Part shown: in pieces, positions 1 to 64,000 of the stretch
Position numbering within the stretch: position 1 is the first letter of the stretch
Layout: each line of letters opens with the position of its first letter
Made by a program: the position numbers and the translations under genes
Assembly (NCBI GenBank): GCA_001603275.1
Contig: LUYM01000029.1
Location: 1 to 64,000 of the forward strand
DNA: 64,000 nucleotides
Reading direction: 5' to 3'
DNA from: Actinomycetales bacterium Actino_02
GTDB lineage: Bacteria; Actinomycetota; Actinomycetes; Propionibacteriales; Propionibacteriaceae
The notes under the pieces: model-generated
Databases searched by the model: none
The model's input: the letters and a program-made list of their open reading frames with translations, nothing else
Told to the model about the DNA's origin: nothing

Positions 1-32
1 CCCACCCGCCCGACTGACCCCAGGGAGTCGCC

Positions 33-2792
33 ATGGAGCACCGCTGTCCGGCGTGCAGTGCGGAATTCGACCGCGGGACTTCCTGCCCCCGCTGCGGGCT
101 GCCGGTGGCCGCACAGCCAATCCGCCAGGATCCGCCGATGCCGCTTCCTCCGCCGTCAGGCGGAGCGTCGGGGGACGAACCCCGGCCGGTCACCGCCGCG
201 AGCGCCCGCGGACGGGTACTCGCCATCGCCGGGATCAGCTTCCTAGCGGTGCTGATCGTCGCCGGCGGCGCCCTCGCCGCGATCGGGGTCCTCTCCCCCG
301 GAGCCGCAGACTCCACCCCCCGGACCGGTGCCACCAGCGCCCAGCTCACGGTCAGCGGAGACCCGCCGAGTACCACCGGCAGCTGGGCGTCCGGGGTCCG
401 CAGTGTATGGCGGATCGATGGGGAGCACCCCAGGGAGGTCGAAGGTCCGACCGGAACGTATCTCGACCCAGGCGAGTCCACGGCGACAGCCTGGACGGCG
501 ACCGACTTCGTCGGCGACACGACCCTGCTTTACACCGGGCTCGACCCGGCGACCGGCAAGGCACTGTGGACTGGCAAGGCGTTCCGTGCCTGTGCGGCGG
601 AACAACTGGACGGCCTTGTCCCGTGCCTGGACCAGGTTCAGGGCAAGGACGAGTACACGTGGGATCCCGTCCTCGCACTGGTGGACTGGCGGACCGGCAA
701 GTCGAAGTCCGCCATAAAGCTGAGCGACCTGGGTCTCAGCGACGACCTCAACGGAGCGTCCGAGATCGCCGTCCGCGGTGGTTCGCTCGTGCTCACCCTC
801 CCGGAATACCCAGAGTTTGGTGGCGACTATCTGGGCGCGCTGGCCGGAGTCACGGTGGCGAAGGTCTCGCCGGACGGCAAGACCCTGCTCTGGCATACCC
901 GCGTGAAAGGGTGTGACGGTTGCGATCAGGGCACCACGACGATCACCTCCGCCAACCTCCAGCACGGCGTACTCACCAGCACCTTCGGCGGCGCCTTCGA
1001 CTTCGACACGGGCAAGAGCCTGTTCGCGAGCACGGCCTACGTAACCCCCGTCGCGGACGGAGTGCTCAGCCTCTCCGGCGGCACCCCGCCCGTGAAGAGC
1101 ATCACTGCACCGGATGGGTCGACCATGTCCGTGGTCTCCGAGCCCGGCGGCTGGAGGCTCGACGGCGCTTTGCCACCTCTCCCCCTGCGGATCACGCTCG
1201 GCAAGGGCTCGGAGCGGTCCACGCCTGCGAAGGTCGTGGCATTTGACCCGACCACCGGCAATGCCGTCTGGAAGGCTCCGGTCGACCTGGTCGTGGGCGC
1301 GATGCCGACGAACGCCGGTCCACTGACCTACGACGGACACCATCTGTTGTTCTTGAGCCAGGACCAGGTCATCGCCGTGGACGCCGACACTGGCGCCGCC
1401 GCCTGGAAGCGCAACCTAGGGACCGGCATTTACGGCCTCCAGGTCGCATCCGACGGCACTCTCATCGCCCACGGCTACGCGACGAGCAGCGAGCAGTTTG
1501 CCACGGCCACGACCGGACTCGACCCCGACACCGGTGCCGTGCTGTGGACCGTCGCCGGGACCGGCGCACTCGTCCCCAACCCGGACAGAGGGCAGAGCCT
1601 GCTCGTGGTCAACCCGCAACACAACGGAGGGCCCTATGTCGCCCGGCTCGATCCGGCGGATCGTCCGACTGGGCTGCCTGCCGTGCCGGCGGAGGCGCCC
1701 GCCTGCCCGTCCGGCATGACGGCGATCTCGTGGACGCAGTACGCCGACGGTGCGATCCTGCTCTGCCGCCTCGACCACACCTACGCCGTGGTGTTCCCAG
1801 GCCATCCCGACTGGGTGGCGGCCGAACTGAACTTCTCCCCCGGTGGGCATGAGGTCGTGTTCTCGAACGGCACTCGGGTCCGGGTCAGCCTGGGCGGGCG
1901 CGTCCTCACCACTGAGACGGACGGAACGGTGACAGCCTTGCCGGTCACCGCAGCCTGGAACGACGCGGTTGGCCAGGTCAAGGTCGTCACCCCTTCAGAT
2001 CTGCGCACCTGCCCGGCTGGATCCTGGCCGATCTCCCTGTCGACATACCAGGGTGGTTGGCTGCTGGTCTGCGGCACCGCGGCGGATGCTCCCACCTCGA
2101 TGCTGTTGGAGGCGGGTTCGGATGTCACCGAGGTGGGCTCGGTGACCTATCGCAACGGCAGCTACTGCGGTACTGCTCAAGCCAACACGATCTGCGGCTA
2201 CCGATCACCCGCTGTGGTCAGCGTCACCACGCCCGACGGCGCCGTGACCCAGCACAGTGCAGACAGCAATTACTTCGACGGGCACGGTGCCGGCGGCACC
2301 GGGCAGGGCAACGGCTCCTATGGCGTGGAAACTCCCGATGACAATGCCAAGGACCAGGTGCGCTACCTCACCCAGATCCTCCAGAAGTCCATGGCAGGGC
2401 GCACAAACCTCCAGTCGGCGGTTGACCAGGTGCGCACCTGCACCGACCTCGATAGTGCCGTCTCGTTGTTCAACGACGTGCTCACGAACCGCCAGGAGCT
2501 CCTGGATGCCATCGATTCCGCGCCGGTTGACGCTGTGCCGGATGGGCAAGGCCTGGCTGCGAGCCTGCGCCATGCGCTGCGCCTATCCCACGACTCCGAC
2601 CAGATCTGGCTGCAGTGGGCCCAGTCCGAACAGGCCAACGGGTGCGCTCTGGGACAGGACAATCCGCTCTACCAGCAGGTACGGTCGATGAACGGCGACG
2701 TCGCCGTCGCGAAGGAGCAGTTCCTCACGGCGTGGAACCGCGAGATTGCCCCCACCTACAAGGTCCGCACGTTCACGGTGTCCCAAATCTGA
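33..2792 (+). CDS. Zinc-ribbon, membrane-anchored PQQ-type beta-propeller protein
   Basis: 919 aa. The N-terminus is a zinc ribbon (CxxC at residues 5-8 and CxxC at 18-21), then a proline-rich linker and one transmembrane helix at about 62-87. The rest is predicted to lie outside the membrane. Residues about 130-760 contain repeated 'DxxTGxxxW' blades (for example ATGKALW, TTGNAVW, DTGAVLW), typical of PQQ-like beta-propellers. The last 150 residues are predicted helical. The start follows an AGGGAG ribosome binding site 5 bases upstream. No catalytic residues are recognisable, so a binding, scaffold or sensor role is inferred. The gene stands alone, with TetR next on the same strand after a gap of nearly 190 bp. 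Confidence 0.75.
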   Translation: MEHRCPACSAEFDRGTSCPRCGLPVAAQPIRQDPPMPLPPPSGGASGDEPRPVTAASARGRVLAIAGISFLAVLIVAGGALAAIGVLSPGAADSTPRTGATSAQLTVSGDPPSTTGSWASGVRSVWRIDGEHPREVEGPTGTYLDPGESTATAWTATDFVGDTTLLYTGLDPATGKALWTGKAFRACAAEQLDGLVPCLDQVQGKDEYTWDPVLALVDWRTGKSKSAIKLSDLGLSDDLNGASEIAVRGGSLVLTLPEYPEFGGDYLGALAGVTVAKVSPDGKTLLWHTRVKGCDGCDQGTTTITSANLQHGVLTSTFGGAFDFDTGKSLFASTAYVTPVADGVLSLSGGTPPVKSITAPDGSTMSVVSEPGGWRLDGALPPLPLRITLGKGSERSTPAKVVAFDPTTGNAVWKAPVDLVVGAMPTNAGPLTYDGHHLLFLSQDQVIAVDADTGAAAWKRNLGTGIYGLQVASDGTLIAHGYATSSEQFATATTGLDPDTGAVLWTVAGTGALVPNPDRGQSLLVVNPQHNGGPYVARLDPADRPTGLPAVPAEAPACPSGMTAISWTQYADGAILLCRLDHTYAVVFPGHPDWVAAELNFSPGGHEVVFSNGTRVRVSLGGRVLTTETDGTVTALPVTAAWNDAVGQVKVVTPSDLRTCPAGSWPISLSTYQGGWLLVCGTAADAPTSMLLEAGSDVTEVGSVTYRNGSYCGTAQANTICGYRSPAVVSVTTPDGAVTQHSADSNYFDGHGAGGTGQGNGSYGVETPDDNAKDQVRYLTQILQKSMAGRTNLQSAVDQVRTCTDLDSAVSLFNDVLTNRQELLDAIDSAPVDAVPDGQGLAASLRHALRLSHDSDQIWLQWAQSEQANGCALGQDNPLYQQVRSMNGDVAVAKEQFLTAWNREIAPTYKVRTFTVSQI

Positions 2793-2948
2793 CTCCGACC
2801 GCTGAATGGTGCTTGCGGGAGCCCACGAACCCGTGATCGGTGCTGAGGCCGCTCAGACCTGCGAGCCCGGCGACGCCGGCCTGAGCGGAGGCTTACTCTT
2901 CAAGGCGAGCGTCGGACGAGACTGAGCAGAATGGCCCCCTCACTTGCA

Positions 2949-2966
2949 TGAGTGAGTGCTCACTCA
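2949..2966. promoter_or_regulatory. Palindromic operator upstream of the TetR gene
   Basis: TGAGTGAG-TG-CTCACTCA is a perfect 8-bp inverted repeat. It sits immediately upstream of the putative -10 box (2968-2973) and the TetR start codon. Its position and symmetry suggest autoregulation of the tetR-ABC operon. Confidence 0.7.
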
Positions 2967-2967
2967 T

Positions 2968-2973
2968 TACTCT
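2968..2973 (+). promoter_or_regulatory. Putative -10 box of a leaderless transcript (TetR)
   Basis: TACTCT ends 6 bases before GTG 2980, the spacing seen upstream of several other starts in this window. No Shine-Dalgarno sequence is present, so a leaderless mRNA is inferred. Confidence 0.5.
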
Positions 2974-2979
2974 GATCGG

Positions 2980-3567
2980 GTGAGCAGAGCTACACCGCTA
3001 AGCCCGGACGAACGCCGCCAGGCGATCATCGAGGCAACCTTGCCGTTGCTGATCGCCAACGGCCCCGACCTCAGCACCAAGGAGATCGCCCAGGCCGCAG
3101 GGGTCGCCGAAGGGACGATCTTCCGGGTCTTCGAGACCAAGGCCGACCTCGTTCACGCCACCCTGGACGCTGCCCTCACCCCGACCGAAGCACTGGCGGC
3201 TCTCAACGCGCTCCCCGAAGACCAGACCCTGATCCAGCGGCTGGCCGCCATCATCCAGATCGTCGCCGATGAAATGGTCCGAACCCGCACGCTGTTCGTC
3301 ACGGTGTTCGGCAAACCACCGCATGGCCAGCCGCCGAAGCCGCCGGACCATCGGCCGCACCTCAAGCGACTCGAGCTGTTCCGCACCGGAATCGCCACCG
3401 CCCTGGATCCCTATTCAGACCAACTCAGCGTGCCGATCGAGAAGGTCGGCCAGCTCATCACGGCGGTGTCAGTCGCCGGCCGTATGTTCAGCCCGAACCA
3501 GCAGTTCGATGACCCGATCGAGTGGGCCGAGCTCATCGCTCACGGAATCGCCAAAGGAAACCAATGA
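2980..3567 (+). CDS. TetR-family transcriptional regulator
   Basis: 195 aa. The N-terminal TetR helix-turn-helix spans about residues 12-55 (ERRQAIIEAT ... STKEIAQAAGVAEGTIFRVFETKADL). The ligand-binding C-terminal domain is variable, as usual. GTG 2980 is preferred over an in-frame GTG at 2956 because the earlier start lies inside the palindromic operator and lacks a ribosome binding site. The stop overlaps the start of the following ABC exporter gene (ATGA), so repressor and exporter are probably co-transcribed. The likely job is ligand-responsive repression of the exporter. The ligand cannot be told from sequence. Confidence 0.85.
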   Translation: MSRATPLSPDERRQAIIEATLPLLIANGPDLSTKEIAQAAGVAEGTIFRVFETKADLVHATLDAALTPTEALAALNALPEDQTLIQRLAAIIQIVADEMVRTRTLFVTVFGKPPHGQPPKPPDHRPHLKRLELFRTGIATALDPYSDQLSVPIEKVGQLITAVSVAGRMFSPNQQFDDPIEWAELIAHGIAKGNQ

Positions 3568-5294
3568 TCAGACTTCTCGGGCGCTACCTGCGTCCCTACA
3601 CCCCGCTCCTGATCGGGGTGGTGGTGCTCCAGCTCGTGCAGGCGCTGGCCGCGCTGTTCCTGCCCAGCCTCAACGCGTCCATCATCGACAACGGCGTTGC
3701 CAAGAACGACCTCGGCTACATCTGGCAGCTGGGTGCGGTGATGCTGGTCGTCTCGCTGGTCCAGATCGCCGCCCAGATCGGTGCCACCTGGTTCGGCTCC
3801 CGCTCGGCGATGAGTGTCGGACGTGACCTGCGCCAGGCCATCTTCGACAAGGCGATCAGCTTCTCCTCCCGGGAGATGAACACCTTCGGTGCGCCCACCC
3901 TGATCACCCGCAACACCAACGACGTCCAGCAGGTGCAGATGCTGGTGCTGATGACCGCGACCATGATCATCGGCGCTCCGCTGATGATGATCGGCGGCAT
4001 CGTGATGGCGCTGCGCGAGGATGTCGGATTGAGCTGGCTGATCGTGGTCGCCGTGGTCGTCCTGGCCGCCATCATCGGCGCGATCATGGTCCAAGTGATG
4101 CCGCTGTTCAAGGTCATGCAGACCCGCGTCGACACGCTGAACCGGGTGCTCCGCGAGCAGATCTCCGGTCTGCGAGTGGTGCGCGCGTTCGTCCGCGAGT
4201 CCACCGAGGCGGCCCGCTTCGACCGCGCCAATGCCGATCTGGCCGAGACCGCCACCGCGGTCGGCCGCCGAATGATGACGCTGTTCCCGGCCGTGTTCGC
4301 GGTGATGAACTTCTCCTCGATCGCGGTCGTCTGGTTCGCCGGCGCCCGGATCGAGGGCGGCTACCTGCAGGTCGGCCAGCTGACCGCCTATCTGGCCTAC
4401 CTCTCCCAGATCCTGATGAGCGTGATGATGTCGACGATGATGCTGATGATCGCTCCCCGCGCGGCGGTGTCGGCCGGACGCATCAGCGAGGTGCTGTCCT
4501 CGGAGTCGTCGGTCGTGCCGCCGGTGAACCCGGTGACCACCCTCAGCCGTCACGGCGAAATCACCTTCGACAAGGTCAGCTTCAGCTATCCCGGCGCGGA
4601 GTCGCCGGTGCTGTCCGACATCAGCTTCATCGTCCGTCCCGGCCAGACCACGGCCGTCATCGGCTCGACCGGCTCGGGAAAGACCACCCTGGTCAATCTG
4701 ATTCCGCGACTGTTCGATGCGACTGAAGGCAGCGTGGCCGTAGACGGCGTCGACGTTCGCGACCTCGAACCGGATCTGCTGTGGAGCCGGATCGGCCTGG
4801 TTCCACAGCGTCCATACCTGTTCAGCGGCACGGTCGCGTCCAACCTGCGGTTGGGCAATCCGGACGCCGATGACGCCGAACTGTGGCGGGCTCTGGAGAT
4901 CGCTCAGGCCGCCGACTTCGTCCGGGCCATGCCCGAGCAGCTGGAGGCCCCGATCGCCCAGGGCGGCACCAACGTCTCCGGCGGTCAGCGACAGCGACTA
5001 GCCATCGCCCGAGCCCTGGTCCGGCGTCCTGAGGTCTACGTCTTCGACGACTCCTTCAGCGCTCTGGACGTGGCCACCGACGCCGCCCTACGCGCCGCCC
5101 TGGCCGAGGAAACCGGCCAGGCCGCCGTGGTGGTGGTCGCCCAGCGGGTCTCGACGATCCGCAACGCCGACCAGATCGTCGTCCTGGACGACGGACGGAT
5201 CGTCGGCATCGGTACCCATGACGAGCTGCTGGTCGATTGTCCGACCTACGCCGAGATCGTCGAATCCCAGTTCCGCAGCGAGGAGGCGGCATGA
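3564..5294 (+). CDS. Heterodimeric ABC exporter, degenerate-site subunit
   Basis: 576 aa. A six-helix type IV ABC exporter membrane domain (about 15-300) is followed by a nucleotide-binding domain. Walker A (GSTGSGKTT) is near residue 367, the signature VSGGQRQ near 470, and Walker B near 490. Walker B ends in FDD, with Asp replacing the catalytic Glu, and the switch histidine is Gln (VAQRVSTI). This is the pattern of the non-hydrolysing site partner in heterodimers such as TM287, BmrC and LmrC. ATG 3564 is chosen over the upstream frame extension because it overlaps the TetR stop (ATGA) and follows AAAGGA. It partners with the next gene. The substrate is unknown; drugs or lipids are typical. 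Confidence 0.9.
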   Translation: MIRLLGRYLRPYTPLLIGVVVLQLVQALAALFLPSLNASIIDNGVAKNDLGYIWQLGAVMLVVSLVQIAAQIGATWFGSRSAMSVGRDLRQAIFDKAISFSSREMNTFGAPTLITRNTNDVQQVQMLVLMTATMIIGAPLMMIGGIVMALREDVGLSWLIVVAVVVLAAIIGAIMVQVMPLFKVMQTRVDTLNRVLREQISGLRVVRAFVRESTEAARFDRANADLAETATAVGRRMMTLFPAVFAVMNFSSIAVVWFAGARIEGGYLQVGQLTAYLAYLSQILMSVMMSTMMLMIAPRAAVSAGRISEVLSSESSVVPPVNPVTTLSRHGEITFDKVSFSYPGAESPVLSDISFIVRPGQTTAVIGSTGSGKTTLVNLIPRLFDATEGSVAVDGVDVRDLEPDLLWSRIGLVPQRPYLFSGTVASNLRLGNPDADDAELWRALEIAQAADFVRAMPEQLEAPIAQGGTNVSGGQRQRLAIARALVRRPEVYVFDDSFSALDVATDAALRAALAEETGQAAVVVVAQRVSTIRNADQIVVLDDGRIVGIGTHDELLVDCPTYAEIVESQFRSEEAA

Positions 5295-7168
5295 GCCAGC
5301 AGAACAGCCCCAAGCCGTCCGCCAACGAGCGGCCCAAGTACGGTCCGCCCACCCGTGGTGGCGGCCCCATGCATCAGGGCGGGAGCGGCGAGAAGGCCGT
5401 GAACTTCGTCCCGTCGCTGAAGCGGCTGGCCGGCCAGCTCGGACCCGAGCTGCGCTGGATCGCCCTGGTTGTCCTGATGATCCTGGTCGGCACGATCGCC
5501 AACTCGGTGGGTCCGGCGATCCTGGGCAATGCCACCGACCTGATCTACAACGCCAAGGTCGTCAACAACCAGCCGATCGACTTCGCAGCCGTCGGACGGG
5601 TGTTGCTCGGTGCCACAGCGGTGTACCTGGTCTACTTCCTGCTGTCCTGGTCGGCGGCCTGGATGATCAACGGCATCGTCCAGCGCTCGATCTACCGGAT
5701 CCGCCAGTTGGTCTCCGACAAGCTGGCCCGGCTCCCGCTGAAGTACTTCGATGGGCAGCCCCGCGGTGAGTTGCTCAGCCGGGTCACCAACGACGTCGAC
5801 AACATCTCACAGACCATGCAGCAGACCCTGTCGCAGATCCTGACCAACCTGTTCACCCTGATCGGGGTGCTGGTGATGATGTTCTACGTCTCCTGGGTGC
5901 TGGCCCTGGTGGCGCTGATCTCGATCCCGATCGCCATGGCGGTCACCATGGTGATCGGCAAGCGTTCGCAGAAGCTGTTCGCCAAGACCTGGAAGTCCAC
6001 CGGCGAGCTCAACTCGCAGATCGAGGAGGCCTACACCGGTCACGACCTGGTCAAGGTGTTCGGACGCCGCCGCGAGATCGCCGAGCAGTTCCGGGTGAAG
6101 AACGAGGAGCTGTACACCGCGGCCTTCGGCGCCCAGTTCGTCTCGGGCATCATCATGCCGGTGATGTTCTTCGTGGGGAACCTGAACTACGTCGTGATTG
6201 CCGTTGTCGGCGGGCTGTTGGTGGCCGGAGGCGGGCTGGGTATCGGCTCGGTGCAGGCCTTCATCCAGTACAGCCGGATGTTCACTCAGCCGATCACGTC
6301 GCTGGCTTCAATGGCCAACCTGCTGCAGTCCGGCGTCGCCTCGGCCGAGCGGGTCTTCGAGGTGCTTGACGCCGAGGAGGAGCCGGCCGATGCGTCCGGT
6401 TCGCTGCCCGAGCCGGTGCAGGGCCAGGTCGCCTTCGAGGATGTCTCCTTCAGCTACAACCCGGAGCGTCCGCTGATCTCGGACCTGAACCTGGTCGCCG
6501 AGCCAGGCTCCACGGTGGCGATCGTCGGCCCGACCGGGGCCGGCAAGACCACCTTGGTGAACCTGGTGCTGCGCTTCTACGACCTGGATGCCGGCCGGAT
6601 CACCCTGGACGGGGTCGACATCAGCTCGGTGCCGCGCAAGGCCCTTCGCGGGGAGATCGGCATGGTGCTGCAGGACGCCTGGCTGTTCGGCGGGACGATC
6701 CGCGACAACATCGCCTACGGGCGCGAGGACGCCACCGAAGAGGAGATCATGGCGGCAGCCAAGGCGACCTACGTGGACCGCTTCGTCCGCTCGTTGCCGC
6801 TGGGCTACGACACGGTGATCAACGACGAGGCGTCCAACCTGTCGGCCGGTGAGAAGCAGCTGATCACGATCGCCCGGGCCTTCCTCTCCGATCCGTCGAT
6901 CCTGATCCTGGACGAGGCGACCAGCTCGGTCGACACCCGCACCGAGTTGCTGGTGCAGCGAGCCATGGCGAAGCTGCGCAGTGACCGGACGTCCTTCGTG
7001 ATCGCTCACCGGTTGTCGACCATCCGCGATGCCGACGTGATCTTGGTGATGGAGGACGGCGCCATCGTCGAGCAGGGCAATCACGAGCAGCTGCTGGCGG
7101 CTCGCGGCGCCTACCACCGCCTGTACCAGGCGCAGTTCGCTGCGGCTGCGGCAGAGGACGCCGCCTGA
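5291..7168 (+). CDS. Heterodimeric ABC exporter, catalytic-site subunit
   Basis: 625 aa. After a hydrophilic N-terminal tail of about 55 residues come six transmembrane helices and a nucleotide-binding domain. Walker A (GPTGAGKTT) is near 412, the signature reads LSAGEKQ near 516 (not the usual LSGGQ), and Walker B with intact catalytic Glu (LILDEATS) is near 537. The switch His is present (IAHRLSTI). It supplies the residues missing from its partner, so the pair forms one competent ATPase site, as in TM288, BmrD and LmrD. ATG 5291 overlaps the previous stop (ATGA) and has AGGAGG just upstream. Confidence 0.9.
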   Translation: MSQQNSPKPSANERPKYGPPTRGGGPMHQGGSGEKAVNFVPSLKRLAGQLGPELRWIALVVLMILVGTIANSVGPAILGNATDLIYNAKVVNNQPIDFAAVGRVLLGATAVYLVYFLLSWSAAWMINGIVQRSIYRIRQLVSDKLARLPLKYFDGQPRGELLSRVTNDVDNISQTMQQTLSQILTNLFTLIGVLVMMFYVSWVLALVALISIPIAMAVTMVIGKRSQKLFAKTWKSTGELNSQIEEAYTGHDLVKVFGRRREIAEQFRVKNEELYTAAFGAQFVSGIIMPVMFFVGNLNYVVIAVVGGLLVAGGGLGIGSVQAFIQYSRMFTQPITSLASMANLLQSGVASAERVFEVLDAEEEPADASGSLPEPVQGQVAFEDVSFSYNPERPLISDLNLVAEPGSTVAIVGPTGAGKTTLVNLVLRFYDLDAGRITLDGVDISSVPRKALRGEIGMVLQDAWLFGGTIRDNIAYGREDATEEEIMAAAKATYVDRFVRSLPLGYDTVINDEASNLSAGEKQLITIARAFLSDPSILILDEATSSVDTRTELLVQRAMAKLRSDRTSFVIAHRLSTIRDADVILVMEDGAIVEQGNHEQLLAARGAYHRLYQAQFAAAAAEDAA

Positions 7169-7177
7169 TCAATGACT

Positions 7178-7212
7178 CGGCGGTCGGCTGACGGGGGGTC
7201 GGCCGGCCGCCG
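7178..7212. terminator. Stem-loop after the ABC exporter operon
   Basis: An 11-bp GC-rich stem (CGGCGGTCGGC with GCCGGCCGCCG, one G-U pair) starts 10 bases after the exporter stop and ends just before the next gene's -10 box. There is no U-tract, which is common in high-GC actinobacteria. Confidence 0.5.
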
Positions 7213-7223
7213 TCGTTCGTGAC

Positions 7224-7229
7224 TAGGCT
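7224..7229 (+). promoter_or_regulatory. Putative -10 box (TAGGCT), leaderless MerR-HEAT gene
   Basis: TAGGCT ends 6 bases before ATG 7236 and no Shine-Dalgarno sequence is present. The same hexamer at similar spacing precedes the genes at 44918 and 63434. Confidence 0.5.
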
Positions 7230-7235
7230 TCGTCC

Positions 7236-8330
7236 ATGGAGCGCACCTGGCGGATCGGGGAGGTCTCCGAGCGCACCGGACTGACCCGGCGCACGCTGCG
7301 GCACTACGACGAGCTGGGCTTGCTGGTTCCGTCCGAGCGCAGTTGGGGCAACTACCGGCTGTACTCCAGCGACGATCTGCTGCGGCTGCTGCAGATCCAG
7401 AACCTCAAGGCGCTCGGGCTCAGCCTCGAGGAGATCGCCACTGCGCTGGACGATCCGAGTATGGATGCGGCCTCGGCCCTGGCCGGCCATCTGGCCCATC
7501 TGGAGGCTCACATCGCGGCCGAGCAACGACTGGCTGCCCGGCTGCGGCGCTTGGCCGAGGCCGATGAGCCGAGTTGGGACGACATCCTCGACGCGATCGC
7601 GCTGAGCCGGTTGCAGTCTCACGGCGACCCGACGGTCAGGCTGCGAGCCGCACTGGCCCCGTCGGCGCGTTCGGCGGACGAACTTGTCGAGGCGCTGCTC
7701 GCCGAGACCGACGCGGCGGTGCAAGAGACCCTGGTCTGGGCCGTCGCCCAACGACCCGACGCAGCGACGGTGACCCTGTCCGCGCTGGAGTCGGCCACCC
7801 CCGCGCAGCGCGGGCTGTTGCTCCGTGCCCTAGCCAAGACCGGATCAGCGGTCGCGAGCGCCATCCTGACAGCCGCGCTCGAGGATCCCGACTCGGGCGT
7901 TGCCCGCGCCGCAGCGGACGCGCTGGGCCGGCTCGGTGACCCGGAGGCGGCCGGCCCGCTGGCTGCACAGCTGGGCCAGGGCCACATTCCCGACGACGCC
8001 GTGCTGGACGCTCTGGTCGGCCTCGGCGCACCGGCGGCCGGGGCCGTGATCGACGCACTCTCGGCGGCCCCGGCCTCGGGTCGTCCGACCGCCGCCGAAG
8101 TCCTGGCTCGGCTGGCCGGACGTGTGGACCCGACCCAGGCCACCTCCGCTGTCTCCGCGCTGGGCACGGCGCTGGCCAGTTCAGAGCCGGAGCTACAGGT
8201 CGCGGCCGCCATGGCGCTCGCCGAGTTCGGCGAGTTGGGCCGGACGGCCTTGTCGGCCCAAGCAGCGACCGCCGCCCAGGACCACCCCCAGCTGGCGATC
8301 CTCATCGAGAGGCTGCTGCGCCCCGCCTGA
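7236..8330 (+). CDS. MerR-type HTH regulator fused to HEAT-like repeats
   Basis: 364 aa. Residues 1-70 are a MerR winged helix (IGEVSERTGLTRRTLRHYDELGLL ... NYRLYSSDDLLRLLQI), followed by a dimerisation helix. From about residue 135 the protein is built of alanine/leucine-rich helical repeats of about 30 residues with HEAT/armadillo character (for example VARAAADALGRLGDPEAAGPLAAQL). MerR proteins normally carry a short effector domain, so this large helical scaffold is unusual and suggests a protein or peptide effector. A leaderless start is likely. It is transcribed in the same direction as the upstream exporter but separated from it by a hairpin. Confidence 0.8.
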   Translation: MERTWRIGEVSERTGLTRRTLRHYDELGLLVPSERSWGNYRLYSSDDLLRLLQIQNLKALGLSLEEIATALDDPSMDAASALAGHLAHLEAHIAAEQRLAARLRRLAEADEPSWDDILDAIALSRLQSHGDPTVRLRAALAPSARSADELVEALLAETDAAVQETLVWAVAQRPDAATVTLSALESATPAQRGLLLRALAKTGSAVASAILTAALEDPDSGVARAAADALGRLGDPEAAGPLAAQLGQGHIPDDAVLDALVGLGAPAAGAVIDALSAAPASGRPTAAEVLARLAGRVDPTQATSAVSALGTALASSEPELQVAAAMALAEFGELGRTALSAQAATAAQDHPQLAILIERLLRPA

Positions 8331-8596
8331 TGCTGCACCGCCGTGGCTGCGTCCGGCTCGCCCCAGTTCCTTTGTCAGTGTTGTGCCGGCGACCCGATGA
8401 GCGACGGTCTGGAAATCATCGGATCTGTGGCCACCGCGCCGCTGCTCCACGCCCACAATTCGAGGGGGCGCTCGCCAACGTGCTCAAAGCTCACAAGACG
8501 GCAATTGTGAATAGGTGAATGAAGTCGGTGAATAGCCTCACCAGCCGCGGATTCACAGCGGGCGCACCGGCGCCGTCGACGCTCCGCGATGAGCCG
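8331..8596. other. Gene-free interval between convergent genes
   Basis: This interval separates the convergent MerR-HEAT and DUF421 genes. An AATTGTG/CACAATT pair is present about 50 bases apart (near 8452 and 8503). I see no RNA gene, REP element or strong hairpin. Confidence 0.4.
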
Positions 8597-9163
8597 CTAC
8601 GTACGCTGGGTGAGCAGGCTACGCAATTCTCCTACTGCCGCGTCTAGGTCGTCTCTGGTCACGGCTCGCGAACCCGGATTGAGGTCGATCAGAATCTCGC
8701 CTTCTGGCTCCAGAGTAGCCCGTGCCACCTCCTCAGGGTCGGCGGACCCCTGGCGGCGCAGCGCCACCGCGAGTTCACTGCGCGAGACCCCCATCCGACG
8801 CAACTGGACATCATCGACCTTGCCGTCGCGAATCAGCTCGGTCGGCTCTCCGATGAACATCCGTCGACCCCAGGCGGAACCCTCGATCACCCGGTCGGCG
8901 AGGGCATTGAAGCCGACCAGGACCACCGCCCCGATCAGCCCACCAAGGGCCGAGTTGTCCGGCCCGATGATGGCGTTCTGCACCACATTGGACAGCAGCA
9001 GCACGACAACAAGGTCGAGGGAGTTCATCTGCGCGAGGAGCCGTTTGCCCGCCACGCGCAGCAGTGCCGCGATCCCAAGGTAGACCACCACGGTTCGCAG
9101 AACCTTCTCCCACAAGGAGATATCGATGCTGAGGAAGGGCAACAACCAGTCCGGAACAGTCAT
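8597..9163 (-). CDS. DUF421 / YetF-like membrane protein
   Basis: 188 aa. Three N-terminal transmembrane helices (about 18-40, 45-65 and 72-95) precede a soluble domain. The YetF-family hallmarks are visible: GKRLLAQMNSLDLVVVLLLSNVVQNAIIG, then the cytoplasmic 'GEPTELIRDGKVD...LRRMGVSRSELAVALRRQG' region. The family is widespread in bacteria and its exact function is not established. The start is ATG 9163, preceded at 6 bases by TAGCGT, consistent with a leaderless transcript. The neighbouring repressor gene is separate and on the same strand. Confidence 0.85.
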   Translation of the reverse strand: MTVPDWLLPFLSIDISLWEKVLRTVVVYLGIAALLRVAGKRLLAQMNSLDLVVVLLLSNVVQNAIIGPDNSALGGLIGAVVLVGFNALADRVIEGSAWGRRMFIGEPTELIRDGKVDDVQLRRMGVSRSELAVALRRQGSADPEEVARATLEPEGEILIDLNPGSRAVTRDDLDAAVGELRSLLTQRT

Positions 9164-9169
9164 GGTTCA

Positions 9170-9175
9170 ACGCTA
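9170..9175 (-). promoter_or_regulatory. Putative -10 box for the DUF421 gene
   Basis: TAGCGT on the minus strand ends 6 bases before ATG 9163, matching the leaderless pattern of this window. Confidence 0.45.
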
Positions 9176-9213
9176 GCCAGCACCGGTGAGCCCCGGCTGA
9201 GGCTCGCCCTGAG

Positions 9214-9543
9214 TCAGCTGCCGAGGCTCCCGGTCGGATGATCGACAAGTTGAGCCAGGAGCGTGCGACGTTCAGCCTCGGCCAGCGGCTCGATCAGGGC
9301 GGCGACCCGGCTGGCCACCTCGTCCACCCGGCTGCGGGCCGGACGGTAGAGCCAGGCCCGGCCCTCCAGCGAGCGCAGCACATTGCCCTTCTTGGCCAGC
9401 CGGTCCAGGACGGTCAAGACGGTGGTGTAGGCCAGCGCCCGGTCGAGGCTGAGGTACTCATGCACATCGCGCACCGACAGCGGCGCGGCGTGGGACCACA
9501 AGATCTCCATCACCGCTTGCTCAAGCTCGCCCGATGTGGCCAT
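9214..9543 (-). CDS. BlaI/MecI-family transcriptional repressor
   Basis: 109 aa. A winged helix-turn-helix of the Penicillinase_R family: GELEQAVMEILWSHAAPLSVRDVHEYLSL ... AYTTVLTVLDRLAKKGNVLRS, then a dimerisation tail. The size matches the family. ATG 9543 is chosen because a TAGCAT box lies 7 bases upstream; a longer upstream reading frame is not family-like and runs into cydA. It is divergent from cydA with only 58 bp between starts, so control of the cytochrome bd operon is inferred. No BlaR-type sensor protease is adjacent. Confidence 0.85.
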   Translation of the reverse strand: MATSGELEQAVMEILWSHAAPLSVRDVHEYLSLDRALAYTTVLTVLDRLAKKGNVLRSLEGRAWLYRPARSRVDEVASRVAALIEPLAEAERRTLLAQLVDHPTGSLGS

Positions 9544-9550
9544 GACGCAC

Positions 9551-9556
9551 ATGCTA
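9551..9556 (-). promoter_or_regulatory. Putative -10 box for the BlaI-type repressor
   Basis: TAGCAT on the minus strand ends 7 bases before ATG 9543. Confidence 0.4.
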
Positions 9557-9571
9557 AAGCCCTCATTGCGG

Positions 9572-9589
9572 ACTACGACAGTGGGTAGT
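9572..9589. promoter_or_regulatory. Candidate BlaI-type operator between repressor and cydA
   Basis: ACTAC-N8-GTAGT is an inverted repeat whose half-sites match the TACTAC/GTAGTA logic of BlaI operators, though the spacer is longer than the usual four bases. It lies between both start codons and ends at the cydA -10 box (9589-9594). This is inferred from position and half-site similarity. Confidence 0.4.
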
Positions 9590-9594
9590 AGATT
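9589..9594 (+). promoter_or_regulatory. Putative -10 box of cydA
   Basis: TAGATT ends 7 bases before ATG 9602. It overlaps the last base of the candidate operator, so repressor binding could block RNA polymerase. Confidence 0.4.
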
Positions 9595-9601
9595 GCGCCG
9601 C

Positions 9602-11086
9602 ATGAGCGCGGAAACCCTTGCCAGATGGCAATTCGGTATCACCACCGTGTACCACTTCTTGTTTGTGCCGATCACCATTGCACTGTCGCTGTTGGTGGCG
9701 GTCATGCAGACGATCTGGGTACGCACCGGTGCCGAAAAAATGCTTCAACTGACCAAGTTCTTCGGGAAGCTATTCCTGATCAACTTCGCCATGGGCGTGG
9801 TCACCGGAATCGTCCAGGAATTCCAGTTCGGCATGAACTGGAGCGAGTACTCACGGTTCGTCGGCGACATCTTCGGAGCCCCGTTGGCACTGGAGGCCCT
9901 GCTGGCCTTCTTCCTTGAGTCCGTCTTCCTGGGCATCTGGATCTTCGGGTGGGACCGCCTGCCCAAGAAGGTGCACCTGGCCATGATCTGGCTGGCGGCG
10001 ATCGGCACCATGATCTCGGCCGTCTTCATCCTGGCGGCCAACTCCTGGATGCAGAACCCGGTGGGCGCCAAGTTCAACCCGGCCACTGACCGGGCTGAGA
10101 TGACGAACCTGCTGACCGTCCTGACCAACCCGGTGAACCTGATCACCCTGCCCCACGTGCTCGTGGCGGCCTACCTGACTGCGGGCGGCCTGATCCTCGG
10201 CGTCTCCGGCTGGCATCTGGCCAAGCTGGGACGCTCCGGCGAACTGGCCGGTAAGCAGCTCGATCAGCGCGCAGCCTGGACCTGGGCCACCAAGTTCGGT
10301 GCCTGGGTGATGATCGTGGCCGGCGTCCTTTCGATCGCCACCGGCGACATCCAGGGCAAGGTCGTGACGGCCGAGCAGCCGATCAAGATGGCCGCCGCTG
10401 AGGGCCTGTGCAACAGCACTCAGAGTGCCGGGTTCTCGATCGTCGCTTTCGGCGTCGACTGCAGCAAGCCGGATTCGGGCTTCGCAGTGACCGTCCCGGG
10501 CGTGTTCTCCTACCTCGGCAAGGGCGACGTCAACGCCACCATGGAGGGCATCAACGACCTGAACAAGAAGTACGCCACCGAAGGCTTCACCACCAACGAT
10601 CTTCAGGTGCAGGCCAAGGACCGGCTGACGGCAGCCGGAGTCACCGACTTCGCACCGTCCATCCCGGTGACCTTCTGGTCCTTCCGGATGATGATCGCGC
10701 TGGGCATGATCGGGATCCTGATCGGCCTGTGGGCCCTGCTGGCCACCCGCAAGGGACGCCTGCCCAAGGGCGGCAAGCTGTGGACCGCGGCCATGATCGC
10801 AGCCCCGCTGGCACCGCTGTTCGCCAACTCCTTCGGCTGGATCATGGCCGAGATGGGGCGTCAGCCGTTCATCGTCTACGGCGTGCTTCCGGTATCGGCG
10901 GCATGGTCTCCCGGGGTGTCGGCCTTCGAGGTCGGGCTCACCATGGTGCTGTACACCCTGATCTACGGCGCCCTCGCGGTCGTCGAAGTCGGGCTGCTGC
11001 TGCACTACATCAAGCTCGGACTGCCGGACGTCGAGGAGCCCAAGGTGCTCACCGACGACGACGCTCCCCTGTCCTTCGCGTACTGA
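9602..11086 (+). CDS. cydA: Cytochrome bd ubiquinol/menaquinol oxidase subunit I
   Basis: 494 aa polytopic membrane protein. The N-terminus carries the family signature ARWQFGITTVYHFLFVP with heme ligand His18. Later signatures include WAMNPVG-like NSWMQNPVG and the GRQPFIVYG segment near the C-terminus. It catalyses quinol oxidation with reduction of oxygen to water, without proton pumping, at high oxygen affinity. ATG 9602 matches the start of homologues; the upstream in-frame extension crosses the promoter. cydB follows after 12 bp and cydDC after that. Confidence 0.95.
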   Translation: MSAETLARWQFGITTVYHFLFVPITIALSLLVAVMQTIWVRTGAEKMLQLTKFFGKLFLINFAMGVVTGIVQEFQFGMNWSEYSRFVGDIFGAPLALEALLAFFLESVFLGIWIFGWDRLPKKVHLAMIWLAAIGTMISAVFILAANSWMQNPVGAKFNPATDRAEMTNLLTVLTNPVNLITLPHVLVAAYLTAGGLILGVSGWHLAKLGRSGELAGKQLDQRAAWTWATKFGAWVMIVAGVLSIATGDIQGKVVTAEQPIKMAAAEGLCNSTQSAGFSIVAFGVDCSKPDSGFAVTVPGVFSYLGKGDVNATMEGINDLNKKYATEGFTTNDLQVQAKDRLTAAGVTDFAPSIPVTFWSFRMMIALGMIGILIGLWALLATRKGRLPKGGKLWTAAMIAAPLAPLFANSFGWIMAEMGRQPFIVYGVLPVSAAWSPGVSAFEVGLTMVLYTLIYGALAVVEVGLLLHYIKLGLPDVEEPKVLTDDDAPLSFAY

Positions 11087-11098
11087 GAGGTCTGAGAA

Positions 11099-12157
11099 AT
11101 GGTTGATGCAACAGTCCTGCAGACGCTCTGGTTCATCCTGATCGCGGTCTTGTGGATCGGCTACCTGGTCCTGGAAGGCTTCGACTACGGAGTCGCCATG
11201 CTGATTCCGTTCCTTGGCAAGAACGACAAGGAACGTCGGGTCATGGTCAACACCGTGGGTCCGGTCTGGGACGGCAACGAGGTATGGCTGCTCACCGCCG
11301 GTGGCGCCACCTTCGCGGCCTTCCCGGCCTGGTACGCCACCTTGTTCTCCGGGCTCTACCTGCCGCTGTTCCTGGTGCTGGTCGGCCTGATCATTCGGGG
11401 CGTGTCCTTCGAGTACCGCAGCAAGCACCCCGATTCGAAGTGGCGGCACACCTTCGACTGGATGGCAGCCACCGGTTCGTTCATCGTCAGCCTGGTCTTC
11501 GGAGTCGGCTTCGCCAACTTCATCCTGGGTCTACCGGTTGCCGCGGACGCCAAGCTGACCAGCCTGTTCGTCCTCGAACCGCGGCCCTACTTCTGGCAGC
11601 TGTTCAGCCCGTTCGGCCTGCTCGGCGGAGTGGTGCTGGTGGCGCTGTTCTTGTTCCACGGATCGCTGTACCTGTCCTTGAAGACCAAGGGTGAGCTGCA
11701 CGACCGGGCCAAGGGCTTCGCCGCCAAGGTCGGCCTGGTGGCCATCGTCGGTGGCGCGGCCTTCCTGATCTGGCAGCAGTTCGTCCACCCGACCGGCCTG
11801 ATCGGTTGGGGGCTGCTGGTGCTGGCTGCGCTGGGCCTGGTCTCGGCGTGGTGGTTCAACAACGCCGGACGCGACGGAATCGCCTTCGTCTCCACCGCGG
11901 CGACCATCCTGTTCGTCGCAGTCGGGATCTTCACGGCGATGTGGCCGGGCCTGGGCTTCCGGGACGCCGCCGGTGCAGCGCTCTCGCCGCTGAACGTGAC
12001 GACGGCATCGTCCACTCCGTACACCCTCACCCTGATGACGGTCGCCGCGGTGATCTTCGTCCCGATCGTCCTGGCCTACACGACCTGGACGTACTGGGTG
12101 TTCCGGCGTCGGCTCAGCATCGAGAACATCCCCGATGAGGTTCCGGCCACTGCCTGA
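11099..12157 (+). CDS. cydB: Cytochrome bd oxidase subunit II
   Basis: 352 aa with about nine transmembrane helices. The start 'LQTLWFILIAVLWIGYLVLEGFDYGV' and 'GPVWDGNEVWLLTAGGATFAAFPAWYATLFSG' are classic CydB signatures. With CydA it forms the quinol oxidase heterodimer. A GAGAGG/TGAGAA ribosome-binding region precedes ATG 11099, and the stop overlaps the start of cydDC (TGATG), indicating translational coupling. Confidence 0.95.
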   Translation: MVDATVLQTLWFILIAVLWIGYLVLEGFDYGVAMLIPFLGKNDKERRVMVNTVGPVWDGNEVWLLTAGGATFAAFPAWYATLFSGLYLPLFLVLVGLIIRGVSFEYRSKHPDSKWRHTFDWMAATGSFIVSLVFGVGFANFILGLPVAADAKLTSLFVLEPRPYFWQLFSPFGLLGGVVLVALFLFHGSLYLSLKTKGELHDRAKGFAAKVGLVAIVGGAAFLIWQQFVHPTGLIGWGLLVLAALGLVSAWWFNNAGRDGIAFVSTAATILFVAVGIFTAMWPGLGFRDAAGAALSPLNVTTASSTPYTLTLMTVAAVIFVPIVLAYTTWTYWVFRRRLSIENIPDEVPATA

Positions 12158-15100
12158 TGGCAGGACCTATCGACCCGCGCCTACTGCGCAGAGCCTCGGC
12201 GACCAGGGGATACCTGGTCGCCGGGGTCGCAGTTGGCTCCGTAACAGCCATCCTGACCCTGGTTCAGGCATGGCTGTTGTCGTCTTCGATCGGGACGATC
12301 TTCGCCACCGGTCACGATGACGGACTGTGGTTGGCGGCCCTCGGCCTGACCGCCGTCTTCGCCGGACGGGCCGGCCTGGCCTGGCTGCATCAGTGGCTGG
12401 CGCACCGGACGTCCGCGGCCGTGAAGTCGCAGCTGCGCCGCGACATCATCGGCGCCCGGCTGGCCCACCCGATCGACTCGCCGGCCTCGACCGGTGGGCT
12501 GATCACCCTGGTCACCCAGGGCTTGGACGCCCTGGACGGCTACTTCAGCAAGTACCTGCCGCAGCTGATGCTGGCGGTCACTGTGCCGCTGATCATCGGG
12601 GTCGCGATTCTGACCTCCGACCTGCTCTCTGCGGTGATCGTGGCGGTCACCGTGCCGCTGATCCCGATCTTCATGGCCCTGGTCGGCTGGACGACCGAGG
12701 CCCGTACTCAGCGCCGCTGGGCGATCCAGACCCGGCTGGCGCACCACTTCGCCGACCTGGTCACCGGCCTGCCCACCCTGCAGGTGTTCGGCCGGGCCAA
12801 GGCCCAGGCCGAGGGCCTGAAGCGGACCGAGGCTGCGCACGTCCGCGAGACCATGGGGACGCTGCGAATCTCGTTCCTGTCCGCCATGGTGCTGGAGCTA
12901 CTGGCCACCCTGAGTGTGGCCGTGATCGCCGTGGTGATCGGCTTCCGCGTGGTCTATGGCAATCTCGACCTGACCACCGCGCTCTTCGTGTTGATCCTGG
13001 CACCGGAGGCCTACCTGCCGATTCGTCAGGTCGGCGTCCACTACCACGACTCCGCAGACGGCGTGGCGGCCGCCGAGGCCGCCTTCGGCTTGATCGACGC
13101 CCACACCGTCCCCGCAGAACTGGGGACAGCCCCCATTTCTGCGGCGGACACCGAGCTCGAGCCCAGCCCGTCCGCGCTGCTGAGCGTCCGCGGACTCACC
13201 CACACCTACCCCGGAGCGAGTGCGCGGGCCCTGCTGCCGACCAGCTTCGACATCGAGCCCGGCGAGTTGGTGGCACTGTCCGGCAGCAGCGGCGGCGGCA
13301 AGACGACCTTGCTGAACGCGGTGCTCGGCTTCCTGACTCCCAGCGCAGGGGCGCTCTACAGCGGCGGACGTCCACTGGCCGAAGTCGCCGACTGGCGATC
13401 CCGGGTCGCCTATGTCGGGCAGTTCCCCGGCCTGGTTGTCGGCTCGGTGGCCGAGAACGTCCGGCTCGGCGACCCGTCGGCCGACGATGACGCTGTGCGG
13501 GACGCCCTGGCCCGGGCTGGGGCCGCAGACCTGCCGCTGGACCAGGCGATCGGTGACCGTGCCGAGGGAGTGTCGGCCGGCGAACGGCGTCGGATCGCCA
13601 CCGCGCGGGCGCTGCTGCGGATCGACGCGACCGGCACCGCCAGTGGCCGACTGTTGGTCCTCGACGAGCCGACCGCCGGTCTGGATGCCGACGCCGAAGC
13701 CGTCTTGCTGACCAGCCTGCGTCAGGCGGGGGTTGGTGTGCTGGTGGTCAGTCACCGGCCGGCTGTCCTGGCTTCGGCCGACCGGGTCATCGAGCTGGAG
13801 GTCGCAGCTGCGGCCGCCCCAGCCGCCGAACCGACGTCGGCCGGCGAGTCGTCCGCCCGTCCGTCCGCATCGACGGGGGCGCCGAGCCCCGCAGTCGCCA
13901 ATCCGGACGACGTCGCGCTGCCGGTCGACGATCGTCCCCTGTTGCGCCGCCTCCTTGACGCCGTCCCTGGCTCTCGCAAGTGGTTGGCCCTGGCCGTGTT
14001 CCTGGCCTTCTGCGCCAGCGCCGCCTCGGTGGCATTGATGTCGGTGTCGGCCTGGCTGCTCACCTTCGCGGCGCTGCTGGTGCCGGTGCTGTTCCTCGAG
14101 GCGCCGTCGGTGGCGGTGCGCTTCTTCGGCATCTCCCGCGGTGTGTTGCGTTACGTCGAGCGACTCACCGGGCACAACATCGCGCTGCGGCTGCAATCGG
14201 CGCTGCGACTGGAGACCTACTCCCGACTGGCTCGCACCACCTTGCTCGGACGGCGCCGCGGCGACCTGCTCACCACGGTGATTGCCGACGTGGAGGCGAT
14301 TCAGGACCTGATCGTCCGGGTGTGGATCCCGTTCCTCGCCTCCTCACTCGTCATCGCGATCACCGCTCTCGCGATGGGTGTCATCTCACCTGGGTCGGGG
14401 CTGGTGCTGCTGGCCAGCGCTGCGGTCGCCGGTTTGGTGGTCCCCTGGCTTGCCCAGAAGCTCTCGGCTCGGGCCGACGTGGCGATGGTGCGGCTGCGCG
14501 GTGAGCTGGCCGACGACGTCCAGGAGATCACCGAGGCTGCCGCTGACCTGGTCGCCTACAACGCCGCCGAGGCGTACACCGAGAAGCTTCTCGCCGTGGA
14601 CGAGCAGCTGCGCCGGGCGGAGGCCCGCAGCACCTGGGTGCGCGGTCTGGCCGTCGCCAGCCAGTTGCTCGCCGCCGGTGCCGCGGTGATCGGCGCCCTG
14701 CTGATCGGTGCGGACGCCGTGGCCGCCGATTCACTGGCGCCGGGGGTGGTCGGCTGGATGCGCGACGTCGTCTTCATTCGGATCCCCGATCCGCCGGCAG
14801 CCGCCCTACAGACAACGCTGCTGGCGGTGCTGGTGCTGACCCCGCTGGCCCTGCATGAGGCCTTGTCGACGCTGGTCCAGTCGGCCCAGACCTACACGCG
14901 CGCGAAGGTGGCCCTGGGCCGGGTGGACGAGCTGCTCGCCGCCGATCCGGTCGGAGCCGGCGACCTGCCCGCGGCGGCGGCACCGGTGGCCGAGCCTGGC
15001 CTGGTGGTTGCCGAGCTCTCGGCCGGCTGGCCGGGCCACGACCCGGTGGTGACCGGGCTGAGCCTGGATGTGGAGCGCGGCCAGAAGGTGGCCCTGGTCG

Positions 15101-15567
15101 GGCCGTCCGGGGTCGGCAAGACCACCGTTGCCGCGACGGTCCTGGGTCTGATTCCGGCGATGGGCGGGCAGGTGGACGTCCGCGGACGGGTCGGCTACCT
15201 GGCCCAGGACGCCCATATCTTCTCCACCTCGATCGCCGAGAACGTCCGGATCGGCAACCGCGACGCCACCCCCGAGCAGGTGGCCGCAGCGCTGACTCGG
15301 GCCGGGCTGTCGCTCTCCCCTGATCGCCTGGTCGGCGAGACCGGCACCCAGCTCTCCGGCGGCGAGGCTCGCCGGGTGGCGCTGGCCCGGCTGCTGGTCG
15401 GCGAGTATCAGGTGCTGGTGCTCGACGAGCCCACCGAGCACCTGGACGTCGAAACCGCCACCCACCTGATGGACGACATCTGGTCGGGCACCTCCGACTC
15501 CGCCGTCCTGGTGATCACCCACGACCCCGCGGTCGTCGCCCGCTGCGACCGCGTCGTCCCCCTCTAG
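12157..15567 (+). CDS. cydDC: CydDC fused ABC transporter for cytochrome bd assembly
   Basis: 1136 aa. Two complete half-transporters lie in one chain: a CydD-like half (about 1-545) and a CydC-like half (about 590-1136). The first nucleotide-binding domain has GSSGGGKTT near 376, VSAGERRR and LLVLDEPT near 501. The second has GPSGVGKTT near 981, LSGGEARR near 1065 and VLVLDEPTEHLD near 1088. E. coli uses two genes; fusion is common in actinobacteria. The E. coli complex exports thiols or heme-linked reductant needed for bd maturation. Oddity: a 33-bp palindromic repeat (13112-13144) is carried in frame in the linker between the first membrane domain and its ATPase domain (residues about 319-329). 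Confidence 0.93.
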   Translation: MAGPIDPRLLRRASATRGYLVAGVAVGSVTAILTLVQAWLLSSSIGTIFATGHDDGLWLAALGLTAVFAGRAGLAWLHQWLAHRTSAAVKSQLRRDIIGARLAHPIDSPASTGGLITLVTQGLDALDGYFSKYLPQLMLAVTVPLIIGVAILTSDLLSAVIVAVTVPLIPIFMALVGWTTEARTQRRWAIQTRLAHHFADLVTGLPTLQVFGRAKAQAEGLKRTEAAHVRETMGTLRISFLSAMVLELLATLSVAVIAVVIGFRVVYGNLDLTTALFVLILAPEAYLPIRQVGVHYHDSADGVAAAEAAFGLIDAHTVPAELGTAPISAADTELEPSPSALLSVRGLTHTYPGASARALLPTSFDIEPGELVALSGSSGGGKTTLLNAVLGFLTPSAGALYSGGRPLAEVADWRSRVAYVGQFPGLVVGSVAENVRLGDPSADDDAVRDALARAGAADLPLDQAIGDRAEGVSAGERRRIATARALLRIDATGTASGRLLVLDEPTAGLDADAEAVLLTSLRQAGVGVLVVSHRPAVLASADRVIELEVAAAAAPAAEPTSAGESSARPSASTGAPSPAVANPDDVALPVDDRPLLRRLLDAVPGSRKWLALAVFLAFCASAASVALMSVSAWLLTFAALLVPVLFLEAPSVAVRFFGISRGVLRYVERLTGHNIALRLQSALRLETYSRLARTTLLGRRRGDLLTTVIADVEAIQDLIVRVWIPFLASSLVIAITALAMGVISPGSGLVLLASAAVAGLVVPWLAQKLSARADVAMVRLRGELADDVQEITEAAADLVAYNAAEAYTEKLLAVDEQLRRAEARSTWVRGLAVASQLLAAGAAVIGALLIGADAVAADSLAPGVVGWMRDVVFIRIPDPPAAALQTTLLAVLVLTPLALHEALSTLVQSAQTYTRAKVALGRVDELLAADPVGAGDLPAAAAPVAEPGLVVAELSAGWPGHDPVVTGLSLDVERGQKVALVGPSGVGKTTVAATVLGLIPAMGGQVDVRGRVGYLAQDAHIFSTSIAENVRIGNRDATPEQVAAALTRAGLSLSPDRLVGETGTQLSGGEARRVALARLLVGEYQVLVLDEPTEHLDVETATHLMDDIWSGTSDSAVLVITHDPAVVARCDRVVPL
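13112..13144. repeat. Type 2 palindromic repeat inside cydDC
   Basis: CCGCAGAA ... TTCTGCGG outer arms enclose an inner TGGGG/CCCCA stem. The element is 33 bp, a multiple of three, and reads through in frame. Relatives are at 25265-25299 and 47053-47086. Confidence 0.75.
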
Positions 15568-15580
15568 CCCGCAACCCCGG

Positions 15581-15686
15581 GGACGGTTCCATTACCGTCC
15601 ACCCTTGTCCGGCCGATTCGCGGGGACGGTTCCATTACCGTCCACCCTCGCCAGGCCAATTCGCGGGGACGGTCCCAACACCGTCC
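15581..15686 (+). repeat. REP array, three units, plus orientation
   Basis: Units start at 15581, 15624 and 15667, a pitch of 43 bp each. The first two are the consensus GGACGGTTCCATTACCGTCC. The third keeps the 6-bp stem but has loop TCCCAACA. The spacers (23 bp) share 'ACCCT.G.C.GGCC.ATTCGCGG'. The array begins 13 bases after the cydDC stop, between convergent genes. Confidence 0.9.
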
Positions 15687-15728
15687 ACCACCAGCCAACG
15701 GTCAGCCCAGAACCTCGGACGCCCAGCC

Positions 15729-17606
15729 TCAGTCCTCGGCGAGGACGATCACCCGGTCGGCCTTACTGAAGCTGATCAGGTCCCCCTTGGCCGGATTCAC
15801 CCGGACGCCGTAGGCCTCCGCGCCCGAGTGCGCGTACTCGGCTACCCGATAGCCGATCGCCGTCTCCCCACGGCGACGAGCGGCTTCCAGCACTGTGTAG
15901 AAGTTCACCTCGGCACCGGGTGCCACGTACAGCTCAGCCGGACGCAGGTAGACCTCACTGCCCTCGGACTTGAACAAGGTGGTGAACACATCGGCCAGGC
16001 CCTTGTTCTCCGAGATCTGGGAGAGCATCAGCGCGACCAGCTTGTCGCTGACGATCAGGTCGTCGGCCCGAGCCACTTCGGCCAGTTCGCGATTGCGGTC
16101 ATCGATCATCTCGCTGACGATATTCAGGTTCACTTCCGCCCGCTCGGCGATATCGCGTAGGTGGAGCAGGGTGACCAGAGTCCGTCCGTCCGCCCGTTCA
16201 GCGCCGTAGCTGTCGACATCAGCCAGCAGGATGATGTGGTCGAACTCGGCGACCCGCAGAGTGTCCAGGACGGCCCGCTTCGTCGGGTCGCCGGAGACCT
16301 GACGGACGGCGAGATTCTGCAGCTCGGGAAGTGGCGGCATCGGGCCGGGAGCGACCAGCACCGCCTCAGACCCCGGCGCAACGTACTCGTCCAGCTCGCG
16401 GATCATCACCGGGAGCACCGGATTCACGCTGAGCACCAGGGTGCGCTCAGGCTCGGCCGGGCCGGCGGCGGTGGCCACCACTGCGGACGCGTCCACCGAC
16501 TCCGGAGCAACGCCGAGCTCGATCTCGGAGTCATCCGCAGCCACCACGATGATCTGATCATCGGCACCGATGACTGTGTCGTCGGCAGGGTTGAGGACTG
16601 GCTTCGAATCCCTAACCAGGCCCATCACCGCGCACTTCGGGAACGACAGCTGCGCATCGAAGTAGGTCTTTCCGACCAGGCTCGGCTGCTGCGTGAAGTA
16701 GATCTCGTCGCCGTCGAAATCCAGGAACTCCTGATAGACCACGGAGAGCCCCGACTGCCGACAGCTCTGCACGGTGATCCGGCCAATCACCTCTTGGCCG
16801 ACCACCCAGTGCACCTCGTCGCGACCGGCCAGCCGAGCCACGTCCAGATTGTCGGGGTCGCTGAGCTCGGCAACCACGTGCAGCCTGTCGTCGGCGCGCT
16901 CGGGGTTGTTGGTCAGCGCCAGTGCGGTCTTGATCACCTCGGTGTCGGGGTCTGGAGAACCCTCCGGAGCGAGCACGATGATGCTCCGCGCCCACCATGG
17001 GCTGCCCAGCCGCAGGTCGGCCAGGCTCTTCGGGTCGCCACTGCGGCAGATCACCTTGGTGCCACCGAGGTTCGGACAGGCCTCATTGATCTGATCGTCC
17101 ATCTCGACCTTGTCCCGGTCGGCGAGGATCACCACGCGGGCTCGTCCGCGCGACTCGTTGGCCACGGCCAGCTCGTTGACGATCGAGGGGACCTTGCTGC
17201 TCCAGCCAAGGATCAGGGTGTGGTCGCGCTCGAGAACCCGGGAGCGGCCCTTGCGGAGTTCGGCGATCTTGTCGTCGAAGGCGCCCGAGACGATGCCGAT
17301 CAAGCTGGCCACGATCACCAGGCCACCAATCGTGATGGCGAGCATGAAGAAGCGGAATGCCCAGCCCGAGTCGCCGCCCATGGTGCCCGGGTCGAGGGTA
17401 CGCATCAAGCCACCCCAGAGCAGATCGAGCAGGTCGCCGTCGGCGGCATCGTCCGGGAAGGCGTGGAAGAGAAAGGCTAGGCCGCCGACGACCACCACCA
17501 GCAGGACCGTGGCCATCCCGAGCAGGCCCATCAAGGCGATGGTGCCCCGCGACATCCAGTTGTCGAACCAGTAGCGAAGGCGCTCTCCGGCCGCCGGTTT
17601 GCCCAT
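15729..17606 (-). CDS. CASTOR/POLLUX (DMI1)-type ion channel with regulatory NAD-binding folds
   Basis: 625 aa. Two N-terminal transmembrane helices (about 20-48 and 85-110) flank a pore-like loop with the family segment 'LMRTLDPGTMGGD'. 'KIAELRKGRSRVLERDHTLILGW' then leads into tandem Rossmann/TrkA-N-like (RCK) domains. The DMI1 family in plants forms nuclear-envelope cation channels; bacterial members are little studied. ATG 17606 is chosen because it starts just before the conserved membrane region and has GGAGAGGAT upstream; the longer frame reads through a REP element. The RAYT gene lies upstream on the same strand with a REP array in between. Confidence 0.8.
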   Translation of the reverse strand: MGKPAAGERLRYWFDNWMSRGTIALMGLLGMATVLLVVVVGGLAFLFHAFPDDAADGDLLDLLWGGLMRTLDPGTMGGDSGWAFRFFMLAITIGGLVIVASLIGIVSGAFDDKIAELRKGRSRVLERDHTLILGWSSKVPSIVNELAVANESRGRARVVILADRDKVEMDDQINEACPNLGGTKVICRSGDPKSLADLRLGSPWWARSIIVLAPEGSPDPDTEVIKTALALTNNPERADDRLHVVAELSDPDNLDVARLAGRDEVHWVVGQEVIGRITVQSCRQSGLSVVYQEFLDFDGDEIYFTQQPSLVGKTYFDAQLSFPKCAVMGLVRDSKPVLNPADDTVIGADDQIIVVAADDSEIELGVAPESVDASAVVATAAGPAEPERTLVLSVNPVLPVMIRELDEYVAPGSEAVLVAPGPMPPLPELQNLAVRQVSGDPTKRAVLDTLRVAEFDHIILLADVDSYGAERADGRTLVTLLHLRDIAERAEVNLNIVSEMIDDRNRELAEVARADDLIVSDKLVALMLSQISENKGLADVFTTLFKSEGSEVYLRPAELYVAPGAEVNFYTVLEAARRRGETAIGYRVAEYAHSGAEAYGVRVNPAKGDLISFSKADRVIVLAED

Positions 17607-17728
17607 TGAAGGATCCTCTCCGCAGCGAATTCCGAGCGAAGCGTATCTACGGCACGAGCATGCGAGCGGCCTGATCGCCAGATTGTCATATCCGGCGATA
17701 AGCACATCTTCGCCGACAGCGATCCCGG

Positions 17729-17836
17729 GGACGGTTCCATTACCGTCCGCCCTAGTCAGCGCCATTTGGTGGGGACGGTTCCATTACCGTCCGACCCAGT
17801 CAGCGCCATTTGGTGGGGACGGTTCCATTGCCGTCT
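17729..17836 (+). repeat. REP array, three units, 3' flank of the RAYT gene
   Basis: Units start at 17729, 17773 and 17817, a pitch of 44 bp. The spacers share 'AGTCAGCGCCATTTGGTGG', so this is also a tandem repeat. The last unit is degenerate (GGACGGTTCCATTGCCGTCT). It ends 14 bases from the RAYT stop and is opposite in orientation to the array on the gene's other side. Confidence 0.9.
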
Positions 17837-17850
17837 AGACGATCACCGGG

Positions 17851-18639
17851 TCAGGCGACACCCTCCCGAAGATCCGAGTTACCCGCCTGGAGCCGAATCA
17901 CCATCGCCCGGCTGAGCCCGGTCGCCGCGCTGATCTGCTCGTAGGGGACCGACCGGGTACGCAACTCGCGGATTGCCCGCTGCTGACGACGCCTATCGAG
18001 CCGAGCGAAATCCGAGGAGTCCTCAGTCCCACACACCACTCGCACCAGTTCAAGCACCTCGGCGCCGGTGTACCTCGGACGCCGTCCCGGACGAGCCGCT
18101 GCACGCGCGTCCAAGTCCAATGGCGCGGCGTGAGCAACATCGTCAAGGAAGCTGTCGGGAAGGATCGCCATCAGTGCGTCCCAGTCGATCAGCGACGACC
18201 GGCCGCCCACCAGCCGCCTACTGCTCCAGCGGTATTCGTCCGGAGTTCGCGACAGGCCGGCCTCGACCGGGTTGTCCCAGATGTAGCGCAGCAAAGTAAT
18301 CAGGTAGGCATCCGATTCGACCGGCTTGCTGCGAAAGCGGTCCTGGAAGAGGTGCCCCACACGTCCGTACTTCTGGTTGAACCACCAGACGTATCGGACG
18401 CCCAGTCGCTTGACTACGGTGCCGATCGGCTCGTCGGAGGTGCGAAGCACCAAGTGGACATGGTTTGGCATCAGGCAATAGGCGAGGACCTTGCAGCCGG
18501 ACGCGGCCTTCACTGTGTCGAGCGCAGAAAGGAAGTGCTCGTAGTCCTCATCCTCGAGGAACACCGCATCGCGGTTCACGCCTCTGAGCATCACGTGATA
18601 GATCGACGATGCGGCGTACTGCCGCCGTTGACGAGCCAT
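17851..18639 (-). CDS. REP-associated tyrosine transposase (RAYT, Y1 / IS200-like fold)
   Basis: 262 aa. The single-strand HUH nuclease fold is visible: YHVMLRGVNRDAVF at the N-terminus, metal-binding HVH (residues 60-62 in CLMPNHVHLVL), GHLFQDRFRSKPVESDAYL, and the 'LRYIWDNPVEAGL' helix carrying the probable nucleophile Tyr119. The C-terminal 80 residues resemble a helix-turn-helix (VPYEQISAATGLSRAMVIRL), a DNA-binding addition seen in some RAYTs. The ORF is intact, with AGGGGG before ATG 18639. REP arrays lie on both sides in inverted orientation. Known RAYTs nick and join REP hairpins as single-stranded DNA and are usually single copy and immobile themselves. Confidence 0.9.
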   Translation of the reverse strand: MARQRRQYAASSIYHVMLRGVNRDAVFLEDEDYEHFLSALDTVKAASGCKVLAYCLMPNHVHLVLRTSDEPIGTVVKRLGVRYVWWFNQKYGRVGHLFQDRFRSKPVESDAYLITLLRYIWDNPVEAGLSRTPDEYRWSSRRLVGGRSSLIDWDALMAILPDSFLDDVAHAAPLDLDARAAARPGRRPRYTGAEVLELVRVVCGTEDSSDFARLDRRRQQRAIRELRTRSVPYEQISAATGLSRAMVIRLQAGNSDLREGVA

Positions 18640-19046
18640 GTTCGCCCCCTAAGAACCTCACGAATGTGAGCGACGGTAGGCCACCTCGCGGTTCAGGAGG
18701 AGGGTGCCTTTGGCACGCTGTGGATAACTCAGGTCGTCCGCGGCTCGCTGTGGACGACCGATGGACGGTAATGGAACCGTCCCCGGTGAGCGCGGCGACC
18801 AGAGTGGACGGTAATGGAACCGTCCCCGGTAATCGGGGCTGACTTGGGGTGATGCGGGCGCGGAGCGGGAGGTGATGCGGAGGGCTTAGCGGGGCGGCTC
18901 GGGGCTCAAAGAATTCCTCAGTCGGCCATACCTTGACGGGTATATTTCGACACTCGAATGTTGCGCAAATGCCCTTGTCAGCACGGGTCTGTCAGCGGGA
19001 GTAGGGTGCTGTCCGAGCGCATAGTTTGACAACGAAGGGGTGCACT
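18640..19046. other. Intergenic region with REPs, a DnaA box and the PFOR operon promoter region
   Basis: Besides the REP doublet (18763-18825) it contains a perfect DnaA-box match TGTGGATAA at 18719-18727. An AT-richer stretch at 18930-18990 includes TTGACG and the inverted repeat TTCGA-CAC-TCGAA (18946-18958), a possible operator for the downstream operon. Confidence 0.45.
18763..18825 (-). repeat. REP doublet, 5' flank of the RAYT gene
   Basis: Two perfect consensus units (read GGACGGTAATGGAACCGTCC on the plus strand) start at 18763 and 18806, a pitch of 43 bp. Orientation is opposite to the array at 17729-17836, so the RAYT gene lies between inverted REP arrays. Confidence 0.9.
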
Positions 19047-20669
19047 GTGGCCCGCGATATCACCGAACTTCCCGACCTCGCCGATGCCAGTGGACGGGTG
19101 GCTCCAGTCAGAACCCGAATGCCGATCTATCTGGACCGGCTGCCACCGTGCAACAGCGCGTGTCCGGCCGGGGAGAACATCCAGGAATGGCTGCGGCTGG
19201 CCAAGGCCGGCCAGGACGAGGCCGCCTGGCGGGAACTGGTGAAGAACAACCCCTTCCCCGCCATCCACGGACGGGTCTGCTACCACCCCTGCGAAGGCGC
19301 CTGCAACCGCGTCGAGCTGGACGGTTCGGTCTCGATCCACTCCGTCGAGCGCTACCTCGGCGACCTGGCCATCGAGAAGGGCTGGCAGTTCGACAAGCCG
19401 CGCTTCTCCTCGGGCCGCAAGGTGTTGGTGGTCGGTGCCGGCCCGTCCGGGCTGAGCGCGGCCTACCAGCTGGCCAAGATGGGCCACGAGGTCGAGATCC
19501 GCGATTCCTCCCCCAAGCCCGGCGGCATGATGCGCTACGGCATCCCCGAGTACCGGCTGCCGCGCGCCGTCCTGGACGCCGAGATCGAGCGCCTCTACGC
19601 GCTCGGGGTGAAGATCACCACCGACTACACGGTCAAGGATCTGCTCGCCGACCAGGCCGAAGGCGGCTTCGAGGCGGTCTTCGTGGCCATCGGCGCGCAC
19701 CTGTCCAAGCGGGTCGACATCCCCAACCGCGATGCCTCCAAGATCGTGGACGCGGTCAGCTTCCTGCGTGATGTCGCCTCCGGCGAGCGTCCGATGATCG
19801 GACGCAAGGTGGCCATCTACGGCGGCGGCAACACCGCCATGGACGCCGCTCGCGTCGCCCGCCGGCTCGGAGCCGAGGAGTCGATCATCGTCTACCGGCG
19901 CACCGAGGAGCAGATGCCCGCGCACGCCGAGGAGAAGGAAGGCGCCGAGCGTGAGGGCGTCAAGATGAACTGGCTGCGCACCATCTCCAGCGTCGACGAG
20001 TCCGACCTGACCGTCGAGATCATGGAGCTGGACGAGAACGGTAAGGCCCGCGGCACCGGACGCTTCGAGAAGCTCGAAGCCGACACCGTGATCCTGGCCC
20101 TGGGCCAGGAGGCCGACTCCAACTTCCTGCGCCGGATCCCGGGCATGCACTTCGACCACGACGTCGTCCAAGTGAACCCGCGCACGCTGATGACCGACGT
20201 CCCGGGCATCTTCGCCGGCGGCGACGCGGTGCCCTCGGACCGCACGGTGACCATCGGGGTCGGCCACGGCAAGCGGGCCGCCAAGCAGATCGACGCCTAC
20301 CTGGCCGGACGCGAGGCCGTCGATCGCCCCAAGCACGATCTGGCCAGCTTCGAGAAGCTGAACCTGTGGTACTTCGGCGATGCCCGCCGCAACACTCAGC
20401 CCGAACTCGAGCCGTCCGAGCGGGTCACCGACTTCGACGAGATCGTCGGCGGCCTGACCGAACTTCAGGCGCACACCGAGGCTGCCCGCTGCCTGTCCTG
20501 CGGCAACTGTTTCGAGTGTGACGGCTGCCTGGGCTCCTGCCCCGAGGATGCGGTGATCAAGCTCGGTAAGGGCAACCGCTACCGCTACGACTACGACAAA
20601 TGCACTGGCTGCGCGACCTGCTTCGAGCAGTGTCCGGTCGGTGCCATCGCGATGATCGAGGAGAACTGA
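19047..20669 (+). CDS. GltD-like NAD(P)H oxidoreductase with C-terminal ferredoxin domain
   Basis: 540 aa. N-terminal Fer4_20-type cysteines (35, 39, 78, 82, 86) are as in GltD, NfnB and dihydropyrimidine dehydrogenase. An FAD motif GAGPSG is at 130-135 and an NAD(P) motif YGGGNTAMDAAR near 258. The C-terminus adds cysteine motifs (CLSCGNCFECDGCLGSCP near 481 and CTGCATCFEQCP near 519) for two 4Fe-4S clusters. It lies 2 bp before nifJ, so electron exchange between PFOR's ferredoxin-level electrons and NAD(P) is inferred. GTG 19047 is chosen for its GAAGGGG ribosome binding site. It is not an ordinary glutamate synthase subunit because no gltB is present. Confidence 0.85.
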   Translation: MARDITELPDLADASGRVAPVRTRMPIYLDRLPPCNSACPAGENIQEWLRLAKAGQDEAAWRELVKNNPFPAIHGRVCYHPCEGACNRVELDGSVSIHSVERYLGDLAIEKGWQFDKPRFSSGRKVLVVGAGPSGLSAAYQLAKMGHEVEIRDSSPKPGGMMRYGIPEYRLPRAVLDAEIERLYALGVKITTDYTVKDLLADQAEGGFEAVFVAIGAHLSKRVDIPNRDASKIVDAVSFLRDVASGERPMIGRKVAIYGGGNTAMDAARVARRLGAEESIIVYRRTEEQMPAHAEEKEGAEREGVKMNWLRTISSVDESDLTVEIMELDENGKARGTGRFEKLEADTVILALGQEADSNFLRRIPGMHFDHDVVQVNPRTLMTDVPGIFAGGDAVPSDRTVTIGVGHGKRAAKQIDAYLAGREAVDRPKHDLASFEKLNLWYFGDARRNTQPELEPSERVTDFDEIVGGLTELQAHTEAARCLSCGNCFECDGCLGSCPEDAVIKLGKGNRYRYDYDKCTGCATCFEQCPVGAIAMIEEN

Positions 20670-20671
20670 GC

Positions 20672-24238
<3,567 letters not shown>

Positions 24239-24241
24239 GCG

Positions 24242-25255
24242 ATGGACACCACCACCAGCTATCTGGGTCTCACCTTGCGGCATCCGCTGGTGGCTTCGGC
24301 CGGCCCGCTGTCGCAGAGCGTCGATCAGGTGAAAGCCCTGGCCGACACCGGGTTGGGCGCGGTGGTGCTCTACTCGCTGTTCGCCGAGCAGGTGCAGCGC
24401 CAGGCCGAGCGTGACCTGGCGCTGGAGGAGGACTACGCCGAGTCGTTCGCCGAGGCGACCAGCTACTTCCCGTCCATGGACGAGCTGGCCAACCCGGCCG
24501 CCGGCTACCTGAGCCTGATTGAGCGCTCGGCCAAGGCGGTGGACGTGCCGGTCATCGCCAGCCTGAACGCGTCCGCGCTCGGCTCGTGGACGAGCTTCGC
24601 TCAGCAGCTGGTCGATGCCGGAGCGTCCGCGCTGGAGTGCAACATCTACCTCGTGCCCGGCGATCTGAGCATGACCGGTGCCGAGGTGGAGGCCCAGCAC
24701 CTGGAGATCGTGGCCGCGGTGAAGCAGGCTGTGGACGTCCCGGTGGCGGTGAAGCTGTCGCCGTACTTCTCCAGCCCCGGCAACTTCGCCCTGCAGGTAA
24801 TTGAGGCCGGCGCGGACGGCCTGGTGCTGTTCAACCGCTTCCTGCAGCCCGGCGTGGACGTCGAACAGCTGGCCGTGGTGTCGGGGGTGCATCTGTCGTC
24901 GCCGGCCGACGCCCGGGTGCCGCGAACCTGGATCGCCGCGCTGCGCCGCCAGACCAAGGCCTCGCTGGCCGCCAGCTCGGGCGTGGAGTCCTCAGCCGAT
25001 GCAATCGCGCATCTGCTGGCCGGCGCTGATGTGGTGATGACGACGTCCGCCCTGGTCCGGCACGGGGCCGGCTACGCGGCCAAGCTGATCGCCGGCATGG
25101 ACGACTGGGCCCAATCCAAGGGCTACACCAGCGTGGACGAGTTCCGTGGCCTGCTCGCGGTGCCGTCGGACGCCGACCCGCTGGGCTACCACCGCTCCGG
25201 CTACATGGCCGCCCTGGAGAAGGCCAAGTCGATGTACGGCTCCCTGCGCCACTGA
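24242..25255 (+). CDS. Dihydroorotate dehydrogenase-like (PreA-like) flavoprotein
   Basis: 337 aa TIM-barrel of the DHOD family: YLGLTLRHPLVASAGPLSQSVDQVK at the start, VPVAVKLSPYFS in the middle and 'GADVVMTTSALVRHG' near the phosphate-binding end. The usual DHOD active-site loop (NxSCPN) is replaced by 'ECNIYLVPGD', so the catalytic base is not evident, and there are no cluster cysteines. It is translationally close to nifJ (3 bp). Similar 'DHOD-like' genes occur next to PFOR in other bacteria. Its true substrate is unknown, and pyrimidine synthesis is not implied. Confidence 0.8.
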   Translation: MDTTTSYLGLTLRHPLVASAGPLSQSVDQVKALADTGLGAVVLYSLFAEQVQRQAERDLALEEDYAESFAEATSYFPSMDELANPAAGYLSLIERSAKAVDVPVIASLNASALGSWTSFAQQLVDAGASALECNIYLVPGDLSMTGAEVEAQHLEIVAAVKQAVDVPVAVKLSPYFSSPGNFALQVIEAGADGLVLFNRFLQPGVDVEQLAVVSGVHLSSPADARVPRTWIAALRRQTKASLAASSGVESSADAIAHLLAGADVVMTTSALVRHGAGYAAKLIAGMDDWAQSKGYTSVDEFRGLLAVPSDADPLGYHRSGYMAALEKAKSMYGSLRH

Positions 25256-25264
25256 GGCTCGAGC

Positions 25265-25299
25265 CCGCAGAAAACGGGGGCTGTCCTCCTTCTCTGCGG
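25265..25299. repeat. Type 2 palindromic repeat after the PFOR operon
   Basis: CCGCAGA ... TCTGCGG arms with a GGGGG/TCCTCC inner stem start 9 bases after the operon stop. It may serve as its terminator. It is related to 13112-13144 and 47053-47086. Confidence 0.7.
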
Positions 25300-25323
25300 C
25301 GGACGCGAGCCGGGGTGGGCCGG

Positions 25324-25329
25324 TACAGT
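25324..25329 (+). promoter_or_regulatory. Putative -10 box (TACAGT), leaderless glycosyltransferase
   Basis: TACAGT ends 6 bases before GTG 25336 and no Shine-Dalgarno sequence is visible. Confidence 0.45.
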
Positions 25330-25335
25330 CGGGAC

Positions 25336-26787
25336 GTGCCACATCGCAAGGGTTCAGCGCCGATCCCGCCCGCCAGCACGTCCGCGACGAACGAGCCTGC
25401 CGCCCCGGCGAGCAGCCCTGATCAGCGGTCGCTCGTCCCGCGCCACGGCGGCGGGCACCGTCCGCTGACCATCGCCGAGTTCACCGACAACTACGGCCCG
25501 GCCGAATCCGGGCTGCTGTATTCGGTGCAGTCGCTGGAGGGCCAGATCCTGGCCGCAGGCCACAAGGTGCTACTGGTTGCCCCGGTCGCCGACGGCCCCA
25601 ACCCCTACGCCGGGCGCGCCGGACGCCGTGAGATCCGACTGCCCAGCGTGCAGATCCCCGGCACCCAGATCCGGCTGTCGATGGGCCAGGATTTCGACTA
25701 TCGGCTGGCCCAGCTGGTGGCCAACCCGCCAGACGTGATCCACGTCCACGGTCTGGGCCCGATCAGCCTGCTCGGGCTGTGGGCGGCCGAGCGGACGGGG
25801 CGTCCGCTGGTGATCACCTGGCAGAACGATCTGGAGGCCTACGCCGAGCACTACTGGCACGTCCTTCCCTTCCTGAACGCGGCCTACAAGGTCTACGAGC
25901 TGCACATGGCCGAATCGACCTGGGAGCAGATCAAGAAGTTGAAGCTCAAGCGTCCGCGCCGCGGCGGAGCCCAGGTGGAGCTGCTCGAACTGGCCGCCAA
26001 GATGCTCACCGACGCCGACGTGGTGATCACCCCGTCGGTCAAGACCGCCGAGCGGGTGCTCGAGGTGGCCCCGGCGTCGGCCGTCCGGGTCGTCCCCAAC
26101 GGCGTCGATCCGCTGCCCGCGCTTCCGCCGATCAGCAAGTCCCGCGGCCCGCGGCTTCTCTACGTCGGACGGATCTCCCAGGAGAAGGGGATCGACCTGC
26201 TGCTGGACGCCTTCGAGCTCGTCCGCGATCAGGTGCCGCACGTCGAGTTGATGCTGGTCGGCGAGTGGCGCACCGCCCCCACCAAGCTGCGCCGTCGGCT
26301 GGTCCGGGCTTCGCGGTTCGGCCGCGTCCGGCTGGTCGGGCAGGTGCCCAAGGCGAAGCTCAGTGCCTACTACGCCGCCGCCGACGCCTTCGTCTTCCCG
26401 TCGCTGACCGACACCCAGGGGTTGTCGCTGCACGAGGCCGCCCATGCCGGACTTCCCTTCGTCATGGTCGACCACGAGTTGCGCCTGGTCACCGAGCCGG
26501 GCGTCAACACCGTCCTGGCCAGGCCGAATCCGGTCTCGCTGGCCGGCGCGATCGTCAGCCTGCTGGACGCCCTCAACGACCCGACCTACCGCAGCCAGGC
26601 CGCCGAGCGCTCCCGCGAGCTGGCCGCGCAGTGGACGCTGACCGGTCAGTGCTCGCAGATGATCGGCATCTATGAGGATCTGGCTGCCGGACGTCCGGTG
26701 CCCACCACCGAGAATCTCGCTCCTGACTACGGGCGCCGCGTCTTCCCCGGGCGGACGGTCACGGCCCGCTTCGATCGTCCCGACTGA
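25336..26787 (+). CDS. GT4-family glycosyltransferase
   Basis: 483 aa. After a low-complexity tail of about 40 residues comes a GT-B fold: the N-terminal domain begins 'LTIAEFTDNYGPAESGLLYSVQSLEGQILAAGHKVLLVAP'. The C-terminal donor domain includes 'RLLYVGRISQEKGIDLLLDAFE' and the 'VFPSLTDTQGLSLHEAAHAGLPFV' region in place of the usual EX7E motif. No transmembrane helix is visible. It may transfer a hexose to a lipid or cell-envelope glycan; the specific acceptor cannot be told. Start GTG 25336 is supported by the -10 box spacing. Confidence 0.8.
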   Translation: MPHRKGSAPIPPASTSATNEPAAPASSPDQRSLVPRHGGGHRPLTIAEFTDNYGPAESGLLYSVQSLEGQILAAGHKVLLVAPVADGPNPYAGRAGRREIRLPSVQIPGTQIRLSMGQDFDYRLAQLVANPPDVIHVHGLGPISLLGLWAAERTGRPLVITWQNDLEAYAEHYWHVLPFLNAAYKVYELHMAESTWEQIKKLKLKRPRRGGAQVELLELAAKMLTDADVVITPSVKTAERVLEVAPASAVRVVPNGVDPLPALPPISKSRGPRLLYVGRISQEKGIDLLLDAFELVRDQVPHVELMLVGEWRTAPTKLRRRLVRASRFGRVRLVGQVPKAKLSAYYAAADAFVFPSLTDTQGLSLHEAAHAGLPFVMVDHELRLVTEPGVNTVLARPNPVSLAGAIVSLLDALNDPTYRSQAAERSRELAAQWTLTGQCSQMIGIYEDLAAGRPVPTTENLAPDYGRRVFPGRTVTARFDRPD

Positions 26788-26803
26788 GCCGGTATTTCGG
26801 CCA

Positions 26804-26843
26804 GATGAAGGCTCGATGACGAACGTTCATTCAGGCCTTCATC
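26804..26843. promoter_or_regulatory. Inverted repeat upstream of the agmatine operon
   Basis: GATGAAGGC and GCCTTCATC (9-bp arms) are separated by 22 bases that contain the small palindrome GAACGTTC. It lies between the glycosyltransferase stop and aguA. It could be an operator for the operon or a terminator of the upstream gene. Confidence 0.4.
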
Positions 26844-26898
26844 ACGGCTGAGCGCGTCCTATCGTGGCTGCACGATCGCTGCGATAGGAGGTGGACGG

Positions 26899-27975
26899 GT
26901 GCTCCCCGACGCTGTTGCCGACGCGCCCGCCGACAATCCGGGCTGGCGCATGCCCGCCGAGACTGAGCCCCACGAGCGCACCTGGATGGCCTGGCCGTCC
27001 AGCGGCTACACGCTGGGCTCGACCTGGGGCGAGGCCGAAACCGCCCGGCGCGCGTGGGCGTCGGTGGCCAATGCCATCGTCGACTTCGAGCCGGTCTCGA
27101 TGATCGTCCCGCCGACCGCCACCGCCGAGGCGACCCGGCTGCTGAGCACGTCGGTGGAGTTGTACTTCCGTCCCCTCGACGACGCCTGGTACCGCGACAT
27201 CGGGCCCACTTTCGTCCTCGGACCGGACGGACGCTTGGGCGCGGTCGACTGGCTGTTCAACGGCTGGGGCGCGCAGAGCTGGGCCCGCTGGGAGCTGGAC
27301 GCCGGCGCCGCCGAGGTGGCCATCACGGCAGCGGGTGCCACCGCGACCCGCTCGGCCCTGACCAACGAGGGTGGTGGGATCCACACCGACGGGCAGGGGA
27401 CGTTCCTGCTCACCGAGACCGTCCAGCTCGACCCCGGACGCAACCCGGGCTGGGTGAAGGCCGATGTCGAAGCCGAACTCTCCCGGGCGGTCGGGGCGAA
27501 GAAGGCGATCTGGCTGCCGCGCGGGCTGACTCGCGACTCCCAGACCTACGGCACCCGCGGCCATGTCGATCTGCTGGCCACCTTCGTCGGCCCCGGACGG
27601 CTGCTGGTGCACTCCCAGACCAACCCGGAGCACCCGGACTACCTGGTCAGCGCAGAGATCCGGGACGTCCTGGTCGGCCAGACCGATGCTCACGGGCAGG
27701 CCCTGGAGGTCATCGATCTGCCCGCCCCGACGGTGCTGCGCGATGCCGAGGGCTGGGTCGACTACAGCTATGTGAACCACTACGTGCTCAACGGTGCGGT
27801 GCTGTTCGGCAGCTTCGCCGACCCGTCCGATGAGAGCGCCGCCGAGATCCTGGGCGCCGCCTATCCGGGCCGTGAGGTGCTCAGTGTGGACGCGCGCCCG
27901 CTGTTCGCCCGCGGCGGCGGCGTCCACTGCATCACCCAGCAACAACCGCGTTCCGCAGAAGGAGTCCGTCGATGA
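26899..27975 (+). CDS. aguA: Agmatine deiminase family protein
   Basis: 358 aa, peptidylarginine-deiminase fold. Expected catalytic residues are visible: Asp100 in 'YRDIGPTF', the His-x-Asp pair at 222-224 (RGHVDL), Glu157 in NEGGG, and the nucleophile Cys344 in 'GGGVHCITQQQP'. The reaction is agmatine to N-carbamoylputrescine plus ammonia. GTG 26899 follows AGGAGG at good spacing. The stop overlaps the start of the amidase gene (ATGA), giving a two-gene agmatine-to-putrescine operon. Confidence 0.88.
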   Translation: MLPDAVADAPADNPGWRMPAETEPHERTWMAWPSSGYTLGSTWGEAETARRAWASVANAIVDFEPVSMIVPPTATAEATRLLSTSVELYFRPLDDAWYRDIGPTFVLGPDGRLGAVDWLFNGWGAQSWARWELDAGAAEVAITAAGATATRSALTNEGGGIHTDGQGTFLLTETVQLDPGRNPGWVKADVEAELSRAVGAKKAIWLPRGLTRDSQTYGTRGHVDLLATFVGPGRLLVHSQTNPEHPDYLVSAEIRDVLVGQTDAHGQALEVIDLPAPTVLRDAEGWVDYSYVNHYVLNGAVLFGSFADPSDESAAEILGAAYPGREVLSVDARPLFARGGGVHCITQQQPRSAEGVRR

Positions 27976-28916
27976 GAACCGTGGTGGCCACCCCCCTGGA
28001 CTCACCCGCCCGAGTCCAGCCGTCCACACGTCCGCCGCTGGTGGTGGGTCTGGTGCAGACCCACTGGCACCCCGATCCGGCCACCCACCGGGCGGTGCTG
28101 GACGACGGAATCGGCTCAGCTGCGGCCGAAGGTGCCGAAGTGGTGTTCCTGCCAGAACTGACCCTGCAGCGCTACCCGGCCGACACCCTGCCCGCCGGGC
28201 GTGCTGCCGATCTGGCCGAGGACCTGGCCGACGGGCCGACCTACCGCTTCGCCGCCGAGTCGGCCGGACGCCACCAGGTGCTGGTGCACGCCTCGCTCTA
28301 CGAGCGCGCCGACGGCCCGGACGGACGCGGCTACAACACCGCCATCCTGGTCGCCCCGGACGGCACTCTGCTGGCCAAGACCCGCAAGCTGCACATTCCG
28401 GTGACCGCCGGCTACCACGAGGATCACTACTTCCGTCCAGGCCCGGCCGAGGACGCCTACCCGGTGACCACGCTGCCGCTGCCCTCGTCCGCCCGGGTCG
28501 GCCTGCCGACCTGCTGGGACGAGTGGTTCCCCGAGGTGTCCCGGACCTACTCGCTGGCCGGGGCCGAAGTGCTGGCCTACCCCAGTGCGATCGGCTCCGA
28601 GCCTGATCATCCGGCTTTCGACACCGAGCCGCTGTGGCGGCAGGTGATCTCGGCCAACGCGGTCACGGCCGGCACCTTCATGGTGGTGCCGAACCGGTGG
28701 GGCACCGAGGGCAAGATCGCCTTCTACGGCTCGTCCTTCATCGCCGACCCGTACGGGCGGGTGCTGGCCCAGGCGCCGCGCTCGGCCGATCTGGTGCTGG
28801 TGGCGTCGCTGGATCTGGATCAGTGCCGCGATTGGCGTGAGCTGTTCCCGTTCAACCAGACCCGGCGTCCGGACACCTACGCCGGCCTGCTGGCCCCGGC
28901 CATCGACCGTCTCTAG
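27972..28916 (+). CDS. aguB: N-carbamoylputrescine amidase-like nitrilase superfamily hydrolase
   Basis: 314 aa. The nitrilase triad is visible: Glu62 (LPELTLQRYPA), Lys139 (KTRKLHIP) and Cys181 (GLPTCWDEWFPE). The 'GYHEDHYFRPG' segment also fits AguB-type amidases. The expected product from N-carbamoylputrescine is putrescine, CO2 and ammonia. It overlaps aguA by 4 bp. Its N-terminal extension of about 20 residues before 'VVGLVQTHW' is longer than usual. REP units start 14 bases after the stop. Confidence 0.85.
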   Translation: MRTVVATPLDSPARVQPSTRPPLVVGLVQTHWHPDPATHRAVLDDGIGSAAAEGAEVVFLPELTLQRYPADTLPAGRAADLAEDLADGPTYRFAAESAGRHQVLVHASLYERADGPDGRGYNTAILVAPDGTLLAKTRKLHIPVTAGYHEDHYFRPGPAEDAYPVTTLPLPSSARVGLPTCWDEWFPEVSRTYSLAGAEVLAYPSAIGSEPDHPAFDTEPLWRQVISANAVTAGTFMVVPNRWGTEGKIAFYGSSFIADPYGRVLAQAPRSADLVLVASLDLDQCRDWRELFPFNQTRRPDTYAGLLAPAIDRL

Positions 28917-28929
28917 CGGGCTGCATTGG

Positions 28930-28992
28930 GGACGGTTCCAATACCGTCCACCGTAGTCAGCGGGTGTAGTGGGGACGGTTCCATTACCGTCC
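28930..28992 (+). repeat. REP doublet downstream of the agmatine operon
   Basis: Units start at 28930 (loop variant TTCCAATA) and 28973 (consensus), 43 bp apart. Both are followed by ACCGTAGTCAGCG, showing that the repeat extends beyond the 20-bp palindrome. Confidence 0.9.
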
Positions 28993-29079
28993 ACCGTAGT
29001 CAGCGAGAATCGCTGGAAGGCGGCGTTGCCCGCGAATGTAGGCTCGCGATGTATTGCCGCAGTCCGAAGGAGATACCGG

Positions 29080-30798
29080 GTGCGAGTCCGATCGCGTCTG
29101 CTGATAACCACCGCGTCGATGGCCTGCCTGCTCGGCTTGGCAGCCTGCGCCGGCGACCCGGTGACGATGGGTTCCCGGCCACACGCGGGGACGCACTACG
29201 GCGAGGCCACCGTGACCAACCCGGAGCCGGTGACGCCCAGCACGCTGCCCGGCTTCGTGGCCCCGACAAGGGCGTCGAACGGCTGGTACACCAAGCCGCT
29301 GCTGGGCAGCAAGGGCTCGGTCAGCTGGCAGATCTTCGACGCGGCCAGCCAGCCACTGCCGTCAACTGAGGGCCAACAGAAGGTGGTCTGGGGCTCGGGC
29401 GACACCTACACCGAGGTGCCCGGCGTCCTGGTCTGGCGCGGCAACAACTCCCGCACGGCCCCCACCTACGGCACCGCCGACATCACCGAGAAGAAGCTGC
29501 AGATCGTCTGGACCCACGACATCGGCGCGGTCAGTGCCGACGGCAGCTACTTCCCCGGTGCGGGATGGACGGGGCAGCCACTGCTGGTGAACTGGCCGAA
29601 GGCCACCAAACAAGCGATGAGCCTCAAGGCGTCCTATGTGAACGATCCGAACTTCGTCGAAGTCGTCTATCCGGTCTTCGACGGCCACATCTACCGCCTC
29701 GATCTGGCCACCGGCGCGGCCACCAAGCCGGCGATCGACTCCGGCTGGGGCTTCAAGGGCACCGGGTCGATCGATCCGCGCGGCTATCCGCTGCTGTACA
29801 CCGGCCAGGGCCTGAACGAGAAGGGCGACCAGAAGGGCCCGTGGGAGTACCGCATCTTCGACCTGATCAAGAACAAGCAGGTCTCCCAGATCAGCGGCAC
29901 CGACGAAGTCTCGTTGCGCCAGGACCCGGTCGGCTGGGGTGCCTTCGACTCCTCGGCACTGGTGAACAAGGACGCCGACACCCTGATCGAGCCCGGCGAG
30001 AATGGCGTCATCTACAAGGCCAAACTGAACACGTCCTTCGATCCGAAGGCGAAGAAGGTCTCGGTGAACCCGCAGATCACCAAGATGGTGTACGACACCT
30101 CGCAGAGCAATCAGCGCGGCGTCGAGAGTTCGGCCGTGGCCTGGCGGAACCTGATGTGGGCCACCGACAACGACGGCAACCTGGTCTGTTGGGACGCCAA
30201 CACCATGAACATCGTCTGGACGCACTACCTGGTGGACAACACCGACTCCACGCCGGTGTTGGACGCCTCGTCCGGCACTCCGTTCCTCTACACCGGCAAC
30301 TCCGTCGGCTGGCGCGGATCCGAACGCAAGGATCAGGTGACCAACCTGCGCAAGGTGAACGGCCTGACCGGCGAGGTGGTCTGGCAGTACAACCTGCCGA
30401 GCTACTACTACTTCCCGGTCAAGGGCGGCCTGCTGTCGACCCCACTGCTCGGCAAGGGCGAGGACTCCGACTTGGTGATCTTCAACGTGGCCAAGACGAC
30501 CGCACCGTCGGAGGGCACCATGATCGCGCTCGACCGCGAGACCGGCCAGGTCGTCTGGTCACGAAGCCTGGCTCACTACTCGTGGAGTTCGCCGGTGATG
30601 ATCACCGGAACCGACGGCCACGAGTACGGCGTCTTCGGTGACTCCGCGGGGCTGCTGCACCTGTTCGACCCGGCCACCGGAAAGGACTACTCGACGGTGC
30701 CGCTGGGCAAGAACGTCGAAGCCTCGGTGGCGGCGTACAACAACATGCTGGTGGTCGCCTCGTACGACCAGAAGATCTTCGGGATCAAGGTGAGCTGA
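29080..30798 (+). CDS. Lipoprotein with PQQ-type beta-propeller
   Basis: 572 aa. A short signal peptide ends in lipobox LAAC with Cys23 as the lipidated residue. The mature protein has propeller-type repeats such as 'DLATGAAT', 'TGEVVWQYNLP' and 'RETGQVVWSRSL'. It is predicted to sit on the outer face of the cytoplasmic membrane. GTG 29080 follows AAGGAGA. A nine-base gap leads to a polytopic membrane protein, suggesting the two act together. No quinoprotein cofactor ligands can be assigned, so enzymatic activity is not claimed. Confidence 0.8.
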   Translation: MRVRSRLLITTASMACLLGLAACAGDPVTMGSRPHAGTHYGEATVTNPEPVTPSTLPGFVAPTRASNGWYTKPLLGSKGSVSWQIFDAASQPLPSTEGQQKVVWGSGDTYTEVPGVLVWRGNNSRTAPTYGTADITEKKLQIVWTHDIGAVSADGSYFPGAGWTGQPLLVNWPKATKQAMSLKASYVNDPNFVEVVYPVFDGHIYRLDLATGAATKPAIDSGWGFKGTGSIDPRGYPLLYTGQGLNEKGDQKGPWEYRIFDLIKNKQVSQISGTDEVSLRQDPVGWGAFDSSALVNKDADTLIEPGENGVIYKAKLNTSFDPKAKKVSVNPQITKMVYDTSQSNQRGVESSAVAWRNLMWATDNDGNLVCWDANTMNIVWTHYLVDNTDSTPVLDASSGTPFLYTGNSVGWRGSERKDQVTNLRKVNGLTGEVVWQYNLPSYYYFPVKGGLLSTPLLGKGEDSDLVIFNVAKTTAPSEGTMIALDRETGQVVWSRSLAHYSWSSPVMITGTDGHEYGVFGDSAGLLHLFDPATGKDYSTVPLGKNVEASVAAYNNMLVVASYDQKIFGIKVS

Positions 30799-30806
30799 GG
30801 CAACTG

Positions 30807-31994
30807 ATGGCAACGATCTTCGCCGCCCTCGTGGCGCTCGGCATCAGCGGTGCGGCCGCCTTCCTGCTCCCCACTATGGCTCAGCTCCCGGCCGAGCTGG
30901 CCCGGTTCGGACGAGGCCTGCCGGTGCTGCTCGGCGTCCTGGCCGGCTTCATTGTGCTCACCCTCACCGGCGGTGCCCTCACCCTGATCACCATCCTGCT
31001 GCTCACCGCACTGATCGTGGCCATTGTCGACGCGGGGTTGGCCAGCCTGGGCGTGCATCGACTGTGGCGGGTGCTGGGCCAGGCCGTCGTCTTTGCTGCG
31101 GCCATGGCCGTGGAGTGGAAGCGCGGGGACGTCTTCCTCAGCAACGCCGCCGTCGCGGTGATCGCCGGCGTCGTCGTCATGGGTGTGATCACTCTGGCAA
31201 CCGAGGCCGCGACCAGCTCTTCCGCTGCTCGGCTTCCGGCACAGCTGGGCGTCCTCAGCACGATCTATCTCGCCGTGATCGCCCTCGGCCTGCCGAACCC
31301 CGGACTCATGGCATTGCTGGCGCTGGTCGGTGCCGCGATCCTGCCGGGCGCAGTGCTCGCCTCGAATGGCGACCAGCCGGAGTTGCTGCTCGGCCCGCTC
31401 CTGGGCGGGTTGGGCTGGGCACTGGGTATGTACGCCTGGCTGGCCAACGCCTCCCCGGCCATGGTGATTGCCCCCGTGGCAATCATCGGCATCGATGTCT
31501 GCTGGACGCTGGTCCGACGGCTCACCACCACCGACGGACGGGCCCGGCTGGCCGAGGCCGGCAGTTGGTGGCGCATTGTCGACCGGTGGCCGCAAACCGG
31601 CGACGATCTGCTGACCCAGCGGGTTGCGGCCGCGTCCTCGCCGCGGATCGCGTCTGGCTGGCTGCTCGGCGGCACGGTGACCTGCCTGGCGCTGGGCTTG
31701 GCGGAATGGCAGCTGGAGATTCGCTGGTTCTTGGCGGCCGTCGTGCTGTTGCTGGCCGGCGTGGGCTGGGTGCTGCTTCAGCAGTCCATCATCGGCTTGC
31801 CACGCGCCGACCTGTTCTCGTGGCTGGCGGGCGTGACCGTCCTGGCCGTCGTGATCGCCCTGGGTGCCAGAGTGATCGACGGACGTTCGATGGTGACCGC
31901 ATTGCCGTTGGCCGTTGCTGCGGCGATCTGGGTGGCGGCCTGGGCGTGGATCATCGCGTCCCGCAAGCCGAAGGGCTCCATCGCCGAGGCCTGA
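30807..31994 (+). CDS. Polytopic membrane protein of unknown function
   Basis: 395 aa with about 10-11 hydrophobic helices. I do not recognise a Pfam-level motif. The layout faintly resembles MraY/WecA-type phosphosugar transferases: a helix before '...VDAGLASLGVHRLWRVLGQ', then 'ILPGAVLASNGD', then 'IIGIDVCWTLVRRLTTTDGR' in the place of the family's arginine-rich loop. The catalytic Asp-rich motifs are not conserved. It follows the propeller lipoprotein by 8 bp, so the two genes are probably co-expressed. Confidence 0.6.
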   Translation: MATIFAALVALGISGAAAFLLPTMAQLPAELARFGRGLPVLLGVLAGFIVLTLTGGALTLITILLLTALIVAIVDAGLASLGVHRLWRVLGQAVVFAAAMAVEWKRGDVFLSNAAVAVIAGVVVMGVITLATEAATSSSAARLPAQLGVLSTIYLAVIALGLPNPGLMALLALVGAAILPGAVLASNGDQPELLLGPLLGGLGWALGMYAWLANASPAMVIAPVAIIGIDVCWTLVRRLTTTDGRARLAEAGSWWRIVDRWPQTGDDLLTQRVAAASSPRIASGWLLGGTVTCLALGLAEWQLEIRWFLAAVVLLLAGVGWVLLQQSIIGLPRADLFSWLAGVTVLAVVIALGARVIDGRSMVTALPLAVAAAIWVAAWAWIIASRKPKGSIAEA

Positions 31995-32018
31995 ACGAAC
32001 TCCCCCGCTTCACCGGCT

Positions 32019-32048
32019 GGGTGCGCCCGGGCTACCCCGAGCGCACCC
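32019..32048. terminator. Bidirectional terminator between convergent genes
   Basis: GGGTGCGC pairs with GCGCACCC (8 bp), with an inner GGG/CCC. It sits between the stops of the membrane protein (31994) and copA (32059). Confidence 0.55.
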
Positions 32049-32058
32049 TCACCGACAG

Positions 32059-34239
32059 CTAGCTGATCGGGCGGAAAGCCCGTAGCCGCAGGCTGTTCAG
32101 CACCACGAAGACGCTGGAGAAGGCCATAGCCGCCCCGGCGATCATCGGGTTGAGGAAGCCGAGCGCAGCCAGCGGGATGGCGGCCACGTTGTAGGCGAAC
32201 GCCCAGAACAGGTTGCCGCGGATCCGGCCCAGGGTGGCCCGGGACAGCCGGATGGCATCCACCGCTACCAGCAGATCCGAGCGCATCAGGGTCAGATCGG
32301 CAGCCTCGATGGCGGCGTCCGAGCCGGACGCGAGGGCGATCCCCACATCGGCCTGGGCCAGGGCGGCTGAGTCGTTGACCCCGTCACCCACCATGGCCAC
32401 CGTCGCTCCGGCGGCCTGCAGCGCCTGGATCTGGCCCACCTTCTGCTCAGGCAGCACCTCGGCGATCACCTCGGTGATACCGACCTCGGCGGCGATCGCC
32501 TCGGCGGCGGCCTGCCGGTCGCCGGTGAGCAGCACGGGACGCAGACCGAGCTTGACGAAGGCGGCCACGGCCGCAGCCGAAGTGGGTTTCACCTGGTCGG
32601 CGACCCAGATCGTGCCCCGGTAGCTGCCGTCCCAGGCGATCGAAACCGCGCTGGCCGGGCCCGGCTCGACGAGTTCGGGGACGTCCACCCAGGCGGCCAG
32701 CCAGGTCGGCCGGCCGACCAGCAACGTCCGTCCGTCCACCCGGGCGGTGATGCCCAGGCCCGGTGAGTTGGTCAGCTCGGTGACGCTCAGATCGGAGCCG
32801 GCGTAGTCGGCGATGGCCTTGGCGATCGGATGCTCCGAGCCGGCCTCGGCCGCCCCGGTGTAGCGGAGCAGTTCGGCCTCATCCGTCCCCGCGGCCGGCT
32901 GGACGGCCAGCACGCTGAGCGCCCCGGTGGTCACCGTGCCGGTCTTGTCCAAGACGATGGTGTCGATACCGCGGGCCCGCTCGAGCGCCTCGGCGCCCTT
33001 GATCACGATGCCCAGCTTGGCACCGCGTCCGGTGCCGACCAGCAGAGCGGTCGGTGTAGCCAGGCCCAGAGCACACGGGCAGGCGATGATCAGCACGGCC
33101 ACCGCAGCGCCGGCCGCGTCGGCCACCATGGCTCCCGAGATCAGCCAGGCCAGCAGCGTGACCACGGAGATGCCGATCACCACCGGGACGAACACCGCCG
33201 AGATCCGATCGGCAAGGTCCTGAATAGCGGCCTTGCCGGCCTGAGCCTCGGTGACCAGCCGGGCGATCTGAGCCAGCTGAGTGTCTGCCCCGACCCGGGT
33301 GGCCCGGACGACCAGGCGTCCGGTGGTGTTCAGCGTGGCCCCGATCACGGCATCGCCGGGGACGACGTCCACCGGCACCGATTCGCCGGTGACAAGGGAG
33401 TTGTCCACCGCGGACGTCCCCGAAACGATCTGGCCATCGGTGGCGATCTTGTCGCCGGGCCGGACCACGAACTCGTCCCCGACACCGAGGGCGCCGACCG
33501 GCACCCGGGTCTCGACGCCGTCGATCAGGACGATGGCGTCGGTGGCACCCAGCTGCAGCAATGAGCGGACGGCCTCGCCGGCGCTCGCCTTTGCCTTGGC
33601 CTCGATCCAGCGGCCCAGTAGCAGGAAGCCGATGATGCCGGCCACCGCTTCGAAGTACAGGCCGGCCTCGCCGTGGGCGGTGCCCAGTCGCAGCTCGAAG
33701 GCGTGGGTGTAGCCGAATCGTCCGGCGCCGGCGAAGAGCAGCGCATAGATCGACCAACCCAGCGCGGCCGTGGTACCCAGGCTGATCAGGGTGTCCATGG
33801 TGGTCGCACCGTGGCGGGCGTTCACCAGCGTCGAACGGTGGAACGGCCAGCCGGCCCACAGATATAGCGGCAGGGTCAGCGCCAGGCTGACCCACTGCCA
33901 GCCGGCGAACTGCCAGGCCGAAACCATGGCCAGCGCGATCACCGGGATGGCCAGGATGATCGCGCCGATCAGCCGTCCGAGCAGCTGGGCGGCGTGGTCG
34001 ACCGGCGGCTCGTCCGGCTTGGGCAGGGCGGCGCCGTACCCGGTCTGTTCGACGACCTGGATCAGGCGGGTGAAGTCGAGTTCAGGCGGAATCAGGACGG
34101 TGGCCTTCTCGGTGGCGTAGTTCACCCGAGCCTGGACACCGTCCAGCTTGTTGAGCTTGCGCTCGATCCGGGCTGCGCACGACGCGCAGGTCATCCCGGT
34201 GATGTCGAGCTCGACCGCCTCCCGCGTTGGGGCAGTCAT
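32059..34239 (-). CDS. copA: Copper-exporting P1B-type ATPase
   Basis: 726 aa. An N-terminal heavy-metal-associated domain has GMTCASC (Cys18, Cys21). Membrane metal site CPC is in 'IIACPCALGLATP' near 385, the phosphorylation motif DKTGT in 'VLDKTGTVTTG' near 426, and the hinge motif 'MVGDGVNDSAAL' late in the protein. These identify a Cu(I) exporter. It lies 4 bp downstream of copZ and in the same direction as csoR. Confidence 0.93.
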   Translation of the reverse strand: MTAPTREAVELDITGMTCASCAARIERKLNKLDGVQARVNYATEKATVLIPPELDFTRLIQVVEQTGYGAALPKPDEPPVDHAAQLLGRLIGAIILAIPVIALAMVSAWQFAGWQWVSLALTLPLYLWAGWPFHRSTLVNARHGATTMDTLISLGTTAALGWSIYALLFAGAGRFGYTHAFELRLGTAHGEAGLYFEAVAGIIGFLLLGRWIEAKAKASAGEAVRSLLQLGATDAIVLIDGVETRVPVGALGVGDEFVVRPGDKIATDGQIVSGTSAVDNSLVTGESVPVDVVPGDAVIGATLNTTGRLVVRATRVGADTQLAQIARLVTEAQAGKAAIQDLADRISAVFVPVVIGISVVTLLAWLISGAMVADAAGAAVAVLIIACPCALGLATPTALLVGTGRGAKLGIVIKGAEALERARGIDTIVLDKTGTVTTGALSVLAVQPAAGTDEAELLRYTGAAEAGSEHPIAKAIADYAGSDLSVTELTNSPGLGITARVDGRTLLVGRPTWLAAWVDVPELVEPGPASAVSIAWDGSYRGTIWVADQVKPTSAAAVAAFVKLGLRPVLLTGDRQAAAEAIAAEVGITEVIAEVLPEQKVGQIQALQAAGATVAMVGDGVNDSAALAQADVGIALASGSDAAIEAADLTLMRSDLLVAVDAIRLSRATLGRIRGNLFWAFAYNVAAIPLAALGFLNPMIAGAAMAFSSVFVVLNSLRLRAFRPIS

Positions 34240-34243
34240 CGGC

Positions 34244-34450
34244 TCACGACACCGAGTAGTGCTCGCCGGCTTCGGCCACGGCTTCGACGATCCGGTCGAA
34301 GTCGACCGGGGCGGACGAGGTGATCTCGAGCTTCCCGGTCTCCAGGGCCAGCGCGACGTCGGTCACGCCGGGGATGGCCGAGACCTCCTGCTTCACTGCG
34401 TGCACGCAGTGGCCGCAGGTCATTCCGGTGACGGTGTAAGTGGCGTTCAT
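34244..34450 (-). CDS. copZ: Copper chaperone, heavy-metal-associated domain
   Basis: 68 aa, a single ferredoxin-like HMA domain with the metal-binding motif MTCGHC. It delivers Cu(I) to CopA and to the regulator. ATG 34450 follows a GGAAG ribosome binding site (AAGGAAGAACTC); the longer upstream frame is not HMA-like. The stop is only 4 bp from the copA start. Confidence 0.9.
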   Translation of the reverse strand: MNATYTVTGMTCGHCVHAVKQEVSAIPGVTDVALALETGKLEITSSAPVDFDRIVEAVAEAGEHYSVS

Positions 34451-34642
34451 GAGTTCTTCCTTACCGTGTGTGATGGACAGATTCCGGGCGGGACGTGCGG
34501 CCTGATGCGGAGGCTGTCGGTCGGCGACGGTGGTCGATGGGGAGAGGGTCAGCTCGCGCACCGGCCCTCGGCGGGTGCCGCCGGCCGAGGCCAGGCGGTC
34601 AGTGTTGAGCTGGAGTGGTTCAGGCATGGCGTGGGCTTCTGG
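34451..34642. other. Gap between csoR and copZ
   Basis: About 190 bp between csoR and copZ on the same strand. No CsoR-type operator, REP element or clear hairpin is visible, so copZ-copA may be read through from the csoR promoter. Confidence 0.35.
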
Positions 34643-35035
34643 TCAGGAGCGGACGAGCCGGGCGATGGCCGCGGAGGCTTCGGTGATCTTGGCTTCGGCC
34701 TCGTCCCCGCCGGCCACGGTGGCCCGGGCCACGCAGTGCCGCAGATGGTCTTCGAGCATGGCCAAGGCGAAGGACTCCAGGGCGCGGGTGACCGCGGAGA
34801 CCTGGGTCAGGATGTCGATGCAGTACTGGTCGGACTCGACCATCCGCTGCAGACCGCGGGTCTGGCCTTCGATCCGCTTCAGTCGACGGACGTAGTCGGC
34901 TCGTCCATCGACGTAGCCGTGCCCGGCATGACCGGCGGCGTCATGCCCGGAGTCATGCCCGGCCTCGTCGCCGGCGCCATGGCCGGCGTGCTGGTGTTCC
35001 AGGGACTCCTGTGACAGCTGTGACGGTTGTTCCAC
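34643..35035 (-). CDS. csoR: CsoR-family copper-sensing repressor with His-rich N-terminus
   Basis: 130 aa. The core (about 46-130) has the Cu(I) ligands Cys72, His97 and Cys101 with the family spacing (25 and 4 residues), plus 'VRRLKRIEGQTRGLQRM' for DNA contact. Residues 14-40 contain eight histidines in GH/HD repeats (HQHAGHG ... GHDSGHDAAGHAGHG), an extra metal-binding tail absent from the M. tuberculosis protein as I know it. GTG 35035 follows AGGAGG. Two operator-like palindromes lie upstream. Confidence 0.88.
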   Translation of the reverse strand: MEQPSQLSQESLEHQHAGHGAGDEAGHDSGHDAAGHAGHGYVDGRADYVRRLKRIEGQTRGLQRMVESDQYCIDILTQVSAVTRALESFALAMLEDHLRHCVARATVAGGDEAEAKITEASAAIARLVRS

Positions 35036-35062
35036 TGCCCACCTCCTGATTCGACGCTCACT

Positions 35063-35079
35063 ATACCCCCACAGGGTAT
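35063..35079. promoter_or_regulatory. CsoR operator 1
   Basis: ATACCC-CCACA-GGGTAT is a symmetric site resembling published CsoR operators (TACCC...GGGTA type). It is just upstream of the csoR ribosome binding site, so autoregulation and copper induction of the operon are expected. Confidence 0.7.
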
Positions 35080-35085
35080 GTAGGT

Positions 35086-35101
35086 ACACCCTCAGGGGTG
35101 T
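35086..35101. promoter_or_regulatory. CsoR operator 2 candidate
   Basis: ACACCC-TCAG-GGGTGT, a second inverted repeat with the same C-run/G-run design. Its centre is about 22 bp from the first, about two helical turns. Confidence 0.5.
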
Positions 35102-35109
35102 GGATTCCG

Positions 35110-35118
35110 TGTGCATAA
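35110..35118. promoter_or_regulatory. DnaA box (TGTGCATAA)
   Basis: Perfect match to TTATNCACA on the minus strand, between csoR and dnaB. Confidence 0.5.
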
Positions 35119-35143
35119 CCAGTCGCGGAGGCGGCCTATACAC

Positions 35144-35488
35144 CAGGCGACAGAGGCGCTGTCAAGTCCAGGGCCACCGCCGAAAATTGGTCGCGATCCG
35201 TCTTGCGTCCACACCCACAGGCTTGCATCGCACCTAGTCAGCGAAGAAATGGGGAAGTTGTTGCGGCTGCGTCCACAGGATTGACCCTGGTCTGTACACA
35301 GGGCCATGGCAAGACACGCTGGGTTGTCCCCAGAAGATCCACAGGGGCTGTGGATAACGCCGTTGATGAAGTGGGTGACGGGGGTCTAGCTTGGGCTGGT
35401 CGATCCCCGCGGCCAGACTGTCAGCACCGCCAAATAACCTGCTGACTTGGAGAGCCACGACCACCCCGGACGCGCCCTTGGAGGAACT
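35144..35488. other. Intergenic region upstream of dnaB rich in CCACAG motifs
   Basis: Apart from the box at 35349 it has several degenerate DnaA-like sites: CCACAG near 35215, 35273 and 35338, and a CCCACAG. The GGAGGAAC ribosome binding site of dnaB is at the end. No replication-origin gene (dnaA, dnaN) is near, so a regulatory role for DnaA binding is more likely than oriC. Confidence 0.4.
35349..35357. promoter_or_regulatory. DnaA box (TGTGGATAA)
   Basis: Perfect match to the strongest consensus TTATCCACA on the minus strand, 131 bp upstream of dnaB. Confidence 0.55.
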
Positions 35489-36847
35489 ATGTCACTTGCT
35501 GAAGTGATGCCCTATGGCGCTGACGACGTGGCCGGATCCGACCGCACCCCGCCGCAGGATGTCCTGGCCGAGCAGAGCGTGCTCGGGGCGATGCTGCTCA
35601 GCAAGGACGCCATCGGCGATGTTGCCGAAGTGGTCAAGGGGCGCGACTTCTACCGGCCGGCGCACGAGATCATCTACGAGGCGATCCTCAACCTGTACGG
35701 ACGAGGCGAGCCCGCCGATGCGATCACCGTCGCCGACGAGCTGACCAAACGCGGTGAGCTCGGTCGCGTCGGAGGCCACATCTACCTGCACGAGTTGTTG
35801 TCGCAGGTATCGATCGCCTCCAACGCCTCCTACTACGCGGAGATCGTCAAGGAAAAGGCGATCCTGCGTCGGCTGGTAGAAGCGTCGTTGAAGATCTCCC
35901 AGCTGGGCTACTCCGGCCAGGGGGATGTGGCCGGCATCGTCGATGCCGCTCAGCAGGCGATCTACGAGGTCGCCGAAGGCAAGGCCAGCGAGGATTATCA
36001 GCCGTTGTCGGAGCTGATGGAATCGACGCTGGACGAGATCGAGGCGCTCGACGCCCACGGCACCATGGCCGGCGTTCCGACTGGGTTCATCGACCTGGAC
36101 GAGCTGACCAACGGCCTGCATCCGGGGCAGATGGTGATCATCGCCGCCCGTCCTGGTGTCGGTAAGTCGACATTGGGCCTGGATTTCGCCAGGGCCGCGT
36201 CCATCGGGCACGGACTGTGCTCGGCCTTCTTCAGCCTGGAAATGACCAAGACCGAGATCGTGATGCGTCTGATCTCGGCCGAGGCCCAGGTGGCGCTCAA
36301 CGAGATCCGCAAGGGCCACATGAGCGATGAGAACTGGCGCCGGATCGCCCGCAAGACTGCGGAGATCTCCACGGCCCCGCTCTACATCGACGACTCGCCG
36401 AACCTGACGATGATGGAGATCCGGGCCAAGGCCCGCCGGCTCAAACAGCGCAACGATCTGAAGCTGGTGATCGTCGACTACATGCAGCTGATGAGCTCGG
36501 GCAAGCGGGTCGAATCCCGTCAGCTGGAGGTCTCGGAGTTCTCCCGGCAGATGAAGCTGCTGGCCAAGGAGCTCGAGGTGCCGGTGGTGGCGCTCTCCCA
36601 GCTGAACCGTGGCCCGGAGCAGCGCACCGACAAGAAGCCGATGCTGTCCGACCTGCGTGAGTCCGGATCGCTGGAGCAGGACGCCGACATGGTGATCCTT
36701 CTGCACCGCGACGACATGTACAACAACTCCTCCGACCGCACCGGTGAGGCCGACCTGATCGTGGCCAAGCACCGAAACGGCCAGACCAAGACCGTCACCG
36801 TCGCCTTCCAGGGTCACTACAGCCGTTTTGTCGACATGCAACACTGA
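35489..36847 (+). CDS. dnaB: Replicative DNA helicase
   Basis: 452 aa. The N-terminal domain (LAEQSVLGAMLLSKDAI ... ) is followed by a RecA-like helicase with Walker A 'ARPGVGKSTLGLDFAR' near 221 and the 'LVIVDYMQLM' Walker B motif. 'ALSQLNRGPEQR' and 'LRESGSLEQDADMV' complete the family signatures. It is intein-free and of normal length. ATG 35489 follows GGAGGAAC. DnaA boxes upstream suggest initiation-linked control. Confidence 0.95.
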   Translation: MSLAEVMPYGADDVAGSDRTPPQDVLAEQSVLGAMLLSKDAIGDVAEVVKGRDFYRPAHEIIYEAILNLYGRGEPADAITVADELTKRGELGRVGGHIYLHELLSQVSIASNASYYAEIVKEKAILRRLVEASLKISQLGYSGQGDVAGIVDAAQQAIYEVAEGKASEDYQPLSELMESTLDEIEALDAHGTMAGVPTGFIDLDELTNGLHPGQMVIIAARPGVGKSTLGLDFARAASIGHGLCSAFFSLEMTKTEIVMRLISAEAQVALNEIRKGHMSDENWRRIARKTAEISTAPLYIDDSPNLTMMEIRAKARRLKQRNDLKLVIVDYMQLMSSGKRVESRQLEVSEFSRQMKLLAKELEVPVVALSQLNRGPEQRTDKKPMLSDLRESGSLEQDADMVILLHRDDMYNNSSDRTGEADLIVAKHRNGQTKTVTVAFQGHYSRFVDMQH

Positions 36848-36891
36848 GTTCTTCTGACGACGCCGCTTAGCTCGCTGACAACGGAGGACGC

Positions 36892-37278
36892 ATGCCCGAC
36901 TTCATTACCCGTCCGGATGGGATGCCGCCGACCAATGGCTACAGCCACGTGGCGATCGCCCGCGGCGAGGTCGTGTTCATTTCCGGTCAGGTGCCGGTAG
37001 GTGCCGATGGTGAGGTGGTGTCAGCGGACCCGTCCGCCCAGGTCGAGCAGGTGTTCACGAACCTTCAGACGGCGCTGGCCGCGGCCGGGCTGGACTTCAG
37101 CCAGGTCGTGAAGCTCACCTACTACCTGGTGGATCTGGCCGACCTGGCCGCGGTCCGCGAAGTGCGGGATCGCTTCATCGATCCGGCCAGCCCGCCAGCC
37201 AGCTCGCTGATTCAGGTCGCCGGCCTGGTCAGCCCGGCCTTCCGAGTCGAGATCGACGCGGTCGCCTCCCGCAACTGA
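36892..37278 (+). CDS. RidA/YjgF-family protein, catalytic arginine not conserved
   Basis: 128 aa with the RidA fold (IARGEVVFISGQVPVGADG ... VFTNLQTALAAAGLDF). The helical/strand end reads 'PPASSLIQVAGL' where deaminases have 'PARSCVEVARL'. Ser104 thus replaces Arg105, which in E. coli RidA contacts the substrate carboxylate. It is therefore probably a Rid subgroup without 2-aminoacrylate deaminase activity. GGAGG before ATG 36892 fixes the start. dnaB is the upstream neighbour by chance or by shared transcription (44 bp gap). Confidence 0.85.
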   Translation: MPDFITRPDGMPPTNGYSHVAIARGEVVFISGQVPVGADGEVVSADPSAQVEQVFTNLQTALAAAGLDFSQVVKLTYYLVDLADLAAVREVRDRFIDPASPPASSLIQVAGLVSPAFRVEIDAVASRN

Positions 37279-37695
37279 CGACCGGGCCAGACCGAGGCTG
37301 CAGCCGGGTCAAACCCGAGTTTGGTACCCGATCTGACGGGGGCAACCACCGACTGTGAGTTCGAACCCGGTTTTGGTACCCAATGAGGTGTTCGGCAGCG
37401 GTCCGATCGGGTACCAAAACCGGGTTTCACGCATCAGCTCGGCGGCAAGAGCCACAGATGGGGACCAAAATCGGGTTTCAGTACAGGAGTGGCTAGGCGG
37501 AACCACGCCTGCGGCGACGCGGGCTTCAGGGACGGGCAGCAGCACCGCAGTGTCCATCCCAGCGGCGATGAAGTGCCGGTTCTACCAGGCAAAGATGACG
37601 GCTTCGCGTCAGCATCAGCATCCGAGGAGGCTTCCGGGCCGGCCCGACCGGATCTAGCGTTGGGCGTAGTCGTTCAGCGCAAACAAGGATTATCG
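37279..37695. other. Gene-free region with type 4 repeats
   Basis: About 420 bp. The first half carries the four type 4 repeats described separately. The second half contains no recognised gene, hairpin or RNA. A weak AAGGA lies before ATG 37696. Confidence 0.5.
37311..37479. repeat. Type 4 repeat cluster (AACCCGGTTTTGGTACCC-like), four copies
   Basis: Two copies run forward (37311-37332 and 37363-37384) and two are reversed (37406-37428 and 37458-37479). They share the core AACCCGGTTTTGGTACC. Copy starts are 52, 43 and 52 bp apart. The 2+2 inverted layout could fold into one large cruciform. No related copy was noticed elsewhere in the window. Confidence 0.8.
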
Positions 37696-39066
37696 ATGAC
37701 CACGAATGGGCAGATCTCCTTCTGGTGGCAGCAACTCGGCGTGCCCGAGCCCCGGCCGGCGTTGCCCGGCTCGATCGAAGCGGACGTGGCCATCGTCGGC
37801 GGCGGCTTCACCGGGCTGTGGACGGCCTACTACCTGAAGAAGGCCCAGCCGGACGCCCGGGTGGTGGTGCTCGAGCAGCGTTTCGCCGGCTTCGGGGCGT
37901 CCGGACGCAACGGCGGCTGGTGCGTGAACTCGATCACCGGCACCCGCGAGCAGTACCTGGACAGCCACGGCCGCGATGCCGTGATCGGTTTCCAGCAGGC
38001 GATGAACGACACCGTCGATGAGGTGATCGCGGTCGCCGCGGCCGAGGGGATCGACGCCGACATCATCAAGGGTGGCGAGTTCAACGTGGCCCGCACCCCG
38101 TCCCAGGTGGCCCGGATGAGGGCCTTCTACGAGACCGAGGCAGCCTGGCCGGTCACCGACATCGAGCTGCTGGACGCGTCCGAGGCCAGGGCCCGAATCA
38201 ACATCGACGGCGCCCTGGGCGCGACCTGGCAGCCGCACTGCGCGAAGGTGAACCCGGCCAAGCTGGCCCGCGGTCTGGCCCTGGCAGCCGAACGCGCCGG
38301 TGTCGTGATCTATGAGAACACCCTGGTCACCGAGATTTCGTCCGGGCTCGTCCGGACCGACCACGGGGACGTTCGGGCGCCGGCCATCGTCCGGGCCACC
38401 GAGGGCTTCACCGCCAATCTGCGTGGCGAGCACCGCACCTGGCTGCCGATGAACTCCTCGATGATCGTCACCGAGCCGCTGCCCAACTCGGTGTGGGAGC
38501 AGCTTGGCTGGACGTCCGGGCAGGTGCTGGGCGACTACGCCAACGTCTACATGTACGCCCAGCGGACCAGCGACGGCCGGATCGCCTTCGGCGGCCGCGG
38601 CGTCCCCTACCGCTACGGCTCGCGGGTGGACACCGACGGTGTCACCCAGCAGCGCACCATCGAGGCGCTGACCGACCTCCTGCGCAGCTTCTTCCCGGCC
38701 GCGTCCGGGGTCGGCATCGACCATGCCTGGGCTGGCGTGCTCGGCGTCCCCCGGGATTGGGCGGCCACAATCGGCTTCGATCACGGCACCGGGATGGGCT
38801 GGGCCGGCGGCTACGTGGGCACCGGAGTCGCCACCACCAACCTGGCCGGACGCACCCTCACCGACCTGATCCTGCGCCGCGACACCGACCTGGTCCGCCT
38901 ACCCTGGGTCGGCCGCAAGGTGCGCAAGTGGGAGCCCGAGCCGCTGCGCTGGCTGGGCGTCCAAGCGATGTACGCGGCCTACCGGATGGCTGATCGCCAG
39001 GAGCTGGACGGCCGGGCCACCACCTCGCCGATCGCCAAGTTCGCGGATCTGATTTCGGGACACTAG
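37696..39066 (+). CDS. FAD-dependent amine oxidase-like oxidoreductase (DAO family)
   Basis: 456 aa. FAD-binding GGGFTG at 35-40 within 'DVAIVGGGFTGLWTAYYL', then 'GFGASGRNGGWCVN' and a substrate domain; the C-terminal part contains 'GGYVGTGVATTNLAGRTL'. This layout is close to gamma-glutamylputrescine oxidase PuuB-type and glycine oxidase-like proteins. A link with the nearby agmatine-to-putrescine genes (9 kb away) is only a guess. ATG 37696 is chosen as the start near the domain boundary. Confidence 0.8.
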   Translation: MTTNGQISFWWQQLGVPEPRPALPGSIEADVAIVGGGFTGLWTAYYLKKAQPDARVVVLEQRFAGFGASGRNGGWCVNSITGTREQYLDSHGRDAVIGFQQAMNDTVDEVIAVAAAEGIDADIIKGGEFNVARTPSQVARMRAFYETEAAWPVTDIELLDASEARARINIDGALGATWQPHCAKVNPAKLARGLALAAERAGVVIYENTLVTEISSGLVRTDHGDVRAPAIVRATEGFTANLRGEHRTWLPMNSSMIVTEPLPNSVWEQLGWTSGQVLGDYANVYMYAQRTSDGRIAFGGRGVPYRYGSRVDTDGVTQQRTIEALTDLLRSFFPAASGVGIDHAWAGVLGVPRDWAATIGFDHGTGMGWAGGYVGTGVATTNLAGRTLTDLILRRDTDLVRLPWVGRKVRKWEPEPLRWLGVQAMYAAYRMADRQELDGRATTSPIAKFADLISGH

Positions 39067-39108
39067 CCGCCGACTCGGTGACGCGGGCTCCGCGTCGCCG
39101 AACCCCGG

Positions 39109-39171
39109 GGACGGTTCCATTACCGTCCATCCTTGTCGCAGCCTTTCGAGGGGACGGTTCCATTACCGTCC
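39109..39171 (+). repeat. REP doublet, plus orientation
   Basis: Two consensus units at 39109 and 39152, pitch 43 bp, with spacer ATCCTTGTCGCAG... The first unit starts 42 bases after the oxidoreductase stop. It faces the next doublet. Confidence 0.9.
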
Positions 39172-39235
39172 ACCCTTGTCAGGCGCGACCTGCCGAAGAC
39201 CGGCCGTAACACCCTCGACGGCCGATCTCGTCCGT

Positions 39236-39299
39236 GGACGGAAATGGAACCGTCCCCAGCACTGACCACGGGCTTCGGTGGACGGAAATGGAACCGTCC
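39236..39299 (-). repeat. REP doublet, minus orientation, TTT loop subfamily
   Basis: Units at 39236 and 39280, pitch 44 bp. Both read GGACGGTTCCATTTCCGTCC in REP orientation, a loop variant shared with 42361 and 46950. With the plus doublet at 39109 it forms an inverted quadruplet. Confidence 0.9.
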
Positions 39300-39426
39300 C
39301 CAAGACTGGGGCTTGCGACGGCTGAGGCGTGCACGTCCGGGTGGCACGAGCGGGTCGTAGCCACAGTCACCTCACAGGAAAGCCCAAGGGAACCGACGGG
39401 TCGATCCGGAATTCTTGTCTCGTCGA

Positions 39427-40860
39427 ATGATGGGAGTGAGCGTGGCCGTGGAGATCCAGCCGGCACCGACGAATGCCGCCCGGCAGAGCCTGGTGGCCGA
39501 TCGTCGGGTGTTGGTGCCGTCCTGGTGGCGCGACGCCGTCGGCCTGGCCGTCTGGGCCAGCATGCTGATCGTCACCGCCTTGTGGGTCAGCGGGGGCGGC
39601 CTACAAGCGTTGACGACCCCGGCCGGCGCCTTCACGACGCTGGGCCGGCTGACCGGCCTGATCTCGTCCGATCTGCTGCTGATTCAGGTGCTGCTGATGG
39701 CTCGGCTGCCGGTGGTCGAGCGCGTCTACGGCCAGGACGAGTTGGCCCGGCGGCACCGCCTGGTCGGCTTCTGGTCCTTCTCGCTGATGCTCGTCCACCT
39801 CGTTCTGATCACGATCGGCTATGCGCTGTCCGCGCACCTGAACGTGTTCGTCCAGTTCTGGGAGCTAGTCGTCGACTACCCGGGCATGCTCCTCGCCACC
39901 GCCGGCACCGCGCTGGTCGTTGCGGTCGCGATGACCAGCCTCCGGGCGGCCCGACGCAAGCTGCGCTACGAGTCCTGGCATCTGCTTCACCTGTACGCCT
40001 ACCTCGGCGTCGGCTTGGCGCTGCCGCACCAGCTGTGGACCGGGCAGGAGTTCCTGAACAACGCGTGGGCCACCATCTACTGGTGGGGGCTGTGGATCGC
40101 CGCCGTGGTGGCGATCGTCGGCTGGCGACTGCTCGTCCCGCTGTATCGCAGCCTGCGCCACGACCTGCGGGTGGCCGGCGTCCGCCGGGAGAACGCGGAC
40201 GTAATCAGCGTGCTCATCTCCGGACGCGACCTCGACCAGCTGCCGGTCGCAGCCGGTCAGTTCTTCAACTGGCGCTTCCTCGGACGCCCCGGCTGGACCC
40301 GGGCCCATCCCTACTCGCTGTCGGCGGCCCCGAACGGACGCAGTCTGCGGATCACCGTCAAGGATCTTGGCGACGGCAGCCACGAGCTGGCCACGGTGAA
40401 GCCGGGCAGCCGAGTGCTGATCGAGGGGCCGTACGGACGGCTGCACGCCGGCGTCCGAACCCAGCGAAAGGTGCTGCTGCTGGGGGCCGGGATCGGGATC
40501 ACCCCGCTGCGGGCGCTGCTGGAGGAACTGCCGCAGGCCCCGGGCGATGTCACCCTCATCTACCGGGCTGGCAGCGATGACGAGCTGGTGCTGTCCGACG
40601 AGATCGAGAAGCTGGCCGCCGCCCGCGGCGCGCGGGTGTTCTTCGTGGCCGGCCACCGCCGCCGGGAACGCAACTCCTGGCTGCCGACCAGCGCCGGCAC
40701 CCTCAGTGACACCGACGGCCTGCGCCAACTGGTGCCCGATATTGCCGAGCACGACGTCTACCTGTGCGGCGCGGACGCCTGGATGGACGCCGCCGCCAAG
40801 GCCGCCCGCGACTGCGGAGTGCCGTCCGACCGCATCCATTCCGAACGCTTCAGCTGGTAA
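39427..40860 (+). CDS. Ferric reductase-like membrane flavocytochrome (FAD/NAD domains)
   Basis: 477 aa. Six transmembrane helices (about 35-230) of the ferric reductase-like domain, with histidines in helices 3 and 5 (HRLVGFWSFSLMLVHLVLI and 'ESWHLLHLYAYLGVGLALPHQ') as likely heme ligands. An FAD-binding domain 'HPYSLSAAPNGRSLRI' and an NAD-binding site 'VLLLGAGIGITPLRALL' follow. It moves electrons from NAD(P)H across the membrane, probably to the FMN protein encoded next. The start is uncertain: ATG 39427 is preferred, with ATG 39430 and GTGs at 39436 and 39442 as alternatives. An ApbE flavin transferase completes the set. Confidence 0.85.
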   Translation: MMGVSVAVEIQPAPTNAARQSLVADRRVLVPSWWRDAVGLAVWASMLIVTALWVSGGGLQALTTPAGAFTTLGRLTGLISSDLLLIQVLLMARLPVVERVYGQDELARRHRLVGFWSFSLMLVHLVLITIGYALSAHLNVFVQFWELVVDYPGMLLATAGTALVVAVAMTSLRAARRKLRYESWHLLHLYAYLGVGLALPHQLWTGQEFLNNAWATIYWWGLWIAAVVAIVGWRLLVPLYRSLRHDLRVAGVRRENADVISVLISGRDLDQLPVAAGQFFNWRFLGRPGWTRAHPYSLSAAPNGRSLRITVKDLGDGSHELATVKPGSRVLIEGPYGRLHAGVRTQRKVLLLGAGIGITPLRALLEELPQAPGDVTLIYRAGSDDELVLSDEIEKLAAARGARVFFVAGHRRRERNSWLPTSAGTLSDTDGLRQLVPDIAEHDVYLCGADAWMDAAAKAARDCGVPSDRIHSERFSW

Positions 40861-40873
40861 CCCAGGAGTCCTC

Positions 40874-41404
40874 ATGCGCAAGATCGTCATCGCCATCGCC
40901 AGCACCGTGAGTGCACTGGTGCTGCTGTTCAGTTACCACACGTCCACGAACTCCGAGGCCGCCAAGGAGTCGACCACCGACACCAGCGGTGGCACCGGTA
41001 ACTCCGGTTCGACAACGCCGAACTCCGGAAGCTCGGGCTCCTCAAGCTCGTCGGGAAGCTCGTCGAGTTCGTCAGATAGCTCATCCTCGCCGGGCACGTC
41101 CAACTCCGGAAGCTCGAGTGCTGCCGACGGCACCTACACCGGCGACGCGGCGGCGACCCGCTACGGGAACGTCCAGGTGCAGATCACCGTCTCCGGCGGC
41201 CAGATCACGGGGGCCGAGGCGATCGACTACCCGAACAACGACCGGCACGACCAGCAGATCAACGCCTACGCCATTCCGATCCTGAACTCTGAGGCGGTCG
41301 CCGCGCAGAGCGCCAACATCGATGCGGTCTCCGGCGCCACGGTGACCAGCGACGGCTACATCACCTCGTTGCAGTCGGCGATCGACGCCGCCCACCTGGG
41401 ATGA
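40874..41404 (+). CDS. FMN-binding extracytoplasmic protein
   Basis: 176 aa. N-terminal transmembrane anchor (3-20), then a Ser/Gly-rich linker (38-84), then an FMN_bind domain. The flavinylation site is visible as SGATVT at 153-158, with Thr156 the probable FMN attachment residue. The anchor and linker place the domain outside the cell. It lies 13 bp after the flavocytochrome gene and overlaps the ApbE gene by 4 bp. Inference: it is the electron acceptor of the membrane reductase after ApbE attaches FMN. Confidence 0.88.
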   Translation: MRKIVIAIASTVSALVLLFSYHTSTNSEAAKESTTDTSGGTGNSGSTTPNSGSSGSSSSSGSSSSSSDSSSSPGTSNSGSSSAADGTYTGDAAATRYGNVQVQITVSGGQITGAEAIDYPNNDRHDQQINAYAIPILNSEAVAAQSANIDAVSGATVTSDGYITSLQSAIDAAHLG

Positions 41405-42213
41405 GCGCGACGATGAGTCCGGCGGTCACCACCGAGCTGCCGCGGCGGGCCTGGGTGGCTCAGGTGATGAGCCTGCCAATCAGCATTCATCTACGTGGGC
41501 CGGTCGCCGAGTCGGGCGAGGCGTCCGACCTTGTCGCCGAGGCTTTCGACGACCTGCGGGCCGATGAGGATCTGTTCAGCATCTGGCGTCCGGACAGCCC
41601 TGCCAGCCGCGTCCGCGATGGACGCGATCAGCTCGCCGATGCCCCGCCGCGGCTGCGCCAGGTGGCCGCCCTGTGCGAGCTGGCCGGCCAGCGCACCGGC
41701 GGCGCCTTCTCGGCGTGGCTGCCGGACGCGTCCGGCGTGCTGCGATTCAACCCGACCGGCCTGGTCAAGGGCTGGGCCGTGCAGCAGGCCTTCGAGCGGT
41801 TGGCGGCGCGGCTGCGTCGCTTCGGCGCCCACGACCTGATGATCAACGCCGGCGGCGACATCGCCGCGGCCTGTGCGCGCACCGACACCCCGGATTGGGT
41901 GATCGCCATCGAGGACCCGCGCGATCGCAGCCGGATGCTCCGATCGCTGCATCTGCGCACCGGAGCGGTGGCCACGTCCGGCACGGCGGCTCGTGGCGCA
42001 CACATCGTCGACCCGGCCACCGGACGTCCGGTTGAGTCGCTGTTGTCGGCCACCGTGATCGGCCCCGAGCTGACTTGGGCGGACGTCTATGCCACCGCGG
42101 CCTTCGTGAAAGGCCCGTCCGCTGTCGGCTGGCTGGCCACTCTGGACCAGCATGCGGCCCTCCTGGTCGAGCCGGACGGACGACTGGTCACCGTCGGCGC
42201 CCCCACCCACTGA
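41401..42213 (+). CDS. apbE: ApbE-family FAD:protein FMN transferase
   Basis: 270 aa. Features of the flavin transferase family are seen: 'PTGLVKGWAVQQAFE', 'LMINAGGDIAAA' and the late 'VATSGTAARGAHIVDPATGRPV'. It attaches FMN to Thr/Ser of SGAT motifs, here most likely in the preceding protein. It lacks an obvious lipobox or signal peptide, so localisation is unclear. The start overlaps the previous stop (ATGA). Confidence 0.9.
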   Translation: MSATMSPAVTTELPRRAWVAQVMSLPISIHLRGPVAESGEASDLVAEAFDDLRADEDLFSIWRPDSPASRVRDGRDQLADAPPRLRQVAALCELAGQRTGGAFSAWLPDASGVLRFNPTGLVKGWAVQQAFERLAARLRRFGAHDLMINAGGDIAAACARTDTPDWVIAIEDPRDRSRMLRSLHLRTGAVATSGTAARGAHIVDPATGRPVESLLSATVIGPELTWADVYATAAFVKGPSAVGWLATLDQHAALLVEPDGRLVTVGAPTH

Positions 42214-42240
42214 CTCCACCCCCGGCCCCGGGACAAATGG

Positions 42241-42260
42241 GGACGGTTCCTGTTACAGCT
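42241..42260 (+). repeat. Degenerate REP unit
   Basis: GGACGGTTCCTGTTACAGCT keeps the 5' half of the REP consensus and has lost the 3' arm. It is the only single, degraded copy found. Confidence 0.5.
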
Positions 42261-42360
42261 GGTACGGGCGTCGGCAACCAGGTCGGGCGTTCGACGGGGT
42301 GCGAGCGAGGGTTTACTGATTCCGTCCGTGGGTGACGGGCCCTAGGCTGGGCGATCAGCC

Positions 42361-42423
42361 GGACGGAAATGGGACCGTCCCCACGAAACCCGCGGACCAG
42401 GGTGGACGGTAATGGAACCGTCC
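42361..42423 (-). repeat. REP doublet in the leader of the UvrA paralogue
   Basis: Units at 42361 (TTT loop subfamily with one extra change, TCCCATTT) and 42404 (consensus), pitch 43 bp. It is the REP cluster closest to a start codon, 18 bases from ATG 42442. Confidence 0.85.
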
Positions 42424-42441
42424 CCGATAACAGGGGGACCG

Positions 42442-44808
<2,367 letters not shown>

Positions 44809-44811
44809 CGG

Positions 44812-44874
44812 GGACGGTTCCATTACCGTCCACCCAAGCCAGCCCAACTCCCGGGGACGGTTCCATTACCGTCC
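44812..44874 (+). repeat. REP doublet after the UvrA paralogue
   Basis: Two consensus units at 44812 and 44855, pitch 43 bp, starting 3 bases after the stop codon. It is the closest REP to a stop and a candidate terminator. Confidence 0.9.
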
Positions 44875-44904
44875 AGCGTGGTGGTGAGGCGGCGTCCGGC
44901 CGCC

Positions 44905-44910
44905 TAGGCT
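44905..44910 (+). promoter_or_regulatory. Putative -10 box (TAGGCT), leaderless GNAT
   Basis: TAGGCT ends 7 bases before ATG 44918 and no Shine-Dalgarno sequence is present. Confidence 0.5.
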
Positions 44911-44917
44911 GCCGCCC

Positions 44918-45331
44918 ATGACCGACGGCCTGCGCTTCTCCAACCGCACCGAAGACATCGACCGGGCCCTGGTCCACTACTGGATCAGCGAGCTCAGCTA
45001 CTGGGCCCAGGGACGATCCCGCGAAGCCCAGGACACCGCCATCGACGGCTCGCGGAACTACAGCGTCCATGACGTTGCCACCGGCGCGCAGCTCGGCTAC
45101 GCCCGAGTGGTCACCGATGGGGCCACCTTCGCCTGGCTGTGCGATGTGATCGTCGCCCCGCATGCCCGCGGACGCGGCGTCGGCAAGCGCCTGATCGCCG
45201 GCCTGATAGACGACCTGGAACCGCTCGGACTACGCCGGATACTGCTGGCTACCGCCGACGCCCACGGCCTGTACGCCCAGTACGGCTTCGAGCCGCTGGC
45301 CCAGCCGGAGCGCTGGATGGTGCACCTGTAG
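44918..45331 (+). CDS. GNAT-family N-acetyltransferase
   Basis: 137 aa. The acetyl-CoA-binding motif 'CDVIVAPHARGRGVGKRLI' fits the GNAT Q/RxxGxG/A rule, followed by 'YAQYGFEPLAQPERWM'. The substrate is unknown. A leaderless start is likely. Confidence 0.85.
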   Translation: MTDGLRFSNRTEDIDRALVHYWISELSYWAQGRSREAQDTAIDGSRNYSVHDVATGAQLGYARVVTDGATFAWLCDVIVAPHARGRGVGKRLIAGLIDDLEPLGLRRILLATADAHGLYAQYGFEPLAQPERWMVHL

Positions 45332-45525
45332 GGCCGCACCGCGGCGCCACCGCCACGCCCCGTTCGCGCTACCGAATGGAACCTCCGCTACCGGAATATC
45401 GGCAGCAAGGGTTCCCTTCGGTAGCGAACCGCGGGGGTGCGGGCGGGGAAGGGTGAAGCGGGACGGAAGCAGGACGGAAGCGGAAGCAGGACGGGGACGG
45501 GAGCGAGCGGGAGGACCGGACGAGC
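45332..45525. other. Convergent interval with type 3 repeat and purine-rich tract
   Basis: After the type 3 palindrome (45362-45429) comes a purine-rich low-complexity tract (about 45447-45516) built of GGACGGAAGC-like units. No gene is seen. It separates two convergent genes. Confidence 0.5.
45362..45429. repeat. Type 3 palindromic element (GCTACCGAA/GGAACC)
   Basis: A long imperfect palindrome of about 22-bp arms: GTTCGCGCTACCGAA-TGGAACC against GGGTTCCC-TTCGGTAG-CGAAC. A third direct copy of GCTACCGGAA is in the loop. It sits between convergent genes and could end transcription or be a repeat unit. No second copy was noticed in the window. Confidence 0.65.
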
Positions 45526-46827
45526 TCAGCCGTCGGCGCGCGGCGTCCAGGCGTCCGCCTTGGCGATGTCGGCATCCAGCGCGTCCACTCCGGAGCCGGA
45601 GATCCGCAGATTCGAGCTGTACTGCCAGATCGACCACTCGGCCCACGGCCCGGTCAGCGGCTGGCTATCCGGAATCCGGCCGTTGTCCTTGCCCCAGGAG
45701 GCCACCCAGAGCCGGGCCAGCGGCGCCACCGGCGCCCATACGTACTCGCCGGCCTCGATCACGTTGGCCGCGTTGGCGCCCATGTAGACGTACAGATTGG
45801 CCGGGTAACCGCCGGCCGCCAGCTTCGCCTTGATCGCCACCAGGAACTCCGAGACCTCGGCGGCGTTCCAGGCCCGCAGCGAGAGCTTGTACTTCTTGCC
45901 GGACGCACTGGCGGTCCAGGCGCGTCCCTTCTCGACGTCGAGGACGATCGGATCGGTGTCGGTCTTGGTGAGGTTGCCGTCCTTGACCAGCCAGGCGAAG
46001 AACTGGTTGGCGGTCGCGGTCGGGGTGTAGCCGGCCGAGAACACATTGCCCGGCGTGGTGTCGATGGTGTCGATCCAGCCGTTGAACCAGTAGTGGCCCA
46101 GGCCGAGCTTGGCCGAGGTCACCTGGTCGGCCAAGGTGGCGTAGGCACAGTCCTTGTCGACCGGCTTGCTCCCGGTCTTGGCCTTCTTGCCGGAGCAGGC
46201 GTTCACGTAGGACTGGTTGATCGGCTTGGCACCGGACGCCGCCCGCAACACGACGAAGCCCTTCGAACCGGCCCACGACTTCACGGCGGCCAGCTTCACC
46301 TTCTTCTTCGGCGCCCACTGGTAGGCCGACAGATCGACGCCCTGGCGCAGGCCGGTCAGCCCGAACGCCTTCTGCGCATCGGCGGCCGGAGTCTTGGACG
46401 GGAAGCGCACGGTCAAGGTGGCCGCGGCAGAGGTGATCTTGCCCCGCTTGCCGGTCACGATCACCCGGAACTTCGTCCCACTAGGCCACTTGCTGCCCTT
46501 CGCCGTGTAGGAGGCGGACTTGGCGCCCTTGATGGACGTCCACTTCTTGGCTTTCGGCGTCCGGGACTGCCACTGATAGCTGAGCTTGGTGCCGGTGGCC
46601 GTGACCCTGAACTTGGTGCTGGTGGAGACCCCGTAGCGGTTGGTGGTGCTGTTGCCGGGCTGGCTGAGGATCGCAGTGGCCGTGGTGGCCGCCGGCTGAA
46701 CGGCGGGGGCCGTGCGGGACGCGGGCAGGGGCAGCGGCATGGCCTGGGCGGGGGTGGCGCTGAGCGTCCCCGCGAGCAGTGCGGACGCAACGAGCACCGT
46801 CCACACACCTGACTTACCGGAGACCAT
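45526..46827 (-). CDS. Secreted GH25 muramidase (lysozyme)
   Basis: 433 aa. Signal peptide with a cleavage site after 'SATPAQA' near residue 29, then one domain of about 90 residues with 'SYQWQSRTPKAKKWTSIKGA' character (an immunoglobulin-like or cell-wall-binding repeat). The GH25 catalytic domain runs from about 162: 'GVDLSAYQ', 'IVLDVEKG' and 'WSIWQYSSN'. It cleaves the N-acetylmuramic acid-N-acetylglucosamine bond in peptidoglycan. ATG 46827 follows AAGGAGCAGCG. REP units in its upstream region are at 46907-46969. Confidence 0.9.
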   Translation of the reverse strand: MVSGKSGVWTVLVASALLAGTLSATPAQAMPLPLPASRTAPAVQPAATTATAILSQPGNSTTNRYGVSTSTKFRVTATGTKLSYQWQSRTPKAKKWTSIKGAKSASYTAKGSKWPSGTKFRVIVTGKRGKITSAAATLTVRFPSKTPAADAQKAFGLTGLRQGVDLSAYQWAPKKKVKLAAVKSWAGSKGFVVLRAASGAKPINQSYVNACSGKKAKTGSKPVDKDCAYATLADQVTSAKLGLGHYWFNGWIDTIDTTPGNVFSAGYTPTATANQFFAWLVKDGNLTKTDTDPIVLDVEKGRAWTASASGKKYKLSLRAWNAAEVSEFLVAIKAKLAAGGYPANLYVYMGANAANVIEAGEYVWAPVAPLARLWVASWGKDNGRIPDSQPLTGPWAEWSIWQYSSNLRISGSGVDALDADIAKADAWTPRADG

Positions 46828-46906
46828 CGCTGCTCCTTCCTCTTCGGTTGCGGCCGGAGCGGACCGCGGGACGATCGGGAGCCGTCCCCTTCGGGTCGGT
46901 GGACGC

Positions 46907-46969
46907 GGACCGAAATGGAACCGTCCCCACTACACCGGCCGACCAGCGTGGACGGAAATGGAACCGTCC
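46907..46969 (-). repeat. REP doublet, minus orientation, TTT loop subfamily
   Basis: Units at 46907 and 46950, pitch 43 bp. The first has a stem mismatch (GGACCG on the plus strand). Both carry loop TTCCATTT in REP orientation. Confidence 0.85.
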
Positions 46970-47052
46970 CCTGGGCTCGCCGCCGATGTGGCCATGGTAA
47001 GCCGAGATGCTGTCGACGGCGGGGAGATCGAGCCGGGCACGAAGCGGAGGGC

Positions 47053-47086
47053 CCGCAGAAAAGGGGAACTGTCCCCTTTCTTGCGG
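47053..47086. repeat. Type 2 palindromic repeat
   Basis: CCGCA ... TGCGG outer arms enclose GGGGA/TCCCC. A relative of 13112-13144 and 25265-25299, 84 bp from the nearest REP. Confidence 0.7.
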
Positions 47087-47208
47087 CGGGTCGGGCAGAC
47101 CGGTTCAGCCCCGCGGCAGCTCGCGGCCCGAGGCGGCCGCAGCCCTGGATCAGCGCGGACGACGACCGCACCATGGTGATCGGCGCCCATTCGGGTAAGG
47201 ATGGACGC

Positions 47209-47811
47209 ATGGAGCCCACCGGCAAGATCGCCCGCTTCGACACGCTGATGACCCGGCTGGAGCGGCGCTACTTCCCGCACACCCGGCGCTGGATCTGCTC
47301 GCGGGCCAGTGGAAAGACCCTCGAAGTCGCCGTGGGAACCGGCCTGAACCTGGCCCACTATCCGCCGGGCCTCGACCTGCACGGCGTCGATCGGGAGCCG
47401 GACGCCCTGGCTCTGGCCGCGCAGCGCTCCGACGAGCGCAAGCTCGGGATGATCCTCAAGACCGGTGACGCCCAGCGTCTTCCCTACTCAGACTCCAGTT
47501 TCGACACGGTGGTGTGCACCTTCGCGCTGTGCGAGGTACCGAGAGTCGAGCCGGTGCTGCGCGAGTTCGCCCGGGTGCTGCGTCCTGAGGGCCAACTTCT
47601 GCTGGCCGACCATGTGGTCTCCACCGATGGCTGGGTCCGGCTGGCCCAGCGACTGCTCGAAGCGGTGACGATTCCGCTGGGCGGAGAGCACTACACCCGA
47701 CGGCCCTCCCAGCAGCTGGCCGCGGCCGGCTTCAGCATCGTCGAGTCCGAGCGGCTGGCCCGCGGCGCCATCGAACAATTGCGGGCGGTGCCTGTCAGTG
47801 CCGGGGCCTAG
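47209..47811 (+). CDS. Class I SAM-dependent methyltransferase
   Basis: 200 aa. Motif I 'LEVAVGTGLNLAHYPPG', acidic 'GVDREPDALALAAQR', motif 'TGDAQRLPYSDSSFDTVVCTFALCEV' and motif III 'LRPEGQLLLADHV'. It resembles UbiE and phospholipid N-methyltransferase-type enzymes. The substrate is unknown. The next gene follows after 26 bp on the same strand. Confidence 0.8.
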   Translation: MEPTGKIARFDTLMTRLERRYFPHTRRWICSRASGKTLEVAVGTGLNLAHYPPGLDLHGVDREPDALALAAQRSDERKLGMILKTGDAQRLPYSDSSFDTVVCTFALCEVPRVEPVLREFARVLRPEGQLLLADHVVSTDGWVRLAQRLLEAVTIPLGGEHYTRRPSQQLAAAGFSIVESERLARGAIEQLRAVPVSAGA

Positions 47812-47837
47812 TCTCGAGACGAGCAGAGGAGAACCTG

Positions 47838-48394
47838 ATGAGCACCTTTGAGGATCGTCCGAACACCGCCGTGCTGGTGGTCGATTTCCAGGTCGGTGTG
47901 GTCGCCGACACCTACCGACGTGACGACGTGACGACGTCCAGGCCAACCTGAAGGAGCTTGTCGGCAAGGCCCGCGCGGCCGGCGTGCCGGTGATCTGGGT
48001 GCAGGACGTCGCCGAGGGCCGTGAGCCCGGCTCGCTGGCGTGGCAGATCGTCCCCGAACTCGGGCCGCTGCCCGACGAGCCGCGCGTGCAGAAGCGCTAC
48101 GGCGACTCGTTCGAAGACACCGAGCTTTCCCGCCTGCTCGAAGCCGGACGTATCGGCCAGCTCTACGTGGCCGGAGCCCAGACCGACGCCTGCATCCGTT
48201 CCACGATCCACGGTGCGTTCACTCGCGGCTACGACACCATCCTGGTCGGCGACGCGCACACCACCGAAGACCTCACCGAGTGGGGCAACCCCTCCCCGGC
48301 GGACGTGATCGCCCACACCAACCTGTACTGGGCCGACCACGAGGGTCCCGGACGGGTGGCCGCGGTGGTGAACACCGCCGACGTACAGCTGTAG
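47838..48394 (+). pseudogene. Isochorismatase-family cysteine hydrolase, frameshifted by an 8-bp tandem duplication
   Basis: ATG 47838 (ribosome binding site AGAGGAG) opens the expected isochorismatase N-terminus, 'TAVLVVDFQVGVVAD', but the frame stops near 47951. The rest of the family (VIWVQDVAEG ... VAGAQTDACIRSTIHGA) continues two bases out of frame. The cause is visible: GACGACGT occurs twice in tandem at 47922-47937. Deleting one copy restores one continuous protein of about 182 aa with catalytic Asp, Lys and Cys all present. It could be a pseudogene, a slippage-based on/off switch or an assembly error. Confidence 0.8.
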
Positions 48395-48507
48395 CCGAGC
48401 GACGACGGCCGAGGGCCCAACTTCCGTTTCTCGATTCGACTGCGTATGGGCGCCTGGTGACTTAGCGTGGGCATAGAAGCGCCCACCCCCTTCGATAGAG
48501 CATCGTC

Positions 48508-50742
48508 ATGCCTCTTGCCACGCCATCGCCCCGTCGATCGTTTCGCTCCCGCCGCATCGCCTGGCTCGCCGCCGGGTGCATCTCTGCGGCATTGGTAGTG
48601 GGGCCACAGCCCCAGGCGTGGGCCGAGGTGCCTTCGCCTTCACCCACGCCCTCGGAGACAGCCCCCACAACAGCGTCGCCGACGCCAACCCCCGCAGGGA
48701 CGAGCAGTCCGGCTCCGACAGCTCGACCGACGCCGGCGACTGGAACCCCGACTCCCCGCCCCCCGGACAGCCGTTCTACCTCCTCAGTCAAGGCGCATCC
48801 CGACATCTCCACCAAAGGGGTGGCCAAACCGATTCGTCGGTTGATCGCGGATCTGCGCAAGGGGCGCCTCACCAAGGCCAAGGCTGCCGAACTGGCTGTC
48901 GGCATGCTCATGGGTTCACCTGAGGTGCCGAAGCGTTACCGGTTGGGTGCGGTCACCGAGTATGACGTGATGGTTCTCGGGGTAGCCACCGGAGCCTCCG
49001 CAGCCACGCCCAGCACTCCCGACCGGTCCTCGCGCGCTGCGAATCTGTGCGCATTCCTTGAGGGCGTCCACACCTGTGTCTACGCCAGCGCGCACACGAC
49101 GATCACCTACATCCTTGAGGGCTTGGTCTCCCGCGGCGATGTGACGGGTGGACTGCTGAGTGGCCTCAGAGCCTACGGCTCGGTTCCCGTTGTGGAGTTC
49201 TTCGCTTCGTGGACTCAGGGGGACCCGGGCGTCGAGTCGACATTCGTCAAGGAGTTGTTCGAGGCGATCACCCCGCTCAGCGACGACGCGCTGGCGCTGA
49301 TCAACGAAGCGCTCGGCCTCCATGGCACCTCTGTCAGCGAAGTCATCGACGTTCTGTGGTGGTCGATGTACACCATGTGCGACACCAACAACCCGTGGTC
49401 ACCGTTCGGCTGGTGCAGCGCGTTCGGCTACACCACTTCTCCTGGGACGCCACAGACGCAGCGCCCAGCACATGACGTTGTCTCGTTGTCTTCTGCGCCG
49501 ACTGGCACGAACACCTACCAACTGAACCGATACGGCGCGGAGTTCGTAGACTTCGATCTCGGCCCCGTTCCCGAGAATGTGTCCGGCACGAGCTTGGTGC
49601 TCGAGTTCGACGGTGAGCAGGTGACAACAGACGATCAGGTGCTCGTGCAGGCGTGGGCCGACACTCCTGGCGGGGCACAGTGCGGCGTGTCTCCGCTCAG
49701 CTACCCAGCCTCCTCTGACGACAAGACCGCCTTCGCATTCCAGATTCCCTCCGACTGCCGCTACGCAACCCTGGTCGCGGTCAACAAGCGAACCGGCACC
49801 TGGTCCGATCCGGTGGACTTCCCGGTGAGCTGGTCTTCGTTCTCCGCGGGGGCGACCATCGGGAACGGTACGGTCACCTTGGGGGTGAATCCAGAGGGCA
49901 ATCTCGGTCTCGGTGTGTCTCGGTCGTGGGTCTGCCGGGCAGCCCAGGGAACGACAGCCCGCTACGCCTCGAACCCCCAGGACCAAGGCCCGGCACTCGT
50001 GCTCGACGCGACCGGCTTCGACGCGATTCGCGAGCAAAGCCTGTGCTACGTACTGCCGACCCAAGGCTGGTCGGTGGTCGACCCGAACCACACCGTGGAC
50101 GGACATCCAGCCACCTGGTCCAAACATGGGTTGGACTATCCCACCAACTACCCGGTGTCGGTGGTCAGCTTCGTTGTCACCGACACCGAGGCGACCTCCG
50201 TCGTAGCGCTCGGCGGCCACTACGCCCTCACGCAGCACTGGCACCCCTCGACCGTTGACCCGCAGGTGTACCAACTCGATGTCACGATTCGGCAGGTGGC
50301 ATTTCAGCCCCTCGTCGTCGATCCTGAGCCGTTCACCTACCGCCAGGTCGTGCCCCTGAGCGTGGCGAGTGAGAATGGCGACACCGTTGCGGTGTCCGTC
50401 GGCACCGGCGACGGCGTGAGCGCCGCCACGAACACCATCTACTGGCCCTGGGACCCCGACGACGCCCCGGGCTTCATTGACGACCCGCTCGTCCCCCTTC
50501 CACCCGTCTCCGCGGATGCAGCCAACGGGTTCGCCCTTGACGCGGCCGTCGAGCCCACTGCCCTCCTCGCCAGCCCGGACCCCGGCCCGCAGCTCACCCT
50601 CTATTACGGACTCGCCGACACCGTCACCCAGGCCAACAGCCTGCTCAACGCCGCAGGTGCAACCACCCGAGCCATCGCCCAACGAACCGACTACGACGAG
50701 AGCACGCTCGCAATCCTCGTCGGCCTCCACGCCAACACCTGA
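48508..50742 (+). CDS. Secreted protein of unknown function
   Basis: 744 aa. A signal peptide of about 39 residues (ending near 'QAWA') is followed by a Pro/Thr/Ser-rich stretch to residue 95 (repeats of TPTP and PSPTPSETAP) and a large domain region with five or more cysteines. I recognise no family. The C-terminal half has beta-sandwich-like strands. No LPXTG or sorting signal is seen, so it may be released or wall-associated through the Pro-rich region. The start has no Shine-Dalgarno sequence. Base use seems more AT-rich in places than its neighbours, compatible with recent acquisition, but I did not compute it. Confidence 0.7.
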   Translation: MPLATPSPRRSFRSRRIAWLAAGCISAALVVGPQPQAWAEVPSPSPTPSETAPTTASPTPTPAGTSSPAPTARPTPATGTPTPRPPDSRSTSSVKAHPDISTKGVAKPIRRLIADLRKGRLTKAKAAELAVGMLMGSPEVPKRYRLGAVTEYDVMVLGVATGASAATPSTPDRSSRAANLCAFLEGVHTCVYASAHTTITYILEGLVSRGDVTGGLLSGLRAYGSVPVVEFFASWTQGDPGVESTFVKELFEAITPLSDDALALINEALGLHGTSVSEVIDVLWWSMYTMCDTNNPWSPFGWCSAFGYTTSPGTPQTQRPAHDVVSLSSAPTGTNTYQLNRYGAEFVDFDLGPVPENVSGTSLVLEFDGEQVTTDDQVLVQAWADTPGGAQCGVSPLSYPASSDDKTAFAFQIPSDCRYATLVAVNKRTGTWSDPVDFPVSWSSFSAGATIGNGTVTLGVNPEGNLGLGVSRSWVCRAAQGTTARYASNPQDQGPALVLDATGFDAIREQSLCYVLPTQGWSVVDPNHTVDGHPATWSKHGLDYPTNYPVSVVSFVVTDTEATSVVALGGHYALTQHWHPSTVDPQVYQLDVTIRQVAFQPLVVDPEPFTYRQVVPLSVASENGDTVAVSVGTGDGVSAATNTIYWPWDPDDAPGFIDDPLVPLPPVSADAANGFALDAAVEPTALLASPDPGPQLTLYYGLADTVTQANSLLNAAGATTRAIAQRTDYDESTLAILVGLHANT

Positions 50743-50818
50743 CAGCCCGCCGACGCACACTGAACGTTAGCGGCGGCGCCCGACCACTGGCTTCCCGTCG
50801 AAGCATGAAAGGACTGCG

Positions 50819-51136
50819 ATGAACCACCCCATCAAGTCGATCTTGGTCGCCACACTCGCACTCCTGCTGTCGGGCTGCGGCACAGCGCTTTGGGAGAACC
50901 CGCTTCCCGAGGTCGTCTACTTCGACAACACCACCAGTCAAACCCTCTACCTACGCGGACGCGACGAACCGGAACTGAAGAACGAGTACTGGAAGATCCC
51001 CGCAAATCGCACTACCCCGCTCCGGCTAATCGAGAAGGGCAAGTGCGCGGCTTACTGGGTGATCACCGACGAAGACGCCAAGATCGTCAAGGACCCCGGC
51101 CAGATCTGCTGGCACCAAACCATCACCATCCCCTAA
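50819..51136 (+). CDS. Small lipoprotein of unknown function
   Basis: 105 aa. The signal peptide ends in lipobox LSGC (Cys20), and AAAGGA precedes ATG 50819. The mature part includes 'YFDNTTSQTLYLRGRDE' and two cysteines near the C-terminus. It is 76 bp downstream of the orphan secreted protein gene and may be co-transcribed with it. Confidence 0.75.
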   Translation: MNHPIKSILVATLALLLSGCGTALWENPLPEVVYFDNTTSQTLYLRGRDEPELKNEYWKIPANRTTPLRLIEKGKCAAYWVITDEDAKIVKDPGQICWHQTITIP

Positions 51137-51192
51137 CCCACCCGAGTCGGGCCGCCAGCGGTGCGGGCCACAGCCTCGACGCCCCTTCGGGC

Positions 51193-51198
51193 TAGGTT
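51193..51198 (+). promoter_or_regulatory. Putative -10 box (TAGGTT), leaderless thrE
   Basis: TAGGTT ends 6 bases before GTG 51205 and no Shine-Dalgarno sequence is visible. Confidence 0.45.
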
Positions 51199-51204
51199 TA
51201 GGGC

Positions 51205-52551
51205 GTGGACATCCCGGCCGAACCGACCTTCGACGAGCACGAGCACGAGGACGCCCTCGAGCCCCGGCATCTGATCCGGCGTTCGAACGTGGTACTCCGC
51301 GCCGGCATCATGATGCTGGGTGCCGGGACGTCCGGGCTGCGGGTGCGTGAGGTGATGCGCGCGGTGGCCGGGACGGTCGGACTGCGCCAACTCCAGGCCC
51401 AGATCACCTACACCGACATCACCTTGACCGTCCGGCGGCGCAGCACCTTCCGGACCCAGGTCGGCGAGGTCGCCGCTCCGGGCGTGAACGCCCACCGAAT
51501 CGCCATGCTCAAGGAGTTCGGCGAGCACCTGCCCGAGCGAGCCACCGTGGCCGAAGTGGACGCCGAGCTGGACCGCATCGAGCACACCCCCAAGCTGTAC
51601 CCGAGCTGGGTGCTGATCCCGCTGGTGGCCATCGCCTGCGCCTCGATCACTGTGCTCGGCCACGGCAGCTGGCGCGAGGTGCTGGCCGTGCTGCCGGCGT
51701 CCGCCCTTGCCTACTGGCTGCACCGCGCCCTGACCGGGCATCAGCTCAACCACCTAGCCGTTGTGCTCACCTCGGCCGCGGTGGCCACCGGGCTGTACGT
51801 CGGCTTCAGCAGGCTGCTCGATCTGGCCATGGGCGGGTCCAGCCAGCGGTTCGCGGCCGGCCTGATCTGTGCGGCCATCTTCTTGATCCCCGGCTTCCCG
51901 CTGGTCACCGCCGGCCTCGACCTGGCCCGGATCGACCTGCTGGCCGGCATCCCCCGGCTCAGCTATGCGGCGCTGGTACTCCTGGCCATCACCATCGGGG
52001 TCTGGCTGGTAGCCAGCCTGTCCGGGGCCAATCCCGATCCAGTGCCGCCGATCGACGGGCATCCAGTGCTGCTGTGGCTGGCCATGCTGGCGGCCAGCTT
52101 CTTCGCGGTCTTCGGCTGGGCCACCATGTTCAACACCCCGATCTGGATGGCGGTCGCCTCCGGGGTGATCGCCATGATCGGCAATGTGCCCCGGCTGATC
52201 CTGATCGGCGTCGGCGTGAAGGAGTACGTGGCCACGTTCATCGGCTGCTTCCTGATGGGCCTGCTGTGTGCGCTGGCCGGGAAGCTGTTCGACATGGAGA
52301 AGATCATCATGACCGTGCCGACCCTGCTGGTCTCGATTCCGGGCGCGGCCGCGCTGCGCACCCTGCTCTACTTCGACCAGTCGAATGTGGTCCTGGCTAT
52401 GCAGAACGGTGTCGCCACCGTGCTGGCTGTGATCGCCATGGTGGCCGGCCTGGCCGGAGCCCGGATGCTCACCGATCCGGAGTGGGCCTTCACCGGAGCC
52501 ACCCCGCCGGACGCCCCGCTGGGCCGGATCAGCCGCCTGTTCGTGCGCTGA
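51205..52551 (+). CDS. thrE: Threonine/serine exporter of the ThrE family
   Basis: 448 aa. The N-terminal ThrE domain (LRAGIMMLGAGTSGLRVREVMRAVAGTVGL ...) and the C-terminal ThrE_2-like domain are fused in one protein, with about ten transmembrane helices. 'LIPGFPLVTAGLDLARIDLLAGIPRLSYA' is a conserved pore segment. Corynebacterium ThrE exports threonine and serine. Leaderless GTG start inferred. Confidence 0.85.
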   Translation: MDIPAEPTFDEHEHEDALEPRHLIRRSNVVLRAGIMMLGAGTSGLRVREVMRAVAGTVGLRQLQAQITYTDITLTVRRRSTFRTQVGEVAAPGVNAHRIAMLKEFGEHLPERATVAEVDAELDRIEHTPKLYPSWVLIPLVAIACASITVLGHGSWREVLAVLPASALAYWLHRALTGHQLNHLAVVLTSAAVATGLYVGFSRLLDLAMGGSSQRFAAGLICAAIFLIPGFPLVTAGLDLARIDLLAGIPRLSYAALVLLAITIGVWLVASLSGANPDPVPPIDGHPVLLWLAMLAASFFAVFGWATMFNTPIWMAVASGVIAMIGNVPRLILIGVGVKEYVATFIGCFLMGLLCALAGKLFDMEKIIMTVPTLLVSIPGAAALRTLLYFDQSNVVLAMQNGVATVLAVIAMVAGLAGARMLTDPEWAFTGATPPDAPLGRISRLFVR

Positions 52552-52617
52552 GGACACGCACCGCCCCGCTGCCCGCCGGCCGCGGACGTAGGCTGGAACC
52601 GAACAGGAGGTTCGGTG

Positions 52618-53025
52618 ATGAGCGTGCGCTACCGCTGGGTTGCGGCCCTGGCCGCGGCAACGCTGCTGGTCGCCGGGTGCGCCAGCCAAGGAGTCCCGAT
52701 GGACACACCGTCCGCTCGTCCGCCGTTCCAGACCACCAGCCCGCTGCCGACGACCAGTCCGAGCGCCACCGCGTCGGTCTCTCCGGAACGTTGGCAGGCC
52801 ATCCTGGACGATCTGGCCGGACGCAAGGTGGCCACCGACGCCGTCGAGCTGATCAGTGCCGAGTCGGTCACCTTCAACGACGGGTCCCTCGGTTGCCCGG
52901 AGCCCGGCAAGATGTACACCCAGGCCCTGGTCCAGGGCATGCGGGTGCAGGTGAAGGCCGCTGGAACGAGCTACGACTACCGCTTCGGCAGCACCAACAG
53001 CCCCAAGCTCTGCGAACGCCGCTGA
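52618..53025 (+). CDS. Small lipoprotein of unknown function
   Basis: 135 aa. A signal peptide with lipobox VAGC is followed by a Pro/Ser/Thr-rich stretch and a compact domain ending 'SLGCPEPGKMYTQALVQGMRVQVKAAGTSYDYR' with paired cysteines. This arrangement recurs in small actinobacterial lipoproteins of unknown role. ATG 52618 follows AGGAGG at 8 bases; GTG 52615 is an alternative. Confidence 0.75.
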   Translation: MSVRYRWVAALAAATLLVAGCASQGVPMDTPSARPPFQTTSPLPTTSPSATASVSPERWQAILDDLAGRKVATDAVELISAESVTFNDGSLGCPEPGKMYTQALVQGMRVQVKAAGTSYDYRFGSTNSPKLCERR

Positions 53026-53047
53026 CCCGCGGCGCCCGGCCGGCCGC

Positions 53048-56000
53048 TCAGCGAGTGCTGAGCAGCGCGGCCTCGCCGGCACCGGACTTGTTGTCCAGCG
53101 ACACCACCATCAGGCCCTTGGGCTTCTGCGCCGCATACGCGCCCTGGTTGGCCACCACGGTCAGCTGAGCGGTCTTGTTGCGTCCGACCATCACCTGGTC
53201 GGAGTCCTCGAACGCCTTGTGGAACGGGTCGTAGTTGGCCCAGTCGGAGAAGCTGTCCTCACCCAGACCGAGCTGCGTGTAGGCCGACACCGTGTACCGG
53301 AAGGCGCCGGACGACGCGGTCAGGCCGAGCGTGGACGCGTCCACCGGCAGCAGGATCGTGCTCGAGTCGGTCGGCGCCTGCGCCAGGTAACCGGACGGAG
53401 CGAGGTCGCCGGTCTTGGTGTCCAGCACGAACACCTCGGTCAGCCCGTTGTACTCGCCGTTGCGGATGTAGCCGGAGTCGTAGCCGATCACCACATAGTC
53501 GGACTGGCCGTCCCGGTCGGTGTCGACGTCCACGTCGAACTCGACACTGGCCGCGTTCGACCAGCGGTCGTAGGTGTTCACCGCGAAGACCACCAGCGGG
53601 TTGTCCGCGTCCCCGAAGGACTGGACGCCGGCAGCCCGCAGGTCATAGCCGGAAGCGACCGATCCCTTGGGCAGGTCCTTTGCCTTGTCGGACAGGCCCC
53701 AGGTGTACACGTCGGCCAGCGCCGGCAGCGCCCCACCGATGTTGGACAGCCGCAGGTTGAGGTTGTACGCCGGCAGCGCCACGGTCGGCTTCTGCCCCTT
53801 CTTGGGCACCGAGTTGGCCAACCTGAACAGGCCGAACTGCTTGTCCGAGAGCAGGTGGGCGTCGACTCGGGCCTGGGCTCGCGGCACCAGCAGGTAGGGC
53901 ACCCTGAGCACCTCGGAACCGGAGGTGACCAACACCGAGCCGGACACCTGGGCGAAGCTGAACTGGTCGTCGCCACTCAGTGAGGTGCCGATGCTGGAGG
54001 CCGGGACGGTCAGCAGCACCGGAATGCTCACCTGGCTGCGCGCCTTCACGGTGACCTTCTTGGTTCCGAGCACCACCTTGGCCGGGCGCGACTGCGGTCC
54101 GGCCTGAGTGCTCAGCCGATAGGTGACCGGCTGATTGCTCAGGTTGTTGATGGTGATCTTCTTCACCCCGGCGTAGGCCACGGACGGCTCGGCGAAGCCG
54201 AAGCTGAGCGTCGCCTCTTGGATCTTGCCCGACGAGGTGCGGTAGCTGTCGCCGGTGACGACGGTCTGGGTGGTGATCGCCTGCTGGGCGTCCACCAGCC
54301 CGCTGCCGGACTGGACCACCTGATAGCCGGAGACCGCGTCGGCGTCGGCAGTGCCGACCACCGCTGCCGCCACCTGCGACGCCGTCCAGTTCGGGTGGGC
54401 CTGGACGGCCAGGGCGGCCACGCCCGCGACGTGCGGAGCGGCCATCGACGTGCCCGACTCCACCTGACCTTCGGCGCCGGTGCCGACCGCTGCAGACAGG
54501 ATCGAGACGCCCGGGGCGGCCACGTTCGGGCTCAGTCCGGACTCCGACGTGCTCGGTCCGGCCGAGGAGAAGTCCGCAACGGCCCGGTACGCCGGATTCG
54601 TCACGGTGGTCGCGGCGAAGCTGATGTTGGCACCCTCTGCGGAGGCGAGTGCATCACCATCGGTGCTGGGCACCCCGAAGAACCCGATCGTGACCCGGAA
54701 CGGTGTGCCGTCGTCGGGGTTGCTGGTGATCAGGCCTTCGAAGGGCGGGAAGCCCGAGTCGGTGTTCACCATGACCACCGCGGCCGCACCGGCCTGCTGG
54801 CCGAAGATCGCCTTGGCCGCCCGGGCGCAAGTGCCCCTGCTGACCACCGCGATCTGATTGCCACCAGGGGTGATGCCGGCCTTGGTGAACGAATCCACCG
54901 AGCAGCCCAGCGACTCGTTGACATCGGAGGTGTCCGGCTGGTCGGGAACGTTGACCACCTTGAGGCTGTGTGCGGGCAGTGGACCGTCGTTGGCGTCGAT
55001 CGCCTCGATGGTGCTCGCACCCAGATTCAGCTTGGCACCGGGGAAGGTCTTCGAGCTGTCCACGGCAGCGACGCCGATGACGCCCTGCCCCACGGCCGGC
55101 GAGCCGACCAGGTAGGGGTTGCCGCCCTCATTGCCGGCCGAGGCCACCACGACCACACCGGCGGCGACCGCGTTGGCGGCCGCGACTGCGTCCGGATCGT
55201 CGGCCTGGCCGAACGGGGCACCCAGCGACAGGTTGATGACGTCCATCTGATGGTCGACGGCCCAGTCGATGGCCTGCACCGACAGATCGGTGGAGCCGGT
55301 GCAGCCGAAGACCTTCAACGCGTACAGATCGACCTGCGGCGCGACCCCGGGGCCGACCTTGAAGCTCTTGCTCGGGGTGGACGCGTCGTACGGGCCGGTG
55401 TAGGCCGCACCGGACGCGGTGACGCCACCGCCGCCGGTGGTGCCGGCCACGTGCGTCCCATGCCCGTCGCAGTCCAGCGGATTGGCGTCCGGGGTCGGCG
55501 TGGAGGAGCCGGTGGCACCCTCGGCGTCGTAGTTGTCGCCGGCGAAGTCGTAGCCGCCCTCGACTCGCGGCGCGGCCGGGCCGAACAGCGTGCTGTCGGC
55601 CGGCAGCGTGTTGGCCGAGTTGGCGTGAGCGGCGGCGTAGGCGGCCTCCGTGCCCGGCCCGCCGAAGTCGGCGTGGGTGTAGTCGATGCCGGTGTCGATG
55701 ATGGCGACCTTGACCCCCTTGCCGGTCTTGCCGGTGGACTGCCAGGCCTGCGGGACGCCCAGGAAAGGCACCGAGACGGTGTTGTCCAGAGTCTTGGGCG
55801 TCAGTGCGTGCACGGCGGTGACCCCCGGCAGCGCGGCCAGCGAGGACGCCCTATTGGCGGCGATCCGGACCCGGATCCCGTTGTAGGCGCTCTGCATGGT
55901 GGCCACGACCTTGCCGCCCTTGGCGGAGATGCCGCCGGCCAGGGCGTCCTGTGCCTTGCGGAGCTTGGTCTTGACGGCGGTGCGCTGGCTGGCGGTCAGC

Positions 56001-56245
56001 GGGCTGCCGGCCTTGGCCTGGACGACCGCGACCGGATCACCGGGGAGCTCGACCATCACGTCGACCTTCTTGGAGCCGTCCAGGCTCTGCGGGGTGAAGG
56101 GAGTGCCGATCGGTCCGGTGGTGGACGTGCGGATGAACCGATCCGTCTCGGTGCGGGTCTCAGCATGCGCAGGGGCGGCCGTGACGGCCAGGGCGAGCGC
56201 GGTAGCGGCTGCGATCAGAGCGGGGAGTTTTGGCTGCACGGCCAT
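53048..56245 (-). CDS. Secreted subtilisin-like S8 serine protease with PA domain
   Basis: 1065 aa. Signal peptide to about residue 28, then an I9-type propeptide. The catalytic triad is Asp184 (AIIDTGIDYTH), His262 (CDGHGTHVAG) and Ser near 598 (GTSMAAPHVAG). A PA (protease-associated) insertion is suggested by 'GGNQIAVVSRGTCARAAKAIFGQQAGAAAVVMVNTD' within the catalytic region. A long beta-rich C-terminal half follows. It is probably secreted and cell-wall-associated. A small palindrome at 56297-56310 lies upstream of ATG 56245. Confidence 0.9.
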   Translation of the reverse strand: MAVQPKLPALIAAATALALAVTAAPAHAETRTETDRFIRTSTTGPIGTPFTPQSLDGSKKVDVMVELPGDPVAVVQAKAGSPLTASQRTAVKTKLRKAQDALAGGISAKGGKVVATMQSAYNGIRVRIAANRASSLAALPGVTAVHALTPKTLDNTVSVPFLGVPQAWQSTGKTGKGVKVAIIDTGIDYTHADFGGPGTEAAYAAAHANSANTLPADSTLFGPAAPRVEGGYDFAGDNYDAEGATGSSTPTPDANPLDCDGHGTHVAGTTGGGGVTASGAAYTGPYDASTPSKSFKVGPGVAPQVDLYALKVFGCTGSTDLSVQAIDWAVDHQMDVINLSLGAPFGQADDPDAVAAANAVAAGVVVVASAGNEGGNPYLVGSPAVGQGVIGVAAVDSSKTFPGAKLNLGASTIEAIDANDGPLPAHSLKVVNVPDQPDTSDVNESLGCSVDSFTKAGITPGGNQIAVVSRGTCARAAKAIFGQQAGAAAVVMVNTDSGFPPFEGLITSNPDDGTPFRVTIGFFGVPSTDGDALASAEGANISFAATTVTNPAYRAVADFSSAGPSTSESGLSPNVAAPGVSILSAAVGTGAEGQVESGTSMAAPHVAGVAALAVQAHPNWTASQVAAAVVGTADADAVSGYQVVQSGSGLVDAQQAITTQTVVTGDSYRTSSGKIQEATLSFGFAEPSVAYAGVKKITINNLSNQPVTYRLSTQAGPQSRPAKVVLGTKKVTVKARSQVSIPVLLTVPASSIGTSLSGDDQFSFAQVSGSVLVTSGSEVLRVPYLLVPRAQARVDAHLLSDKQFGLFRLANSVPKKGQKPTVALPAYNLNLRLSNIGGALPALADVYTWGLSDKAKDLPKGSVASGYDLRAAGVQSFGDADNPLVVFAVNTYDRWSNAASVEFDVDVDTDRDGQSDYVVIGYDSGYIRNGEYNGLTEVFVLDTKTGDLAPSGYLAQAPTDSSTILLPVDASTLGLTASSGAFRYTVSAYTQLGLGEDSFSDWANYDPFHKAFEDSDQVMVGRNKTAQLTVVANQGAYAAQKPKGLMVVSLDNKSGAGEAALLSTR

Positions 56246-56296
56246 CGCCTTTCTGGCAGGGAGTCCCGGGGGTGCGACTCACCTAGAAGGAGGCTA

Positions 56297-56310
56297 TTTG
56301 CCGAGGCAAA
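56297..56310. promoter_or_regulatory. TTTGCC-GA-GGCAAA inverted repeat upstream of the protease gene
   Basis: A perfect 6-bp inverted repeat in the protease upstream region, about 50 bases from ATG 56245, between the phosphatase stop and the protease start. It could be an operator or the phosphatase terminator. Confidence 0.35.
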
Positions 56311-56356
56311 GGAGGGTCAAGGATCAGTGGACGGAATTCCACACTCGACCGCAATT

Positions 56357-57358
56357 TCAGGCACCCAGAGCCAGTGCCCTCGGATCGGAGCGCAGCAGCT
56401 GGGCGTAGTCGGCACCATGCAGCAGCCGCAGCACGGGCCCTTCGCCGGCCAGCCATCCGGTCAGCCGCTCCGGGATCCACACCGGCATCGGCTCGAACAG
56501 CTCGGTGACCTGCACCGGAAGCAGCGCATCGCCCGGGTCGATCGGCCCGACCACCAGCGCTCGTCCACACAGCCCCTCGGCGGTGAGCAGCAGCACTTCG
56601 TCCAGCTGGGCGAGCTCGCAGCGCGGTCCGCCGACCTCCAGTCCGGCGGCCACGTCCGGGGTCCGCGCGATCAGGTCGGCCAAGGCCAGCCGCTGGCCTT
56701 CGGAGAGCCGCAGCGTCCAGCGGTTGCGGGGTTGCTGCGTGTTACGGATCGTCCGGATCACCGACTCCACATCCAGCTGGCGTGCAGCACGCCAGCGCTG
56801 CAGCACGCGGCGAAGGTTGCGTCGGGCCGCAGCGTCGTGGCCGCGACGGTCCGACCACCACTCCAGGACGCTGCCGGCATAGTCGATGGCCGCGACCGGG
56901 CGGGCCGTCCGGATCGCCTCCAGGGCCGGACGCAGCCCCATCCCGCAGTCCAGAAGGATCGCCAATGCCGCCGACGGCGCCCGATTCACTCCCATATGAC
57001 AATGCACCAGAACCGTGGCATTCGGGTCGGCCAGTGCACCGTGCGCCCATTCCACGAGGGTGTCGAACCATGCCTTCGGAATCTTCTGTCCGTCGTCGGC
57101 GATCGGGTGGTGCAGGTACTGGATTGATGGCTCCCAGCGCCGCACCAGCAGCTCGTCGCTCCATTCGTTGCGGACGTCGATGATGTGGGTGATTCCTGCC
57201 GTGTGCAACTCTTCGAGCTGGCCTCGAGCCTGGTCGAAGTTCGCCGACAGATCTCCGCCAACGGCTATTCGACGTGTGACGAAATCGGCGTTCGCAAGCG
57301 CGAACCCGGGGGTCTGTTCGGGGCGGAATACAGTCCGACCGGTGGCGGAATCGGTCAT
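56357..57358 (-). CDS. Dual-specificity phosphatase domain protein with unknown C-terminal region
   Basis: 333 aa. The P-loop of protein tyrosine/dual-specificity phosphatases is intact: HCHMGVNRAPS with Cys120 and Arg126, and 'PIADDGQ' (Asp88 or Asp89) as the likely general acid. The remaining C-terminal 170 residues are not recognised; they contain helices and 'LDEVLLLTAEGLCGRALVVG'. Substrate and cellular role are unknown. The start ATG 57358 is chosen from the family start; the upstream frame is not conserved-looking. Confidence 0.8.
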   Translation of the reverse strand: MTDSATGRTVFRPEQTPGFALANADFVTRRIAVGGDLSANFDQARGQLEELHTAGITHIIDVRNEWSDELLVRRWEPSIQYLHHPIADDGQKIPKAWFDTLVEWAHGALADPNATVLVHCHMGVNRAPSAALAILLDCGMGLRPALEAIRTARPVAAIDYAGSVLEWWSDRRGHDAAARRNLRRVLQRWRAARQLDVESVIRTIRNTQQPRNRWTLRLSEGQRLALADLIARTPDVAAGLEVGGPRCELAQLDEVLLLTAEGLCGRALVVGPIDPGDALLPVQVTELFEPMPVWIPERLTGWLAGEGPVLRLLHGADYAQLLRSDPRALALGA

Positions 57359-57612
57359 GAGTTGAATACTGCAACAATCCGAGAAGCTCGCCAAGACCGA
57401 ACCCGACTCGTTTAGAGGAATCTCAGGAAATGCACGGAATCGCCGAGTATCCCCCGTACGGGTGACCGGGATCGGTACCCATTCGGATATCACAGATATC
57501 CATTCGTAGGGATTGACCATTAGCTGCGACCTAGGGCAGAGTTTGCCAGGTACGAGAGGGGAACCCATCGCCCAACCAGCGATGGACAACTCGATATAAG
57601 GGATGTACCGCC
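57359..57612. promoter_or_regulatory. Structured divergent 5' region of the CAP gene, candidate c-di-AMP riboswitch
   Basis: About 250 bp with an upstream AT-rich block (57480-57520) and several paired segments. The stretch 'GCCAGGTACGAGAGGGGAAC' near 57547 resembles the conserved GGTACGGAGGAACC part of ydaO-type (c-di-AMP) riboswitches, which regulate cell-wall hydrolases in actinobacteria. The gene it leads into encodes a secreted CAP protein. Assignment is tentative. Confidence 0.3.
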
Positions 57613-58407
57613 ATGCTGACCTTGCGTACCGTGTGTTTGCGTTCGCTTGCCGCGTTCGCCACGGCCATCGCCTTGATGCCTCAGTTGCAGACCGCTGAGG
57701 CAGCCCCTGTCGTACCCAACTCCACCCTGAAGCCGGCCGTCGCGAAGGTGTCCTCACTCTCCGCGACCGCCGGCGTCGAGCCGGGCATCGTGACCACGGT
57801 GACCAAGGCGTCCATCACGGGAAAGAACCTAGCCACAGCCAGTTCGGTGCGGTTCGGTAATGCGGACGCCAAGATCCTCTCGGTCAGCAAGACCAAGGTG
57901 ACCTTCGAGATGCCGATCCTCCCGGCCGGCAGCTATCGCGTGTCGGTGACCACGGCCGCCGGAACCGCTGTCGGACCCAAATACACGGTCCGCACAATGG
58001 AGAGCGAAGTGCTCCGGCTGACCAATATCGCCCGCTCGAAGGCGCGCAAGTGCGGCACCGTGAAGTACCCGTCCGCACCGGCACTCCACGGGGACGCCAC
58101 CCTGACCAAGGTGGCCCTGGCCCACAGCCGCGATATGGCCGACCAGAGTTACTTCAGCCATACGTCCCTGTCGGGAAAGAGCCCGTTCGACCGAATGCGC
58201 GATGCCAACTACACCTATCGGGCGGCCGGAGAGAACATCGGTGCCGGCTTCACCACCCCGAAGGCCGTGGTCGACGCCTGGCTGGCCAGCCCCGGCCATT
58301 GCCGGATTCTGATGAGCCGCTCCTACACCGAGCTCGGTGTCGGCTACGCCACCGGCGGCTACTACGGCACCTACTGGACTCAGGACTACGGCAAGCCGCG
58401 GAACTAG
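57613..58407 (+). CDS. Secreted CAP/SCP-domain protein with IPT/TIG-like domain
   Basis: 264 aa. Signal peptide to about residue 30, an IPT/TIG-like domain (about 45-125) and a CAP domain (about 135-264) with 'ALAHSRDMADQSYFSHTSLSGKSPFDRM', 'GENIGAGFTTPKAVVDAWLASPGHC' and 'LGVGYATGGYYGTYWTQDYG'. Such proteins act in the cell wall or outside; the enzymatic activity is not established. A long structured leader precedes it, and a 14-bp terminator hairpin follows. Confidence 0.85.
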   Translation: MLTLRTVCLRSLAAFATAIALMPQLQTAEAAPVVPNSTLKPAVAKVSSLSATAGVEPGIVTTVTKASITGKNLATASSVRFGNADAKILSVSKTKVTFEMPILPAGSYRVSVTTAAGTAVGPKYTVRTMESEVLRLTNIARSKARKCGTVKYPSAPALHGDATLTKVALAHSRDMADQSYFSHTSLSGKSPFDRMRDANYTYRAAGENIGAGFTTPKAVVDAWLASPGHCRILMSRSYTELGVGYATGGYYGTYWTQDYGKPRN

Positions 58408-58419
58408 TCCCCACAGACC

Positions 58420-58453
58420 CTCGGTGGGGCGATGCGCCAATCGCCCCACCGAG
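58420..58453. terminator. Strong terminator hairpin after the CAP gene
   Basis: A perfect 14-bp stem (CTCGGTGGGGCGAT with ATCGCCCCACCGAG) and a 6-base loop start 13 bases after the stop. Confidence 0.7.
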
Positions 58454-58520
58454 ACCCCAAAGTCAGTCAGTCGCCCGGTCAACGCCCCCCGTTCGACCAC
58501 CGGGCAGACAGCGGGGAACG

Positions 58521-58555
58521 CTCAGCCCGCCGTACCCCCGAACCGGCGGGCTGAG
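58521..58555. terminator. Terminator hairpin for the LacI gene
   Basis: A 12-bp stem (CTCAGCCCGCCG with CGGCGGGCTGAG) with an 11-base loop lies just beyond the minus-strand LacI stop at 58570. Confidence 0.6.
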
Positions 58556-58569
58556 TCATGTCACGACTC

Positions 58570-59616
58570 TCAGCCGGCCGTGCTCTCCCGCACCACAAGA
58601 CTCACTCGCAACCGCTGGCTCAGCGGCGCCTCGGCGGACGGGTCGGCGCGACGAGCCAGCTCGGCCAGCAGCGCACGGACGGCGGCTCGCCCCTTCAAAT
58701 CGACGTCCTGGCGGACGGTGGTCAGCGCCGGACGGGTGCGTTCGGCCAGCGGATGGTCGTCGAAGCCGACCACGGCCAGGTCGCCCGGCACCGTCATCCC
58801 GCGATCGGAGGCAGCCGCGATCAGCGCCTGGGCCAGCACATCGGTCAGACACAGGGCCGCCGAGGGACGATCCGCCTGGGCCAGCAGCGCGTCCAGTCCG
58901 TGCGGGGCGTAGGGATCAGGCTGGTTGGCCACCTGCGGGGTGATGCCGGCCGCCTGCAGGGCGTCCATCCAGCCGGCCCAGCGCTGGGCCAGCACCCGTT
59001 GCCGCAGCGCGGCTGCCGGCGGCGGCCCGGTCACCAGGCCCGGCTCCGGGCCGAAGCCCGTCGTCACCACGAGAATCCGCCGGTGCCCCAGGGCCAGCAG
59101 GTGCTCGGCGGCCGCCTTGGCGCCACCGTAGTCGTCGATGGTGATGGCCGGACGTTTGGCCGGAGCGTCCGCATCGACGTAGACCAGCGGCAGACCGCGA
59201 CGGGCCAGCAGGTCGACCGCAGGCAGCTGCGGATCGCAGGAGTAGATGATGGCGCCGTCGAGGGCCACGTCGCGGGCCGGGACTACGGCGGCCTCGGTCG
59301 TCGCCGGCAGCAGGGTGAGGGCCAGCCCGGCCTGGTTCAGCTCGTCGGCGACCGCGCCGATGAACCGGGCCGACATCTCGTCGGCCAGCGCGGTGCTGAG
59401 CAGCTTCGTCCACAGCAGCCCGACCGTCCCGGCCGTCCCGGTGGCCAGGGAGCGAGCCGACGGATCCGGGCCGAGGTAGCCCAGCGCCGCGGCCTCGTCC
59501 AGGATCTTCCGGCGCAGGTCGGCGGACAGCTGGTCGGGCCGGGAGAAGGCATTGGAGACCGTCATCCGGCTGACCCCGAGCCGGTCGGCGATCGACTGCA
59601 AGGTGACCTTGCCCAT
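58570..59616 (-). CDS. LacI-family transcriptional regulator
   Basis: 348 aa. The N-terminal LacI helix-turn-helix is 'VTLQSIADRLGVSRMTVSNAFSRPDQLSADLRRKILDEAAALGY', followed by a periplasmic-binding-protein-like sensor domain. It is divergent from the alpha-glucosidase gene, with a single palindromic operator in between. It probably represses glucosidase expression until an alpha-glucoside or its product is present. GAGAGGTGG precedes ATG 59616. Confidence 0.92.
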   Translation of the reverse strand: MGKVTLQSIADRLGVSRMTVSNAFSRPDQLSADLRRKILDEAAALGYLGPDPSARSLATGTAGTVGLLWTKLLSTALADEMSARFIGAVADELNQAGLALTLLPATTEAAVVPARDVALDGAIIYSCDPQLPAVDLLARRGLPLVYVDADAPAKRPAITIDDYGGAKAAAEHLLALGHRRILVVTTGFGPEPGLVTGPPPAAALRQRVLAQRWAGWMDALQAAGITPQVANQPDPYAPHGLDALLAQADRPSAALCLTDVLAQALIAAASDRGMTVPGDLAVVGFDDHPLAERTRPALTTVRQDVDLKGRAAVRALLAELARRADPSAEAPLSQRLRVSLVVRESTAG

Positions 59617-59658
59617 CCGTCCACCTCTCGGGTTGCCCAGTGTCGTCGCTGAGTCTAT

Positions 59659-59687
59659 CTTTACCGCTACAGACTTTATCGGTAAAG
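59659..59687. promoter_or_regulatory. LacI-type operator
   Basis: CTTTACCG ... CGGTAAAG, an 8-bp inverted repeat with a 13-base spacer, lies between the divergent LacI and GH13 starts. The spacer has a TA-rich segment that may be the -10 region. Confidence 0.65.
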
Positions 59688-59696
59688 GAGCTGTCG

Positions 59697-61373
59697 ATGA
59701 GCGCGTTCTCTGCCCGCGAAGGAGCGGACGAGCCGTGGTGGCGGCACGCTGTGGTCTACCAGCTCTACCCGCGCAGCTTCGCGGACGCCAACGGTGACGG
59801 CGTCGGCGACCTGGCCGGCATCCGCGCCCATCTGGACTACCTGGCCGGCCTGGGCGTCGATGCCGTCTGGATCAACCCCTGGTACCCCTCGCCGATGGCC
59901 GACTCCGGCTACGACGTCTCCGACTACCGGGCCATCGAGCCCAGTTTCGGCACCCTGGACGACGCCGAAGCGCTGATCGCCGAAGCGCACGCGGCCAGCC
60001 TGCGGGTGCTGCTGGACATCGTCCCCAACCACACCTCCGACCGGCACGCCTGGTTCGTCGAGGCCCTCGCCGCCGCTCCCGGCTCGGCCGCCCGGGAGCG
60101 CTACCTGTTCCGTGACGGACGCGGCCCGGGCGGCGCCGAGCCACCAAACGACTGGCGCAGCGAGTTCGGCGGCCCGGCCTGGACCCGAGTCACCGAGGCC
60201 GACGGACGCCCCGGCCAGTGGTATCTGCACCTGTTCACCTCGGCGCAGCCGGACCTGAACTGGGCCAACCCCGAGGTCCGAGCCGAGTTCGAGGACATCC
60301 TGCGGTTCTGGTTCGACCGCGGCGTCGACGGCTTCCGGATCGATGTGGCACACGGCTTGGTGAAGGATCCCGGCCTGGCCGACCTGGCCGGGATGACCTT
60401 CCCGCTGCCCGGTGACGCCCCGGACGGCCTGGAACACCCGCACTGGGACCAGCCCGGAGTGCACGACATCTTCCGCGGCTGGCGCGTGGTCGCCGACTCC
60501 TACTCACCGCCCAAGGCCTTCTGTGGCGAGATCTGGGTGGGCCGGGATCATCGACTGGCCGCCTACTTGCGCCCCGATGAACTGCACACCGCATTCAACT
60601 TCAACTTCCTGGTATCGCCCTGGCTGCCCGATCAGCTGCGCCACCGGATCAGCAGCACCCTGGCCGCTCATGCCGCCGTGGGAGCGCCGCCCACCTGGGT
60701 GCTCGGCAACCACGATGTCTGCCGACCCTCGTCCCGCTACGCCCGCGAGCAGCGGGTGAAGGTCTTCGAGGACCGCACGCTGAGCCACTACCTGGATCGT
60801 CCGGCCGATCGCGAACTCGGCCTGCGCCGGGCCCGGGCGGCCGCACTGCTCAGCCTGGCTCTGCCCGGCAGCGCCTACATCTACAACGGCGAGGAGCTCG
60901 GCCTGCCCGAGGTCGAGGATCTGCCACTGGAGGCCCTGCAGGATCCGGTGGTCCGCGGCACCGACTTCGCCGATCGAGGGCGGGACGGCTGCCGGGTGCC
61001 GCTGCCCTGGAGCGTGGACGGCACCAACTACGGCTTCTCCCCCGACGGCGGCTCGGCCCCGTGGCTGCCACAACCGTCCGGCTGGGGCGCCTTCAGCGTC
61101 CAATCCCAGGATGGACGTCCGGGCTCAACCCTGGAGCTCTATCGGACGGCGCTGCGGCTGCGCCGGGAGCTCGGACTGGGCGTCGGCGACCTGCACTGGG
61201 TCGACGCCGGCCCGCAGGCGGTCGCCTTTGCCCGCGAGCACGGCGTCGAGTGCTGGGTGAACCTCGGTGAGCAGCCTCTGGAGTTGCCGGCCTCGGCCGA
61301 GCTGCTGTTGGCCAGCAGCGAGCTGGTCAACGGGCAGTTGGCGTCGGACGCGGCCGCCTGGCTGCAGCGCTGA
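59697..61373 (+). CDS. GH13 alpha-glucosidase / oligo-1,6-glucosidase-like
   Basis: 558 aa. The GH13 (beta/alpha)8 barrel begins 'VVYQLYPRSFADANGDGVGDLAGIRAHLDYLAGLGVDAVWINPWY'. Conserved regions include 'DIVPNHTS', the nucleophile Asp near 216 (GFRIDVAHG), the acid Glu near 278 (FCGEIWVG) and Asp near 340 (VLGNHDV). The length and 'GYDVSDY' fit exo-acting alpha-glucosidases. It hydrolyses alpha-glucosides in the cytoplasm. The LacI gene and operator lie upstream. AAAGGAG precedes ATG 59697. Confidence 0.92.
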   Translation: MSAFSAREGADEPWWRHAVVYQLYPRSFADANGDGVGDLAGIRAHLDYLAGLGVDAVWINPWYPSPMADSGYDVSDYRAIEPSFGTLDDAEALIAEAHAASLRVLLDIVPNHTSDRHAWFVEALAAAPGSAARERYLFRDGRGPGGAEPPNDWRSEFGGPAWTRVTEADGRPGQWYLHLFTSAQPDLNWANPEVRAEFEDILRFWFDRGVDGFRIDVAHGLVKDPGLADLAGMTFPLPGDAPDGLEHPHWDQPGVHDIFRGWRVVADSYSPPKAFCGEIWVGRDHRLAAYLRPDELHTAFNFNFLVSPWLPDQLRHRISSTLAAHAAVGAPPTWVLGNHDVCRPSSRYAREQRVKVFEDRTLSHYLDRPADRELGLRRARAAALLSLALPGSAYIYNGEELGLPEVEDLPLEALQDPVVRGTDFADRGRDGCRVPLPWSVDGTNYGFSPDGGSAPWLPQPSGWGAFSVQSQDGRPGSTLELYRTALRLRRELGLGVGDLHWVDAGPQAVAFAREHGVECWVNLGEQPLELPASAELLLASSELVNGQLASDAAAWLQR

Positions 61374-61376
61374 GCG

Positions 61377-61832
61377 CTACTCCGTCTCGATCAGCACCGG
61401 GGCTCCCTTCGCTGCGACCAGGCGCAATGCCCAGCCGATCAAGACGGCCACGACGCCCACCCCGATGGCGAACAGGGCCACGCCGAAGGCGATCACCGAT
61501 GTGAACAGCGAGGCCCGCAGGAATGACGCGTTCATCGCGGTGGCCCGCAGCGGATCCTCCCGGTCCAGTTCGGCGTAGGTCTTGCCGCCGGTGGCCTCCA
61601 GCGCGTGCTTGCTGATCACGTCCGCCTGAACGAAGGCCTCCAGCGGGCCGACCACCTTGGCGCCCTGAAGCGCGGACGCATCTGGCGAGACGGTGATATT
61701 TTCGGCGGCCAGTTTGGTGCTGACCATTCCCCAGGTCACCCCACCGGCGACGATGAAGATCACTCCGATCACGGCGGTGATCAAGCCGAGGAAACGAATC
61801 CTCTTGCGTCTCACTTCGGAAAGAGTAGCCAC
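61377..61832 (-). CDS. Two-helix membrane protein of unknown function
   Basis: 151 aa. Transmembrane helices at about 13-35 and 108-135 flank an extracytoplasmic loop of about 70 residues ('DASALQGAKVVGPLEAFVQADVISKHALEATGGKTYAEL'). Actinobacterial homologues with this layout are often labelled by mistake as ring-opening dioxygenase LigA; no such active site is present. GTG 61832 follows GAAGGAGGATC. It is convergent with the glucosidase gene, whose stop is 3 bases away. Confidence 0.7.
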   Translation of the reverse strand: MATLSEVRRKRIRFLGLITAVIGVIFIVAGGVTWGMVSTKLAAENITVSPDASALQGAKVVGPLEAFVQADVISKHALEATGGKTYAELDREDPLRATAMNASFLRASLFTSVIAFGVALFAIGVGVVAVLIGWALRLVAAKGAPVLIETE

Positions 61833-62085
61833 TTTGATCCTCCTTCACAGAAAGCTGGACGGGCGTTCCTCCAGTGAGGTAAGGCTAACCTTCTCCGTCG
61901 CTTCAGAACAGCCCACTGCCGACTTTGATGAATTCATCAGTTCTCTCACGGGCGCCCGCGATCGGCCATACCTGAGTCCTGACTCGGACAACTTGGCGGG
62001 ACTCCTTCCGCCGGTGAGCCCGCCCGGCTAGCCTCATGGCCGAGGACGGATGCGGCAGTCCGACCAGGAACAGGAGTCAACGAAG

Positions 62086-62262
62086 ATGAGCAAGTTCGAG
62101 CTGTACGCCGACGCCAAGGGCGAGTACCGCTGGCGCCTGAAGGCCAGCAACGGTCAGGTCATCGCCACCGGTGGCGAGGGCTACTCGAGCAAGTCCAGTG
62201 CGAAGGACGGCATCGAGTCAGTGAAGAAGAACGCGCCGATCGCCGAGATCGAAGAGGTCTAG
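62086..62262 (+). CDS. DUF1508 (YegP-like) small protein
   Basis: 58 aa. A single DUF1508 repeat: 'KFELYADAKGEYRWRLKASNGQVIATGGEGYSSKSSAKDGIESVKKNAP'. YegP-type proteins have one or two such repeats; this has one. The function is unknown. AGGAG precedes ATG 62086. Confidence 0.88.
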   Translation: MSKFELYADAKGEYRWRLKASNGQVIATGGEGYSSKSSAKDGIESVKKNAPIAEIEEV

Positions 62263-62321
62263 TTTCGTCCGTCCGGCCGCTGGTCGTGGAGTCCGCTCCA
62301 GGGCCGGCGGCCGTCGGCCGT

Positions 62322-62786
62322 TCAGGCCAGCTCTTTGACCAGGTGCACCAGCACCACTCCGCCTGGGACTTCGGTCCGTCCGGTCTCGTGATAGCCGCGG
62401 CTGGTGTACAGCTGCAGGTTCGACGCACTGCGGTCACCGGTGAACAGCACCGCCCGCCGACCGGGCAGCACCTTCTCGGCAGCGAGCAGCAGCTCGGCGC
62501 CCAACCCGCGTCCATGAAGGTCGGGGGCCACACTGAGCCGTCCGATGTGCAGCTCGTCCCCGTCAGCCCGGACCCGGATCGAGCCAACCAGCCGTGAGCC
62601 GAGGACCGCCACCAAGCCCACGCAGGTCTGCAGGTCGGCCAGGATGTCGTCGACCGTCTCGAGCAGCGGCGGCAGCTGCGGATCGGAATAGCGCTGCGCC
62701 TCGACGACGAAGGCGGCACGTTGGACGGTGTACACCTCACCGACATCGGCAGCCGTCATTGGCCGGATCGTCGCCCCGCTCGACAC
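62322..62786 (-). CDS. GNAT-family N-acetyltransferase
   Basis: 154 aa. GNAT pattern 'LSVAPDLHGRGLGAELLLAAEKVLPG' (acetyl-CoA binding) and 'NLQLYTSRGYHETGRTEV' near the C-terminus. The substrate is unknown. The start is uncertain by two codons; GTG 62786 gives the best distance from AAGGAG, but ATG 62789 and GTG 62792 are in frame upstream. Confidence 0.85.
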   Translation of the reverse strand: MSSGATIRPMTAADVGEVYTVQRAAFVVEAQRYSDPQLPPLLETVDDILADLQTCVGLVAVLGSRLVGSIRVRADGDELHIGRLSVAPDLHGRGLGAELLLAAEKVLPGRRAVLFTGDRSASNLQLYTSRGYHETGRTEVPGGVVLVHLVKELA

Positions 62787-63009
62787 CATCACTCCTTCTC
62801 AGCGTGTCATCGGAGGGTACTCCTGACTGCGACAGCGGGAGCGTCTCGGCTCGAAAGCTGGAGTAGCGGTTTCATAACCATTAGGTAGTTGTACCGCGAC
62901 CACACCGGTTCACACAGAGCCCACTGCTCACTATGGTGAATTTTCAGCGACAGGGAGGCTACGACCTGTACTGACGAAAACCGGGACGAACGCAGATGAG
63001 GGGGATCTG

Positions 63010-63041
63010 CGGATCGAAGTCCGGCGGCGGACATCGATCCG
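63010..63041. other. Stem-loop, possible RNA element
   Basis: CGGATCGA-AG-TCCG-GCGG-CGGA-CA-TCGATCCG: an 8-bp stem, a 2-base internal loop, a 4-bp stem and a 4-base loop. Confidence 0.45.
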
Positions 63042-63373
63042 GCCGGAGCAGACGGCTCAACACCTTTGGCTCCGGACGGTGTCCCTTCTCTCAGTGCGAT
63101 TGCGGCGGCCCGGTGGCCACGACCACAACTGAAGATCGAACTCGCAAAAGACCTGGTGAGATGGTGAGCGCTGAATCGGCATACCGAGCAGCGCAGCATC
63201 GAACGGACCCGAGCGATGATCTGACTGGCGTCGGGGGGCCCAGGCAGGATCATCCCAGGCCAGATGCTCACGCTGCCGGACGCAGCCCATCGACTCACGT
63301 GAGGGGGGAATGCCCTCAGTCGCCGCAACTGCGGCCGAGGGCGACGAGTATCGATTCTCTGTTGTGGAGCCAT

Positions 63374-63407
63374 GAGGGCCGACTCGATGAATTTCGGGTC
63401 GGCCCTC
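63374..63407. terminator. Stem-loop, possible terminator
   Basis: A 10-bp perfect stem (GAGGGCCGAC with GTCGGCCCTC) and a 14-base loop, 27 bases before the Nudix gene start and 15 before its -10 box. Confidence 0.5.
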
Positions 63408-63421
63408 AATGGCGTTGCGAC

Positions 63422-63427
63422 TAGGCT
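63422..63427 (+). promoter_or_regulatory. Putative -10 box (TAGGCT), leaderless Nudix gene
   Basis: TAGGCT ends 6 bases before GTG 63434, with no Shine-Dalgarno sequence. Confidence 0.5.
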
Positions 63428-63433
63428 GCATCC

Positions 63434-63910
63434 GTGGCGACTCCCGAGTTCATCCTGGCCCTGCGCGAGCAGATCGGAACCGCCCGACTGTGGCTGTCCG
63501 GGGCCACCGCCGTGGTGATCCGGACCACCTCCTCAGCTGACGAGGTGCTGCTGGTCCGCCGCAGCGACAACGGCGAGTGGACGCCGGTATCAGGCATCAT
63601 CGATCCTGGCGAGCAGCCACATCTGGCCGCGCTGCGTGAGGTGGCCGAAGAGGCCGGCGTCCAGGCCGAGGTGGAGAACCTGGTCCTGCTGACCGTGACC
63701 GACGTGATCACCTACGCCAATGGTGATCAGACCCAGTACATCGACCATGTGTTCCGGTGCCGTTGGGTCTCCGGTGAGCCGTACCCGGCCGACGGAGAGG
63801 CCACCGAAGCCGCCTTCTTCCGCACCGACGCACTGCCCCCGATGAGCCCGGATCACGCCCGTCGGGTGGAGATCGCGTTGGCCGACCCCGTCCATACAGT
63901 GCTCGGCTGA
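63434..63910 (+). CDS. Nudix hydrolase
   Basis: 158 aa. The Nudix box is complete: 'GIIDPGEQPHLAALREVAEEAGV' matches GX5EX7REUXEEXGU. It hydrolyses a nucleoside-diphosphate-linked substrate with Mg2+; the substrate is not evident. A leaderless GTG start is supported by TAGGCT 6 bases upstream. Confidence 0.9.
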   Translation: MATPEFILALREQIGTARLWLSGATAVVIRTTSSADEVLLVRRSDNGEWTPVSGIIDPGEQPHLAALREVAEEAGVQAEVENLVLLTVTDVITYANGDQTQYIDHVFRCRWVSGEPYPADGEATEAAFFRTDALPPMSPDHARRVEIALADPVHTVLG

Positions 63911-64000
63911 ACCGAGATCAACGGCTTGTCAGTAACCCATTGCGGATTCCCGCACAGGTACTAGATTGGCAAATGCCCAACTCGGTGTGGGTTGCTCGCA
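63911..64000. other. Window end
   Basis: Ninety bases with no complete gene. The motif TACTAGATTGG near 63958 could belong to a promoter of a gene beyond the window. Confidence 0.3.

Follow-up and report, generated by a model that had tools for sequence, protein, structure and literature searches.

Gene clusters that pair a membrane cytochrome of the PF01794 family with the machinery for covalent flavinylation were described as MsrQ-like by Meheust and coworkers (2021, eLife, PMC8238504), who counted 1797 of them, mostly in Actinobacteria. A cluster of this type is defined by a PF01794 gene within five genes of a gene for ApbE or an FMN_bind protein, and a cluster was retained when SignalP 5 predicted a signal peptide or a lipidation site for one or more of its target genes. 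Most members have a C-terminal PF00175 domain, some clusters include VIT1, for which assimilatory iron reduction was proposed, and the passages of PMC8238504 on MsrQ-like clusters do not discuss ApbE proteins without a signal peptide. Related parts are known from other bacteria. SaFMN3 of Streptomyces azureus has three FMN domains, one of which was crystallised with covalent FMN (PMC10339131; 8P2A), while the EET system of Listeria (EetA/B, FmnA/B, PplA and Ndh2; PMC9973259) includes a surface protein with covalent FMN in a Gram-positive cell, together with an ApbE that carries a lipoprotein signal. SpNOX of Streptococcus pneumoniae (8QT6, 8QTA, 8QQ7) combines six transmembrane helices and two hemes with an FNR domain.

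The window analysed here, a stretch of 64,000 nucleotides from Actinomycetales bacterium Actino_02, contains an intact three-gene operon on the + strand (39415-42213), in which an ORF scan found all reading frames open and in order. The genes encode a NOX/ferric-reductase-like flavocytochrome (39415..40860), a membrane-anchored FMN-binding protein of 176 residues (40874..41404) and an ApbE-family FAD:protein FMN transferase of 270 residues that lacks a signal peptide or lipobox (41401..42213). The first two genes are 13 bp apart, and the stop codon of the second overlaps the start codon of the third by 4 bp (ATGA). An earlier note on this DNA had placed a flavocytochrome, an anchored FMN protein and ApbE in one operon with short gaps and overlaps, which these distances and the Pfam matches bear out. 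Its assignment of the operon to flavinylation-based transmembrane electron transfer also holds, as the parts and their order are those of the MsrQ-like system as PMC8238504 describes it: the PF01794 gene adjoins the FMN_bind and ApbE genes, the [S/T]GA[S/T] motif is present, and the cytochrome ends in PF00175. The gene content is no different from that of the published clusters, some of which have VIT1, whereas the window copy has no adjoining VIT1. Both the observation and its reading are sound, and the system is of a known kind that is common in Actinobacteria. The arrangement is not due to chance, since all three genes occur together in 65 of the best 80 of at least 532 relatives and the whole neighbourhood is kept in the sister species (G057). 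Neither sigma-70 promoter-like sites nor terminators were found beyond chance.

A search of the organism's own genome found a single FMN_bind protein, that of the operon, and two ApbE genes, the operon copy and one further. The latter belongs to a second cluster (L146:5645-7499; C6 of the genome, ~218.6-220.5 kb) that encodes an exported-looking, Ser/Thr-rich protein of 105 residues without an FMN_bind domain and a PF01794 membrane protein without an NAD domain; the ApbE of this cluster likewise lacks a signal peptide.

The flavocytochrome reading frame spans 481 residues from TTG 39415, but its start is uncertain, the candidates being this TTG, ATG 39427 (the start in the earlier note) and GTG 39442, which has GGGAG upstream. 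Pfam places PF01794 at residues 80-201 (E 2.9e-14) and the C-terminal NAD-binding domain PF00175 at residues 355-461 (E 6.3e-8, above cut-off), and the protein contains an FAD motif (HPYSLS) and an NAD(P) motif (GAGIGITP). The heme histidines H114, H128, H192 and H205 never vary in an alignment of 41 flavocytochromes, the window protein and 40 relatives from named genomes (positions 105, 119, 183 and 196 in the GTG-start numbering of that alignment). They are spaced 14 and 13 residues apart, as are the heme histidines of NOX2. An AlphaFold2 model (pLDDT 85.9, pTM 0.83) has six long helices (28-50, 60-87, 98-131, 147-172, 178-200 and 208-240 in GTG numbering) and an FNR domain, with high confidence except at the N-terminus and at ~140-210, where TM4-TM5 are low to moderate (block means 50-77). 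Alignment, model and fold search together thus find the structural traits of a NOX: six transmembrane helices, two histidine pairs and an FNR domain.

When this model was compared with the PDB by Foldseek, SpNOX entries occupied ranks 1-3, and NOX5, DUOX1 and phagocyte NOX (NOX2) were among the matches further down, although identity to SpNOX is only ~19%. On this basis the main role of the flavocytochrome could conceivably be that of a bacterial NADPH oxidase, one that produces superoxide or uses up O2 and whose O2-reactive outer end is the FMN protein, and the relative SaFMN3, at -184 mV, can use O2 (PMC12052999). Ferric reductases have the same fold, however, and the partner and ApbE, conserved in 65 of the best 80 of at least 532 relatives, would be superfluous in such an enzyme. 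To our knowledge no NOX enzyme depends on a flavinylated partner outside, which counts against the oxidase, and we know of none for SpNOX; we consider an oxidase fairly doubtful. The description of the protein as ferric-reductase-like in the earlier note holds for fold and family. It is the name of a fold and does not settle the terminal acceptor, none being encoded in the operon.

The FMN-binding protein consists of a transmembrane helix (residues 2-22), a disordered Ser/Gly/Thr linker (~23-84) and an FMN_bind domain (86-172; PF04205 at 98-170, E 3.3e-9), and its model shows the same helix, a linker of low confidence and a confident domain. The motif D150-xx-SGA-T156 fits ApbE targets. The SGATVT flavinylation motif and acceptor Thr156 previously proposed are confirmed by the sequence DAVSGATVTS, in which the predicted covalent-FMN site is residue 156 (codon 41339..41341), and S153, G154, A155, T156 and T158 are invariant in 44/44 aligned FMN proteins. 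The closest solved structure is 8P2A, domain 2 of SaFMN3 and the best fold match of the domain (E 1.1e-10, 60% identity over 89 columns, TM-score 0.94 over target); SaFMN3 is also matched by sequence (E 1e-23), although the window protein has one FMN domain where SaFMN3 has three.

Conservation is much stronger in the anchor helix than in the linker. T11 and L18 are invariant in the 44 aligned proteins, L17, F19, Y21, T23 and S24 are conserved in at least 90%, and the relatives share a recurring LLFSYxTS at the end of the helix; linker length varies from 18 to 133 residues (median 54) among 78 relatives, these being the best 80 of at least 532 minus two without an aligned start. Because the helix is conserved while the linker is not, the sequences suggest that the helix docks on the flavocytochrome and that the linker serves as a leash. 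The same 78 relatives bear on topology. Their N-tails contain RR, KK, RK or KR in 74 cases (RR in 41, KK in 15) and have a mean charge of +2.9, against -0.35 after the helix, and the N-tail is the more positive flank in 76/78. An N-terminal hydrophobic helix is present in the window protein in both sequence and model, and neither it nor any of the 78 relatives contains a cysteine, so the window protein is not lipidated. Export of a folded, flavinylated domain by Tat was rejected in view of the 15 relatives with KK. Tat is not expected to accept a KK N-tail.

The FMN domain is predicted to lie outside the cell because of an N-in helix with a charged N-tail. The earlier note had reached the same position from the Ser/Gly linker; the outside location stands, on the N-tail charge, while the linker is not a reason for it. 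Alternatively, the FMN domain could be cytosolic and act as a relay at the inner face, in which case an ApbE without a signal would pose no puzzle, ApbE being predicted to reside in the cytosol, where FAD is made. This arrangement is very improbable given the charge distribution in 76 of the 78 relatives, which predicts the domain outside, and it would set the FMN beside the FAD domain and leave the transmembrane hemes without a partner.

From the gene set, the motifs, the fold and the conserved transmembrane helix, which come from sequence and models, we infer the electron path and its direction, the flavinylation, the acceptor and the use. In all likelihood the operon is a self-contained transmembrane relay that runs from NAD(P)H through FAD, two hemes and a tethered FMN to an acceptor outside. 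The cytosolic FNR-type domain would pass two electrons from NAD(P)H to FAD, and two b hemes, the inner one bound by H114/H192 and the outer one by H128/H205, would carry them singly across the membrane. FMN attached covalently to Thr156 by ApbE, which would take it from FAD, may then accept the electrons on the outside, with the flexible linker letting the domain move back and forth between the outer heme and cell-wall acceptors. This relay resembles Listeria EET in outline, but the donor proposed here is an NAD(P)H-linked di-heme flavocytochrome. In Listeria, the donor is Ndh2 and quinone. No published functional test of the three-gene operon was found among titles and the beginnings of abstracts.

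The operon is widespread and varies in position. The best 80 of at least 532 confirmed relatives from a genome scan with the FMN family are nearly all Actinomycetota by title (L076 is labelled Acidobacteria), and among these 80 the flavocytochrome lies within 400 bp upstream of the FMN gene in 77 and ApbE within 400 bp downstream in 67. An adjacent ApbE is absent in 13 of them, and contig ends explain some of all the misses (L084, L105). Within the genus, a flavocytochrome match occurs in 12 of 30 genomes and the full operon in 10 of those 12, the organism's own included, at an identity of ~69% or more; of the others, G068, which lacks an FMN match, has a homologue at 41-42% next to a weak ApbE, and L036 has a match at 26%. 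The FMN protein is present in 18 of 57 genomes, or 13 of 29 genera, in a sample of the family. Genomes of the genus carry the operon at three positions that are unrelated to one another, so it has moved, or been lost and gained, more than once.

Intergenic copies of a hairpin repeat, GGGGACGGTTCCATTACCGTCCA, surround the window operon (for example at 39107-39301 and 42360-42425). There are 20 between 15579 and 46971 where none would be expected, usually paired 43-44 bp apart and often facing each other. Exact cores number 173 in the genome (reversed control, 0); the sister species G057 has only eight, and 20 of the 30 genus genomes have none. The repeat looks like a recent REP/REPIN expansion. 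A Y1 (IS200-like) transposase (PF01797; 17851-18639, - strand), of which a second copy is found at C29:77264, is flanked on both sides by GGGGACGGTTCCATTACCGTCCA repeats and is likely to be a REP-associated tyrosine transposase that spreads them. Downstream of the operon lies a UvrA-like protein of 798 residues (42412-44808, + strand; 667 bits, below the UvrA cut-off of 729.8), with relatives of at least 70% identity in most of the 30 genus genomes, beside another UvrA-like gene. Upstream are an FAD-dependent oxidoreductase (DAO; 37693-39066, + strand), whose best NCBIfam match, an aminophosphonate oxidoreductase, is below cut-off, and its neighbour, a RidA-family protein (36892-37278).

No flanking gene is common to all operon loci of the genus in a comparison of 15 loci, and the neighbourhood of the window copy therefore does not point to an acceptor. 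A Pfam search with nine ORFs from the flanks of relatives left five unmatched and identified the other four, which come from different clades, as a sigma factor, a sensor kinase, a response regulator and VIT1. A homologue of a two-component regulator or kinase lies no more than 1 kb away at 32 of the best 80 of at least 532 loci, but not at the window copy, and all 36 regulator matches lie within 1.8 kb of the relatives' operons. A Streptomyces goshikiensis plasmid carries a two-component pair with the operon, and a Microbacterium plasmid carries the operon with both VIT1 and such a pair. The two-component genes suggest that the operon is controlled by an outside signal in the relatives that have them.

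The operon encodes no acceptor, transporter or terminal reductase. The favoured use would be to reduce ferric iron so that it can be taken up in the ferrous form, and O2, quinones and other oxidants are possible. Ferric iron is the leading guess because VIT1 stands beside some relatives, among them L056 and the Microbacterium plasmid (it is within 1 kb in four of the best 80 of at least 532), and because VIT1 and FeoB are encoded in the organism's own genome, away from the operon. The association is a weak one, as the operon has no acceptor gene and occupies three unrelated positions in the genus. The consensus of a DtxR/IdeR-type box had no match in the window at up to three mismatches. The system might instead supply a repair enzyme or reductase that acts outside the cell and has its gene elsewhere, much as MsrQ feeds MsrP. 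PF01794 is common to MsrQ (PMC8238504), matches below cut-off include MsrQ along with many FNR-type reductases (for NCBIfam MsrQ, E 4.5e-9, weak and far below cut-off), and the window operon has no iron gene beside it, but no gene family is common to all flanks in the 15 loci, and we regard this use as unlikely.

The point that the earlier note missed, and which deserves specialist attention, is the location of ApbE. The window ApbE is a clear member of its family (PF02424, E 1.2e-34, 120 bits, above cut-off), and K123, the GGD at 151-153, H201, D228 and T232 are invariant in 35/35 aligned proteins. We take G151, G152, D153, D228 and T232 to be metal- and FAD-binding residues. The protein begins ~20 residues ahead of its core, contains no hydrophobic segment beyond that core, and has no signal peptide or lipobox by a rule that requires a mean hydropathy of 1.8 over 15 residues, a rule that detects the signals of E. 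coli ApbE (1.99, with FVGC) and Hymenobacter ApbE. No stretch reaches 1.8 in the first 45 residues, and the maximum of 1.31 falls inside the core. A signal hidden by a wrong start was rejected, as no in-frame start lies between the preceding stop and 41401.

The same pattern extends to relatives. None of the 67 operon ApbEs among the best 80 of at least 532 relatives has a convincing signal peptide: in 61 no stretch ahead of the core reaches 1.2, and four lie between 1.2 and 1.8 (L090, L104, L109 and L139, the highest at 1.73). Two further flags were rejected, L115 because its stretch lies in a distant upstream part of the reading that overlaps the FMN gene, and L140 because its MSAC is not accompanied by a hydrophobic run. 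Inspection by eye of 27 family ApbEs found no signal peptide (starts are doubtful in L054 and L056). Of eight non-actinobacterial plasmid ApbEs chosen by similarity, only that of Hymenobacter has a clear hydropathy signal; the lipobox rule flags the Alicyclobacillus protein, which lacks a hydrophobic run. By these sequence rules, an ApbE without a signal is common to the actinobacterial group sampled and to some plasmid ApbEs outside it, and is not special to Actinobacteria.

ApbE and its substrate domain, the one predicted cytosolic and the other predicted outside, thus appear to be on opposite sides of the membrane, an arrangement at odds with straightforward flavinylation outside the cell. 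Most ApbEs are exported, and FAD is then needed outside (PMC12052999, PMC9973259). Listeria has EetB, whereas an EetB-type FAD exporter (PF07456) was found in none of 54 family genomes, the organism's own included (controls, 2/14 positive). Because ApbE has no signal and no EetB was found, flavinylation may precede export. It is possible, though tentatively so and at somewhat less than even chance, that a cytosolic ApbE, coupled to its substrate by translation, flavinylates the unfolded or nascent chain and that the FMN domain is then exported via Sec. Published evidence points both ways. In the Flavin-tag method, a soluble co-expressed ApbE modifies a short terminal peptide, DxxxGA[T/S], in the cell (PMC10722498), so the reaction does not require the native fold of the domain, and DAVSGAT, the motif in the window, agrees with this peptide. 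In Salmonella, a cytosolic ApbE is reported not to complement (PMC12052999), which counts against cytosolic action on an exported target. In a literature search on flavinylation before export and on ApbE without a signal peptide, the review PMC12052999, which mentions a cytosolic Klebsiella ApbE, was the only open-licence PMC article found to pair export phrases with ApbE.

The side of the membrane on which ApbE acts determines the route of FAD supply and whether Sec can translocate a covalently bound flavin, and an operon with the sole FMN_bind gene of its genome, in which no EetB was found, makes a clean test case. Flavinylation before export, if true, would make an FAD exporter unnecessary and would explain why the ApbEs of these operons lack a signal peptide despite the export helix on their substrates.
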